Made by a program: the position numbers and the translations under genes
Shown: positions 1 through 64,000 of the stretch, in pieces
Layout: every line of letters begins with the position of its first letter
How positions within the stretch are numbered: position 1 is the stretch's first letter
Assembly: GCA_938036875.1 (NCBI GenBank)
Contig: CALHVX010000044.1
Span: 212,151 to 276,150, forward strand
From: an uncultured Pseudomonadales bacterium
GTDB taxonomy: Bacteria; Pseudomonadota; Gammaproteobacteria; Pseudomonadales; Azotimanducaceae
Direction: 5' to 3'
DNA length: 64,000 bases
Notes under the pieces: generated by a model
What the model was told of the DNA's origin: nothing
Seen by the model: only the letters and a program-made list of their open reading frames with translations
The model's database searches: none

Positions 1-1
1 C

Positions 2-1039
2 GTTGTACCCGCAGCACCTATACCTACCCGAGCGCCGCACAGCGGCGATATTGATGGAATAACCAAGTTGCTTCTCAGCGATGCGAAATGCGCTTTCTTG
101 GTCAACGGCCAAGTGGTCCGCGCGGCTGGCTTAGATATGCTCGGGCGCTTGCAGACGGCCACCGGCGCCGCCCTCTTTGGCGATACCTTCATTAGCCGTA
201 CTGAACGAGGTGCCGGGCGAGTCAACCTACCGCGCTTGCCTTATTTTGCGGAGCAAGCCCAAGAAGCCCTAGCGCCCTTCGAGCATTTAATCCTGGTCGA
301 AACCAAAGCACCGGTAAGCTTCTTTGCCTACCCCGGTGTCCCTAGCGAGATTGCACCCGACAGTTGCACTTGCCATGTCCTATGCCTGCCCCATGAAGAT
401 GGCATTGGCGCGCTGGCTGCGTTGGTTGATGCTGTCGGTGCTGCAAAGGCAGATAACCAGGCGGCGGGCTTAGTTTTGCCCGGCGAACCCACCGGCGAGT
501 TAACACCCGCCTCCATCGCCCAAAGCGTCGCCCACCTCATGCCGGAGAACGCGATTGTAGTCAACGAAGCCGCAACCTCTGGCTTTGCAATCCCGGGGCT
601 CACCTATCAGGCTGCACCACACGATTGGCTTGAACTCACCGGTGGCGCTATTGGTATGGGTATCCCGGCATCCACCGGTGCGGCACTTGCTTGCCCTGAT
701 CGACGGGTGCTTAGCCTACAAGCAGATGGTTCGGGTATGTATACAGTGCAAGGATTGTGGACCCAAGCGCGAGAAAACCTAGACATTACTACGGTGATTT
801 TTGCGAACCGTAAGTACGCTATCTTGCAGGTGGAGTTCATGCGTGTTGGTGCACACAATCCAGGCCGTAAGGCGATGGACATGCTGCAGTTAGACCGCCC
901 GGACTTAGATTGGGTAGCGCTGGCAACCGGTATGGGGGTACCCGCGATACGGGTCACCGATGCGGAGTCGTTTAATCGAGCCTTAGCGCGTAGCTTTGCG
1001 ACGCCAGGACCTTATGTTATTGAGGCTTGCTTAGGTTAG
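2..1039 (+). CDS. Thiamine-pyrophosphate-dependent acetolactate synthase-like large subunit, C-terminal part (5' truncated by window edge)
   Basis: Open frame continues upstream to base 2; TPP-binding motif region GGAIGMGIPASTGAALACPDRRVLSLQADGSGMYTVQGLWTQARENL...ANRKYAILQVE typical of the IlvB/COG0028 family. Confidence 0.85.
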   Translation, partial: VVPAAPIPTRAPHSGDIDGITKLLLSDAKCAFLVNGQVVRAAGLDMLGRLQTATGAALFGDTFISRTERGAGRVNLPRLPYFAEQAQEALAPFEHLILVETKAPVSFFAYPGVPSEIAPDSCTCHVLCLPHEDGIGALAALVDAVGAAKADNQAAGLVLPGEPTGELTPASIAQSVAHLMPENAIVVNEAATSGFAIPGLTYQAAPHDWLELTGGAIGMGIPASTGAALACPDRRVLSLQADGSGMYTVQGLWTQARENLDITTVIFANRKYAILQVEFMRVGAHNPGRKAMDMLQLDRPDLDWVALATGMGVPAIRVTDAESFNRALARSFATPGPYVIEACLG

Positions 1040-1069
1040 GTGCTACTAGCCTACCTTGACCGCCGCTGG

Positions 1070-1091
1070 GCCGCCGTTGAAAAACGGCGGC
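1070..1091. terminator. Bidirectional hairpin between convergent genes
   Basis: Perfect 9-bp stem GCCGCCGTT-GAAA-AACGGCGGC between convergent stops at 1039 and 1098; weak U tract (gtggtttta). Confidence 0.6.
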
Positions 1092-1097
1092 GTGGTT

Positions 1098-1727
1098 TTA
1101 GTCGTCCTGCAAATCAAAACGAAAACCGATTTCGTACAAAACATCGTCTGAGTCGAAGTTGTCTGCATCCACACCGTTAGCACCCAGGGTAAACGACAGG
1201 TTTGGATACATGCGATAACGAATGGCCGCATTCCATAGCAGGTCACTAGTGTCATCACCGTCGAACAACATACCCAGGCTTACTTCACCGTCAAATCTAT
1301 CAGCCAATTTGGCACGAAAAGCAACCTGCGCATTGGCTGCGTCGTCGCCATAGTCTTCACTAAAGCTGCTGAGCTCTAAGTCGTATTGTAAGCGCGTGTA
1401 ACCGGCGCTAACCAATGCCGAGGTTCGACTGCCTAAATTGAAAACACGCCCTACCGACAAATCGATACGGGTCTGAGATAACTCTAGATCTAGATCGTTA
1501 TCTTTGAGTTGCAGCCGATTGGCTCGGCTCTGGACGACCCAATTTTTTGATATGTTGCCACTCACTTCACCAGCAAACCCTTTTGTTTTGCTATCGCTTG
1601 GTTGTTGATATCGCGCATCTATGTATTGCCAGGAAAAATTTTCTGCAAACGCCTTGGGGGCAAGGTTGGGGGCAATAAGAGTGGCAGCAATAACGCCAAT
1701 TTTTAGCACTGTCCTGTGAGTCACCAT
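1098..1727 (-). CDS. Outer-membrane beta-barrel protein (OmpA/OprF N-domain-like)
   Basis: Signal peptide (IGVIAATLIAPNLAPKAFA), alternating beta-strand pattern, terminal aromatic strand YEIGFRFDL. Confidence 0.65.
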   Translation of the reverse strand: MVTHRTVLKIGVIAATLIAPNLAPKAFAENFSWQYIDARYQQPSDSKTKGFAGEVSGNISKNWVVQSRANRLQLKDNDLDLELSQTRIDLSVGRVFNLGSRTSALVSAGYTRLQYDLELSSFSEDYGDDAANAQVAFRAKLADRFDGEVSLGMLFDGDDTSDLLWNAAIRYRMYPNLSFTLGANGVDADNFDSDDVLYEIGFRFDLQDD

Positions 1728-1874
1728 GTCATCTCCGTATGAATGAGGCTGAGCTTGTTAGGCTAATCTGTTTAGTTGTCTTTAGCTTGGCGCCCTAACT
1801 CGGACGCCTTTGTTTGAATATTCGTTTTACAAATCCGGTTGCACAGCAGGCTGAGGCACGCCCAACAGCGCGGG

Positions 1875-3734
1875 TTACCTAGCTGGGTTCACAAAGGCCG
1901 AACTGGTGCAATAATCTGCACTTTCCCAGCTGTTGATCGGCGTTATCGTTGCGTTGCCACCAGCATCGACAATGAGGTCCAACACCGCCCAACAATCTGT
2001 TGCTTGACCCGGTGGCGGTAGGAAGACTTCAACCTGTCCACGCAAATTTAGTTCAACGCGCGCTGGCGAACTTTGAATACTGCCAGTACCCGAAAACCGA
2101 TGGACCGCATAGCGATAGACACCGGCAAACGGGAAGTCTGGAATTGTAGTGACTTCTGGACCAAAGCTATTGGTGTCATCAACGTCTAGATCAATAGTTA
2201 TGTTGTTAACCATAGCTGAGCGATTTGTGTAGTTAACCTGGAAGTCTTGGGTTTCATCAGCGGTAGAAAAACCATACAAACGGGTATCTAGGTCTGAAGG
2301 GTTTTCACCCCAAGTTAGGTTGATCGTTGAGCTGCCAGCGGAAGCTACGAGACACTCGGTCTCAGTACTATCTGCCGCCCCAGTTGTGATTTGGAGAGTA
2401 TTACTTTGCAAACCATCGCCTGCGGTAATCAACAGATCCGAGTTTGGCTTCACGGGTATCGAGAACAAACCGTTGCTATCCGAGATAGCACGAGAAGCAC
2501 CCAGGTAGGTAGCACCTGCAGCATCAACCCTAACGTTCGCAAAAGGTGCTCCGGAGCTGTTTTCAACGCAACCGTTGACCATCACTGGTACATAAGCTTG
2601 GTCAGCATTCCAAGTAGTAAAATGGCTAACGGACCCAGTGTAAACCTCTAGGCCACTAGCTAGCGTGGAGCGAGAGGCACTGCCTTGTTGTGTCCAATAA
2701 CCCGTTATCGGATCGTAGTGGTACAACGGCGAGTTAATGGGAGCCGTTGTGAGGGCAGCGTTTGCAATGGGAATATTGACACTCACCAGCAATCCAGGCG
2801 CAAGATCAAGTACCTCACCAGCATTTCCGGTGAAAGTCACGCTAAGCGCGCCATAGCTTTCAATTGGCGCCGTTACACCGCCAGAATCAATGCTCAGGTA
2901 GTCCCCCGGCATTATTTCAAGGTCTAGGCTTGGATCAACAAACGTTACTTCCGTTGATACCACGCCACTGTAAACATCACCGTTAGCATCTACTAACGCA
3001 TTGGCCGGGATGCTAAACAGTAGATCATTGCCCACGCTGACATCCGTTCCTATTGCGGCATCAAAGCTGGTCCCCAAGACATTGGGTTGCATAAGCATGC
3101 GTGCTAACCGGCCGGCAGGAACCACTGTGTTTTGAACAACCTTCGATTGCTCACCATAACCGTCCGGATCTGCGTTGATCATAATGCGGCCGTCAAAGGT
3201 CGGCACAACAAAGTCCAACACGCCCTCGCTATCTGAAACACCAACCAATGTCTCTTGGACACCTTGGACGTTCCAGGTCGCTGAGACATCAATATTAGGC
3301 AGCGGGTCGCCAGTCACAAAGTTTTCGACATTCACTCGAATGGTGTTCTGAGTGATACAGCTAATCTCAACACCAAAAATGTCATTTGATTGGTTCGAAA
3401 ATTCAGTTGGGGTGTCGATCGTGCAGGTTTGGCTAATCGGTTGGCCGGTAATTTGTAGCTCAAGGCTTGTGTCGGACTCAAACGCCAGTGGTATCTCAAA
3501 GTTGGCCGTTGAAATGATTTGCGAACGATCGGACCAACTTAGCGTTAGGACACCTGTCAGGCCCTGAATGCTACCCGAGATCGACTTGAAATCTGGCGGC
3601 TGGGGCGTAGGCGAGAAGTCTTCAAGGCTATTGGAACCGCCGCCGCTACCACCACAACCGGCGATGACAAGGAGACCTAAGGACAGGAGTAATGACAATA
3701 TTTTTGATGAGTTCAGCACAATTCTGGATTCCAT
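1875..3734 (-). CDS. Large secreted lipoprotein with carboxypeptidase-regulatory-like repeats
   Basis: Lipobox LLVIAGC followed by GGSGGGS; internal start M26 of the ORF; motifs SPLYHYDPITGYWTQQGSA and LTWGENPSDLDTRLYG. Confidence 0.7.
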   Translation of the reverse strand: MESRIVLNSSKILSLLLSLGLLVIAGCGGSGGGSNSLEDFSPTPQPPDFKSISGSIQGLTGVLTLSWSDRSQIISTANFEIPLAFESDTSLELQITGQPISQTCTIDTPTEFSNQSNDIFGVEISCITQNTIRVNVENFVTGDPLPNIDVSATWNVQGVQETLVGVSDSEGVLDFVVPTFDGRIMINADPDGYGEQSKVVQNTVVPAGRLARMLMQPNVLGTSFDAAIGTDVSVGNDLLFSIPANALVDANGDVYSGVVSTEVTFVDPSLDLEIMPGDYLSIDSGGVTAPIESYGALSVTFTGNAGEVLDLAPGLLVSVNIPIANAALTTAPINSPLYHYDPITGYWTQQGSASRSTLASGLEVYTGSVSHFTTWNADQAYVPVMVNGCVENSSGAPFANVRVDAAGATYLGASRAISDSNGLFSIPVKPNSDLLITAGDGLQSNTLQITTGAADSTETECLVASAGSSTINLTWGENPSDLDTRLYGFSTADETQDFQVNYTNRSAMVNNITIDLDVDDTNSFGPEVTTIPDFPFAGVYRYAVHRFSGTGSIQSSPARVELNLRGQVEVFLPPPGQATDCWAVLDLIVDAGGNATITPINSWESADYCTSSAFVNPAR

Positions 3735-3982
3735 TCCTGATTCAGCTTTAGCGACATTGCCTAGCAGAGGCGCGGTCTTCCGCAGAGAAGCGGCGAATAC
3801 AATATTCATTGTCCAACAACGATCGGCGTTATTTGTTCGAGTGGTTCACAAACTTTGGAAAGCCGATGGCGTCGAATGGCACGAATTTTCGTTCAGCTAG
3901 TTGCCTTAAACAGCACGCAAATACTTGAGACAACAACGGTCTGTACGCAAAAAAGTGCATTATTTGCTGATAGGGCTTGATA

Positions 3983-3998
3983 CTGGATATTCATCCAG
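3983..3998. promoter_or_regulatory. LexA (SOS) box 1 upstream of imuA
   Basis: CTGGATATTCATCCAG matches CTG-N10-CAG. Confidence 0.7.
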
Positions 3999-4013
3999 CT
4001 AACCTGATCGACC

Positions 4014-4029
4014 CTGTATAAAAAGACAG
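4014..4029. promoter_or_regulatory. LexA (SOS) box 2 upstream of imuA
   Basis: CTGTATAAAAAGACAG matches CTG-N10-CAG with AT-rich centre, 15 nt before the imuA ATG. Confidence 0.75.
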
Positions 4030-4044
4030 TAGTTAGGAGTCGGC

Positions 4045-5019
4045 ATGTCAGTATCAATGTCTTTGTTTGAAGCGTCACCTGAAGCAGCACCAGCAACGCT
4101 ATCTAACCCTGCGGCTAATCATCTGGACACTAATCTAGACACGAATCTGGGCGCTAACCTGGGCACTAACCTAAAAGAGCAAGCACCCGAGCCCCTAGAA
4201 GCACTACTAAAGCACCCAGATCTCTGGCAAGCAGGGCAACTAGCACCGCTAGAACCTACCCTATCCAGTGGCTTCGCTTCGTTAGATGAAAACCTACCAG
4301 GCAACGGCTGGCCCCAAGCCGGCCTTGCTGAGTTTATGCTCAGCACTCAAGGCTTAGGTGAGTTACAACTATTGATTCCTTTGCTCAAACGACTAAGCGA
4401 AGAAGATCGTTGGATCGCTTGGGTTAACCCACCCTTCTTGCCTTACGCACCTGCATTAGCGGAGCAAGGCATTGATTTAAACAAGATTTTGCTCATTCAT
4501 CCCAAAAATCACAAAGACGCATTGTGGGCCATGGAGTGCGCCAGCAAATCCGGAACTTGCAGCATTGTTTTGGGCTGGCTTGATGAGCAGCAGATAACAA
4601 CAAAAGACACACGCCGCTTGCAATTGGCGGCCAAAACGGGGAATACCTTTAGCTGCTTGTTTAGACCAGAAGAAGCCGCTCAGCAGGCATCCATGGCTGA
4701 GCTACGTATCAGTTTAAAGCCCATCGCAGATAGCGAAAATCGAGTCACGGTAGCCATCGAAAAGCGCCGCCGCGGCTGGCCTGTTAACGATCTACCGGTG
4801 GACTTTAGCCATGCACCTTATGCCGCAACCAAGCAGCAAGAGGTCGTTGATGAGCAGCTAGATCTTTGGCGCGCTATGCGCCAAACGCTACAAAATACCG
4901 CCACCTTGCTTAGCCACAAACCAGATAGTTTTGATACTGACGTATCCGAGCAAGACTTGCCCCATGAAACCCTTTATGAACATGAGCAGGGTCATAAACC
5001 AGCATCTACGTTGCACTGA
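4045..5019 (+). CDS. imuA: Translesion synthesis-associated protein ImuA (SulA/RecA-like)
   Basis: ImuA-type sequence (LSSGFASLDENLPGNGWPQAGLAEFM...IEKRRRGWPVNDLPVDF); first gene of imuA-imuB-dnaE2; SD taggag. Confidence 0.85.
   Translation: MSVSMSLFEASPEAAPATLSNPAANHLDTNLDTNLGANLGTNLKEQAPEPLEALLKHPDLWQAGQLAPLEPTLSSGFASLDENLPGNGWPQAGLAEFMLSTQGLGELQLLIPLLKRLSEEDRWIAWVNPPFLPYAPALAEQGIDLNKILLIHPKNHKDALWAMECASKSGTCSIVLGWLDEQQITTKDTRRLQLAAKTGNTFSCLFRPEEAAQQASMAELRISLKPIADSENRVTVAIEKRRRGWPVNDLPVDFSHAPYAATKQQEVVDEQLDLWRAMRQTLQNTATLLSHKPDSFDTDVSEQDLPHETLYEHEQGHKPASTLH
4123..4170 (+). repeat. 12-bp tandem repeat within imuA (4 units, LDTN/LGTN)
   Basis: ctggacactaat / ctagacacgaat / ctgggcgctaac / ctgggcactaac. 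Confidence 0.85.
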
Positions 5020-5028
5020 GCGGTATCA

Positions 5029-6666
5029 ATGCTTTGGTTAGGCCTGCATTTTTTTGAGCTAGAGCTTGAGGTCTTTACACAGGCTTCAAGCAACACTATA
5101 TCCGGTGATGAATCTCCTAATAAAGGCATCAATAACGGCATCAATAAAGGCATCAATAAAAGCACTAATAAAACGCAGGATAAAACTAACAGTAAGCAGA
5201 GCACCGAACACAACCCGGAACAAAAAGCAGAACAAAAAGCAGAACAAAACAGCAAACCTACCGTCATCTTGGCCAACAACAAGGTGGTATGCCGTAACCC
5301 CCAGGCAATACAAGCCGGCATATTGCCAGGGGCAACCTTAGCCACCGCTCACACCATCGCAACGGATTTAGTGCACCACCACCAAGACCCAGTACGCGAT
5401 CACAACGCTCTAACCGCATTAGCAGAGAGCTTGTACCAACTAAGTTCGCACATCAGCATTCAGCCGCCTAACGGACTTATCTTAGAGGTGAGCCGCAGCC
5501 TCAAGTTGTTTCGCAGCAGCCATCGTTTACAAGCCAAAGCGGTTAAGCTTTGCGACAGCCTAGAACATAAAGTCTGCGCTCGGCTAGCCAACACCCCAGC
5601 AGCAGCTATGGCGCTTGCACGGTCAGGTGAAACACAGCTAGAGGAGGTAGCGTTAAATACCTTAGTTCAGCAACAACCCAGCCCTTTAGCCAAAAACCCC
5701 GCAGCTAATCGCAATGCTTTTACTGATACCTTGGTCGAACGCTGTCACAACATGGGCATCTACCAATTGGGCCCCTTGCTAGCCTTACCTACTCAAGAGT
5801 TAGGACGGCGCTTTGGCAAACCTTTGTTGCAACATTTACAGCAACTCACCGGAGAGCGTGCAGATCCGCAACGATTTATTGTGCCAACCCAGGAGTTTTC
5901 ACAAGCCTTGCACCTACTAGATCCAGTTCGTAACAAGGGTGGGCTACGCTTCCCCATGCAGCGCCTAGCAACCCAACTGCAGCATTGGCTTATCGGTCGT
6001 GAGCTGGCAGTGCAACAGATCCGCTGGGCGTTCAACACCCATGACACCAATACAAAACAGCCCATCCTATTAGACATTAAATTTGCCAACCCACAGCGGA
6101 TGAACACTGCGTTGCTTAGCATTACCCAACTCAAACTGGAGCGGCAAGACTTACCAGCCGACATTCTTAGCTTGAGCTTAACCGCGGTACAACTCCTGCC
6201 CTGGCAAGAGCAAAGCAAAGATTTGTTCCAATTGCTCAGCAAGAACAAAAGCTGCAACACGCGAAGCGATCTAGTGGATCAGCTCCGAGCGCGACTGGGT
6301 GACGACGTATGCGAAACCTTAACCGTACAAGATCAGCATCATCCACAATGGACACATCAGGCTCAGCGCGTTGAGCAAGCGGTTGCTAAGCGGCCGACTA
6401 CAAAATCGACAACGTCACCAAAAGCAACCGGTCGTCTGAAAAAGTCACGACCCTTGTGGCTCCTGCCAGAACCGAAACCCTTGACAACAAAAAAAGCACA
6501 ACAACCTGAACTGGTCTTGCTGCAAGGCCCCGAGCGAATTCGCACAGGCTGGTGGGAGGTGGGCATTTTTCGGGACTACTACGTAGCCCGCTTAGCTAAC
6601 GGCGCCCATGGTTGGGTGTTTGTTGATGCGCAGCAACAATGGTATCTGCATGGCTACTTCAGCTAA
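5029..6666 (+). CDS. imuB: Y-family polymerase-like protein ImuB
   Basis: MLWLGLHFFELELEVFT N-terminus, PPNGLILEVSRSLKLF, position between imuA and dnaE2. Confidence 0.88.
   Translation: MLWLGLHFFELELEVFTQASSNTISGDESPNKGINNGINKGINKSTNKTQDKTNSKQSTEHNPEQKAEQKAEQNSKPTVILANNKVVCRNPQAIQAGILPGATLATAHTIATDLVHHHQDPVRDHNALTALAESLYQLSSHISIQPPNGLILEVSRSLKLFRSSHRLQAKAVKLCDSLEHKVCARLANTPAAAMALARSGETQLEEVALNTLVQQQPSPLAKNPAANRNAFTDTLVERCHNMGIYQLGPLLALPTQELGRRFGKPLLQHLQQLTGERADPQRFIVPTQEFSQALHLLDPVRNKGGLRFPMQRLATQLQHWLIGRELAVQQIRWAFNTHDTNTKQPILLDIKFANPQRMNTALLSITQLKLERQDLPADILSLSLTAVQLLPWQEQSKDLFQLLSKNKSCNTRSDLVDQLRARLGDDVCETLTVQDQHHPQWTHQAQRVEQAVAKRPTTKSTTSPKATGRLKKSRPLWLLPEPKPLTTKKAQQPELVLLQGPERIRTGWWEVGIFRDYYVARLANGAHGWVFVDAQQQWYLHGYFS
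5119..5178 (+). repeat. 12-bp tandem repeat within imuB (5 units, NKGI)
   Basis: aataaaggcatc / aataacggcatc / aataaaggcatc / aataaaagcact / aataaaacgcag. Confidence 0.9.
5218..5253 (+). repeat. 12-bp tandem repeat within imuB (3 units, EQKA)
   Basis: gaacaaaaagca x2 + gaacaaaacagc. Confidence 0.9.
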
Positions 6667-9600
6667 CTCTAAATCACCACCGCCCCCTTCTTATAAGGCT
6701 TCTTATGAAAACAAGACCCCTTATAAAAACAAAGCTAAGTTTGCCGAGCTTCATTGCGTCAGCAATTACAGTTTTTTGCGTGGCGCCTCACACCCTGAAG
6801 AGCTAGTACAAAGGGCCGCCGAGCTTGGTTATCAGGCGATTGCAATCACCGACGAATGTACGGTCTCTGGCGTGGTCAAAGCCCACATGGCGGCTAAGGA
6901 ACACAACATTAAGCTAATTGTTGGAGCGGAGTTCCGCCTGCGCGCTAACAACAATCAATCCGCCGACCAAGAGATTGACCAAGCGATTGAACAGCCTATC
7001 GACTCGCTCAACACGGGTATTGAACACGCCGGAAGGTTGGTGTTGCTTGCACCACACCGAGAAGCTTACGGGCAGCTGTCAGCCTTCATCAGCAAATTGC
7101 GGCGACGCTCACCCAAAGGCGAGTATTACCTAGAGCCCAACGATTTACGCTGGGGACTGAACGATTGCTTAGCGCTATGGGTACCCAGTGACAACAACAT
7201 CAGCATCTTGATGAGCTATGGCCGGATGCTACAAAGCCTGCTGCCAAATTTATGGTTGGCGTTAGAGTTGTTTCACGAAGACGTTGACCTAGACAAAACC
7301 GCCAACCTGCTGGCATTAGCCATTCGCCTAAAGCTCCCCATAGTGGCCAGCAACGATGTGCACATGCATCATCCCGGGCGTCAGCCGCTGCAAGATGTAC
7401 TCTCCGCCATTAAGCACCGGGTCCAGGTATCTGAACTAGGTAATCTTGGTTTGCCCAACAGCGAACGGCACCTGCGCAGCATCGAACGCCTGCAATCTTT
7501 GTACCCCATTGAGATGTTAGAAGAAGCTGCTGCAATTGCCGAGCGCTGCCACTTTTCGATGTCACAACTGCGTTATGAGTACCCACAAGAGCTGGTGCCA
7601 CCACACCTAACCCCAATGAGCTACTTGCGCCAACTCACCATGGCTGGCGCCAAGATACGTTGGCCCCATGGCATTCCTGCCGACACGCTTGAGCTGATCG
7701 AAAAAGAGCTAGGCTTAATCGCCCAGCTTGACTACGAGTATTTCTTTTTAACCGTGCAAGACATTGTGCAATTTGCCCGAGATCAAGGCATCTTGTGCCA
7801 AGGACGCGGCTCAGCGGCAAACTCCGCCGTTTGCTATTGCCTACATATCACCGAAGTTGACCCCTCACGCATGCATCTACTGTTCGAACGCTTTGTCTCC
7901 AAAGAGCGAGACGAGCCACCCGACATCGATGTGGATTTTGAGCACGAACGACGTGAGGAGGTTATTCAATATCTATATAAACGCTACGGCCGTGACCGAG
8001 CAGCATTAGCAGCAACCTTAATCACCTATCGACCCAAAAGCGCCGTACGCGATGTCGGCAAAGCGTTGGGCATGGATTTAGACCTGGTGGACCTACTCGC
8101 TAAATCGCTGGCTTGGTGGGATGACAAAGCGGCGCTAGGTGAACGGTTAGCTAGCGCCGGGCTAGACCCGCAAAGTCAGCTAGCACAACAGTTTGTTTAC
8201 TTGATCAACGCCATCCTGGGTTTCCCACGACACTTATCTCAACATGTTGGCGGCTTTGTGATCTCACGCGGGCCATTAACCCAGTTGGTGCCCGTTGAAA
8301 ATGCTTCAATGCCCGATCGCACGGTTATCCAATGGGACAAAAACGATCTTGAGGCCTTAGGCCTACTGAAAGTGGATGTTCTAGGTTTGGGTATGCTCAC
8401 CGCTATCCGCAAAGCCTTCGATCACATCAACGCCCTTCCCACCTACGCAAAACGTTACTCACAGCCGCTCAGCATTGACCAGATACCAGCCGAAGACCCC
8501 AATACCTACGCCATGCTGCAAACGGGTGACAGCATTGGCGTGTTTCAAGTGGAGTCTCGCGCCCAAATGGCCATGCTACCAAGGCTTAAGCCCCAACATT
8601 TTTATGACCTTGTTGTTGAGGTGGCCATTGTCCGCCCAGGACCTATCCAGGGCGACATGGTGCATCCCTATTTACGCCGACGCCAAGGTTTGGAGCCCGT
8701 CACCTATCCCAGCGAGGCAGTGCGTCAGGTGCTCGAACGCACTCTGGGTATTCCTATCTTTCAAGAGCAAGTGATCGAGTTGGCTATGGTTGCCGCCGGT
8801 TTCAGCGCTGGCGAAGCAGATCAATTGCGGCGCGCTATGGCAGCCTGGAAGCGCCGGGGTGGGCTAGAGGTTTTTGAGCAAAAGCTGGTGGACGGCATGT
8901 TGGCACGCGGTCACGACAAAGATTTTGCCCAGCGAGTGTTTCAGCAAATCCAGGGGTTTGGCGAGTACGGTTTTCCCGAGTCTCATGCCGCCAGCTTTGC
9001 ACTGCTGGTGTACATCTCAGCCTGGCTTAAATGCCATGAGCCTGCAGCCTTTTACTGCGGGTTGCTCAACAGCTTGCCAATGGGCTTTTACTCCGCCTCA
9101 CAGCTCATACAAGATGCCAGGCGGCATAATATTGTTGTACTGCCGGCGGATGTTCAACACAGCGGCTGGGACTGCGAGCTCGACTGCACAAACTTAGAGC
9201 AAACAAAGCAAGCTGCCCCCAAACATGTCTCACAAGCTCAACTGCGCTTAGGTTTGCGCTTGGTCAAAGGTCTAGCCCAAAACACCGCCGATAGCATCGC
9301 CGAGCAAGCGCCCTTTCACGACATTGCAGACCTCAGCTTGCGAGCCGGACTTACGGATCAAAGCTTGCGCTTCTTGGCTAGAGCGGACGCCTTGCTTAGC
9401 TTGTCAGGTCATCGGTATCAAGCACATTGGGATGCCGCCGGAGTACAACGCCCGACGCAGCTGCAAGCCGTTGCCCAAAAGCCAGAGCGTTACCGTACCG
9501 ACGTCACCCTAACCGCGCCTACGGTTGCAGAGGGTGTGATGGCAGATTACCAATATCTAGGGCTGTCGCTGCGCGCTCACCCGCTAGAGCTGTTGCGTAG

Positions 9601-9982
9601 CGCAGTGAACGACAAAGTGACCGCCAGCGCCGCTGGCCGAGGCACTTATATCAGCGATAGTCTAATCCATTGCCGCCAAGGGCAATTGGTTCGCGTAGCA
9701 GGTTTGGTGACCGGGCGACAACGCCCTAGCACAGCAACCGGCGTCTTGTTTGTCACGCTAGAAGACGAAACAGGCAACATGAACATTGTGGTTTGGAGCT
9801 CTGTTTTAGAACGCTATCGAGCAGAGCTGCTGCAAGGTCAATTGCTTATGATTAAAGGCGTAGTAGAACGAGCGAACGAGGTGATACATGTGGTTGCTGG
9901 TGTTGTAGAAAACTACTCAGAATTGCTGGGGTTGCTACAGGAGCCAGGAGAGTCGACCTTTAAATCGCGAAACTTTCGGTAG
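6650..9982 (+). CDS. dnaE2: Error-prone DNA polymerase DnaE2
   Basis: PHP domain [45 protein letters not shown], OB domain near the C-terminus; ATG at 6650 overlaps the imuB end. Confidence 0.95.
   Translation: [1110 protein letters not shown]
6965..7000 (+). repeat. 12-bp tandem repeat within dnaE2 (3 units, [12 protein letters not shown])
   Basis: gaccaagagatt / gaccaagcgatt / gaacagcctatc. Confidence 0.8.
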
Positions 9983-9986
9983 CTTC

Positions 9987-10016
9987 GCGGGTTGGGCCTA
10001 AGCGGGTTGGGCCTAA
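9987..10016. repeat. 15-bp perfect tandem duplication just after the dnaE2 stop
   Basis: gcgggttgggcctaa x2. Confidence 0.9.
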
Positions 10017-10050
10017 AGAGGTAAAAGAGGCAAGCGAGGGGCTAGAAGAA

Positions 10051-11154
10051 CTAGCCTGTCTTTTTATCGTCGGAGCCTTTGGTGATCTTTTTATCACCAA
10101 CCAAGCCCTCTAGCATCAATCGCACGTAGGCCAACTCCTCACGAAGTTGATCGATCGCTGGAGACAAGCTATGACCTAACCCATCAACCGCACGCTCAAT
10201 AGAAGCCAGCCGTTGCTGGACATTGGCTTTATCGAACATGACTCGAGCCATGGTCTCTAACGGCTGACCGGGTGTTTTAAACACATCATTAGGCGCTACC
10301 GCCTCTTCGACGGGCTCAGCACCAGCAGCCGGACGGCCACCCCAAAATTCCGTCCCTATCTCTTGGGCTACGGCCTCAACCATCTCCGCCGTTAGCTCAG
10401 TTTTTTCTTCCAAAAACGCAAACAACAGCAAGCGGTCGCATAGGTTATTGATCCGGCGCGGAACCCCCTCGCAAAAATCGTAGATTGCGGGGTAGACCGA
10501 CTCGTGGAAAGACGGGGTATTCTCCCATCCGACCGTATGCAAGCGGTGCTCTATGTAAGTTAGTGTTTCGTCTTCGCTGAGCGGGTTCAAATGATAAGTA
10601 GCAATGACCCGTTGCCTAAGCTGCTCAAAGCCCTCGGATAACAAGGTCGCACGAAACTCTTCCTGGCCCAATAAGAACACCTGCACCAAAGGTTTGCCGT
10701 CGAGTTGAAAGTTGGACAGCATGCGGAGTTCTTCTACCGACTTAGCAGGTAGGTTTTGTGCTTCGTCAACAATCAACAGAACACGGCGGCGTTCTCGGGC
10801 TTGCTGTACAAACAGGGCTTCTAAATCCCCTAACAAAGCCGCCTTGCTGCTTGCATGTGGTCGCAAGCCGAAGTTGGCAGCCACTAGCTTCAACAGATCG
10901 TCTTCGGCAAGCTGTGTGGTCACCAGCGTTGCAACCAACATCTCGCGAGGGTCTAACGTTTCTAACAACGTTTGTACTAGCGTCGTCTTACCCGTACCAA
11001 CATCACCGGTGATGACAATAAAACCATCACCCTGGTTTAACCCATACTCTAAAAAGGACAATGCACGCTTGTGCTCTTTACTGGGAAAAAAGAATGAGGC
11101 ATCTGGCGACAGCTGAAACGGCTTGCCACTAAACCCAAAGAACTCTTCGTACAT
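10051..11154 (-). CDS. XrtA/PEP-CTERM-associated ExeA-like AAA ATPase
   Basis: MYEEFFGFSGKPFQLSPDASFFFPSKEHKRALSFLEYGL, Walker A GDVGTGKTT, LLIVDEAQNLP. Confidence 0.85.
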   Translation of the reverse strand: MYEEFFGFSGKPFQLSPDASFFFPSKEHKRALSFLEYGLNQGDGFIVITGDVGTGKTTLVQTLLETLDPREMLVATLVTTQLAEDDLLKLVAANFGLRPHASSKAALLGDLEALFVQQARERRRVLLIVDEAQNLPAKSVEELRMLSNFQLDGKPLVQVFLLGQEEFRATLLSEGFEQLRQRVIATYHLNPLSEDETLTYIEHRLHTVGWENTPSFHESVYPAIYDFCEGVPRRINNLCDRLLLFAFLEEKTELTAEMVEAVAQEIGTEFWGGRPAAGAEPVEEAVAPNDVFKTPGQPLETMARVMFDKANVQQRLASIERAVDGLGHSLSPAIDQLREELAYVRLMLEGLVGDKKITKGSDDKKTG

Positions 11155-11229
11155 TCCTATCGAATCCTTACGTTAAGATTGATGGCCGAGCGTTATTACC
11201 CAGCCCAACACAACGGCGTCATGCGTTGC

Positions 11230-11265
11230 GCTCATCATTGTGCTCATCATTGTGCTCATATTTGT
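11230..11265. repeat. 12-bp tandem repeat between the BY-kinase and ATPase genes
   Basis: gctcatcattgt x2 + gctcatatttgt. Confidence 0.85.
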
Positions 11266-11269
11266 GCGA

Positions 11270-12439
11270 CTAATTGCCGGAGCTAGCTTGCGGCGCCACT
11301 TCATGCTCGCCGGTGTCGTTGCCGCTAGCGTTATCGCCATAACCATAGCCGTAACCGTACCCGTAACCATATCCAAAGATGCTGGTTTGGGTTGTCTTGT
11401 TGAGCAGCAGCGTAATGTTGTTGCAGCCTTCAAGCTCTTCGATTGCCCGTTGCACCGCTTCTCGCGGTGTGCGGTTGGCTTCGATGACCAATATAATTTG
11501 GTCCATATATTGGGCTAGAACGGATGCTTCTGTAGTCACCAGAATCGGTGGTGCATCGAACAACAAGGTTTGATTGGGTGCCCGCGCGTCGAGCGCTTGG
11601 ATCAAGCGATCCATCATGTCACTTGCGTAGAGCTCACCGAGGTGTTCACTGTAAGTTCCCGCTGGCACAACGCTCAGTCGATTCACGCTCGTAGACAGCA
11701 AACCACGCGATGCAACTGAAGAATCAAGCAACACGTCACCCAAGCCAGTTCTGTCTCGCAAGTTTAGTAACCTGGACACATCACCTTTAGCGACATCACT
11801 GTCGATCAAGGTAACGCTGCCATCCACCTCTGCAGCTAAGCTCACTGCTAGGTTAAGCGATACATAAGTCTTGCCTTCTCCAGGCAAAGCGCTGGTGATC
11901 ATGATGCGGTTTTTAGAACGAATAGGTTCGTCGTCTTTGCGGTCTCGCAAAGCTATGGCATTGTCTTTTTGTACACGCTGCAGCAACGGGCGCTTGATCC
12001 GCCGAAACTCGTTGGACTGCCTAGACTTGCCATTAGCGGCTGCTAGGTAACCCATTTCTTCCAGACCCTTCAAATCGATTTCCAACACTTCATCGGGCGC
12101 TGCAGGAAAGTTAAACGTTCTGAGTGCTGGGGAGCCAGAGGCGTGCGCTCGATGAGAAGCAAAAGAACCAGCTGAATCATCGGCAGTTTTGTTGCCTTGG
12201 TGTTCGCTGATCTCAGAATGCTGTGGCTGCTGGCCAGACGCTTGGTCATGGCTATGCTCTTGGCGGTAGATGCTACGATTCAGCGATTGCTGCTCTTCAC
12301 CCCGCTCTGGGTTTGCCGCATTCGCCTTAGCTTTGGCAGCAAGCCGCTCGATAGTGCTGGATTCGCCATCGGACTTATCGCTACCTTGGTTTTTTCGGAG
12401 CGCCGCCATGCGCTCAGCCGCCTTCTCAATTGTACTCAT
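11270..12439 (-). CDS. XrtA-associated cytoplasmic tyrosine autokinase (CpsD/CapB BY-kinase family)
   Basis: MITSALPGEGKTYVSLNLAVSLA, TLIDSDVAKGDVSRLL, C-terminal GYGYGYGYGYGYG tail. Confidence 0.85.
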   Translation of the reverse strand: MSTIEKAAERMAALRKNQGSDKSDGESSTIERLAAKAKANAANPERGEEQQSLNRSIYRQEHSHDQASGQQPQHSEISEHQGNKTADDSAGSFASHRAHASGSPALRTFNFPAAPDEVLEIDLKGLEEMGYLAAANGKSRQSNEFRRIKRPLLQRVQKDNAIALRDRKDDEPIRSKNRIMITSALPGEGKTYVSLNLAVSLAAEVDGSVTLIDSDVAKGDVSRLLNLRDRTGLGDVLLDSSVASRGLLSTSVNRLSVVPAGTYSEHLGELYASDMMDRLIQALDARAPNQTLLFDAPPILVTTEASVLAQYMDQIILVIEANRTPREAVQRAIEELEGCNNITLLLNKTTQTSIFGYGYGYGYGYGYGDNASGNDTGEHEVAPQASSGN

Positions 12440-12671
12440 GCTACTCAGTTACAAAATTCGATGGGCCATAGTAACGCCAAAAGGGCCTCTGAGGGGGTTA
12501 TCGTTGTATTTTTGAGACCTCGAACCCCACAAAAGTCTCGACTCATTCTCTTGTGTGGCGAAGATCCAAATAGAAGCGACGTGATTGGGATGCGCTACTC
12601 ACAAGGTCACAGTATCCGGCCTTCAAGTTGGGCATAATACGACGCGACCAAATAGGAACAAGGACTTCATC

Positions 12672-13961
12672 ATGACGCAACCGGCACAGGATCTAGCTGA
12701 CGTTTGCATAGGTATTATTGGCCTAGGCTATGTTGGGCTGCCTCTGGCGGTGGAATTTGGCAAAAAATATAGCACTGTAGGCTTTGATGTTAACGCCACT
12801 CGTATACAGCAGCTAACAGACGGCCTAGATACCACACTGGAAGTTGATGGCGAAGAGCTTAAATTGGCAACTAAGCTTGCTTATTCATGCGAGCTAGAGG
12901 CACTACGCAAATGTAATGTCTATATTGTTACCGTTCCGACCCCGATTGATGAATATAAGCGTCCCGACTTAACCCCCCTGCGCCGAGCCAGCGAAAGCAT
13001 CGCCAAGGTCATTGCGCCGGGCGATTTGGTGATCTATGAATCGACCGTATTCCCAGGCGCAACCGAGGAAGTCTGTATTCCAGTTATTGAAAAAGCCTCT
13101 GGGTTGAAATACAACCAGGACTTTTGGGCAGGTTACAGCCCCGAACGCATCAACCCCGGTGACAAAGAGCACCGGGTGACCACCATCATGAAGGTGACCT
13201 CAGGCTCCACTCCAGAAGTGGCAGACCTAGTAGACAACCTCTATGGGTCGATCATCACCGCGGGCACCTACAAGGCAAGCACCATACGTGTCGCCGAGGC
13301 AGCCAAGGTCATCGAAAACACCCAACGCGACCTTAACATTGCGTTGATCAATGAGTTGGCCCTGATATTTGAGCAACTCGATATCGACACCATCGATGTT
13401 CTCGAAGCGGCGGGTACCAAATGGAACTTCTTGCCATTCCGACCAGGCTTGGTTGGCGGACACTGCATTGGTGTTGACCCTTATTACCTAACCTTCAAAG
13501 CACAAGAGATTGGCTACAATCCTGAGGTCATTTTGGCCGGTCGTCGTATCAACGACGAGATGGGGGCCAACATTGCTAACCGAATGGTTCGCTTGCTTGC
13601 GCAAAAACGCATTAACCTAGTGGATGCCAAAGTGCTGGTACTAGGGCTTGCCTTCAAAGAGAACTGCCCAGATATTCGGAACACCAAGGTGGTTGACGTC
13701 ATTAGCGAGCTCGAAGCCTACAGCTTAGCGGTTGATGTCTACGACCCTTGGATTGATCCAAAAGAAGCGGAACACGAATACGGCATCACGCCGGTTGCAC
13801 AGCCAAAACCTGGCACTTACGACGCGGTACTGCTCGCCGTTGCGCACAACCAGTTTATTGAGTTGGGTGGTGATGGTGTTCTTGAATTGTGCAAACCAAA
13901 TCACGTTGTGTTTGATGTAAAAAATGCGCTTCCACGAAGCATAGTCACCAGTCGCCTTTAA
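12672..13961 (+). CDS. UDP-N-acetyl-D-glucosamine/galactosamine 6-dehydrogenase (TviB/WbpA family)
   Basis: IGIIGLGYVGLPLAVEFGKKY, VGGHCIGVDPYYLTFKAQEIGY. Confidence 0.88.
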   Translation: MTQPAQDLADVCIGIIGLGYVGLPLAVEFGKKYSTVGFDVNATRIQQLTDGLDTTLEVDGEELKLATKLAYSCELEALRKCNVYIVTVPTPIDEYKRPDLTPLRRASESIAKVIAPGDLVIYESTVFPGATEEVCIPVIEKASGLKYNQDFWAGYSPERINPGDKEHRVTTIMKVTSGSTPEVADLVDNLYGSIITAGTYKASTIRVAEAAKVIENTQRDLNIALINELALIFEQLDIDTIDVLEAAGTKWNFLPFRPGLVGGHCIGVDPYYLTFKAQEIGYNPEVILAGRRINDEMGANIANRMVRLLAQKRINLVDAKVLVLGLAFKENCPDIRNTKVVDVISELEAYSLAVDVYDPWIDPKEAEHEYGITPVAQPKPGTYDAVLLAVAHNQFIELGGDGVLELCKPNHVVFDVKNALPRSIVTSRL

Positions 13962-13973
13962 GAGAAAAATATC

Positions 13974-15005
13974 ATGAAAGTTCTAGTTACCGGCGCTGCC
14001 GGATTTATCGGATCCTTTACTAGCCACAAATTACTCGACCGCGGCGATGAAGTAATTGGGGTGGACAACCTCAATGACTACTACGATGTAAACTTAAAGC
14101 ATGCAAGGTTAGCCCGACTAACCGATAAGCCGGGTTTTCACTTTGCCAAGATGGATATCGCGGACACCGCCGCGCTTGCCAAACTCTTCAAAGAGCACAA
14201 GCCTGATCGCGTTGTGCATCTAGCAGCCCAAGCTGGCGTTCGCTATTCGCTAGAAAATCCACAAGCCTATGTAGATGCCAACGTCACCGGCTTCCTCAAC
14301 ATCTTGGAAGCAGTCCGACACAACGGCACCGAGCACTTGGTCTATGCTTCCACAAGCTCCGTTTACGGCGCGCATACCAACATGCCCTTCTCGATTCACG
14401 AACCTGTAGATCACCCTGTAAGCTTGTACGCGGCAACCAAGAAAGCTAACGAGCTTATGGCGCACACCTACGCGCATTTGTTCAAAGTACCTTGCACCGG
14501 CTTACGCTTCTTTACGGTCTATGGTCCTTGGGGTCGACCCGACATGGCACTGTTTAAGTTCACCGACCTCATGATCAAAGGTGAACCCATTGACGTGTTT
14601 AACTACGGCAAACACAAACGCGATTTCACCTACGTAGGTGACATTGTTGAAGGCATTACGCGTGCCTTAGATATCGTGGCCACGCCAAGCCCGGACTGGG
14701 ACTCTAGCAATCCAGACCCGGCAACTTCTGATGCGCCCTATCGCGTTTATAACATTGGCAGCAACAACCCAATGGACCTCTCGCGATACATTGAGGTGCT
14801 TGAAGAAACTTTGGGCATCAAAGCGGAACGCAACCTGCTACCTCTGCAACCTGGCGATGTACCTGACACCTATGCGGATGTAGACGACCTGATCCGTGAT
14901 GTTGGCTACAAGCCTGACACACCCATCGAAACTGGTATTGCTGAGTTTGTGGCTTGGTACAAGACCTACTACAACATTGATGATGTAGCCCACAACCTAC
15001 GTTAA
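13974..15005 (+). CDS. NAD-dependent epimerase, UDP-glucuronate 4-epimerase-like
   Basis: [63 protein letters not shown]. Confidence 0.88.
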
Positions 15006-15031
15006 CGCGCCCAACGGATTGGAACGAGCCA

Positions 15032-16078
15032 GTGACAAAAGAGAAAACCCCAACCCCAAAGAAACCACAGTTGTTGATCACTGGGGGTGCCGGCTACATT
15101 GGTAGCCACATGTGTGTTGAAAGTTTGCAGGCCGGTTACGATGTGGTTGTCCTAGATAATCTATCCAACAGCAGCCCTAAGTCCTTGGCGGCGGTAGAGC
15201 GCATTACACAGAAGCAGTTGACCTTCATCGAAGGCGACATTCGTGACGATGCTAAGCTGAAAGAGGTTTTCTCTAAGCACCAGTTCGACGCCGTTGTCCA
15301 CTTTGCCGGTCTAAAAGCCGTTGGCGAATCCAACAGCGAGCCGCTCAAGTACTACGACAACAACGTGCATGGCACCTTGAGATTACTAGAAGCCATGGCT
15401 GAGCATGATGTGAAGACCCTAGTCTTCAGTTCATCTGCAACTGTTTACGGTATGCCAGAGCAAATGCCGATCCGAGAAGACTTTCCAACAGGTGCTATCA
15501 ACCCTTACGGCAAGACCAAACTCAATGTTGAGGTCATCTTGCAGGATCTGTACGCCTCAGACCCCAGCTGGCGTATTGGTATGCTGCGCTATTTTAATCC
15601 GGTTGGTGCTCATGCTTCCGGCGAGATTGGCGAAGACCCGAGCGATATCCCAAACAACCTCATGCCTTACGTCAGCCAAGTGGCCGTCGGACGGCTCAAA
15701 GAACTCAGCATCTTTGGCAATGACTACGATACCCACGACGGAACCGGCGTGCGCGACTACATCCACGTGGTGGACTTGGTTCAAGGTCATCTTAAAGCTC
15801 TGGAATTTTTGGCCACTAAGCCACAGCTCAGCGTACATAACCTGGGCACCGGCACTGGTTACAGCGTCTTAGACATTGTTCAGGCATTCGAGAAAGCCAG
15901 CGGCACCCCAATACCCTACAAGATGGCGCCTCGCCGAGAAGGCGATGCAGCCAAGTCCTACGCAGACCCCGCCAAAGCGAAAAACGAACTCGGCTGGACT
16001 GCACAATATGACCTCGAACGCATGTGCGCCGATGTTTGGCGTTGGCAGAGCCAACATCCAAACGGCTACAGCGAGTAA
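15032..16078 (+). CDS. galE: UDP-glucose 4-epimerase
   Basis: GTG start; LLITGGAGYIGSHMCVESL, INPYGKTKLNVE, GDAAKSYADPAKAKNELGW. Confidence 0.92.
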   Translation: MTKEKTPTPKKPQLLITGGAGYIGSHMCVESLQAGYDVVVLDNLSNSSPKSLAAVERITQKQLTFIEGDIRDDAKLKEVFSKHQFDAVVHFAGLKAVGESNSEPLKYYDNNVHGTLRLLEAMAEHDVKTLVFSSSATVYGMPEQMPIREDFPTGAINPYGKTKLNVEVILQDLYASDPSWRIGMLRYFNPVGAHASGEIGEDPSDIPNNLMPYVSQVAVGRLKELSIFGNDYDTHDGTGVRDYIHVVDLVQGHLKALEFLATKPQLSVHNLGTGTGYSVLDIVQAFEKASGTPIPYKMAPRREGDAAKSYADPAKAKNELGWTAQYDLERMCADVWRWQSQHPNGYSE

Positions 16079-16134
16079 CCAGTGCTAACGCGCACTAGTG
16101 CCTAGCAAAATCTAGTGGTAGCATGCGCGCTGCC

Positions 16135-16224
16135 GGAGGGGTGGCTGAGCGGTCGAAAGCACTGGTCTTGAAAACCAGCGACGGTTAATCCCGTCCCAGG
16201 GTTCGAATCCCTGCCCCTCCGCCA
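16135..16224 (+). tRNA. tRNA-Ser(UGA)
   Basis: Acceptor GGAGGGG/CCCCTCC, anticodon arm CTGGTCTTGAAAACCAG (TGA), long variable arm, TTCGAATCC T-loop, encoded CCA. Confidence 0.97.
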
Positions 16225-16266
16225 TCCACATCCTCAACTTTGGGGGCGCGCTGGACCCAGCAGCAC

Positions 16267-16665
16267 ATGATTTTTTCCCTTGTCATCCACGGCACCGCAC
16301 CAACCAGTTATGCAGCACATAGCGGTTTGAACTTTGCGCGCGCGGTAATTCAGGGTGGCCATAGTATCGCTCGCGTATTCTTCTATCACGATGCCGTGCG
16401 CATTGCCGACGGCAACGTAGTGCTACCTCAAGATGAAGTTAGCATTGCTGAACAATGGCGCGAGTTCGCCCAAGCGCACCAAGTTGAATTGAATCTGTGT
16501 ATCGCCGCAGCGCTACGCCGGGGTGTACTCAACGAAGCAGAGCAACAGCGATATCAGCGCCCAAGCGCAAACAGCATGCCAGCGTTTGAGGTGGTCGGCT
16601 TAGGGCAGCTTATTGAGGCCAGCATTGTGGCTGATCGAGTAATCACCTTTGGGGCAAGCACATGA
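16267..16665 (+). CDS. tusD: Sulfur relay protein TusD (DsrE family)
   Basis: IFSLVIHGTAPTSYAAHSGLNFARAVIQGGHSIARVFFYHDAV. Confidence 0.88.
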   Translation: MIFSLVIHGTAPTSYAAHSGLNFARAVIQGGHSIARVFFYHDAVRIADGNVVLPQDEVSIAEQWREFAQAHQVELNLCIAAALRRGVLNEAEQQRYQRPSANSMPAFEVVGLGQLIEASIVADRVITFGAST

Positions 16666-17024
16666 ACGACAAAAGCTTGCTGATGCTAATGCGTCATGCA
16701 CCCTACGCTGGCGCACGCGCTACTGAAGCGCTGGAAGCCGCTCTGGTAGGCGCTGTGTTTGACCTGCCCACCAGCCTACTGTTTCGTGACGACGGCGTGT
16801 GGCAGCTGCTACCAAACCAACAGGCGGACGCACTGGGCATTCGCACCCATAGCAACTTAATTAGCGCACTACCCCAGTACGACATCACCAATCTCTATGT
16901 TTGCAGCGAATCCTTAGCGGCGCGCCACTTGCACCAGGACCAACTGACCCAGGGTGTTACTCTAGTAAACCCTGCGGAGCAGCAGGCCCTAATTGCGCAG
17001 CACAGCATAGTGTTTAACGACTAG
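16662..17024 (+). CDS. tusC: Sulfur relay protein TusC (DsrF family)
   Basis: Position in tusDCB; MLMRHAPYAGARATEALEAAL. Confidence 0.85.
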   Translation: MNDKSLLMLMRHAPYAGARATEALEAALVGAVFDLPTSLLFRDDGVWQLLPNQQADALGIRTHSNLISALPQYDITNLYVCSESLAARHLHQDQLTQGVTLVNPAEQQALIAQHSIVFND

Positions 17025-17293
17025 TGGATACCCTGCACCTCATCAGTAACCCCAAGGCACTGGCCGACTGCCTAAGGGTGGCCGGACCCAAAGATACCCT
17101 GGTGCTCTTGGAAGATGGCATTTATGCCATAGCCCAGCTAAAAAAAGCCGCACAAGCCAACCCTAGCCAACGTTTTTGGACCATCGCTGATGATGTCGCC
17201 ACCCGGGGTGTGCCAGCCCAAGCTAGCGACATTGACTACCCAAAACTCGTGGAGCTGTGCACCGAACACCAACCTATCGCCACCTGGTGCTAG
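17024..17293 (+). CDS. tusB: Sulfur relay protein TusB (DsrH family)
   Basis: GTG start overlapping the tusC stop; DTLVLLEDGIYA. Confidence 0.83.
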   Translation: MDTLHLISNPKALADCLRVAGPKDTLVLLEDGIYAIAQLKKAAQANPSQRFWTIADDVATRGVPAQASDIDYPKLVELCTEHQPIATWC

Positions 17294-17298
17294 CTAGC

Positions 17299-17655
17299 AT
17301 GGCAAGCTTTACCACCGATAATGACGGCTACTTGGTGGAGCTCGAGCTTTGGTCTGAAAGCGTTGCTGAGGCGCTAGCCGAGTCCCTTGGTATCAAGCTT
17401 ACCCAAGAACATTGGCAAGTGATTAACTGCGCGCGCTACTTCTACCAAACTTACCAGCTGAGCCCCGTGATGCGCCCTATGGTCAATGCGCTAAAAGCCG
17501 ATCATCCGCAGCTAGCAGATAGCCTCACTTTGATGCGTTTGTTTCCAAGCCCTGAGGATGCAAGCAAACCACCCACACCAAGCCCAACCAATGGCAGTCC
17601 AGCCAAACGGATCGCCTGCATTGCTGGCTTACCGCGCCCCACCAACTGCCTTTAA
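17299..17655 (+). CDS. tusE: TusE/DsrC-family sulfurtransferase
   Basis: MASFTTDNDGYLVELELWSESVAEALAESLGI...IAGLPRPTNCL with penultimate Cys. Confidence 0.88.
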   Translation: MASFTTDNDGYLVELELWSESVAEALAESLGIKLTQEHWQVINCARYFYQTYQLSPVMRPMVNALKADHPQLADSLTLMRLFPSPEDASKPPTPSPTNGSPAKRIACIAGLPRPTNCL

Positions 17656-19052
17656 AGAGTCGGCATCTGCAAACGACCGGCAACCCGGTAACGGACTACC
17701 TCACCAACAATGATTAAGGTTGGCCCGCGTATTTCAGCACTAGCAACACGCTCCGGTAGATTCGCAACAGTGCCTACCACGGCCAACTGATCCTCCAAGG
17801 TGACCCGTTGCAATAAGGCTGCAGGCGTTGCTGCTGGCAAACCTTGGGCTTGTAGGTTTTGCATGATGTCGCTCAACCCTGGCAGGCCCATGTAGATGAC
17901 CAAGGTTTGCCCTGGCTTTGCCAGCTCCGGCCAATCCATGTTGGTCCGATCGGAACTGCGGTGCCCGGTCACAAAACGAACGGATTGAGAAACGTTGCGA
18001 TGGGTCAACGGGATACCTGCATAGCTCGCACCGCCAAGCGCTGCTGAGATACCGGGTACTACAGTAAAGTCGATCTCGTGATCCGCTAGCACTTGGATCT
18101 CTTCGCCGCCACGGCCAAAGATAAACGGGTCGCCGCCTTTCAGACGGACCACTTGCTTACCCGCCTGTGCCGCTGTTAACAGCAATGCGTTTATCTCATC
18201 TTGGCGAATGCCGGCAAAGGCGCGCTTTTTGCCAACGTAGACTTTTTCTGCATCGCGTCGAGCAAAATCGAGCAGCTCGGTGTTCGCAAGATTGTCGTAG
18301 AACACCACATCGGCGTTGCGAATCAGGCGTAGCCCTTTCAGCGTCATTAGCTCGGGATCACCCGGTCCAGCACCAACCAAGGCTACCGATCCTTTGCGCT
18401 CGATCGCCGGATCAACGCTAGCGGCAAGCTGCGCGGTAAACTCTGCTTCAGCGGCTTCCGTTTTCCCGCGCAACGCCATTTCTTGTAACGGGCTGGCGAG
18501 CAGGCGCTCCCAAAAATGTTGGCGCTCCTGAACCACAGGCAACGCAGCAGATACCTCACGCCGTTTGCTACCAATGAAGCTTGCTAAACGACCCAAAGAT
18601 TGAGGCAAGCGATCTTCGATCCAACCACGCACAAGCCGCGCCAAGGTAGGTGAGCTACCACCGGTTGAGATCGCTACCAAAACGGGATCACGGTCAACAA
18701 TGCTCGGGAAGATAGCGCTGCAAAGATCCGTTTGATCCACTACGTTGAGCCAGGTTTGCGTTGCCTCGCAAGCGTTAGCAATCCCTTGATGCAGCTGTCT
18801 ATCAGCAGTGGCGGCAACCACCAACCAGCGGCCATCAAGATCTGTCGGCACATAACCTCGCTGCTCTAGCTGAAGCGTTGAAGGGTTGGCAGCAACCAAG
18901 GTTGCAACCTCGGGATGCACCTCAAGCGCTACAATCTGTACTTGAGCCTGGGCACGGACCAGGGTTTCCAGTTTGCGCAGCGCCACTTCGCCTGCGCCCA
19001 CAAGCAACACCGGGCGCGACTTAAGATCCAAAAATTGCGGAAGATACTGCAT
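17652..19052 (-). CDS. cysG: Siroheme synthase CysG
   Basis: MQYLPQFLDLKSRPVLLVGAGEVALRKLE; VALVGAGPGDPELMTLKGLRLI. Confidence 0.93.
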   Translation of the reverse strand: MQYLPQFLDLKSRPVLLVGAGEVALRKLETLVRAQAQVQIVALEVHPEVATLVAANPSTLQLEQRGYVPTDLDGRWLVVAATADRQLHQGIANACEATQTWLNVVDQTDLCSAIFPSIVDRDPVLVAISTGGSSPTLARLVRGWIEDRLPQSLGRLASFIGSKRREVSAALPVVQERQHFWERLLASPLQEMALRGKTEAAEAEFTAQLAASVDPAIERKGSVALVGAGPGDPELMTLKGLRLIRNADVVFYDNLANTELLDFARRDAEKVYVGKKRAFAGIRQDEINALLLTAAQAGKQVVRLKGGDPFIFGRGGEEIQVLADHEIDFTVVPGISAALGGASYAGIPLTHRNVSQSVRFVTGHRSSDRTNMDWPELAKPGQTLVIYMGLPGLSDIMQNLQAQGLPAATPAALLQRVTLEDQLAVVGTVANLPERVASAEIRGPTLIIVGEVVRYRVAGRLQMPTL

Positions 19053-19095
19053 AACGCCATTAACCTGAGTGAGCGATCTATCAAATAGACTTAAG

Positions 19096-20397
19096 CTAAC
19101 GGGCCGAAAGATCGAGCTGTGTTGCACCACCCATGTACGACCGCAGCACGTCTGGAATCGCTAAGTTACCGTCACCATCCTGATAGTTTTCCATCACCGC
19201 AACCAATGTTCGCCCAACGGCTAAACCGGAACCGTTCAGGGTGTGCAGCAACTCGGGCTTTGCCTGTTTTTTCGCTCCAGGCTCTGGGGCCGGCCGATAG
19301 CGCGCCTGCAAGCGTCGAGCTTGAAAGTCGTGAGCATTGCTACAAGACGAGATCTCTCGGTACGCGGCTTGACCAGGCAGCCAGACTTCCAAGTCGTAGG
19401 TTTTGGCTGCTGAAAAGCCGAGGTCACCACCACAAAGCACCACCTTTCGATACGGCAGTTCAAGCCGACGTAAAATGCTCTCCGCATGATCCGTTAACTC
19501 TTCCAATGCTTGCCAGGAATCTTCTGGGCGCACCAACTGAACCAGCTCCACTTTTTCAAACTGATGCTGTCGAATGATGCCGCGCGTATCGCGGCCGTAG
19601 CTGCCCGCCTCGCTGCGAAAACAGGGGCTATGGCAAACGTGTTTGACGGGTACCTGAGCACCATCCAAAATTGTGTCTCGGTACACATTGGTTACCGGAA
19701 CTTCTGCCGTTGGTGCGAGAAAATAGCCTTGATCAGTATCTAGACGAAACAAATCTTCTTCAAACTTAGGGAGTTGACCGGTGCCAAACAACGACTGGCG
19801 ATTAACCACGTAGGGCACGTAGATCTCTTTGTAGCCATGCTCGTTGGCATGGGTATCCAACATAAACTGAGTTAAAGCGCGCTGCAGGCGTGCCAATTGC
19901 CCATGCACAACAACAAAACGGCTACCCGCAATTTGGCTCGCCGCATCAAAGTCCAAGCTGCCACCGCTGCCTAGGTCTACATGGTCGCGTGGCGTAAAGT
20001 TGAACTGAGGCTGATCTCCCCAACGGCCAACCTCCGCATTGTCGTCCTCGGTAGAACCTTCAGGCACCGAGTCGTGGGGAATATTGGGGATGGCGGCCAA
20101 AAAGGCGTCGTAGCGCTCTTGCAGGTCATTGAACTGCGCCTTGGCTGCGTCCAGCTTTGCACCTAACTCAGCAACACCGGACAGCAGCGCCTGCACGTCT
20201 TCGCCCGCCGCCTTCGCTTTGCCCACAGACTTTGAAACGGTGTTGCGTTCGTTTTGCAAGGTCTCGGTTAGCTGCTGTACCTCTCGGCGCTCAGCTTCTA
20301 GCGCATTAAAGGCAGGCACATCAAAGGCAAAGCCCTTAACCGCTAGCGCCGCAACCACCGCTTCCAGATCGTTGCGCAATAATTTGGTGTCCAACAT
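19096..20397 (-). CDS. serS: Seryl-tRNA synthetase
   Basis: [14 protein letters not shown]; class II aaRS motifs; [15 protein letters not shown]-like C-terminus. Confidence 0.96.
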
Positions 20398-20400
20398 GGT

Positions 20401-20814
20401 CTAGATTCCTAAGCTAGGGTTGCCAAGCTTTGCAAGCAGGCGACCAAGCCAAACTAGCAATAAGCAACTCAATATCGATAACACAAGGTAACTGATGGCG
20501 GCCACCCAGCGCTCACTTTCAAACATTCGTAACATCTCTAAGGAGAAGGTCGAAAAGGTGGTAAAACCACCAAGCACACCAACCAGCAAAAATGATCTTC
20601 CCCAATCTTCAAACCACTGAGCATTCGCCCATAAACCCCAAACCAAGCCGATACCCAAACATCCGACAGCGTTTGCCAGCAGCGTTGCCCAAGGAAAACG
20701 CATGGAGACATCACCGGCAATGGTCATACTGCCACCAATGCCCAGGCTTAGCCCGTAACGTATGCTGGCACCCAAAGCGCCACCTAGGGCAACCCATAAC
20801 CAAGCTAAGCTCAT
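20401..20814 (-). CDS. crcB: Fluoride exporter CrcB
   Basis: GGALGASIRYGLSL, GVLGGFTTFSTFSLE. Confidence 0.93.
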   Translation of the reverse strand: MSLAWLWVALGGALGASIRYGLSLGIGGSMTIAGDVSMRFPWATLLANAVGCLGIGLVWGLWANAQWFEDWGRSFLLVGVLGGFTTFSTFSLEMLRMFESERWVAAISYLVLSILSCLLLVWLGRLLAKLGNPSLGI

Positions 20815-22109
20815 CGGTTGCCTCCAGGCTTTGCGTTGCCATGCTCTGCGTCTAGCTGCGCTAAGCGTTCGAGCCGAGTTTTAATCTTCGCCTCCAGCCC
20901 TCGATTTACCGGTTGGTAGAAGCCCTGCGCTTCAAGCCCATCGGGCCAATAATTTTCTCCAGCCGCGTAGGCTTGCTCCTCGTCATGCGCATAGCGGTAG
21001 CCCTGACCATGCCCCAGTTCTTTGGCTAGCGACGTGGGCGCGTTCCGCAGGTGCGGCGGCACCGGCAAGCTACCGCTAGCAGCAACCGTGGCTCGCGCGG
21101 CGTTAGCGGCAACGTAAGCGGCATTACTTTTGGGCACGCTAGCGAGATACAGCACAGTTTGCGCCAAAGCCAACTCTCCTTCAGGTGATCCTAACCGCTC
21201 AAAAGCCTGCCAGGCATCCAGCGCTATCTGCATCGCTTTGGGGTCGGCGTTGCCTACCTCCTCACTCGCCATCCGTAGCAGCCGGCGCGCAATATATTCT
21301 CCTGGGCAGCCACCATCAAGCATACGGGTGAACCAATACAAAGCGGCATCTGGTGCGCTACCTCTAACCGCTTTATGCAACGCAGAAATTTGATCGTAAA
21401 ACTCATCGCCACCTTTATCGAAACGGCGCTGCCGACTACCGGCGGCTTCATCCACCAAGGCCACCTCAATGGACGAATCCGTCAGCTGAGCGGCAATTTC
21501 AAGCAGGTTCAAGCAGCGTCGGCCATCACCGTCGGCAAAGGCAATGAGTCGCTCTCGAGCATCTGGAGTGCAGTTCACGGCCGGGTACTGTGCGAGCCCG
21601 CGATCGATCAGCAGACCCAAATCCGCATCGGTCAGGGCTTTAAGTAAATACACGGGCGCTCTAGACAACAGCGCTGAGTTGAGCTCAAAGCTAGGGTTTT
21701 CAGTGGTAGCACCAATAAAGACCACTGTGCCCGCCTCCACATGGGGTAAGAAGGCATCTTGTTGGGCTTTATTGAACCGATGCACCTCGTCGACAAATAA
21801 GACGGTAGCCTCACCGAATTGTTGACGTTGCTCCGCCTCGGCCACCGCCGCGCGTATGTCTTTCACGCCGCTTAATACCGCTGAAAGACTGATTAAGTGT
21901 AAGCCACAGTGCTGAGCCAGCAATTTGGCTAAGGTTGTTTTGCCACAGCCGGGAGGCCCCCACAGCACCATCGAATGCAGGGACTTTTGAGCTAGCAATT
22001 TGGCTAGTGGGCGCTGCTCACCCAACAGGTGTTGCTGACCAACAAATTGGTCCAGCGCAGCGGGTCGGAGCAAGGCGGCTAGGGGCTGTGTATCAACCTT
22101 CGATGACAT
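20811..22109 (-). CDS. rarA: Replication-associated recombination protein RarA/MgsA
   Basis: LRPAALDQFVGQQHLLG, WGPPGCGKTTLAKLLA. Confidence 0.95.
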   Translation of the reverse strand: MSSKVDTQPLAALLRPAALDQFVGQQHLLGEQRPLAKLLAQKSLHSMVLWGPPGCGKTTLAKLLAQHCGLHLISLSAVLSGVKDIRAAVAEAEQRQQFGEATVLFVDEVHRFNKAQQDAFLPHVEAGTVVFIGATTENPSFELNSALLSRAPVYLLKALTDADLGLLIDRGLAQYPAVNCTPDARERLIAFADGDGRRCLNLLEIAAQLTDSSIEVALVDEAAGSRQRRFDKGGDEFYDQISALHKAVRGSAPDAALYWFTRMLDGGCPGEYIARRLLRMASEEVGNADPKAMQIALDAWQAFERLGSPEGELALAQTVLYLASVPKSNAAYVAANAARATVAASGSLPVPPHLRNAPTSLAKELGHGQGYRYAHDEEQAYAAGENYWPDGLEAQGFYQPVNRGLEAKIKTRLERLAQLDAEHGNAKPGGNR

Positions 22110-22791
22110 CGATATCGGATGGTAGGTCCAGAACAAATTCAGCAGAGTCTACCACTGCTGGACGTTCTACCTCGCTAAATCGAATCTGGGTGAACTGGCC
22201 TAAATGGTCCAAGATGCCGAGTTGACGCAACTCATCGCCTTTGAAATGGAGGCGTATCTCGCTGTATAGCGAGTCTGCTAGGCGAGGCGTCAAGACAAAC
22301 ACATCATCATCTTGGTCGGTGCTGGCTGACAGCATGACCACATCGAAGTTACCCGTCAGCGCCACATCATCACTGGTTAGCAGGGCAACCGGGGTATCCT
22401 GCAATGCGTTAGCTAAAGGCTTAACAATGACCTGAGCTAGATCAGGATCGTAGACTTGAAGTTGCGCCTGGTTGGATACAATGTGCTGAGGATAAGGGGC
22501 CGCAACCGACCAATGAAAATTAGGACGCGCTAAGACTACCCGTCCACTCGAGCGCTCAACAATCTGCCCACGACCACCCTCCACCACTTGGGTAAAGTTA
22601 GCTGTGTAACGTTGCAAAGCCTGGAGCCGCTGATGCAGCGCTCGGTTCGCCGCGTGGTTTAGATCGGCCAGCTCAACCTCCGCCGGGGTTGGGCTAGAGG
22701 TTGGCGCTACACTCAGCGCTTGGTCCGCCTCAACAAAGGCTGATTGCAACATAAAAAACAACGTGGCTAGCACTGGCGCCAGCTTAATCAT
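22093..22791 (-). CDS. lolA: Outer-membrane lipoprotein carrier protein LolA
   Basis: Signal peptide; [15 protein letters not shown]; located between ftsK and rarA. Confidence 0.9.
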
Positions 22792-25162
22792 GCTTTGGCA
22801 CCAATAACTCACGACTACCATTACTACCCATAGGGCTCACCAAACCGGCCATCTCCATTGCTTCGATCAAACGCGCTGCTCGGTTGTAGCCGATCCGCAG
22901 CTTGCGTTGCACAGACGAAATAGACGCGCGGCGAGATTCCAAGACAAACTCCACCGCTTCATCGTAGAGCGCATCTTCCTGCTCTGTATCTGAATTAGAC
23001 TCTATTTGTAGAAAAGGTTCCTCATCGCCGCCGGTGAGTATCTCTTCTAGGTAGTTAGGCTCACTTCGCGATTTCCAGTCCGCGACAATTCGATGGACTT
23101 CATCATCGGAGACAAAGGCACCGTGAACACGCACGGGTAATGCGGTACCCGGCGGCAGGTACAGCATGTCGCCGTGCCCAAGCAATTGCTCTGCACCACC
23201 TTGATCCAAAATTGTCCGGGAATCGATTTTAGACGAGACCTGGAAGCTAATACGGGTGGGAACGTTGGCTTTAATTAAACCAGTGATGACGTCCACTGAT
23301 GGTCGCTGGGTTGCCAACACCAAGTGAATGCCAGCGGCTCGCGCTTTTTGCGCAATACGTGCAATCAGCTGCTCAACTTTTTTACCAACAATCATCATCA
23401 TGTCGGCGAACTCATCGATCACCACCACAATCAAGGGCAAAGGCTCTAGTGCCGGTGCCTCAGTGACGTTGTCTGTTGACCACAGCGGATCCGAAATAGG
23501 CTCGCCGTTCGCAGCGGCCTCTTTCACCTTTTTGTTAAAGCCCGCCAGGTTACGGACCCCTAACTTAGACATCACCCGGTAACGCCGCTCCATTTCTGCC
23601 ACACACCAATTCAGGGCATGTGCCGCTTCTGTCATGTCGGTAACAACGGGCGTGAGCAAATGGGGAATGCCTTCGTAGATGGCAAGCTCCAACATCTTGG
23701 GGTCCACTAAAATCAAGCGCACCTCTTCGGGCGTCGCTTTGTACAAAATGCTCAGTAGCATCGCATTCACACCAACCGATTTACCGGCACCGGTGGTGCC
23801 TGCAACCAGCAAGTGCGGCATCTTTGCAATGTCGGCAATAATGGGTTGGCCCGCAATATCTTTACCCAACGCCAAGGTTAACGGCGATGGACTATCCAAG
23901 AAGGTCGGTGTTTCTAGCACCTCTTTGAGTCGAACCATTTCACGGTCCACATTCGGCACTTCGATACCGACCACGGATTTACCGGGGATAATTTCCACAA
24001 TACGGACGCTGATAACGGCCAACGAGCGCGCCAGGTCTTTTGCCAACGAAGATATTTTTTGCGACTTAACGCCAGCCGCCGGTTGAATTTCGAAGCGTGT
24101 GACTACCGGTCCAGGTAATACAGTAACCACTTCAGCATCCACCCCAAAATCATTTAGCTTCAATTCCAGCAAACGTGACATCGCTTCCAGGGATTCGGTG
24201 CTGAAGCCTTTGTCTGGGTCATTAACGGGCTCATCTAGCAGCTCTAACTCAGGTAGAGCCGTACTATTGCCGGCCGAGGTTTTAAACAATGACCGTTGCG
24301 CCGGCATCGGTTTCGGTGGGATCAACGTGGGCTTGGTGGTGCTCTCAGCTTTTTTCTTAACCCCAGTCAACCCAGGAGCAATACGGTCCAGCATGCCTGC
24401 TCCGGATGCTTGAGCGCCCTCAGTTTGGTTGTTTGAGCCTTGCTCTATAACCACAGGTGCATTTTGACGCTTGGTGCTAAGGTGATCTTTTAGCGATGCT
24501 TCGCGCGCTTCACGCAGGCTGCGCTGCTGCGCCTGCTGTTCTTTTCTGGCTGCCCAAGCATCACGCTGCAACGCCCACCAACGAGTCACACTTAATCCCC
24601 AGCGATGGAGTAACCGTCCCAAGAATTCAGCAACTTCTAGCCAGGAAAAGCCCAGCGCCGCCTGCAGGCCAACCAGCAAACCGGTGACGCCCAACAAGGT
24701 CAAACCAACCCAGCCGAACACCGGGCCACCGTTGGTGACCAAGCCAGCGCCAATAACGCCACCGCCGCCAGCAGGCAGGCTACCACCAGGCGCTGTGTGC
24801 ATTTGCACCAGCGCAGCCAAGCTGAAGATTACGGCCAGCCAACCCAATGCGCGCACCCCGGTAATCCACCCCGGTTGCTCCAGATCGCGTCCTTTAAAGA
24901 GCACCACACCAACTGCAATCAGTTGCAAGGGAATGAGATACGCCACATAGCCCAACAGATACAACCCAAGATCGGCGCACCAGGCGCCACTGCGTCCCAC
25001 CCAATTGCTGACGTCTGTGTTGGAGCTGGCGTAACTGAATCCTGAGTCGTGCGGTGAGTAAGACAAGATCGCGAGCAGGTAAAATAAGGCAACGGCGCCT
25101 AAAGCAACCAGGGCAATTTCGCGAGTGGGCACAGAATGACTAGGTGCGGACTGACTGGACAC
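22784..25162 (-). CDS. ftsK: DNA translocase FtsK
   Basis: [20 protein letters not shown]; gamma winged helix at C-terminus; GTG at 25162 preceded by AGGAG (ORF extends to 25252). Confidence 0.93.
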
Positions 25163-25481
25163 GGGCTCTCCTGGGGCATCAAACCGCCCCGTTGCAACAA
25201 ATTGAACCTCTACAAGATCGCTTGCAGAGACGCTATCCCAAGTGTCCTGCACTCTTGAATAACCTCAAGAGCGCCTTCCCCTGCACTCTCTTTGGAGTGC
25301 TAGAGGCGCAGTCTAACCAGTATCGAACCTCCTGCCAAATCACATTTATTTCAATCTGTTAGCACAGCTTCCTAATGCCTATTTGCTCTATGTACCGCCC
25401 CTGGGGCACAGCTAGCTTGAAGCCAGGCACCGCTGCTGTAGAATTGCCGACCCTCTTTAGACCAAAGGTAGCGCTCGCCTT

Positions 25482-25778
25482 ATGCGACCAGACAAGAAGA
25501 AAGTAGTAGACGAAATCTGGGACGACGAGCGCATTCGCAGTTTTCTAGACAAAAAAGCGTTAGGGTCAGAATCAAACACCGATTTCAGCGCCCTGCTGTA
25601 CGCTTACCGCAGCATGCGGGTAGAAGACTTCCAGCGCTTTCTAGAGCTCTTTGTTGAGCAAGGGCGAGACCTCAACGCCCTAAGCCGCAGTGGCGAGACC
25701 CTGCTTACTAGCATTGCAGCCCACCGTGTCAGCCCGCCATTCCAAGCAGCGCTGCGATCGGCGGGTGCAACCGGCTAG
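25482..25778 (+). CDS. PA4642-family hypothetical protein
   Basis: Short conserved-looking ORF MRPDKKKVVDEIWDDERIRSFLDKKALG...; family assignment from memory. Confidence 0.6.
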   Translation: MRPDKKKVVDEIWDDERIRSFLDKKALGSESNTDFSALLYAYRSMRVEDFQRFLELFVEQGRDLNALSRSGETLLTSIAAHRVSPPFQAALRSAGATG

Positions 25779-25783
25779 AGACC

Positions 25784-26581
25784 ATGGGCGAGCAAGGTGT
25801 TGCCTTACCTTGGCTTGCGCCTACCCCGGTTGAGTTTCCAGACCCTGCGACCGCCCATGCCGAGCCGGATGGGTTGCTTGCTGCAGGCGGTGAACTCAGC
25901 CTACCTTGGCTGTTAGAAGCCTATAGCCAAGGCATATTCCCTTGGTTCAACGATGATGAAGAACCCATCCTCTGGTGGAGCCCAAACCCTCGCGGCGTGT
26001 TGATCCCAGGCCAGGTACACCTGTCCAGGAGTTTGCGTAAACGCCTAAAGCGCTGCGGTTTCACCCTCAGCATGGACACAGCGTTCTCCCAGGTTATCCA
26101 TCAATGCGCCGCAATTCGAGCACGCACGGGAACTTGGATAACGCCCAATATGCAGCAAGCTTATCTTGACCTGCATGACCGGGGCTACGCACACAGCATC
26201 GAGATTTGGGACTCGCAGCACTTGGTTGGTGGGCTGTATGGCGTTAGCCTAGGGCAAATGTTCTTTGGCGAATCTATGTTCTCGTTGGCCGATGACGCGT
26301 CAAAAATGGCGTTGCACAGCTTGTCAGAACACAGTTTGCACTGGGGTTTCAGTTTGCTTGACTGCCAGATGATGACCGACCACCTTCACAGCATGGGGGC
26401 TATGCATTTGGCTCGCACTGAGTTTCTTGAGGCGCTACGACGCAATCGACAACAGCCAACCAAACGCGGCTCTTGGACGGATTCCATTCGCTACACCACC
26501 GCGGCAGAGCTAGGTAACGCCATCACGCAACGGCTAACCCAACCAGGCAACGAGCACAACGATCAGGGCGCATGGACATGA
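25784..26581 (+). CDS. aat: Leucyl/phenylalanyl-tRNA--protein transferase
   Basis: GLLAAGGELSLPWLLEAYSQGIFPWFNDDEEPILWWSPNPRGV. Confidence 0.95.
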   Translation: MGEQGVALPWLAPTPVEFPDPATAHAEPDGLLAAGGELSLPWLLEAYSQGIFPWFNDDEEPILWWSPNPRGVLIPGQVHLSRSLRKRLKRCGFTLSMDTAFSQVIHQCAAIRARTGTWITPNMQQAYLDLHDRGYAHSIEIWDSQHLVGGLYGVSLGQMFFGESMFSLADDASKMALHSLSEHSLHWGFSLLDCQMMTDHLHSMGAMHLARTEFLEALRRNRQQPTKRGSWTDSIRYTTAAELGNAITQRLTQPGNEHNDQGAWT

Positions 26582-27294
26582 CGGCCCGTGACGACATTGC
26601 AAACAACCAGTTTTTTGTGACGCCGCCTCACGCCTGTAGCTATCTAAGCAACCGCGAAGCCACCACCCTATTTCTGGACCCTAGGCAAACCATCTCTGGC
26701 CCCGGTTACCAACTACTCAGTGAAAACGGCTTTCGTCGCAGTGGCGGGCATTTGTACCGGCCACATTGCAAGCTGTGCTCAGCCTGTATGGCCACACGAA
26801 TCCCAGTGATGGAGTTTGTACCCAAACGTCGGCAGCGCCGCACCTTAAAGCGCAATGCGGACCTGGTGGTTAGCCTTGCACAAGCAGAGTACACCCCCGA
26901 AATTTATGCGCTGTACGAGCGCTACATTAGCGCCCGGCATGGCGATGGCGATATGTACCCGCCCACGGTTGATCAGTTTCGTTCTTTTCTGTTGAGCCAA
27001 TGGGCAGACACCTTCTTTTTGTGCACCTACCTTGGCACCGAGTTGGTGGCGGTGGCGGTCACCGATCGGCAACCCCGCGGCTTGTCAGCGATCTACACCT
27101 TTTTTGACCCGGATATGCAAGCACGCAGCCTTGGCGTCTTCAGCATATTGCAGCAACTTAAGCTCTGCGAGCGTTGGGCAGTGCCCTATCTATACCTGGG
27201 ATACTGGATTCGAGACTCGGCCAAAATGAGCTACAAATTGGACTATCGACCGGTTGAAGTGCTGACCAACGAGCGCTGGGTGAAAATGACCTAA
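26572..27294 (+). CDS. bpt: Aspartate/glutamate leucyltransferase (Ate/Bpt family)
   Basis: [66 protein letters not shown]. Confidence 0.92.
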
Positions 27295-27385
27295 CCATAT
27301 GCAAATCCGGCCTCTTTGCCTTTCGAGCACTTCTCAGGCACTATCCGCGCCCTTAACTAACAACAGGATCAAAGACAGGCTGTCT

Positions 27386-27601
27386 ATGGCGAAGGAAGAA
27401 CAAATCGAGATGGAAGGCACGGTAGTCGATACCCTGCCGAACACCATGTTTCGAGTGGAACTGGAGAACGGCCACATGGTGACCGCTCACATTTCTGGCA
27501 AGATGCGAAAAAACTACATCCGCATCCTGACCGGCGACAAGGTCAAAGTAGAGCTTACGCCCTACGATCTGTCAAAAGGTCGCATTACCTTCAGGAAGTA
27601 A
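27386..27601 (+). CDS. infA: Translation initiation factor IF-1
   Basis: [53 protein letters not shown]. Confidence 0.98.
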
Positions 27602-29861
27602 CCAAACCTTCGCACTCAACGTGCAGGTCGTTGTCGACCACAGTGACCCGCACTACCCCGCCGCCCCGAGCTAGCTCGCCAAACAACACATCTTCCGCAA
27701 GTTGCCGCTTGATGCGCTCTTGGATGAGCCGCTGCATGGGACGCGCGCCCATCTTCTCGTCGTAGCCTTCACGCGCTAACCATTCGCGCGCCGCCTCATC
27801 TACTTCAATCTGGACCTTCTTGTCGTCCAACTGCTGCTGCAGCTCGGTGAGGAATTTATCCACAACGGTTTTGATCACATCAATGCCCAAAGCACCAAAC
27901 TGAACAATGGAGTCCAAGCGGTTCCGAAACTCTGGCGTGAAGAGCTTCTTGATCGCTTCCATACCATCGCTGGTGTTGTCTTGCGCGGTAAAGCCAATGG
28001 ACTCGCGGCTAATATCTTGTGCGCCAGCATTGGTCGTCATGATCAAGATGACGTTACGAAAATCTGCTTTGCGGCCATTGTTGTCCGTCAAGGTACCGTG
28101 GTCCATTACCTGCAACAGCAAGTTAAAGACTTCGGGGTGCGCCTTCTCGATCTCATCTAGCAACACAACCGAATGCGGATGTTTGGTGACTGCCTCGGTT
28201 AACAAGCCACCCTGATCAAAGCCAACGTATCCGGGGGGTGCACCGATCAAACGGGAAACCGTATGTCGCTCCATGTATTCCGACATGTCGTAGCGCAACA
28301 GCTCTACCCCCATGATGTTTGCCAACTGCTTGCAAACTTCGGTTTTACCAACGCCGGTTGGGCCAGCAAACAAGAAGCTACCTATGGGCTTCTCATCTGA
28401 CTTAAGCCCAGCCCTTGAAAGCTTGATTGCCGAAGACATGGTGTCGATGGCTTCATCTTGGCCAAACACAACCATCTTGAGCTTGCTGTCTAAGTCACGC
28501 AGAGCCTCTTTGTCTGAGCTGGTGACTTGGCTAGAAGGGATTCGTGCAATCTTGGCAATCACTTGCTCGATGTCAGATGCGCCTATGCTTTTCTTACGCT
28601 TGCTGGCAGATAGCAACTGTTGCGCCGCACCCGCCTCATCAACCACATCAATGGCTTTGTCCGGCATAAAGCGGTCTGTGATGTACTTTGCCGCCAACTC
28701 CGATGCTGTGCGCAGCGCACGGTCGGTGTAACGCAAGTTGTAGTGCTCTTCGAATCGAGATTTCAAACCCTTTAGGATTTGATAGGTATCTTCGACATCA
28801 GGCTCGGGCACATCAATTTTTTGGAAACGACGCGACAATGCTCGGTCTTTGTCAAAGATACCGCGATACTCTTGATAGGTTGTGCTGCCCATGCAGCGCA
28901 GCTCCCCCGAGGTTAACAGCGGCTTCAACAGGTTAGAGGCGTCCATAACCCCACCGGAGGCTGCACCCGCACCGATAATGGTGTGGACTTCATCAATAAA
29001 CAGCACTGCACCTTCGCGCTTTTTCAGCTCGCTTAGCACCATTTTAAAGCGCTTCTCGAAATCACCGCGATATTTTGTCCCCGCTAACAAGGCGCCTAAA
29101 TCCAAGGAGAAGATACTGGCATCTTTAACAACGTCGGGTACTTGGCCATCCACGATGCGTTTAGCCAAACCTTCGGCGATGGCAGTTTTACCAACACCGG
29201 ACTCACCCACCAGCAGCGGGTTATTTTTGCGTCGGCGGCACAGTACTTGAATGACTCGCTCTAGCTCTTCGTCACGGCCAATAAGCGGGTCAATGCGACC
29301 GTTACGCGCTTGCTCGTTTAGGTCGGTAGCAAAGGCTTCTAGCGCGCTTTGCTGTGCTGCCTCGCCAGTCGCGCCCTCTTCTTCACCTTCTGGCTGCGGG
29401 GCTTCTGGGCCTTCTCCAGGGCCAAAGACCTTGGAGATACCGTGCGCTATGTAGTTCACCACGTCGATGCGGGCGACATTTTGTTGCTTGAGGAAAAACA
29501 CGGCCTGACTTTCTTGCTCACTAAAGATGGCCACCAGCACATTGCCGCCGGTCACCTCTTTGCGGCCTGAGGATTGCACGTGGAACACAGCGCGCTGCAA
29601 CACCCGCTGAAACCCTAAAGTCGGCTGGGTTTCGCGGTCTGCATCACCCGCCGGGATTAGCGGCGTTGTTGAGCTGATGAATTCACCCAAATCTACCCGC
29701 AGGCGCTCAACATCCGCACCGATTTTTTGCAACACGTCTAAAGCGACAGCATTATCCAGCAGCGCCAAAAGTAGGTGCTCGACCGTCATAAATTCGTGGC
29801 GCTTTGATTTCGCTTCGCGAAACGCGTCGTTTAAAGTTGATTCTAAATCTTTGCTTAGCAT
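27591..29861 (-). CDS. clpA: ATP-dependent Clp protease ATP-binding subunit ClpA
   Basis: Two AAA domains; [35 protein letters not shown]. Confidence 0.97.
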
Positions 29862-29880
29862 AGTTGCTGCATCCGTAACG

Positions 29881-30276
29881 CTAGTCAGTCATCTCGACGG
29901 TGGACATCAAGGGATGATCATTCTCTTGAGCATATTGATTCACTTGCTCTGATTTAGTTTCCGCTAAATCACGAGGGAATATCCCTGCTACTGCATTGCC
30001 CTGTGTGTGCACGGCGAGCATCAGTTGTGTTGCCTTTTCACGACTCATCGCAAAAAAGGTTTCCAAGACATGCACAACAAACTCCATAGGGGTGTAGTCA
30101 TCGTTCATGATCAACACCTTATACATGGGCGGTCGTGCTAGTTTCGGCTTACTTTCGGCGGTAGCCAGCCCGTCGCTGGGATCTCCGCTGAGCGGCTCCT
30201 CATCGTCGCTGAGCCGCCACTCAGCACTTTCGCGCTGACCAGAAATTCTTCGCATGGGATCAAACTCTTCCTTCAC
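29881..30276 (-). CDS. clpS: ClpS adaptor protein
   Basis: [27 protein letters not shown] upstream of clpA. Confidence 0.96.
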
Positions 30277-30293
30277 GTTCTACCTTCAAATTC

Positions 30294-30317
30294 TTGACGT
30301 AAAGCGTCAATTTTTTT
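30294..30317 (+). terminator. Small terminator-like hairpin upstream of clpS
   Basis: TTGACG-TAAAG-CGTCAA followed by T7 on + strand. Confidence 0.4.
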
Positions 30318-30946
30318 GTACGCCTATATAGTCAAGCATACCTAGCCGATTTAATGAAATCATACCTTTAGGCATCGCTGCTGTCTGCGCACTGGTAGGC
30401 TGACAATTGGCACAACCAACCGGTCTGAGGGGAGCTAGAGGCTGACATCCAAGGTTGTCGTTCTTTCTACCCGTTTAGATATGGGGGCTCTAGTTTTACG
30501 ATTCAAGGGCTTGACTCCACTCCAGAATGCGTGAAACTGTCAGCTGTTGTCTAACGAAGAAGTAACTTTGCATCTTGCAGGGCTACTAAACGTCAGCAGC
30601 TCGGCGGACAAATGGTCGCCGTAGTTTCGAAGCATCGCTAGCAAAGGTTGCTGAAGATTCAGAAACTAGGCAAAACACAGCATTAGACGCAAAGAATAGA
30701 ACCTAAAACATCTGGCCTACTTTCTTTGGTTTGCTGTTGATGTCTAGCATGTTCAGAACGACGCACTCGGGTTGGGAGTGCACTAGCAATCCATTGCTAG
30801 CATGTGCCAGGCAGGATGCGTTGGCACGGTACGCCGAAGACGGAAACGGGGCATCAGCTGACAAGAACAAGTAACCTGCAGTTTAGGTTGCCTATCTAGT
30901 CGATTGAGGCCGTGAGCAGCGCAAGCTGAGGCGAGAGGAGTAAAGA

Positions 30947-31267
30947 ATGGCAACAGGAAAGGTCAAGTGGTTTAACAATGCCAAGGGGTATGGGTTCATC
31001 TTGTCAGATGAGGGGGAGGAAGACTTATTCGCTCACTTTTCATCGATACAGATGGATGGGTACAAAACCCTAAAAGCCGGCCAAAGTGTTGGCTACGATT
31101 TAGTAGCAGGCCCCAAGGGTAATCATGCGGTCAACATCCGCGAGGCGGACGAGGCGACCGGTGAGGTTAAACCAGAAGCTCAAGGTCAAGATGCCCCAGC
31201 CCTAAAGCGAACGGATGAGCAGGACATCAGTGAGGATTCAACCGCCGATAGCATCGGCAATCACTAG
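30947..31267 (+). CDS. cspD: Cold-shock domain protein (CspD-like)
   Basis: MATGKVKWFNNAKGYGFILSDEGEEDLFAHFSSIQMDGYKTLKAGQSV; next to clpS/clpA; GAGGAG SD. Confidence 0.92.
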   Translation: MATGKVKWFNNAKGYGFILSDEGEEDLFAHFSSIQMDGYKTLKAGQSVGYDLVAGPKGNHAVNIREADEATGEVKPEAQGQDAPALKRTDEQDISEDSTADSIGNH

Positions 31268-31289
31268 CAGCGTAGAGGCAACGTAGCGA

Positions 31290-31802
31290 TTAATCTGGTC
31301 CTGGGCTACCGCTGCCTTCAGAGCCGTCACTTGCCCAAGATTTCGCCCGTTTGTGGTCATCGGCTGTTGATTCAACCCAACGCTGAGCTCCAGAACCGTG
31401 GCGCTCTCGCTTCCAGAACACCGCGTCCGTCTTTAAGTAATCCATAATAAACTCGCAGGCAGCAAAGGCATCCGGTCGATGGCTTGAGGCCACCTGCACC
31501 AAAACAATCTGCTCGCTTGGGGTCAATGCACCCACTCGATGTATCACAACGGTGTCGAGCAAATCCCAGCGTTGTTGCGCACGCTCGATTAACGCATTGA
31601 TGCTGCGCTCGGTCATGCCGGGGTAGTGCTCCAAAAATAGCTCGCTAACGCTATGGTCACCAAAATAATCTCGCACCAACCCAACAAAGCTCACCACCGC
31701 GCCGCAGGCTCCGGGGTGCTGCAACGCCAACCGGTTTAAGCCGGCTTGGTACTCAACCGCGATGTTGAAGTCTGCTTGCTCCACCCGAACCAAGGTTGTC
31801 AC
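31290..31802 (-). CDS. moaE: Molybdopterin synthase catalytic subunit MoaE
   Basis: GACGAVVSFVGLVRD; HRVGALTPSEQIVLVQVASSHRPDAFAACEFIMDYLKT. Confidence 0.93.
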   Translation of the reverse strand: MTTLVRVEQADFNIAVEYQAGLNRLALQHPGACGAVVSFVGLVRDYFGDHSVSELFLEHYPGMTERSINALIERAQQRWDLLDTVVIHRVGALTPSEQIVLVQVASSHRPDAFAACEFIMDYLKTDAVFWKRERHGSGAQRWVESTADDHKRAKSWASDGSEGSGSPGPD

Positions 31803-31805
31803 TGA

Positions 31806-32063
31806 TCAGCCCCCGGTTACTGGTGGCAAAAAGGCCACTTCATCGCCAGGCCTTAGCTTGGTGGCCATCAACGCTTCAGGATCAACCAGGCTCTGATTAA
31901 GAGCAACACGGACCCCTTTAGCGGACAGAGCCTGCGCGGCTGCACCAAATTGAGCCTCTAAGCTAGCGAGCAAGGTACCAATATTGGATGGAACCGCTAG
32001 CTGACAACCGCCAGTGCCTAATTCATCCCGCAGCGATGCGAAGAACTTAACCTCAACGCTCAT
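31806..32063 (-). CDS. moaD: Molybdopterin synthase sulfur carrier subunit MoaD
   Basis: MSVEVKFFASLRDELG...GDEVAFLPPVTGG with terminal GG. Confidence 0.92.
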   Translation of the reverse strand: MSVEVKFFASLRDELGTGGCQLAVPSNIGTLLASLEAQFGAAAQALSAKGVRVALNQSLVDPEALMATKLRPGDEVAFLPPVTGG

Positions 32064-32076
32064 CGACCCGGCATCC

Positions 32077-32559
32077 TCAAGCTCTAACCCAAACGCCAGA
32101 TTTACCACCGCGCTTTTCGAGCAAGCCCGTGTGCTCAATGGTCATCGAACGATCGACGGCCTTGCACATGTCGTAAACCGTAAGGGCCGCAACGCTCACG
32201 GCGGTCAACGCTTCCATCTCCACGCCGGTTGGACCTTTGACCCGACACTCCGCTTGAATCTCAAGGCAATCCTCAGCAATCCGTTTGAATTCAACTGACA
32301 CCTTGCTTAGTGCTAGCGGGTGGCACAGGGGGATAAGGTCTGAGCAGCGTTTGGCGCCCTGGATCCCGGCAATTCTGGCCACGCTGAGCACGTCCCCTTT
32401 GGGCAGGTCTCCGGCAAAAATCAAGCTCAGCGTTGTTGTTGCCATGCGAACCTGGGCGCTGGCGCGAGCCACCCGAGCCGTATCAGCTTTGTTGGATACA
32501 TCCACCATATTGGCTTCGCCGGCGGCATTGAGATGGGTAAGCGGGTTATCTTGAGTCAT
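32077..32559 (-). CDS. moaC: Cyclic pyranopterin monophosphate synthase MoaC
   Basis: [56 protein letters not shown]. Confidence 0.96.
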
Positions 32560-32591
32560 ATTCACAGTATACACCCGTGATCTTCAGCTTG

Positions 32592-32622
32592 ATGCACCGC
32601 AATATTGAGGATTGCGGTGCAT
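32592..32622. promoter_or_regulatory. Perfect 12-bp inverted repeat in moaC-mnmA divergent intergenic region
   Basis: ATGCACCGCAAT-ATTGAGG-ATTGCGGTGCAT. Confidence 0.6.
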
Positions 32623-32678
32623 TACTTGGTAAACTCTCCGCATTCACAGGCCACCCAACCATAAAACGACCCTGCCCA

Positions 32679-33824
32679 ATGACCAACCCAGAAACCAAGC
32701 GAAGCTCAGCGGCCAAAGGAGCCAGTGTTGTTGTTGGCCTCTCAGGCGGCGTTGATTCGGCTGTGGCAGCATTGCTACTGCTGGAGCAAGGATTTCAGGT
32801 TAGCGGCTTATTCATGAAAAACTGGGATGAAGACGATGGCACGGATTACTGCACGGCCATCGCCGATCTGGCAGATGCGCAGCAAGTCGCAGCGCAACTG
32901 GGTATCGAATTGCACACCGCAAACTTTGCCGCCGAATATTGGGACAATGTGTTTGCTGAGTTTCTCGAGGAATATCAACGAGGACGCACACCAAACCCTG
33001 ACATACTCTGTAATCGAGAAATCAAATTCAAACAGTTCGTCAACTATGCAGAACGATTAGGCGCAGACTACATCGCCACTGGCCACTACGCCCGGATGGA
33101 CAGCACCGGCAGCCTCCGCAAAGCGGCTGATGCCAACAAAGATCAAACGTACTTTCTCCAGGCGGTCCCTCAACCGCAGCTAGCAAAATGCTTATTCCCG
33201 CTTGGCGAGCTCCATAAGCCAGCCGTCCGCCAGCTAGCGGCAAACGCAGGCTTTGCAAACCATGGCAAAAAAGACAGCACCGGCATTTGCTTTATTGGCG
33301 AGCGACGTTTCGAAGACTTTCTTGCACGCTACCTGCCCGCCAAACCCGGTCCGATCGTGGATGAGCACGGCAACAACCTAGGGCAACACCAAGGGCTGCA
33401 GTTTTACACCCTGGGTCAACGTCAAGGGTTAGGTATTGGTGGCCGCGCTGAACATCGTGAGGCCCCCTGGTTTGTGCTCGCTAAAGATTTGGCAACACAA
33501 ACCTTGGTTGCCACCCAAAACGAAGATTTGCTCAACTCGGATTGGTTAGCAGCCAGTCAGCTCAACTGGCTGACCCAAACCGTGCCACAAGCAGGTACCC
33601 GCCTCCAGGCCAAAGTTCGCTATCGACAACCAGATCAAATGTGCCAACTTGTGGCACGCAAGGACGGCTTGCTGGGGGTTAACTTCGACCACCCGCAAAG
33701 AGCGATTACGCCTGGGCAGTACGTCTGCTTTTACGATGGCGAGCGATGTCTCGGTGGTGGCGTGATAGAGCGAGTTGGGACCAACGCAAACAAAGATGCA
33801 AAAAAGGTGGCTGTGGATGGCTGA
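32679..33824 (+). CDS. mnmA: tRNA-specific 2-thiouridylase MnmA
   Basis: [52 protein letters not shown]. Confidence 0.96.
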
Positions 33825-34431
33825 TCCAACCGGCCAAACGCCGAAGGTTAATCGCCACCAAGAGCGTGCGCTGGCATTAGGCGCGCTCATGTTCAGCGCA
33901 TCTTTGGTCGATCGGGCCGCCCAGGGTGCAACGCTGCAACCAGAGCTTACCGACTATTTGCTCAAACCCGTCTTAGCTCGGGACAGCGAATCCGTCAGCC
34001 AATTGCTACCAGCCAACCAACAGCGACAGCAATTGCTAGCATCGGCAAAACAGCTCATACGCGGAGATGCTGAAAGCGTGCGCGTACTGGGTTATGTCGT
34101 AGAGCTCATCGAGCTGGCAAAACGCTTGGGCAACCACCCCGCTGCGGCGGAGACCTTAGGCAACCAACTAGATGCGTTGGATCATGCAGAGCCAGAACCG
34201 TTGGCACGAATTTACCAAGATAGCATTGGTGGCTTAGGGCGCCGAATCCAAGTCCGAGGTGATGCACAAGCGTTGCAAGATGAAAGTGTGGCGGCCAAGG
34301 TCCGGGCGTTACTGCTAGCCGGGGTACGCTACGCTTGGCTTTGGCATCAGCTAGGTGGGCGTCGCTGGCAGCTCATTATCCAGCGCAATCGAACGTTAAT
34401 GGCGCTCACGGAACTAGAGCGGAGCACTTAG
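33817..34431 (+). CDS. hflD: High-frequency lysogenization protein HflD
   Basis: Downstream of mnmA and upstream of pur[44 protein letters not shown]. Confidence 0.9.
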
Positions 34432-34553
34432 GGTCAAGGGCCAGCAAGGGCAACCGCCTACGCAAATTAGCTTCTAAAACTATCCATACCTAGCTATCTA
34501 AATCGTACGTACATAATTATTTTTTTCAGACCAATTAACGACGAGCCGTAATC

Positions 34554-35954
34554 ATGAGTAAAACCACCAGCTCCACCCCTACCAGCAGCATGCTCGATCC
34601 GCTATTGGCCGTCAGTGCGGTAGATGGCCGCTATCGCGCAAAAACCGAAGCGCTAAGCACCATTGCGAGTGAATACGGCTTGCATCGTTTTCGCGTGCAA
34701 GCCGAGTGTGCTTGGTTTAGCGCCCTAGCAGCCTGCCCTGCTATCCCAGAGCTTGGACCCTTAACCGACGCTCAACAAGCCGCTCTTGACGCGGTCTCGA
34801 CAACCTTTGATCCAGCGGCTGCGGCCAAAATTAAAGCGTTTGAAGCCACAACCAATCACGATGTGAAAGCCGTGGAGTACTTTGTCAAAGAGCAGATTGA
34901 AAACATTGAAGGGCTGGCTGACAAAGCTGAGTTTGTCCACTTTGCTTGCACCTCCGAGGATATCAACAACGTCGCCTACAGCTTAATGTTACAGCACGCT
35001 CGAGCTGATGTGCTCTTGCCAGGTATTGATGCGCTGCTAGATGCCATCGGCGAGCTGGCCGCTCCGCACATCAACCTGGCGATGCTATCGCGTACCCATG
35101 GCCAAGCGGCATCCCCCACAACACTAGGCAAAGAGTTGCAGAACGTCCGAGCCAGAATACTACGCCAACGCCAACAGCTCGCAGAACTGCCATTGCTGGC
35201 CAAGCTTAACGGCGCGGTTGGCAACTACAACGCACATCGCGTGGCTTATCCCGAAGTGGATTGGCCGGCATTCAGCGCACAAACCTTAACCGCGCTGGGT
35301 TTGACCCCTAACCCCTACACCACGCAAATCGAGCCCCACGACACCATCGCCGAGTTTGCCCACTGCATGATGCGTATCAATCAAATTGTGCTCGACTACG
35401 ACAGAGACATTTGGTCATACATTGCCATTGAATACTTTGGGCAACGCGCGGTAGCCGGTGAGACAGGCTCATCTACCATGCCGCACAAGGTCAACCCCAT
35501 CGACTTCGAAAACTCTGAAGGCAACCTAGGTATTGCCAATGCCCTGCTTGAACATTTGGCGAGCAAGCTCCCGGTATCAAGGTGGCAACGAGATCTGTCC
35601 GACTCAACCGTATTGCGCAATCTTGGTACAGCCCTAGGCCACTGTGTGATTGCCTATCAAGCCACCCTCAAAGGTATGTCCCGACTCAAAGTAAACGACA
35701 GCAAGATCACGGCGGACCTGGACAACAACTGGGAAGTCTTAGGGGAAGCCGTGCAAACCGTCATGCGCCGTTTTGGCATGGATCAACCCTATGAACGCTT
35801 AAAGGCAGCAACACGCGGCAAACGGCTGGACGCAGCCTCTTACGACCAACTGCTGGTCGATCTTGATCTACCGCCGGAAGCGTTAGCACTGCTAAGCGGT
35901 TTAACCCCGGCCACCTACGTAGGTCTAGCCCCCCAGCTCGCAAAGCAAGGTTAA
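34554..35954 (+). CDS. purB: Adenylosuccinate lyase
   Basis: VSAVDGRYRAKTEAL; GSSTMPHKVNPIDFENSEGNLGIANAL. Confidence 0.97.
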   Translation: MSKTTSSTPTSSMLDPLLAVSAVDGRYRAKTEALSTIASEYGLHRFRVQAECAWFSALAACPAIPELGPLTDAQQAALDAVSTTFDPAAAAKIKAFEATTNHDVKAVEYFVKEQIENIEGLADKAEFVHFACTSEDINNVAYSLMLQHARADVLLPGIDALLDAIGELAAPHINLAMLSRTHGQAASPTTLGKELQNVRARILRQRQQLAELPLLAKLNGAVGNYNAHRVAYPEVDWPAFSAQTLTALGLTPNPYTTQIEPHDTIAEFAHCMMRINQIVLDYDRDIWSYIAIEYFGQRAVAGETGSSTMPHKVNPIDFENSEGNLGIANALLEHLASKLPVSRWQRDLSDSTVLRNLGTALGHCVIAYQATLKGMSRLKVNDSKITADLDNNWEVLGEAVQTVMRRFGMDQPYERLKAATRGKRLDAASYDQLLVDLDLPPEALALLSGLTPATYVGLAPQLAKQG

Positions 35955-35957
35955 GCC

Positions 35958-36968
35958 ATGACCACGTCCGCCGAGAATGACGAAATTTTTGTTCTAACGG
36001 TTGCGTGGGACAAACGATCCCAAGAGCTGCGAGCCATACGCCACGCCGTTTTCGTTGAAGAGCAATCGGTATCTACTGAAGAAGAGTTTGATGGGCAAGA
36101 TGAGCACTGCCTACATTTTTTGGCGGTAAACCAGGCCGGCGTGGCTTTAGGTTGCGCGCGTTTGCAAGCCAACGGCAAAGTGGAGCGAATGGCGGTACTA
36201 GAAAACGCTCGACACTTAGGTATTGGTCGTAAGTTGCTAACCAGCGTCATCGAATCTGCAACAACCAGCGGCTTAACCGAGCTTTATCTACACGCGCAAC
36301 TGCACGCGGAACCCTTCTACCGACGTATGGGCTTCTTGCCCCAGGGCGAAACCTTTGTCGAAGCCAATATTGACCATGTGCGTATGACCTTGGCGCTTGC
36401 CATCCCTTTTTCACGCACAATCCAACCGCGCACCACAGCGACACCCACCACTAGACCCGAAGCACCAAAAGCCGCCGCGAGCACAACCCCTTTAGGGCAA
36501 ACGAGCTTTAGTGGCCGCGAGGAAGCTTTGGCTGCCCTAGCCTTGTATGTAACAAAACCGCGGCGCACGCTGTATCTGTACAGTCAGCACCTAGATAACA
36601 GCTTGTTCGATAACGGCGACGTCATCGCCGGCCTATCGGCCTTTGTCCGCGCCGCGCCACCCAACCAGCTTAAAGTACTCATACACTCAAGCGAGCTGGC
36701 GGTCGCACGAGGGCACCGTCTGGTAGAGCTGGCACGTCGACTCGAAAGCAAGGTCGAGATTCGCCTGGTACCAACCGATATGGCCAGCGAAGATCGAACC
36801 TTTTTGTGTTGGGACAACGCAGGCTTCTGGCTACTCCCAGATTACTCAACCTACAACGGGCAAACCAACGATGCAGATCCGGTTCTGGCTAGTCGCCTAG
36901 CCGGTGACTTTGAGCGAACCTGGCAACGCAGCGTAAGCGATCCGGAGTTGCGATTGCTCGGGCTCTAA
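35958..36968 (+). CDS. GNAT N-acetyltransferase fused to C-terminal PLD-like (DUF7931-type) domain
   Basis: GNAT core VERMAVLENARHLGIGRKLLTSVIE...FYRRMGFLPQGETFVEANIDHVRM; Thr/Pro-rich linker; separate C-terminal ~160 aa domain. Confidence 0.75.
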   Translation: MTTSAENDEIFVLTVAWDKRSQELRAIRHAVFVEEQSVSTEEEFDGQDEHCLHFLAVNQAGVALGCARLQANGKVERMAVLENARHLGIGRKLLTSVIESATTSGLTELYLHAQLHAEPFYRRMGFLPQGETFVEANIDHVRMTLALAIPFSRTIQPRTTATPTTRPEAPKAAASTTPLGQTSFSGREEALAALALYVTKPRRTLYLYSQHLDNSLFDNGDVIAGLSAFVRAAPPNQLKVLIHSSELAVARGHRLVELARRLESKVEIRLVPTDMASEDRTFLCWDNAGFWLLPDYSTYNGQTNDADPVLASRLAGDFERTWQRSVSDPELRLLGL

Positions 36969-36976
36969 GGCACACC

Positions 36977-38377
36977 ATGAAATTGCAGCTGAACTACGCG
37001 CAGACCCCCTACGCATTGTTTGCAAAGCTCAAAAGCAAAAACCATCCCGCCCTTCTGCACAGCGCTGACACAAGCAACCGCTTCGGTCGCTACGACTTGA
37101 TGAGCGCAGACCCAGCCTACGCGGTGCAATGGGTCGGTGGTTATTTAACCCTAGGAGAACAACGGATCGCCACCGCGGATCCTCTGCAACTACTTGGTGA
37201 GCAGCAGCGTTGGTTCTGCCAGCAGCTCCAATCAACACCTGACACCACGCATGCACCCTTTAGCGCCGGTTTCATTGGCTATTTCGGCTACCCCCTACAT
37301 CAAACCTTAGAACGCCAGCAACGCGCGCCAGCGGACCCCACCGGTTTACCCGACCTTCAAGGTGGCTTCTACGACTGGGCTATTGTCACAGATCATCAGC
37401 AACGCACAACCTGCTTAGTGACCGACACTGAGGCACGACAGCAGCAAGTACTGCGATGGCTTGAGGCAGAAACCATAGATGCTGTCGTTGAGGTTGAGCA
37501 GCCTGCGCAATCACCTGCCAACCCTCACTCCAATCCTCAGTTGCAAGCCAGCAGCCCCAACGATAGATACACCACAGCCTTTGCTAAGATCCAACGCTAT
37601 CTGGCGGCTGGCGATTGCTACCAAGTCAATCTGGCGCAACATTTTAGCGCCCCATTTACCGGGGATTCGTGGCAGCTGTATCAACGTTGGTGCCAGCAAC
37701 AAGGCGCTCCCTTTAATGCCTATTTGGATTTTAGCCTCCCAGGCGAAAAGCTTCAGGATCAAAGGGTCTTGCTTAGCCTTTCGCCAGAGCGATTTTTAGA
37801 AGTTGAAGGCCGAACGGCCACCGTTTGCCCAATCAAAGGCACAGCCCCGCGAGGTGCAGATGCCGCCCAAGATGCAGCGCTTGCCCAGCATCTCCAAGCA
37901 AGCGCCAAAGACATTGCAGAAAACCTCATGATCGTGGATCTACTCCGCAATGATCTTGGGCGTATTTGTGAAATCGGCAGCGTTGAGGTCAGCAACTTGT
38001 TTGAACTGCTCAAGTTCAGCAATGTGCAGCATTTGGTTAGCACCATCAAAGGCACGCTTGGGCCCGGTATTGGTGTCATGCAGGCCTTTAAAGCGTTATT
38101 CCCCAGCGGTTCTATTACCGGCGCCCCCAAAATTCGCGCCATCGATATCATCAACGAGTTAGAGCCCGTTGGACGCTCTGTATATTGCGGCTCTGTTGGT
38201 TACTGGGACCGAAGCGGGCGCTTCGACAGCAGCGTTGCCATTCGCACCGGGCTTATCTCTAAGGGTAAAGCCCACCTTTGGGGTGGCGGCGCCATTGTTG
38301 CTGACTCCCAGTGCGAGGCTGAGCTAAAGGAGATTCAACACAAGATTGGCCGCCTGTTGACAACCGAACTCAACTAG
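36977..38377 (+). CDS. pabB: Aminodeoxychorismate synthase component I
   Basis: Chorismate-binding motifs: PIKGTAPRG, ENLMIVDLLRNDLGRI, PSGSITGAPKIRAIDIINELE. Confidence 0.93.
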   Translation: MKLQLNYAQTPYALFAKLKSKNHPALLHSADTSNRFGRYDLMSADPAYAVQWVGGYLTLGEQRIATADPLQLLGEQQRWFCQQLQSTPDTTHAPFSAGFIGYFGYPLHQTLERQQRAPADPTGLPDLQGGFYDWAIVTDHQQRTTCLVTDTEARQQQVLRWLEAETIDAVVEVEQPAQSPANPHSNPQLQASSPNDRYTTAFAKIQRYLAAGDCYQVNLAQHFSAPFTGDSWQLYQRWCQQQGAPFNAYLDFSLPGEKLQDQRVLLSLSPERFLEVEGRTATVCPIKGTAPRGADAAQDAALAQHLQASAKDIAENLMIVDLLRNDLGRICEIGSVEVSNLFELLKFSNVQHLVSTIKGTLGPGIGVMQAFKALFPSGSITGAPKIRAIDIINELEPVGRSVYCGSVGYWDRSGRFDSSVAIRTGLISKGKAHLWGGGAIVADSQCEAELKEIQHKIGRLLTTELN

Positions 38378-38979
38378 CTCGAGGAGGCAGCAGTTTCTAG
38401 TAGCCTCTGCAAATCTGCATAACTTTCCGCTTGGGCGTACTGTGGAAACTCTGCTTTAACCTTAGCTGGCGCGCAAAAGAAAAAGCCTTGGTCCGCCTCT
38501 TCTAACATGGCCGTGTCATTGTAGGAGTCGCCCGCTGCAAATACGCGATACCTCAGATCGTGAAAGGCTTTAACGCTGGCTCGCTTGGGATCAGGTTGGC
38601 GAAGTTGGTACCCAACCATACGATCATCCTCAACTACCAGTCGATGGCACAACAAGGTGGGCCAATCCAACTTGGCCATAAAAGGCATACCAAACTCGTA
38701 AAAAGTGTCGGAGATGATCGCCAGCTGAAAACGCGGCTGCAGCCAACGTACAAATTCGAGCGCACCAGGCAAGGGTTCTAACCCTTCAATGACTTGTGTG
38801 ATGGTGCTCATGCGAACATCGTTTGCGGCCAGGACCCCTAACCGCATTTGCATCAACTCATCGTAGACGGGAATATCACGCGTGGTTTGCTGTAACTCTG
38901 CGATACCGGTGCGATCGGCAACCGCTTGCCAAACTTCTGGGATCAATACCCCTTCTAAATCCAAACAAACAATATCCAG
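38374..38979 (-). CDS. thrH: Bifunctional phosphoserine phosphatase/homoserine kinase ThrH
   Basis: [M]DIVCLDLEGVLIPEVW...TTRDIPVYDELM...SDTFYEF...GDSYNDTAMLEEA; probable CTG start at 38979. Confidence 0.9.
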   Translation of the reverse strand: MDIVCLDLEGVLIPEVWQAVADRTGIAELQQTTRDIPVYDELMQMRLGVLAANDVRMSTITQVIEGLEPLPGALEFVRWLQPRFQLAIISDTFYEFGMPFMAKLDWPTLLCHRLVVEDDRMVGYQLRQPDPKRASVKAFHDLRYRVFAAGDSYNDTAMLEEADQGFFFCAPAKVKAEFPQYAQAESYADLQRLLETAASSS

Positions 38980-39053
38980 GGGGTTCTCCTCGGTGGTGAC
39001 TTGATGTTTTGCCAGTTAATGGTTGGTTGCTGAACACGCGATCTAACGACTTG

Positions 39054-40073
<1,020 letters not shown>

Positions 40074-40136
40074 TCACAGTGATAGTAACCCACCCGGAAG
40101 CTACCGCTGAACTTAAACCTGAACTGCGGCCAAGAT

Positions 40137-41060
40137 CTACTGTTCATTCACTACTCCGTGGGGCACGTGACCAGCGGTAACAACATCCGCAGCCCGTTCG
40201 CAATTTTGGGTTTGATCATCAAAAAACACATCGGCGCCAAAGGCCTGCAAGAAAGCAGTCTTGTCCAGGCCACCCAAGAACAATGATTCATCCAGGCGAA
40301 TGTCCCAAGCCCTCAGGGTGCGAATCACCCGTTCATGTGCGGGTGCGCTACGCGCGGTGACCAACGCGGTTCGTATGGGGCAACGGTCTTCTGGAAACTC
40401 TTGCTGCAGCATGTGTAGTGCATGCAAAAAACCCTGAAATGGACCACCGGCTAAAGGTCGCGATGCCCGTGCGGCCTCCGCAGAGGCAAAGGCATCTAGG
40501 CCTTGAGTTTGGTAAATACGCTCCGCTTCATCCGAAAACAACACCGAGTCACCATCAAAAGCCAAGCGCAGCTCAGAGGCGCTAGCCGCGGTGGTTTTGG
40601 CCGTATTCGGTGCTCCCGAGACGTTCGCCTGCCTTGGCATTAGCCGTGCCGCCGCGATCCCGTGCTCCAGCGCATTGGCAACGTCTTCGGCGTGGGTAGA
40701 TAAAAACAGGTCGCAGGCAAAGGCCTGGATGTACTGATATGGGCTGCCACCGCCACAAAAAGCCGCACGGGTTATGTTGAGTTCGTGCGCCGCGATGGAG
40801 TTAAAGATTCGCAACCCAGTATCTGCAGAGTTACGCGATAGAAGAACGACCTCAACTCGAGGTTTATTAAGCAAGCTATTAATATCTAACAATTTTTTTA
40901 TGAACGAGAAACCCTCGCCAGGTGCTAACACTTCATCTTCGTGCGCAATTTGATAACGCCGATAAGCCTCTAACCCCTCGTTCTCAAATACACGGTTACT
41001 GGCACTCAGATCAAACAACGCCCGAGACGAGATGGCTAGAATGAGTTGGGTATCCGGCAT
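40137..41060 (-). CDS. 5'-nucleotidase (cytosolic NT5/PF06189-type)
   Basis: SRALFDLSASNRVFENEGLEAYRRYQ; RVEVVLLSRNSADTGLRIFNSI; AFCGGGSPYQYIQAFACDLFLSTH. Confidence 0.85.
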   Translation of the reverse strand: MPDTQLILAISSRALFDLSASNRVFENEGLEAYRRYQIAHEDEVLAPGEGFSFIKKLLDINSLLNKPRVEVVLLSRNSADTGLRIFNSIAAHELNITRAAFCGGGSPYQYIQAFACDLFLSTHAEDVANALEHGIAAARLMPRQANVSGAPNTAKTTAASASELRLAFDGDSVLFSDEAERIYQTQGLDAFASAEAARASRPLAGGPFQGFLHALHMLQQEFPEDRCPIRTALVTARSAPAHERVIRTLRAWDIRLDESLFLGGLDKTAFLQAFGADVFFDDQTQNCERAADVVTAGHVPHGVVNEQ

Positions 41061-41311
41061 CAGGCGTCCAGGTCAGGAATTAGCTCGCTATGCAGCTTTA
41101 TCAACATATCTTTGAGCTTCAATTTGCGTTTTTTCAGCCGTTGAATACGCATCGAGTCGTGATGCCCGGTATCCACCAAGTGCGCGATCACCTCATCTAA
41201 GTCTCGATGCTCAAGATCTAGCGACTCAATCCACCGCTTAATTTCCGCTTGTTCCACGCGCTTGAGACAACCTTGTGCTGAGTAAGTTAGACGGCCAAAG
41301 ACACACTTCAC
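41060..41311 (-). CDS. DUF465/YdcH-family small protein
   Basis: LDLEHRDLDEVIAHL...RIQRLKKRKLKLKDMLIKLHSELIPD; start uncertain. Confidence 0.75.
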   Translation of the reverse strand: MKCVFGRLTYSAQGCLKRVEQAEIKRWIESLDLEHRDLDEVIAHLVDTGHHDSMRIQRLKKRKLKLKDMLIKLHSELIPDLDA

Positions 41312-41404
41312 GCCACCGACATGGCATCATAACGCGAAGTCACTGCTGATCAAGCGCGCCCAACATTTCAAGCAAAGCCTTGGGTTGCCTCGATAGAAAA
41401 ATCT

Positions 41405-41686
41405 ATGCTTCTAAAACTCCTAGTTACCGCCACCTTGATTGCCATAACCATCGTTTGGTGGCAGCGCCGCAAGCACCCAACCACGCCAAGCCAACCCAAT
41501 GGAGACATGAGCCTAGCTCAGGCGTACGCAATTTTAGGCCTATCGGCCCCTTGCCAGCGAGCGGATGTTATCGCCAGTCACCGCAGGCTTATGGCCGGTG
41601 TACACCCAGATAAAGGTGGGTCGAACTATCTTGCAGCCCAGCTCAACGCAGCCAAAGAGCGCCTCCTGGCCGCACACCCAGACTAA
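41405..41686 (+). CDS. Membrane-anchored J-domain protein
   Basis: N-terminal TM helix LLVTATLIAITIVWW; J-domain SLAQAYAILGLSAPCQRADVIASHRRLMAGVHPDKGGS with HPD. Confidence 0.82.
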   Translation: MLLKLLVTATLIAITIVWWQRRKHPTTPSQPNGDMSLAQAYAILGLSAPCQRADVIASHRRLMAGVHPDKGGSNYLAAQLNAAKERLLAAHPD

Positions 41687-41745
41687 ATTGCCGCGCTGCG
41701 ACCTTGCGCACAGAATCTCAGGCGCAAAAACCTATACTGGTTCAC

Positions 41746-42156
41746 ATGTCAGTAGCACTTATTCGAGCTGACCGTCGGGCCATACCAAGATTTCACGAAT
41801 CAACCATACGCGTAACACTGCGTATTCCAGGCAAACTAGGGACTAGTTCAGGCCGGTTGATCGATTACAATCGCTACGGACTAGCCGTGTGCCTCGCTGG
41901 GTCTTCAGCGTTAATCACAGCCAAAACCTCATTGGTGGCACTAAGCTTCAATGTTGGCCGCTTTCACGTACGTAATGCGCTAGGTGTCATTCACAACCGC
42001 TACCGCAATGCCGAGAGTGATCGCCTTGGTATCCGCTTCCGCATTGATTCTCCTTCACAACTTGACGCCGCAGCAACACGTCAAACGCTAGGTGAGCTTG
42101 AGCAAGAACTGCAAAACCTAACGCTAGACGAAATCGTCACAGCAAACCGCAGTTGA
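41746..42156 (+). CDS. PilZ-like domain protein
   Basis: DRRAIPRFHESTIRVTL...GRLIDYNRYGLAV...RLGIRF; divergent from canonical [D/N]xSxxG. Confidence 0.5.
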   Translation: MSVALIRADRRAIPRFHESTIRVTLRIPGKLGTSSGRLIDYNRYGLAVCLAGSSALITAKTSLVALSFNVGRFHVRNALGVIHNRYRNAESDRLGIRFRIDSPSQLDAAATRQTLGELEQELQNLTLDEIVTANRS

Positions 42157-42216
42157 CGCTGGGCGGCACACCTTTAAACATTCGGTTTGACAGTGTTGAT
42201 TGAGGTTTGAGCTAGC

Positions 42217-42234
42217 CAACCCTGGGAGGGGTTG
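42217..42234. terminator. Hairpin between convergent PilZ-like and TerB-like genes
   Basis: CAACCC-TGGGAG-GGGTTG; weak flanking T tract. Confidence 0.4.
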
Positions 42235-42242
42235 TTTGGGGA

Positions 42243-42641
42243 TTAACCCTTGCGAATTAGAACCTGCGCTTCTTCTTCTAACGCTAGCAAACGGCGAGCC
42301 CAGTTATCTAGCAGTAGAAAGTCTTGCTCGCTGATCTCAAAGGCACGAGCCACTTCCTGTAACAGACACTCTTCTTCAATTTCAAAAGCGCCATCTGCAT
42401 AGCTCACCCGCAATAGGTTGATGATGGCAATCACCCGCGCCTCACGCGAAGCAAAGATATCGCCGATACCGGCCAGCTCTAGATATTCCGGTTCGATGCT
42501 GTCCGCCAGACCCATCTCACGCTTGAAGTCTTTGAGCATGCCCTCTTCATTGGGGTCCAACAGACCGTCGGACACCACTACGTTGTGCGCCAGGCCAAGC
42601 AAGGCCTCACGCTGCACCATCGTTAGATTAACCAGCCACAC
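42243..42641 (-). CDS. TerB-like (tellurite resistance fold) protein
   Basis: Acidic helical MVQREALLGLAHNVVVSDGLLDPNEEGMLKDFKREMGL...YADGAFEIEEECLLQEVARAF. Confidence 0.7.
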   Translation of the reverse strand: MWLVNLTMVQREALLGLAHNVVVSDGLLDPNEEGMLKDFKREMGLADSIEPEYLELAGIGDIFASREARVIAIINLLRVSYADGAFEIEEECLLQEVARAFEISEQDFLLLDNWARRLLALEEEAQVLIRKG

Positions 42642-42653
42642 AATTGGCTCCGG

Positions 42654-42782
42654 CTAGCCCAGATTGGCGATTACAGTGTCAGCCAAGCTCGTTACCATGA
42701 TCACAATGGACAACCAACCCCAGCCGATCAGCGCCTGCATGACCAGCGACTGCTCAAAAAAGTCTTCCAATAGATACCACAT
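42654..42782 (-). CDS. 42-aa single-TM small membrane protein
   Basis: MWYLLEDFFEQSLVMQALIGWGWLSIVIMVTSLADTVIANLG; ATG preceded by CAGGAGAGAAT SD; 12 nt upstream of TerB-like gene. Confidence 0.6.
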   Translation of the reverse strand: MWYLLEDFFEQSLVMQALIGWGWLSIVIMVTSLADTVIANLG

Positions 42783-42962
42783 ATTCTCTCCTGCGCCCGA
42801 TGAGACGGGACTATCTTGTTGTTTAGCTAAACCCTCTACCCCTAAGTGTAATGCAAACCCCACCAGTTCCACAGCCACTAACCCAGAAAACCAACCTAGC
42901 TCGCATTTTGCGAGCGATTGCGGACACTTGACGGGCCTTGTTGGATAACCCACCATGCGTCT

Positions 42963-43112
42963 ATGAGCGTTATGCACACACAGACCACCCTATCCGAGCC
43001 AACAGGCATCTGCCTGCAGGCCGGCATCGCTATTGCTGACACTGTTGTCAAGGTACCAGCGACTGAGATCTTTGGGTTTTGGTCTGCTTGGTATTTTACT
43101 TACCTGCATTAG
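42963..43112 (+). CDS. Candidate aromatic leader peptide of the DAHP synthase gene
   Basis: ORF ends ...EIFGFWSAWYFTYLH*, followed by hairpin and terminator upstream of DAHP synthase; ATG at 42963 or 42972. Confidence 0.7.
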   Translation: MSVMHTQTTLSEPTGICLQAGIAIADTVVKVPATEIFGFWSAWYFTYLH

Positions 43113-43129
43113 CGCGCCTAGTAAATTAA

Positions 43130-43149
43130 GGCAGCGTTCAACGGCTGCC
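43130..43149 (+). promoter_or_regulatory. Intermediate hairpin between leader peptide and terminator
   Basis: GGCAGC-GTTCAACG-GCTGCC. Confidence 0.5.
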
Positions 43150-43155
43150 CCCGGA

Positions 43156-43191
43156 AACCCCGATCGGCAAGCCGAGCGGGGTTTTTTTTTT
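43156..43191 (+). terminator. Intrinsic terminator / attenuator upstream of DAHP synthase
   Basis: AACCCCGATCGGC-AA-GCCGAGCGGGG + T10. Confidence 0.9.
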
Positions 43192-43267
43192 GGTTGCCAG
43201 CCGTCGGGCAGCCAACAATCACCTCAAGCTGCCGTTACCGGAACTTGATTAACCATGGAGAACACCA

Positions 43268-44374
43268 ATGCAGGACCCTACCGCCGAGCCGATAGACAAC
43301 ATCAACGTCGAGGGGCATGAGGTGTTGTTAACGCCACAGGAGCTAAAACGTCAGCAGCCTCTGAGCCCAACGCTGGCCAAGCAAGTGGATGACTGCCGGG
43401 CTGCCGTCAATGCTGTGTTAACCGGTGCAGACCCTAGATTGCTTGTGGTGGTTGGGCCCTGCTCTATACACGATGCGCACGCGGCGCGAGAGTACGCAAA
43501 ACGCCTGCAAAGGTTAGCTGGTGAAGTGGAAGACAACCTATTGCTGGTGATGCGGGCCTACTTTGAAAAACCCCGCACCACCGTGGGATGGAAGGGTTTG
43601 GTGAACGACCCTCATCTCGACGACAGCTTTGATGTGGCTGGTGGTCTACAACTAGCGCGCCAATTGTTGCTAGATATCACGGCATTGGGTTTACCCATCG
43701 CCACCGAAGCGCTAGACCCCATTGCTCCACAGTATCTGCAGGATTTGATCAGTTGGTCTGCGATTGGAGCACGCACCGCTGAATCACAAACCCACCGCGA
43801 AATGGCCTCGGGATTAAGCTGTGCTGTGGGTTTCAAAAATGGGACCGACGGTGATTTAGGTGTCGCCATCAATGCTCTAGGCTCGGTAGCAAGCGCACAT
43901 CGCTTTCTCGGCATCTCTCAGGCCGGTGAAGTGGCCGTCATTCATACCCGTGGTAATCCTATGGCTCATATTGTTCTGCGCGGAGGCAGCAATGGCGCCA
44001 ACTACAGCGCCGACCACATAACGGCAAGCGAGGCAGAACTGGCTAAGCTGCAATCACCACATCCGGCCAGTCGCAGCATTATGGTCGATTGCTCACACGC
44101 CAACTCCAGCAAAGATCACAACCGACAGGCCTTAGTTGCCAAAGATGTGGCTGGACAAATCGAAGCGGGAAACACAAGCATCGTCGGCTTGATGCTAGAA
44201 AGTCATTTGATTGCTGGCGCTCAATCTCTCAACAGCAGCGCAAAAGTTGAGCTGACCTACGGACAATCGGTAACGGATGCCTGTATCGGCTGGGAAGAAA
44301 CAACGGAACTGCTACGCGAGCTAAACCAACGCTTAGCGCAACCGCTGCGTCGTCGGTCTAGCACCTTGGCATAG
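43268..44374 (+). CDS. aroG: 3-deoxy-7-phosphoheptulonate synthase (DAHP synthase, class I)
   Basis: LLVVVGPCSIHDAHAAREYAKRL; MRAYFEKPRTTVGWKGLVNDP; VDCSHANSSKDHNRQ. Confidence 0.95.
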   Translation: MQDPTAEPIDNINVEGHEVLLTPQELKRQQPLSPTLAKQVDDCRAAVNAVLTGADPRLLVVVGPCSIHDAHAAREYAKRLQRLAGEVEDNLLLVMRAYFEKPRTTVGWKGLVNDPHLDDSFDVAGGLQLARQLLLDITALGLPIATEALDPIAPQYLQDLISWSAIGARTAESQTHREMASGLSCAVGFKNGTDGDLGVAINALGSVASAHRFLGISQAGEVAVIHTRGNPMAHIVLRGGSNGANYSADHITASEAELAKLQSPHPASRSIMVDCSHANSSKDHNRQALVAKDVAGQIEAGNTSIVGLMLESHLIAGAQSLNSSAKVELTYGQSVTDACIGWEETTELLRELNQRLAQPLRRRSSTLA

Positions 44375-44376
44375 CG

Positions 44377-44958
44377 TTACTTGTAATAGGCGTTTTCGGT
44401 TACGGTGTGGTCGGTGGAGTCTTTGATAGCGGTCAGCTCGGGAATTTGTTCCAGCAAGGTCTTCTCGACACCGTTTTTCAAGGTCACATCAACCGCAGCG
44501 CAACCCTGGCAACCACCGCCAAACTCCAAGATGGCAACATTGTCCTCAACAATCTCTACCAGTGATACTTGTCCACCGTGAGAAGCTAAGCCTGGATTGA
44601 TCTCGTTGTAGAGAACGTAGTTGATGCGATCTTCGATCGAGGCATCAGGGCCCACGTTGGGTGTCCGGGCATTTGGCGCTTTAATCGTGAGCTGCCCACC
44701 CATGCGGTCCTCTGCGTAGTCTACCTTCGCATCCACAAGGTAGCTTTCGCTACGTTTTTCGAACCAAGCCGTAAACTTGTCGTAAGCCACCGGGGTATCC
44801 CCCTCTTGCTCTTCGCCAGGGCGGCAATAGGCTATACAGGTCTCTGCATGCGGTGTGCCTGGCTGAGAAACAAAGATGCGAATGCCTATGCCCTCGCCCT
44901 CCTGGTTGCTCAGAAGTTCCGCTAAATACGTTTGTGCAGCTTCGGATATCTCGATCAC
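44377..44958 (-). CDS. nfuA: Fe/S biogenesis protein NfuA
   Basis: GTG start giving [M][36 protein letters not shown]-terminal [14 protein letters not shown] (CxxC). Confidence 0.92.
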
Positions 44959-44963
44959 GCGTC

Positions 44964-44990
44964 TATTTCCCACCAATTTAGTGGGAAATA
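44964..44990. promoter_or_regulatory. 10-bp perfect inverted repeat immediately 5' of nfuA
   Basis: TATTTCCCAC-CAATTTA-GTGGGAAATA. Confidence 0.6.
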
Positions 44991-45251
44991 TTAACAATCT
45001 CTCTGCCCGGCCACAATGGCGCAGTATGTAAGCCCGCGATAAAGCCCGCTATATCCCAAAAACAGCACCAAAACGGCCCACAAATGCTTGTCTTAGCTAT
45101 CCTTGAGTAACTTTCACTACCAGTCCCGCTTTCTTCATTTGAGGCCGTGCTAACGTCTAGTAGATACTCAACGGGTTAGCTGACACCACTGCAACTACAG
45201 CTAGACCAGTCGCCTTCACTACCCAATGCCAAGAATGGAAACGCAATCACC

Positions 45252-48935
<3,684 letters not shown>

Positions 48936-49014
48936 GAGGCCTGCGCCTAGCTAGCCACCTAGGTGCCAAAGGCTAAAAGGAAGAAGCTGCCAATTGGCGG
49001 CTTGGTCAAGCGCT

Positions 49015-49227
49015 CTAGAAATCGGGCTTCCAACCAGAAACAAAATGTATCGCAAAGGCGATGGCGGTGACGATGATTATCAGAATGCCCTTCGCGTCTG
49101 CGCGGGCATCACTGGCGGCCTGCGAATCGTGCTCTGAATCTAATGCAGTCTCGGCTGGGGATTGCGGGTTGCTCACTAAGGCGTCCTCTTTAAAAACGGG
49201 TACTGTAACACTGACTTGTTGGTTCAA
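49015..49227 (-). CDS. Small single-TM hypothetical protein
   Basis: 70 aa; C-terminal TM ILIIIVTAIAFAIHFVSGW. Confidence 0.5.
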   Translation of the reverse strand: MNQQVSVTVPVFKEDALVSNPQSPAETALDSEHDSQAASDARADAKGILIIIVTAIAFAIHFVSGWKPDF

Positions 49228-49443
49228 ATCGCGGCCGCAGTGTACCCAAGGCTTGCTTGAGGCTCAATCTGCACGGCCGCCGATTGCGACTTAAAGCCGC
49301 CCAACGCAATAATTTGACGGCTTCTACCCCGGCTGGCGGCACCAAATTGACCGATTCGTTCTAACCTTAGACCCTTCCAGACTTGGAGGCCCGGATACTC
49401 GATGCTACCCTGCCCCGCCTCCGGGAAAGCGAACCATCACCTT

Positions 49444-51141
49444 ATGTATCAGTACAACAACTTCGACAAGCAGTTTGTTGCCGAACGTGTCTCCCAATAC
49501 CGAGATCAAACCGAACGCTATTTGGCTGGGGAGCTCAGCGAAGACGAATTTTTGCAGCTACGGCTGCGCAATGGGCTCTATGTCCAACGCCTAGCGCCTA
49601 TGCTACGTGTTGCCGTGCCTTACGGCACCCTGTCGAGCGCACAGCTGCGTGCCCTAGCTCGAGTCGCCCGGGACTACGACCGCGGTTATGGTCACCTGAG
49701 CACCCGCCAGAACATGCAATTTAACTGGCCTGAACTGGCTTCGGTGCCTGACATACTCGAAGACCTCGCCAAGGTTGAAATGCACGCTATCCAGACCAGC
49801 GGCAACTGCATTCGCAACGTGACCACAGACGAATACGCTGGCGTGGCGGCCGATGAAAGTGTGGATCCACGACCTTATTGCGAGATTATCCGCCAGTGGT
49901 CTACCGCCCATCCAGAGTTCGACTGGTTACCACGTAAATTTAAGATTGCAGTTACCGGCGCCAGCGATGATCGCGCTGCCGTTGATGTGCACGATATCGG
50001 TTTGCATGTGCGCCAGGTTGCCGGTGAGGTCGTGTTTGACGTAAAGGTCGGTGGTGGTCTAGGACGTACGCCCGTTATTGGCTCAACCATCAAAACTGAT
50101 CTACCCGTGGCTGACCTTTTGACCTACCTAGAAGCGATCATGCGCGTATACAACCGGTACGGTCGTCGCGACAACAAATACAAAGCGCGAATCAAAATTT
50201 TGGTTCGCGCCCTCACCGCTGATAAATTTCGTGACCAGGTTAACGCCGAATGGGCAGAAATTTTAGGTTCGCAACGCGGCAAAGCAAGCCGGTTACCCAC
50301 CAGCGAAGTGCAGCGCATGGAAACATTTTTTGCTCCGCCCGAGTACGCGGCGCTTGAAGATGCAACCAAGCTGCTCAGCAACCAGCGCATGGTTGAGCCA
50401 GAGTTTGATCGCTGGATGCGGCACAACGTCACTGCACACAAGCGCCCGGGTTACGCCGTTGTGGTGCTTTCTACCAAAGCTTTTGGCATTCCACCCGGCG
50501 ATGTTACCGATGCCCAAATGGAGTTGGTTGCAGATTGGGCTGACCAGTTCGGCTTTGGCGATATTCGTATCAGCCATCAACAAAACTTTGTGCTTCCGGA
50601 CGTACGCGCCGACGGTCTATTGGAACTGTGGCAACTCGCCAGTGCCAACGACCTGGCCAGCGCCAACGCCGGCCTGCTGACCGACATCATTTGCTGCCCG
50701 GGCGGCGACTACTGCTCGCTAGCCAACGCCAAATCCATCCCGGTTGCCGAGGCAATCCAAGACCACTTTGCTCAGTACGAAGATTTAGTAAACCTTGGTG
50801 ACCTAGACCTCAACATCTCGGGGTGCATGAACGCCTGCGGCCACCACCATGTGGGGCACATTGGCATACTTGGCGTGGATAAAAAGGGGGAGGAGTTTTA
50901 TCAAATCTCCCTTGGCGGGCATTCCGGTGATGCAGGCGCTGAAGCAAGCATCGGTAAAATTGTTGGGCCATCCGTATCTCGCAGCGAGGTCGTTGGGGTT
51001 ATCGATGAGATTATTGATGTGTACCTAGCACAACGCTTGCCGCAATCAGGTTCCAGCGAGCAACCAGAATCTTTCCTCAACTGTTTTCGCCGAATTGGCA
51101 TGGCACCCTTCAAGGAGCAAATTTATGCCGACGCTGAATAA
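49444..51141 (+). CDS. cysI: Sulfite reductase (nitrite/sulfite reductase family) CysI
   Basis: MYQYNNFDKQFVAERVSQYRDQTERYLAGEL; CCPGGDYCSLANAKS; NISGCMNACGHHHVG. Confidence 0.93.
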   Translation: MYQYNNFDKQFVAERVSQYRDQTERYLAGELSEDEFLQLRLRNGLYVQRLAPMLRVAVPYGTLSSAQLRALARVARDYDRGYGHLSTRQNMQFNWPELASVPDILEDLAKVEMHAIQTSGNCIRNVTTDEYAGVAADESVDPRPYCEIIRQWSTAHPEFDWLPRKFKIAVTGASDDRAAVDVHDIGLHVRQVAGEVVFDVKVGGGLGRTPVIGSTIKTDLPVADLLTYLEAIMRVYNRYGRRDNKYKARIKILVRALTADKFRDQVNAEWAEILGSQRGKASRLPTSEVQRMETFFAPPEYAALEDATKLLSNQRMVEPEFDRWMRHNVTAHKRPGYAVVVLSTKAFGIPPGDVTDAQMELVADWADQFGFGDIRISHQQNFVLPDVRADGLLELWQLASANDLASANAGLLTDIICCPGGDYCSLANAKSIPVAEAIQDHFAQYEDLVNLGDLDLNISGCMNACGHHHVGHIGILGVDKKGEEFYQISLGGHSGDAGAEASIGKIVGPSVSRSEVVGVIDEIIDVYLAQRLPQSGSSEQPESFLNCFRRIGMAPFKEQIYADAE

Positions 51142-51571
51142 CCAAGGTGAGGTCATTAACGACGCTTGGTTTGTTTCCGAACAAGCCGCTGATGATGGCA
51201 AGCCAGGGGCAATGGTCCCGGCAGACCGCTGGCAACCAGACTCCGGTGCCGGTCTGTACTTAGGTGTGGATGCCGAGCCTGAAGCCACCTATAGCGCGGC
51301 CGCCTTTATCGGCATCGATTTTCCAGCCTTTAACGATGGTCGGGGCTTGTCGCTAGCGGTGCTGCTACGCGAACGCTTAGGGTTCACCGGCGAGTTGCGC
51401 GCACTAGGGGATGTCCACCCTGACATGCTCCATTACCTTCAACGCAGCGGGTTCACCAGCTTCGAACTCCCTGCTGAACGTAACCTGGCCACAGCTCAAG
51501 CAGCATTACAGCCGTACACCGCGTATTATCAAGGCAGTATCGCCGAACCAACCCCGGTATTTCGGCGCTAA
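51125..51571 (+). CDS. DUF934 family protein (sulfite reduction-associated)
   Basis: IDFPAFNDGRGLSLAVLLRERLGFTGELRALGDVHPDMLHYLQRSGFTSFEL; overlaps cysI end. Confidence 0.88.
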   Translation: MPTLNNQGEVINDAWFVSEQAADDGKPGAMVPADRWQPDSGAGLYLGVDAEPEATYSAAAFIGIDFPAFNDGRGLSLAVLLRERLGFTGELRALGDVHPDMLHYLQRSGFTSFELPAERNLATAQAALQPYTAYYQGSIAEPTPVFRR

Positions 51572-51592
51572 CCGCCAGCAGGAGCCGGCACT

Positions 51593-52762
51593 TTGGAAAC
51601 CGGCATTGTTCATTCATTCTTCTTAATCTTTGCGGGGGCGGCCGTGTTGGCCACCGTAGCCCTCGCCACCCGTCAGCCGTTGCTCGTGGCCTATATCGTC
51701 TTAGGCGCATTGCTGGGACCCCATGGCTTGCAATGGGTAAGCGACGCGCGCTTGCTGTCCGAGATAGCTGAGGTTGGCATTATCTTCCTGCTCTTTTTGG
51801 TGGGGTTAGATCTAAAGCCAAGCCGACTCAAGAGTATGTTGGGTGAGGGGCTGCTGACCGGCATTGTCACCAGCCTGGTCTTTTTTGGTTTGGGCTTTGG
51901 GTTGCTTACAGCCTTCGGTTACACCCTGGCTGAGGCCATAGTATGCGGTGTTGCGGTGACCTTCAGCAGCACTATCCTTGGCATCAAACTGTTACCCACC
52001 ACGGTTCTACATCACCGCCATGTCGGTGAGATTGTGGTGAGCTTACTGTTGATTCAGGATTTTATCGCGATTATTGCGTTGATCGCCTTCGCGGGCATTG
52101 GGGCATCGGTTGGCGCAACGCTAAGCAATCTTGGGGTCGCCCTGCTGATGTTGCCCTTGCTGATTGGCGGTGCCTTCGTGGGCGTTAAGTGGATAGTTAC
52201 GCCGCTGTTGCGAAAGTTCGATGCCTTTCATGAGTTTATCTTTTTGGTCGCCATCGGCTGGTGCTTGGGCTTTGCTAGCCTCGCCCACTTTGCGGGTTTG
52301 TCGCTGGCCATTGGCGCCTTTGTCGCCGGTGTATCACTGGCCAATAGCCCCATAGCGCAGTACATCACGGAACACTTAAAGCCATTGCGTGATTTTTTCT
52401 TGGTGCTGTTTTTCTTTGGGGTTGGCGCCGGGTTGGATATAGAGCTCATGCTGAGCGTTGCTGTGCCAACCCTGGTGTTGGGTTTGCTCTTGGTGGCGGC
52501 AAAGCCCTTGGTGTTTGCCAAGCTTCTGCAATGGCAAGGGGAACCGAGCCAACAATCTTGGGAGGTTGGCTTTCGTCTCGGGCAAACCTCAGAGTTTTCG
52601 CTGCTGCTGAGCTACGTGGCGGTAACGGCAGGTTTGCTTGGCGAACATGCGGCCCATATTGTCCAAGGGGCCACGGTGCTCACCTTGTTGCTGAGCAGCT
52701 ACTTGGTTATCTTTCGCTACCCAAGCCCTATTGCCATCAACCCCGAGTTAAGGCGAGATTAA
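51593..52762 (+). CDS. Kef-type cation/proton antiporter (membrane domain only)
   Basis: TTG start; LARRPLLVAYIVLGALLGP-like, CPA2 family TM pattern; no RCK/TrkA-N domain in 389 aa. Confidence 0.85.
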   Translation: METGIVHSFFLIFAGAAVLATVALATRQPLLVAYIVLGALLGPHGLQWVSDARLLSEIAEVGIIFLLFLVGLDLKPSRLKSMLGEGLLTGIVTSLVFFGLGFGLLTAFGYTLAEAIVCGVAVTFSSTILGIKLLPTTVLHHRHVGEIVVSLLLIQDFIAIIALIAFAGIGASVGATLSNLGVALLMLPLLIGGAFVGVKWIVTPLLRKFDAFHEFIFLVAIGWCLGFASLAHFAGLSLAIGAFVAGVSLANSPIAQYITEHLKPLRDFFLVLFFFGVGAGLDIELMLSVAVPTLVLGLLLVAAKPLVFAKLLQWQGEPSQQSWEVGFRLGQTSEFSLLLSYVAVTAGLLGEHAAHIVQGATVLTLLLSSYLVIFRYPSPIAINPELRRD

Positions 52763-52772
52763 TGCCGCGTAA

Positions 52773-53762
52773 CTAGCGTAACGACACCACGCCACGGCCA
52801 ACCATTTTGCCAGCCAATATCTCGTCGATAGCGGCTGATACGTCGGTTAGCTCCAAAGAGCGCTTGAGCTCATGCAAGCGTGGCAGCTGCCAGCTAGACG
52901 CCAGCTTGTCCCAAATGCGCTGCTTCTCAGCCAGTGGCAGCTGGACCGAATCCACTCCAAGCAAATTCACATGACGCAAAATAAAGGGTAATACTGTTGC
53001 ATCAAACTGGGGGGAGGCAACCAAACCACAAGCGGCTAAGCTACAGCCGTACCGCAGGCTCTTAAGGGCGTTGAACAGAAGGTCACCACCCACGGTGTCC
53101 ACCACCCCACCATAAGTTTCCGCCAGCAGCGGCTTTTTGCCACCCTCTTGAAGTGCTTCACGAGGCAAAATTTCGCTCGCCCCAATGCGGGTCAAGAATT
53201 CGTGCTGCTCTGGCTTACCGCTCACCGCCGTGATGGTATAACCCAACGCCTTTAGCAGCATGATGGCCACTGAACCCACCCCGCCCGTTGCGCCGGTAAC
53301 CAACACTGGGCCGCTTTGCGGTGTCATACCCGCGCTCTCAAGCTTATCTACACACAAAGCCGCCGTGACCCCGGCAGTACCCAACACCATGCTGTCTTCC
53401 ATGCTCAGCGCTTCAGGTAACGCAACAACCCAATCTGCAGGCACACGTATTTGCTGGCCGTAGCCACCATCGGTACCCATGCCTAGATCAAAACCAATCA
53501 CCACCACGGGATCACCGGTGCCGAAACGATCGCTATCGCTGCTCACCACAACACCACTAGCATCAATACCGGGGGTATGTGGGAAGTTGCGCGACACACC
53601 AGGGTTACCTGTTGCAGATAGCGCATCTTTATAATTTAACGACGAGTAGTGAACGTCGATCAGCACCTCGCCTGGGGGTAAATCTTGGGTATCGCGAGTC
53701 ACGATACTACGCGTGAAACCGTCTTCACCTTTCTCTACCCGAAATGCTTGAAACTGACTCAT
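52773..53762 (-). CDS. acuI: Acrylyl-CoA reductase AcuI/YhdH-type oxidoreductase
   Basis: VEKGEDGFTRSIVTRDTQDLPPGEVLIDVHYSSLNYKDALSATGNPGVSRNFPHTPGIDASGVV. Confidence 0.92.
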   Translation of the reverse strand: MSQFQAFRVEKGEDGFTRSIVTRDTQDLPPGEVLIDVHYSSLNYKDALSATGNPGVSRNFPHTPGIDASGVVVSSDSDRFGTGDPVVVIGFDLGMGTDGGYGQQIRVPADWVVALPEALSMEDSMVLGTAGVTAALCVDKLESAGMTPQSGPVLVTGATGGVGSVAIMLLKALGYTITAVSGKPEQHEFLTRIGASEILPREALQEGGKKPLLAETYGGVVDTVGGDLLFNALKSLRYGCSLAACGLVASPQFDATVLPFILRHVNLLGVDSVQLPLAEKQRIWDKLASSWQLPRLHELKRSLELTDVSAAIDEILAGKMVGRGVVSLR

Positions 53763-53778
53763 TGTGTTACCTCAATAT

Positions 53779-54855
53779 TTAGCTTAATCGATTCCACTGC
53801 CCAAGCTGCGCGCGAAAGCTGTCGAACGACCGCTCCAGCGATTTAGCCGTTTGCGCTACACGACCTAATAGCTTGTCTAACGGCTTCACTTGTTCAACCC
53901 AACGCACTTCGTAGACGCTGGCCGACTCGCAGGCTTTCACCAAATAGCTATCACTGGTGGATATCTCGTCGATCAGGTTTAGCGCCACCGCCTCTTGGCC
54001 GTACCATGTTTCGCCAGTGGCCACTTCGGCCACATCCACACTGGGCCTATGAGCCGTGATGTGTTGCTGAAAAAGCGCATGAGTATCGTCCAGCTCCTGT
54101 TGGAATTTAGCCTTACCTTCTTCAGTGTTTTCTCCGAGCATGGTTAACGTCCGCTTATATTTACCAGCGGTGACCAACTCAACGTCAACATCATTTTTCT
54201 TCAGCAAACGGTGCACGTTTGGCACTTGCGCTACTACCCCAATGGATCCGACCACCGCAAAGGGCGCAGCAACAATGCGGTTGGCAACCGCTGCCATCAT
54301 ATAGCCGCCGCTAGCGGCAACCTTGTCCACAACTACGGTTAGCGGAATTTCCTGCTCGGTGACTCGATGCAATTGAGATGCGGCAAGACCATAACCGTGC
54401 ACCACCCCACCCGGGCTTTCTAAGCGCACGACCACTTCATCCTGGGTGCCAGCACTTGTGAGAACAGCGGTGATTTCTTTGCGCAGTTGGTCAACGCGCG
54501 ACGCTTGCACATCCCCATCAAAGTCCAGCACAAACACACGCTTGTCTTTGGCTTGGCGAGATTCTGCTGACTTACTCTTATGCCTCTGCTTTTGCTCCAA
54601 CTTGCTCTTGCGCTTTTCTTGCTTGGCTTCTAGCTTGGAGCGGCGCTTGTATTCATCTTCGCTCAGCAAGGCCGCTTGCAACTGATCTTTTTGATCGCGC
54701 AGCCGCTCGTTGTAATCGCTGACCCGCAGGTAGCCTCGCTCAGGATCGCTGCGTCGGGTACCCGCATTAGCTAGCGCCGACAGGATAATCAAAACAACCA
54801 CCAAAATGGTCGCCGCCTGGGCTAAGAACAATAAAAACTGGTAGAGATATTCCAT
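53779..54855 (-). CDS. sohB: Inner-membrane protease SohB
   Basis: MEYLYQFLLFLAQAATILVVVLIIL; DKVAASGGYMMAAVANRIVAAPFAVVGSIGVVAQVPN. Confidence 0.93.
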   Translation of the reverse strand: MEYLYQFLLFLAQAATILVVVLIILSALANAGTRRSDPERGYLRVSDYNERLRDQKDQLQAALLSEDEYKRRSKLEAKQEKRKSKLEQKQRHKSKSAESRQAKDKRVFVLDFDGDVQASRVDQLRKEITAVLTSAGTQDEVVVRLESPGGVVHGYGLAASQLHRVTEQEIPLTVVVDKVAASGGYMMAAVANRIVAAPFAVVGSIGVVAQVPNVHRLLKKNDVDVELVTAGKYKRTLTMLGENTEEGKAKFQQELDDTHALFQQHITAHRPSVDVAEVATGETWYGQEAVALNLIDEISTSDSYLVKACESASVYEVRWVEQVKPLDKLLGRVAQTAKSLERSFDSFRAQLGQWNRLS

Positions 54856-54914
54856 AGTGCATCACTTTTTTGGACGCGCTAATGTAGCCATCAGCAGCGT
54901 TCGCGTCCACCGCG

Positions 54915-55436
54915 ATGTGCCAGCATATATTGCCAATATCCATGGGATCTTTAGGAGTAGCCAGCGTGGCCGGAAAACCCTCGTCAAAACCAACAACAGC
55001 TACCGGCTCAAGGCCAACAGGATCAGCCACCCAGCAAAGCAAGCTTGAGGTCGGTTTAACCGATGCCTCTAGCGTTAGAGCTTACCTGCAAGCCCGCATC
55101 AACCCCAGGGTGGTGAGCAGCCTTGATGCCAGGCTACGTTTAGCCTGGCCCGTCAACTCGCCTTTAGGCGCGCAAGACGCGGATCAGTTCAGCCTTTGCT
55201 TTGAGCTAGCTCAAGGGCAATTGGTGTGGCTAGATGAAAAGGAACCCACTCAAGCAACCTTTTGGTTTCGAGACGCTCAAGACGTTGGGCACCTGTTAAG
55301 CGGCAGTGACAGCGCCTATGCCGACTTCATGGAGCGGTTCATGGCCGCTCAGCTGAGTTCAGACGGCTACCTGCCCTGGGCATTTACACTGCTTAGCCTG
55401 TTCCGCGGAGGGTCAAGCTTGGCCACCCCTGACTAG
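54915..55436 (+). CDS. SCP2 sterol-binding-domain protein
   Basis: FSLCFELAQGQLVWLDEKEPTQATFWFRDAQDVGHLLSGSDSAYADFMERFMAAQLSSDG; start uncertain. Confidence 0.6.
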   Translation: MCQHILPISMGSLGVASVAGKPSSKPTTATGSRPTGSATQQSKLEVGLTDASSVRAYLQARINPRVVSSLDARLRLAWPVNSPLGAQDADQFSLCFELAQGQLVWLDEKEPTQATFWFRDAQDVGHLLSGSDSAYADFMERFMAAQLSSDGYLPWAFTLLSLFRGGSSLATPD

Positions 55437-55452
55437 GCCGCGCTATTAGCCA

Positions 55453-56370
55453 CTAAGTTAAGGTGGCCAAAAAGTCATCGATTAGCCAACGAGAGATCGC
55501 CGTGGCTGGTGGAATATTCGGTAGTGCATCGGGCTTGAACCACTCCGCCTCGGCAATTTCTTCTGCCTGCAGGACAAATTCACCGGAGTCGTACTCTGCG
55601 TGAAACCCTAGCATCAGCGAGTTTGGGAAGGGCCAACTTTGGCTGCCCAAGTATTTAAGGTTTTTGACCTTAATACCCACTTCTTCAAACACTTCTCGGT
55701 GCACCGTTTGCTCTATGGATTCACCCGGCTCAACAAAACCAGCTAGGGTGCTGAACATCCCTTGGGGCCAAGCCGCATTGCGTGCCAACAGCATCTCGTC
55801 ACCGCGATGCACCAATACAATGATGCTGGGTGACAGCCTTGGGTAAGCGATATGGCCGCAACCTTCACATTGCTTGGCTCGATCCGAGGCATGATCAACA
55901 GTAGCTTGACCACATCGCCCACAATGCTGATGCGTTTTATGCCAATCCACCAATTGGACAGCCCGCCCGCCCAGATAGAAAATTTCTGCATCCACACGCC
56001 CTAGCCAACCGCGCAGACCGCCTAAAGCATAACCCTCGGGCAACTTGCCGCTGGCCGCCACGGCATAGCAGGCGCGCCCTTGATACACCCCCATAAAGTG
56101 CTCATAAGCAATTTCTAGGTCTAACCAACGATATCCATCGCCATCAATGGGACGTAGTTGGCCATTTTCGGCCTGAGAAGCGATCTGTCCGTCAATGCAA
56201 ACGAAATACCATGATCTATCCTTATCTATAGCATCTGGTGGTTGCACTAAAGATTCAAACTCGCTGGGATCACGTGGCCACATGTTATGCTTACTCGCTT
56301 TTGGGTAATGTTGAAACGACTTAATATACCAATACATGAACCGAAAAGATGGATCGGATACATGTGTCAA
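55453..56370 (-). CDS. nudC: NAD(+) diphosphatase NudC (Nudix)
   Basis: Zn ribbon CGRCGQATVD...CEGCGHIAYPRLSPSIIVLV; Nudix box GFVEPGESIEQTVHREVFEEVGI. Confidence 0.93.
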   Translation of the reverse strand: MTHVSDPSFRFMYWYIKSFQHYPKASKHNMWPRDPSEFESLVQPPDAIDKDRSWYFVCIDGQIASQAENGQLRPIDGDGYRWLDLEIAYEHFMGVYQGRACYAVAASGKLPEGYALGGLRGWLGRVDAEIFYLGGRAVQLVDWHKTHQHCGRCGQATVDHASDRAKQCEGCGHIAYPRLSPSIIVLVHRGDEMLLARNAAWPQGMFSTLAGFVEPGESIEQTVHREVFEEVGIKVKNLKYLGSQSWPFPNSLMLGFHAEYDSGEFVLQAEEIAEAEWFKPDALPNIPPATAISRWLIDDFLATLT

Positions 56371-56510
56371 ATATTTGAATTGAAACTTGCCTTAATCTTA
56401 ACCGGAAACTAACGCACAGCAACCTGCTGGTAAACATTGACTTAGGACACTCGCCAACGAGTGGCCTTGAGAAATCGACACCACCGGTGACCAACTAGGA
56501 AGATCACTAC

Positions 56511-58013
56511 ATGCCACGCGCTACAGCAAACGCTTATTGGGACAACTTTCTGGGCAACGCGCCCGAGTGGTACAAGACCACAATCATCGCGTTTTTAGTC
56601 TTAAACCCTCTGCTTTTGGCCACTGTTGGTCCATTTGTCACTGGCTGGGTGCTGGTTATAGAGTTCATCTTCACCTTAGCCTTAGCGTTGCGCTGCTACC
56701 CCTTACAACCGGGCGGCTTGCTGGCTATCGAGGCGGTGCTGATTGGCATGACGAGTGCCGAGACCGTAAGGCTTGAAGTGTTTGGTGCCTTCCCTGTTAT
56801 TTTGCTACTGATCTTTATGGTGGCCGGCATCTACTTCATGAAGGAGCTGTTGCTCTTCACTTTCACCAAGATTTTGCTCGGAATACGCTCAAAGATTGCT
56901 ATTTCGCTACTGTTCAGCGCGGTAGCCGCCTTCCTCTCCGCCTTCTTAGATGCACTAACGGTGACGGCCGTCATTATCAGCGTGGCGGTCGGTTTTTACT
57001 CGGTTTACCACAAAGTGGCCTCGGGTAAAGGCTATCGCGACGAACACGAGCACGGCGGGGATGAGAGCATTGGTGACCACCATCGCACCGACCTAGAACA
57101 ATTTCGTGGGTTCCTACGCAGCTTGTTGATGCACGGTGCCGTGGGTACTGCATTGGGTGGGGTGTGCACCACCGTAGGCGAGCCCCAAAACCTACTCATC
57201 GCGGGCCGTGCCGGCTGGGATTTTGTCGAGTTCTTCATGCGCATGGCACCGGTCACTATGCCGGTACTGGTTGTTGGCCTGGTGACTTGCATGCTGCTAG
57301 AAAAGTTTAAGTTCTTCGGCTACGGCGACCAGCTACCAGAACCGGTACGCGAGATCCTTAATGACTACGCCATCGCAGAAGCCGAAGAACGTACCAATCG
57401 CGATCGCGCTCGCCTAGTCATCCAGGCAATCGCTGCGCTTTGCTTGGTGTTCGCCCTGGCATTCCACGTTGCCGAGGTTGGCCTGATAGGGCTGATGGTG
57501 ATCGTGTTGCAAACCGCCTTCAACGGCATCATTGATGAGCATCAAATTGGCCACGCATTCGAGGAGGCTTTGCCCTTCACCGCCCTACTGGTCGTCTTCT
57601 TTGCCATCGTTGGTGTCATTCACGATCAACACCTGTTTAGCCCGGTCATCGATTACGTGTTGAGCTTACCCTTGGATATGCAACCTGGCATGTTCTACGT
57701 CGCCAACGGCGTGCTGTCTGCTATCAGTGACAACGTCTTTGTCGCAACCGTCTATATCAATGAGGTGAAAGCGGCGCTGGATCAAGGCGTGATCACTAGA
57801 GAACATTTTGATGAGCTGGCTGTTGCCATCAACACCGGGACCAACATCCCCAGCGTTGCCACACCAAACGGCCAGGCCGCCTTCTTGTTCTTGCTCACCT
57901 CATCCATTGCGCCGCTGGTGCGTTTGTCTTACGGCCGTATGGTGATCATGGCCATGCCTTACACCATCACTATGGGTATCATGGGATTCATTGGCGTCCA
58001 CTACATTCTATAA
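56511..58013 (+). CDS. nhaB: Na+/H+ antiporter NhaB
   Basis: [53 protein letters not shown]. Confidence 0.95.
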
Positions 58014-58017
58014 ATAG

Positions 58018-58071
58018 GCACCCAGCAGAGAAGCGCCTAACAGAGAAGGACCCAACACAGAAGCACCCAAC
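58018..58071. repeat. 15-bp degenerate tandem repeat after the nhaB stop (~3.6 units)
   Basis: gcacccagcagagaa / gcgcctaacagagaa / ggacccaacacagaa / gcacccaac. Confidence 0.85.
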
Positions 58072-58092
58072 GCCCCTATAGGCTAAGAGGGC

Positions 58093-58842
58093 CTAACCAC
58101 CCGCTGGTGAGCGCCAAAGCGCACCAGCGGACTCTTTATCGAGAATATCCAGCAACGCATCATGCAGCGCCAGCTCTTCGGCGTTTGGCACCACCACCTT
58201 TAAATTCGCCGGCGGCGTCCATTGCTGATCGCTAACCAGCTGTTCCAGCTCGCTTTCGCTTTGCGAACCACCATCAAACAACGCCGTTTGCCCGCCCGTC
58301 ATTAGCAGATACACATCGGCCAGTATCTCTGCATCCAGCAAAGCGCCGTGTAACTGGCGTGACGAGTTGTCTACATCGTAGCGCCGGCACAGCGCATCCA
58401 AATTGTTTTTTTGCCCAGGGTGTTTGTGTCGAGCCATGGCTAGGGAATCTGCAATGGTGCACATCTTGTCGAGCTTGCAAGCCTTGGCATTGCTTGGCAG
58501 GCCTAACTCTGTTCGAGCGGTGGGTGGTAGCGCCCTAAGCTCATGCTCCAAAAAATTCACATCAAAGGGCGCGTTATGAATGACCAGCTCGGCACCTTGA
58601 ATGAACTGCAGAAACTCACCAGCCACATCGCTAAAAAGTGGTTTGTCCGCAAGGAACTGGCGCGATAGGCCGTGCACCTCTTGGGCCCCGGCATCAATAT
58701 CACGCTGGGGGTTGAGGTACTTATGATAGTGCCGCCCGGTTAGCCGTCGATCGATGATTTCAACGGCGCCTATCTCGATAACTTTGTGACCCTTCTCGGC
58801 TTCTAAGCCTGTGGTTTCGGTATCTAGAACCACTTGTCGCAT
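58093..58842 (-). CDS. dnaQ: DNA polymerase III epsilon subunit
   Basis: MRQVVLDTETTGLEAEKGHKVIEIGAVEI; HNAPFDVNFLEHEL. Confidence 0.96.
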   Translation of the reverse strand: MRQVVLDTETTGLEAEKGHKVIEIGAVEIIDRRLTGRHYHKYLNPQRDIDAGAQEVHGLSRQFLADKPLFSDVAGEFLQFIQGAELVIHNAPFDVNFLEHELRALPPTARTELGLPSNAKACKLDKMCTIADSLAMARHKHPGQKNNLDALCRRYDVDNSSRQLHGALLDAEILADVYLLMTGGQTALFDGGSQSESELEQLVSDQQWTPPANLKVVVPNAEELALHDALLDILDKESAGALWRSPAGG

Positions 58843-58889
58843 AGGTTAACTTCCTTCGATAAGGCTTAACGCCCGTTAGCTGATGATCA

Positions 58890-59675
58890 TTACTTGTCGG
58901 ATTCGGTCTGATTCCAAGCATTCAATTTGGGGTAGGCCACGGGCGCTAGCTTGCCGCGCGGCAAGCTAGCATCGCGAAGCAATGGTCGCACAGACATGGC
59001 CTGCTTGGTGGCGCTCACAACAAATGAGGATGCAATAGGCGGTTGCAAGCGAGTCAGCCATTCCTGGGTTGCTAAACCCCGCGCACCGCTCCCACCACGA
59101 CCAAGGTTATAGCCTGCAAAACGCACCGGGCAATTGAACTCAAACCCAAGCACCGCCAACCAATCCAACAAGCGCCGGTGTGAGATAAACCGCTCGCCCA
59201 TCCCCGAATAACCACGGGTCATACCACGCGCTCGGCGCACTAGGTTGCCTAACCCCCATAAGCTCCATGGGTTAAAACCACAAAGCACCAAGCGGCCACC
59301 CGGCGCCAACACGCGGCTGGCCTCCCGCATGACCTGTCGTGGGTCATCTGCGCATTCCACCGCGTGGTGCAGCACCACGGCGTTCATTGACCCATTCGCT
59401 AGCGGCAGTTGTTGCGCCAGGGCCGCAAAATTCGTTAACTTGGCGTCGGGGCAGGATCCAGGTATTGCGGCATAGAAGCGGTTTCGAACCATGCACCGCC
59501 GCACATTTTCAGCAGCTAGGCTGTGGCAGCCTATCCATAGCAGACTATCGCCATGGAATCGACGTGCCTCTGCCGCCAACAATGGCTGTTGTTCAGCCAA
59601 TAGGCGTTGGCCTGCTGGGCTGTCCCACCAGGAAGTTAACCGTTCTACTCTGCTGGATGCTGGAGTTGCCGCCAC
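58890..59675 (-). CDS. SAM-dependent class I methyltransferase (YafS-like)
   Basis: VLAPGGRLVLCGFNPWSLWGL; adjacent to dnaQ. Confidence 0.85.
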   Translation of the reverse strand: MAATPASSRVERLTSWWDSPAGQRLLAEQQPLLAAEARRFHGDSLLWIGCHSLAAENVRRCMVRNRFYAAIPGSCPDAKLTNFAALAQQLPLANGSMNAVVLHHAVECADDPRQVMREASRVLAPGGRLVLCGFNPWSLWGLGNLVRRARGMTRGYSGMGERFISHRRLLDWLAVLGFEFNCPVRFAGYNLGRGGSGARGLATQEWLTRLQPPIASSFVVSATKQAMSVRPLLRDASLPRGKLAPVAYPKLNAWNQTESDK

Positions 59676-61478
59676 GTGTTTTTGGCCTCAATCGATAACC
59701 AATTAAAACAGATTCGCTGCTCGAAGAATCGCCTGAGCCAATTGTATCTGCTCGCAAGGCGTAAGTGTCGACCGGATGGCTCTCGCTTTGCCGCTCGGTG
59801 TTTTGGTAAATCCGACCTATACTTGCCTAAACGCTGTACGGCTTACCAACTTTTGCGAACGCGCTTAGCTCCCCAACACCCCGAGCCTATCTCTAAATCG
59901 TTGAGCCACCTGTACCTATGGCTCTTGCTAGGGGTCGGATTGATTCCCGCCGTTGGACTGGCCGCTGACTCAGGCGTCGCTGCAGCGCGCTGGGAACCCG
60001 TAGTGGGCTACGCAGGCACTCTGCTAAGCCAGGCTACACCGAACCTGAGCAACGCGACAGAGCGCTCCAGCGCGCAGCTAGCCCGACCTGCTGTCGCCAC
60101 CACAGCCAATCGCGATCTTTGGCAGGAGCTACGCAACGGCTTTGTGATGCCGGACAGCTCGGAAAATCCGGTAGTACAACAAGAAATTTCGTTCCTAACG
60201 CGCAACTCTGGCATTTGGAAGCGTCGCGCCGAAGAGTTGGAGCGCTACTTACCTTACATACTAGAGCAAGTTCATCAGTTGGGGATGCCAACAGAACTTG
60301 CCCTCATCCCACTGGTGGAAAGTGGTCTGGATGTTTACGCCTTCTCCCCCGGCGGCGCTGCGGGCCTATGGCAGTTCATCCCACCAACCGCGGAGCGTTT
60401 CGGCTTAGATCGTAACTGGTGGTATGACGGTCGACGCGACCTGGTAGCCTCCACCGATGCCGCACTAGCCTACTTCAGCTTCTTGTACCAAACCTTTGAC
60501 GATTGGCATTTAGTCATGGCTGGCTACAACGCCGGTGAAGGCTCGGTACGCCGAGCGATACGCAAGGCTGAAGCCAGCAACAAAAAAACCACTGACAAGT
60601 CTAGGGCCACGGGCACCGAATCCCTTTACTGGACCCTGCCCTTGCCCGGTGAGACCAAACGTTACGTTCCTCGGGTTCTGGCTTACGCTGAGATCATTCG
60701 CAACCCAGCACGCTACAACATTACGTTGCCTGAGATCAGTACCGAGGTGAAGTTCCAACGGGTCAGCATCGCAAGCCAGTTTGACCTGATGAAAGTCTCT
60801 AAAGTTCTAGCGCTTGACCTGCAAACCCTATACAGCTGGAACCCAGCGCTTAGCCAGTGGGCAACGCCACCGAAAGGTCCACACCGGTTGTTATTGCCTC
60901 CCGATATTCTGGATGCACAGCAACGGCTTGCAGCGGTACCCAAGAAGCAACGGCTCAACTGGCAACGACATGTCATCAAAAGTGGCGAGTCGTTGAGCGG
61001 CATAGCACGTAAATTTCAAACAGACGTCGCCAGCCTAAAGCGTGCCAACAGGTTGACGAGTTCGAATATACGCATTGGCCAGAAGCTATTGGTCCCCACC
61101 TCTGCGAGCGCGGTAACCGACTACCCTATCTCACGATTGCATAAAAATTCAGTACATCGGGTGGGTACGGGTGACTCACTGTGGAGCATCAGCAAAAAGT
61201 ACAAAGTCAGCATCTCCGACTTGGTTCGCTGGAACGAGATCGCACCCAAAGAATTATTGCCCGTTGGCAAGGAGCTACGCATCTCCCCAAGCAGTCGGCG
61301 GGTGCTACGCAAAGTTCGCTACGCTGTTCGCCGGGGCGATTCACTTTCCCACATCGCCAATCGATTCAACGTTCGGCTCAGTGAGATTGCACAGTGGAAC
61401 AAGTTAGATCAAGACGCCTACCTGCAGCCCGGCCAACCCTTGACTTTGTATGTCAACGTGACCGGTGGTGGCCAGTAG
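59676..61478 (+). CDS. mltD: Membrane-bound lytic transglycosylase MltD with three LysM repeats
   Basis: LIPLVESGLDVYAFSPGGAAGLWQFIPPTAERFGL; LysM HVIKSGESLSGIARKF, HRVGTGDSLWSISKKY, YAVRRGDSLSHIANRF; start uncertain. Confidence 0.92.
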   Translation: MFLASIDNQLKQIRCSKNRLSQLYLLARRKCRPDGSRFAARCFGKSDLYLPKRCTAYQLLRTRLAPQHPEPISKSLSHLYLWLLLGVGLIPAVGLAADSGVAAARWEPVVGYAGTLLSQATPNLSNATERSSAQLARPAVATTANRDLWQELRNGFVMPDSSENPVVQQEISFLTRNSGIWKRRAEELERYLPYILEQVHQLGMPTELALIPLVESGLDVYAFSPGGAAGLWQFIPPTAERFGLDRNWWYDGRRDLVASTDAALAYFSFLYQTFDDWHLVMAGYNAGEGSVRRAIRKAEASNKKTTDKSRATGTESLYWTLPLPGETKRYVPRVLAYAEIIRNPARYNITLPEISTEVKFQRVSIASQFDLMKVSKVLALDLQTLYSWNPALSQWATPPKGPHRLLLPPDILDAQQRLAAVPKKQRLNWQRHVIKSGESLSGIARKFQTDVASLKRANRLTSSNIRIGQKLLVPTSASAVTDYPISRLHKNSVHRVGTGDSLWSISKKYKVSISDLVRWNEIAPKELLPVGKELRISPSSRRVLRKVRYAVRRGDSLSHIANRFNVRLSEIAQWNKLDQDAYLQPGQPLTLYVNVTGGGQ

Positions 61479-61494
61479 CGACCACCGGCTTTTG
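61462..61494 (+). terminator. Terminator overlapping the mltD stop codon
   Basis: CCGGTGGT-ggccagTAGcg-ACCACCGG-CTTTT. Confidence 0.6.
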
Positions 61495-61510
61495 AGGATT
61501 AAAGCGTTGG

Positions 61511-63427
61511 CTAACCCGCTTCGGGTTTATCGATGCTGGCCGCATCTTCAAAGCTTGTGTACAAGCTAACAAAATCCAGCTGCGCGGCACGGTTATTTAA
61601 ATAACTCTGCAGCCCCTGCCGTTCACGCTCGGTCATTGCGCCATAATCACCATCGCGCAGTGCGGTTACGGTAACAATGGCGTTACCACCGCTTGCTAAC
61701 TCTGCACTACCAACAACCTTGGCGGTTGCGCTTGGCGGCGGCAGCGCAAACGCAGCGGTTACAATTTCTTGAGGCATGGTGACGCTGGTGCGTGGCACCG
61801 CATCCCCGGATTGCCAGGTGAGGTTGTAATCTTGGGCCACATCCACCACCGACTCACCGGCTTCAACCCGCGACAACGCACTTGCAAAAGCAAGGTTAGC
61901 AGCCGCTTGTGCTTTGTCCTGTCTTAACTGGGCTTCAATGTCTGATTGCACATCAGCCAACGGGCGCAGTTCAGGCTCATAGCGCTGCACTACCCGCGCA
62001 ATCAAACCGCGCTCATCACCTAAGTCCAGTGCTGGCGTATTTTCATCACCTGTCAGCACTTTCTCTGCAAACACCGACGCACGAGTTGCTGCAACATCAA
62101 ACGGCGCAGTGCCGCTGTTTTCAGCAACCCCCGTCACCGTGACGAGCGGCGCACCGATGGCCTCCACAACCCCATCAAGGCTATCTGGCTGCTCAAAGGC
62201 AATCCTATCCAGCTCGCGCAACTTGGCTGAGAAGTTGGCCCGTGCACGGCTCTCCTGTAGCGAAGCAACCAACTCTGCTTTGCGTTCTTCAAAGGTCGGT
62301 TGGGCGGCTTCTTGAACCGCCTCCAAACGAATCAGATGGTAGCCAAATGCCGATTTCACCGGTGCAGAAACCTCACCGGGTGCATTCAACGCCCACAGCG
62401 CCGCTTCAAATGCAGGATCAAAGACCCCTTGGCCAACCAGGCCAAGCTTGCCACCATCTCGCTTCGAGCCAGGATCTTCAGAAAGCTGTGTCGCCAACTC
62501 GGCAAAGTCTTCGCCGTTGTTGATCCGATCGGCTATCGCTTGAATCTGTGCAAGCGCGGCAGCTTCGTCGCGCTCATCGTTTATTTGCAACAGGATGTGT
62601 GAGCTATCGCGTTGCTCCGCAGCAACCGCCAACTCAAGCTCCGAGTTATAGGCCGTCAGCGCATCCTCATCGGTCACTGTGTACTCAGTCTGGTCACCCA
62701 CCTGTAACAAGCTCTGCCAGCTAAACTCAACGTAGGCGACATCCAAGGTCTCAGCGGTCATGTAGGCACGCTGATTCTCTTGGTAGGCCTGCTCGACCTC
62801 GGCTGCGGTGACTTCGACCTGATCAGCAAAACTTGCACTGGTAAAACTTAGGTGGCCTATATCGCGAGTTTGACCAACCACGCTCGCCATCTGTCGCAAC
62901 TCCCAATCAGGTAGCAGCGCGCTATCGGTGATTGCGCGATTCACTTGCTGAAGCAACAAGTTGCGTCGCGTCTCCGCAACAAAGCCCTGGGGGGTTTGAT
63001 TGATATTTCTTACTAGCCGGCGGTACGTCCCTTCATCAAACTTACCGTCTAGCGCAAAGTTAGGGTCCTTCGCGATGGACAGCTTAGCCTGAGCTTCTGA
63101 CACACCCATGCCTAGATCCGCGGCATTCTGTAGCAGCAGCTCTTGGGTTACCAAACGATTCACCACAGACGCTTGGAGTTGCTCTGCGTTGATTAGATTA
63201 GGGTCAAAGTTTTCACCGAACTGAGACGCTATACGCCGCACTTCAAGCTGCGCTTCTCGCTCAACCAATGCCCGGGGAATATCGACCCCGTTCACGCTCG
63301 CCATTTGGCTACTAGGCGCCAACAGGTTTATACCGCCAAACCCAAACACAGCCAGCACAAAAATAAGCAAGCCAACAATTAGCTTAAAGCCAAACCCACC
63401 GGTTTGATCACGCAGTTGTTGAAGCAT
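61511..63427 (-). CDS. ppiD: Periplasmic folding chaperone PpiD (SurA-N/parvulin)
   Basis: MLQQLRDQTGGFGFKLIVGLLIFVLAVFGFGG; parvulin DSSHILLQINDERDEA...DFAELATQLSEDPGSKRDGGKLG. Confidence 0.93.
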   Translation of the reverse strand: MLQQLRDQTGGFGFKLIVGLLIFVLAVFGFGGINLLAPSSQMASVNGVDIPRALVEREAQLEVRRIASQFGENFDPNLINAEQLQASVVNRLVTQELLLQNAADLGMGVSEAQAKLSIAKDPNFALDGKFDEGTYRRLVRNINQTPQGFVAETRRNLLLQQVNRAITDSALLPDWELRQMASVVGQTRDIGHLSFTSASFADQVEVTAAEVEQAYQENQRAYMTAETLDVAYVEFSWQSLLQVGDQTEYTVTDEDALTAYNSELELAVAAEQRDSSHILLQINDERDEAAALAQIQAIADRINNGEDFAELATQLSEDPGSKRDGGKLGLVGQGVFDPAFEAALWALNAPGEVSAPVKSAFGYHLIRLEAVQEAAQPTFEERKAELVASLQESRARANFSAKLRELDRIAFEQPDSLDGVVEAIGAPLVTVTGVAENSGTAPFDVAATRASVFAEKVLTGDENTPALDLGDERGLIARVVQRYEPELRPLADVQSDIEAQLRQDKAQAAANLAFASALSRVEAGESVVDVAQDYNLTWQSGDAVPRTSVTMPQEIVTAAFALPPPSATAKVVGSAELASGGNAIVTVTALRDGDYGAMTERERQGLQSYLNNRAAQLDFVSLYTSFEDAASIDKPEAG

Positions 63428-63476
63428 GAAAACGAACTCCTGTGAACGCCTAGGTGTGTTGCCACCAGCGCCCTAT

Positions 63477-63519
63477 AAAAAAGCGCACCACTTGCCGCGT
63501 TCGCCGCAATGGGTGCGCT
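63477..63519 (-). terminator. Intrinsic terminator after hupB
   Basis: On minus strand AGCGCACC...GGTGCGCT followed by TTTTTTAT. Confidence 0.75.
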
Positions 63520-63693
63520 CGATAATACGATTTGTTCCAGAGCCAGCACTAAAACCGAATTTAGCAACGAGTGTGGGTTAGGTTCTGGAAGGAACCACAA
63601 TCGGCATGCGAAGACCGCAGCCTGTACGCAGTCGCCTCCTCACAGCACGCTACAAACGCCCTGCTTGGAAGCTATGCTCAGATCTAGCTAGCG

Positions 63694-63966
63694 CTAGTTC
63701 AGTGCCTCTTTCAGCGCTTTGCCTGGTTTGAAGGCCGGTACTTTGGCCGCTGATATTTGAATCTCCGCACCCGTTTGTGGGTTGCGGCCGACTCGCGCTG
63801 CACGCTCTCGTACAACAAATGTGCCAAAACCTACCAGTGATACAGGATCAGCGGCTTTCAAGGAATTGGTGATGGCTTCTAACACGGCGTCCAATGCACG
63901 ACCGGCCGATGCCTTCGAAATATCCGATGCTTCGGCAATTTGGTCTACTAGCTCTGCTTTGTTCAC
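63694..63966 (-). CDS. hupB: DNA-binding protein HU-beta
   Basis: [37 protein letters not shown]...[31 protein letters not shown]. Confidence 0.96.
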
Positions 63967-64000
63967 GAAAAGTCCCTCTGCTTATGTTGTTAGGGTCACC

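Follow-up and report, generated by a model that had tools for sequence, protein, structure and literature searches.

In E. coli, the first step of aromatic amino acid biosynthesis is controlled by TyrR and TrpR repression and by feedback inhibition. Attenuation by leader peptides is familiar from other E. coli genes. The leaders of trp, pheA, and pheST have aromatic codons, an intrinsic terminator, and an antiterminator; each is concerned with one amino acid, they regulate later steps or other genes, and they form three alternative helices. In the his operon leader, a ribosome that finishes translation masks a segment near the stop codon, which leads to helix C:D and the terminator, while a stalled ribosome leads to helices B:C and D:E.

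Leader-dependent control has also been described or proposed for DAHP synthase itself. First, a leader-peptide attenuator of DAHP synthase, aroR-aroF, has been studied experimentally in Corynebacterium glutamicum. Transcription is reported to increase under Phe limitation, and Tyr to have no effect (Neshat et al. 2014, as cited in PMC11802643; PMC4046766). In having aromatic leader codons and in attenuating a DAHP synthase gene, aroR resembles the locus that we report here, but its aromatic codons are Phe-Tyr-Phe only, with no Trp, and it belongs to another phylum. Second, the uORFC-13-1 motif upstream of aroF in Acholeplasma, known from 24 sequences, was predicted to be a Phe uORF with a terminator (PMC8632094). 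It shares the arrangement of a uORF and a terminator before DAHP synthase, but it uses Phe codons, is found in other bacteria, and has a different RNA structure. Third, two papers cite an old suggestion that E. coli aroF-tyrA is attenuated (PMC8632094, PMC2659441). Because of these three precedents, the kind of regulation that we propose is already known. In the literature that we searched, we found no description of the attenuator family that we report, its three-amino-acid leader, its extra helix, or its link to the Pseudomonas RNA P15.

An aromatic leader upstream of DAHP synthase

We analyzed a 64-kb stretch of DNA (the window; 64,000 nucleotides) from an uncultured member of the Pseudomonadales. 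We propose, with a probability of roughly 0.88, that it contains a ribosome-mediated transcription attenuator of DAHP synthase, which responds to the charging of the Phe, Tyr, and Trp tRNAs together. The features are as follows.

42928..42956, + strand: probable promoter, from its layout (TTGACG at 42928-42933, 17 nt, CACCAT at 42951-42956)
42963..43112, + strand: leader ORF, 49 codons plus stop, read from the sequence; aromatic tail kept in 25 relatives
43071..43103, + strand: control codons, TTT GGG TTT TGG TCT GCT TGG TAT TTT ACT TAC
43113..43119, + strand: segment 1 (CGCGCCT), right after the leader stop codon; partner is segment 2
43129..43136, + strand: segment 2 (AGGCAGCG); partner is segment 1 or segment 3
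43142..43149, + strand: segment 3 (CGGCTGCC); partner is segment 2 or segment 4
43156..43191, + strand: intrinsic terminator, stem AACCCCGATCGGC/GCCGAGCGGGG plus T10; conserved as ACCCCG...CGGGGTTTTT
43166..43174, + strand: segment 4 (GGCAAGCCG), within the terminator; antiterminator partner of segment 3 (3:4 covariation in 26 sequences)
43268..44374, + strand: gene under the proposed control, encoding an AroF-like DAHP synthase of type I (PDB match and NCBIfam models)

The leader ORF starts with the ATG at 42963 (a second in-frame ATG is at 42972), stops with the TAG at 43110-43112, and encodes MSVMHTQTTLSEPTGICLQAGIAIADTVVKVPATEIFGFWSAWYFTYLH. An earlier, sequence-only reading had pointed to its aromatic tail, E-I-F-G-F-W-S-A-W-Y-F-T-Y-L-H, and the C-terminal end (EIFGFWSAWYFTYLH) agrees: of the 11 residues between its first F and its last Y, both included, 7 are aromatic. 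Such clustered codons for the end products of the regulated pathway are what a ribosome-mediated attenuator needs. Short ORFs are frequent, and one that is rich in aromatic residues might by chance lie beside the terminator of some other transcript. However, across the six frames of the whole 64 kb, this is the only place with at least 7 aromatic residues among the 11 before a stop codon, and a terminator lies behind it; in addition, 25 relatives retain the ORF ahead of DAHP synthase, and the region shows covariation (see below). We therefore give chance almost no weight.

The putative -10 element, CACCAT, ends 6 nt upstream of the leader ATG. Most of the 26 family members (the window and its 25 relatives) have a TTG-type -35 and a TAnnAT-like -10 at equal spacing, and in most of them the -10 ends about 6-10 nt 5' of the leader ATG. 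At this distance, the transcript is predicted to start at or beside the ATG, and the leader ORF is probably nearly leaderless. A strict promoter scan of the window called no promoter here; the layout, which is a weak indication by itself, makes this a probable promoter.

Behind the leader, the GGCAGC/GCTGCC hairpin (43130-43135 and 43144-43149) and the intrinsic terminator (stem from 43156, with T10 at 43182-43191) are both where the sequence-only reading had placed them. The terminator thus lies between the leader ORF and the structural gene, as is typical of attenuators. A stock terminator scan made no call at 43156-43191, presumably because of an internal A.G mismatch in the stem.

The DAHP synthase ATG at 43268 is 76 nt past the T-run, close to the earlier estimate of about 75 nt. 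The gene had also been labeled aroG, which does not hold up: the best PDB match is the Tyr-sensitive DAHP synthase (435 bits, versus 377 for the Phe-sensitive AroG), and the protein scores 443.5 bits against the NCBIfam AroG equivalog, whose cutoff is 568. It passes the cutoffs for PRK12755 and aroFGH and is below those of the AroG and AroH models. The adjacent gene, nfuA, is convergent, so the transcription unit seems to be the DAHP synthase gene alone. The source draft genome (4.74 Mb) contains three members of the DAHP synthase family; when we searched that genome with a covariance model of the attenuator, just the copy in the window adjoined a DAHP synthase.

Conservation among relatives

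For each member of the window's family, we examined the DNA upstream of the best DAHP synthase copy. In 25 same-family relatives, an aromatic leader is followed by a GGCRG...CYGCC hairpin and then by the ACCCCG...CGGGGTTTTT terminator, before DAHP synthase. In about ten other family members, the leader is absent at the best copy or the site is unreadable. The aromatic codon run is conserved across the 26 sequences: the last 18 codons of the leader encode an average of 5.8 aromatic residues, compared with 1.8 in the two alternative frames. All three of Phe, Tyr, and Trp appear in the tail of 20 leaders.

The order of the residues differs between these relatives, with their aromatic character retained, and the control codons lie at varying distances from the stop codon. 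This freedom is a better fit to sensing of charged tRNA than to a fixed arrest peptide. In TnaC, the nascent peptide itself senses a free amino acid. By that precedent, the leader peptide might arrest the ribosome on binding a free aromatic amino acid, instead of reporting on tRNA charging, and in Pseudomonas-like loci, the leader tail (YWFS) is indeed far more constant. However, in the window's family the residues are shuffled, only their aromatic character is kept, and the distance from codon to stop varies, so we consider arrest by the peptide very unlikely.

A covariance model of the region matched 118 of 151 family genomes (E <= 0.001). Part of this number belongs to a second class, whose hits mostly precede thrS (see below). 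We also considered hits outside the order, which resemble ordinary terminators and not DAHP synthase leaders, and set them aside.

Within the window's family, none of the second copies of DAHP synthase has a leader. When we considered the DAHP synthase copies across the class together with these second copies, we found further leaders in just four loci (L307, L310, L329, and L330). Among 80 loci that were found by similarity to DAHP synthase, most contain another, leaderless copy; our script reported a leader and a terminator in four, of which L085 and L109 are clear. L310, which is from another family of the class (genome G452, outside the order), has an aromatic leader (NFFAFYFWFSVPGGREARL) and a differently built terminator before DAHP synthase. 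This leader perhaps arose independently.

Alternative folds of the leader RNA

The leader RNA has four segments that can pair as 1:2, as 2:3, as 3:4, or in the terminator. The sequence-only reading had suggested that CGGCT pairs with AGCCG as an antiterminator. We found this pairing at 43142-43146 and 43170-43174, and it extends to an 8-bp helix that has a single bulged A (43142-43149 and 43166-43174). Because segment 4 is part of the terminator, helix 3:4 and the terminator are mutually exclusive.

As that reading had also anticipated, the leader and the terminator are coupled through an alternative fold, which is conserved and covaries in the 26 sequences. In helix 3:4, 21 changes affect both sides of a pair, versus 9.6 in shuffled alignments, and none of 500 shuffles reached as high a count; these shuffles keep the shared ancestry of the sequences, so the covariation figures are not exact probabilities. 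The cells of helix 3:4 are paired in 79% of cases, versus at most 55% if the helix is slid. For both 3:4 and 1:2, each sequence's own duplexes are stronger than swapped ones (0 of 20,000 permutations for each helix). In helix 2:3, 85% of cells are paired and three pairs changed on both sides. A segment that can pair with segment 2 is present in all 26 sequences, and it begins between -16 and +8 (median +2) relative to the stop codon. Since segment 1 lies at the stop codon, a ribosome that finishes the leader should mask it, which would allow termination.

Thus, we propose the following mechanism. If aromatic amino acids are ample, the ribosome would reach the stop codon of the leader and cover segment 1. 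Segments 2 and 3 would then pair, segment 4 would be left free, and the terminator would form, so that transcription would end upstream of the gene. If any aromatic tRNA lacks its amino acid, the ribosome would stall on the aromatic codons upstream, with segment 1 free. In that case 1:2 would pair, segment 3 would be released to pair with segment 4, the terminator would come too late, and the gene would be transcribed. The logic of this ladder is that of the enterobacterial his attenuator, which has histidine codons, regulates another gene, and has an additional upstream segment (A) that is not general in the window's family. Compared to the E. coli trp, pheA, and pheST leaders, the window has four alternative pairings instead of three.

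In simulated folding of partial transcripts, the position of the ribosome determines the fold. With the polymerase at 43174-43177 and the ribosome's edge at 43090-43113, the predicted probabilities are 0.96-0.98 for 1:2 and 0.92-0.93 for 3:4. A ribosome at the stop codon yields 2:3 instead, and the probability of 3:4 falls to 0.02-0.21. On these probabilities, a stalled ribosome would favor read-through and a finishing ribosome would favor termination. The direction of the switch is the same as in the window in 24 of 26 relatives if the most favorable position of the polymerase is used for each; at one fixed position, 15 of 26 switch in the expected direction and 7 in the opposite direction. 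The folding energies are equilibrium values, and at equilibrium the complete terminator outcompetes 3:4, so timing must matter.

We also considered two additional structures. First, RNA upstream in the window can sequester segment 1, which might keep it from pairing without translation, but such a segment was found in just 9 of 26 sequences and is not general. Second, several relatives have a potential hairpin over the first aromatic codons (CCAGC...GCTGG), but it does not seem to be conserved (mean z of -0.8; z < -1.5 in 7 of 26).

The ORF, the terminator, the position of segment 1, and the alternative pairings, with their conservation and covariation, can all be read from the genomes that we compared. 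From them we infer translation of the leader, synchrony between the polymerase and the ribosome, the response to starvation, and a transcript start at the leader ATG or close to it. Ribosome-mediated attenuation, as originally proposed for this locus, is well supported by this comparison: both the conserved run of aromatic codons and the covarying alternative fold point to it. It would be a natural read-out of the pooled supply of aromatic amino acids. Control by the charging of all three aromatic tRNAs is thereby indicated for the first committed step of the aromatic pathway in a large and mostly uncultured group of Gammaproteobacteria.

Relationship to the Pseudomonas RNA P15

In the window, no Rfam family for Trp, Phe, His, or other leaders, no riboswitch, and no T-box reached its gathering threshold; the only find was a tRNA. 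There was a match below the threshold to RF00627 (Pseudomonas sRNA P15), with 28.9 bits versus a threshold of 70 (E = 3e-4 in a scan of 381 bases). When we searched 198 genomes of the order for RF00627, we found ten matches above the threshold, and all ten lie upstream of a DAHP synthase gene, whose distance from the terminator is 50-270 nt. Each of the ten has a leader that ends in YFFYGYWFSxRRA or similar and a terminator (L054-L065). There are also looser cases in other families. P15 resembles the window in its position before DAHP synthase (in the genomes searched), its aromatic leader ORF, and its terminator. It differs in that the Pseudomonas leaders have an apparent Shine-Dalgarno sequence and, ahead of the gene, another aromatic ORF. 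P15 is probably the terminated transcript of an attenuator upstream of DAHP synthase. In the non-subscription literature that we searched, we found no mention of this connection.

P15 has been listed as an sRNA (PMC2375449), and a riboswitch was suggested from its synteny (PMC2527527). Each of these proposals might be extended to the window. First, the terminated leader might act mainly in trans, as a small RNA or by way of its peptide, like rnTrpL/peTrpL of Sinorhizobium. The weak match of the window's leader to RF00627 and the annotation of a P15-type RNA as an sRNA (PMC2375449) are in favor, and attenuated leaders can act in trans (PMC7298713). However, the element is always directly upstream of DAHP synthase, its conserved and mutually exclusive pairings make sense for control in cis alone, and the order of the peptide's residues is not conserved in the window's family. 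A mainly trans-acting leader is therefore very unlikely; a role in trans would be compatible with control in cis. Second, the leader might be a riboswitch, as in the synteny-based proposal for P15 (PMC2527527), or might bind a protein, with the ORF being incidental. But besides the lack of a riboswitch or T-box match in the window, there is no extended conserved aptamer: what is conserved is a ladder of short helices, and of the reading frames, only the aromatic one is conserved. This makes a ligand- or protein-binding leader highly improbable.

Some loci have a second aromatic-rich small ORF between the terminator and DAHP synthase, for example MNTTYYRYYRNSDWRFSSALRATQRALPRTLR, with a near-invariant TGGCGATTTAGC (L055-L060, L062-L064, L066, L067, L069, L070, and L072). 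Each genome with the motif has a single copy of it. In some loci, such as L070 and L072, just a few bases separate the end of the second ORF from the start of DAHP synthase, which suggests translational coupling. A broader model would be that many Pseudomonadales have an attenuator at the entry to the shikimate pathway that pools the charging of the Phe, Tyr, and Trp tRNAs, that P15 is its terminated transcript, and that in Pseudomonas-like and Halomonas-like loci, the second ORF (...YYRYYR..WRFS...) adds a translational layer. We see the odds of this model as even. It offers a concrete function for P15, a Pseudomonas RNA that is listed as an sRNA with no known role.

Other leaders in the same family

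Within the window's family, threonine-rich leader peptides (such as MRVMTTTTTTATSVAGSSRA), followed by a hairpin and a terminator, are found before thrS. We saw these in the window's own genome (L155/L349, on contig C110), where the leader is MNRNFSAQATTGG, and in L338, L339, L345-L347, and L352. They are likely to be threonine attenuators of threonyl-tRNA synthetase. A similar hairpin and terminator are found in L337, L340, L341, and L348, before a gene whose product starts with MFDLxxFxNPxxLxRxFLxTTEV.
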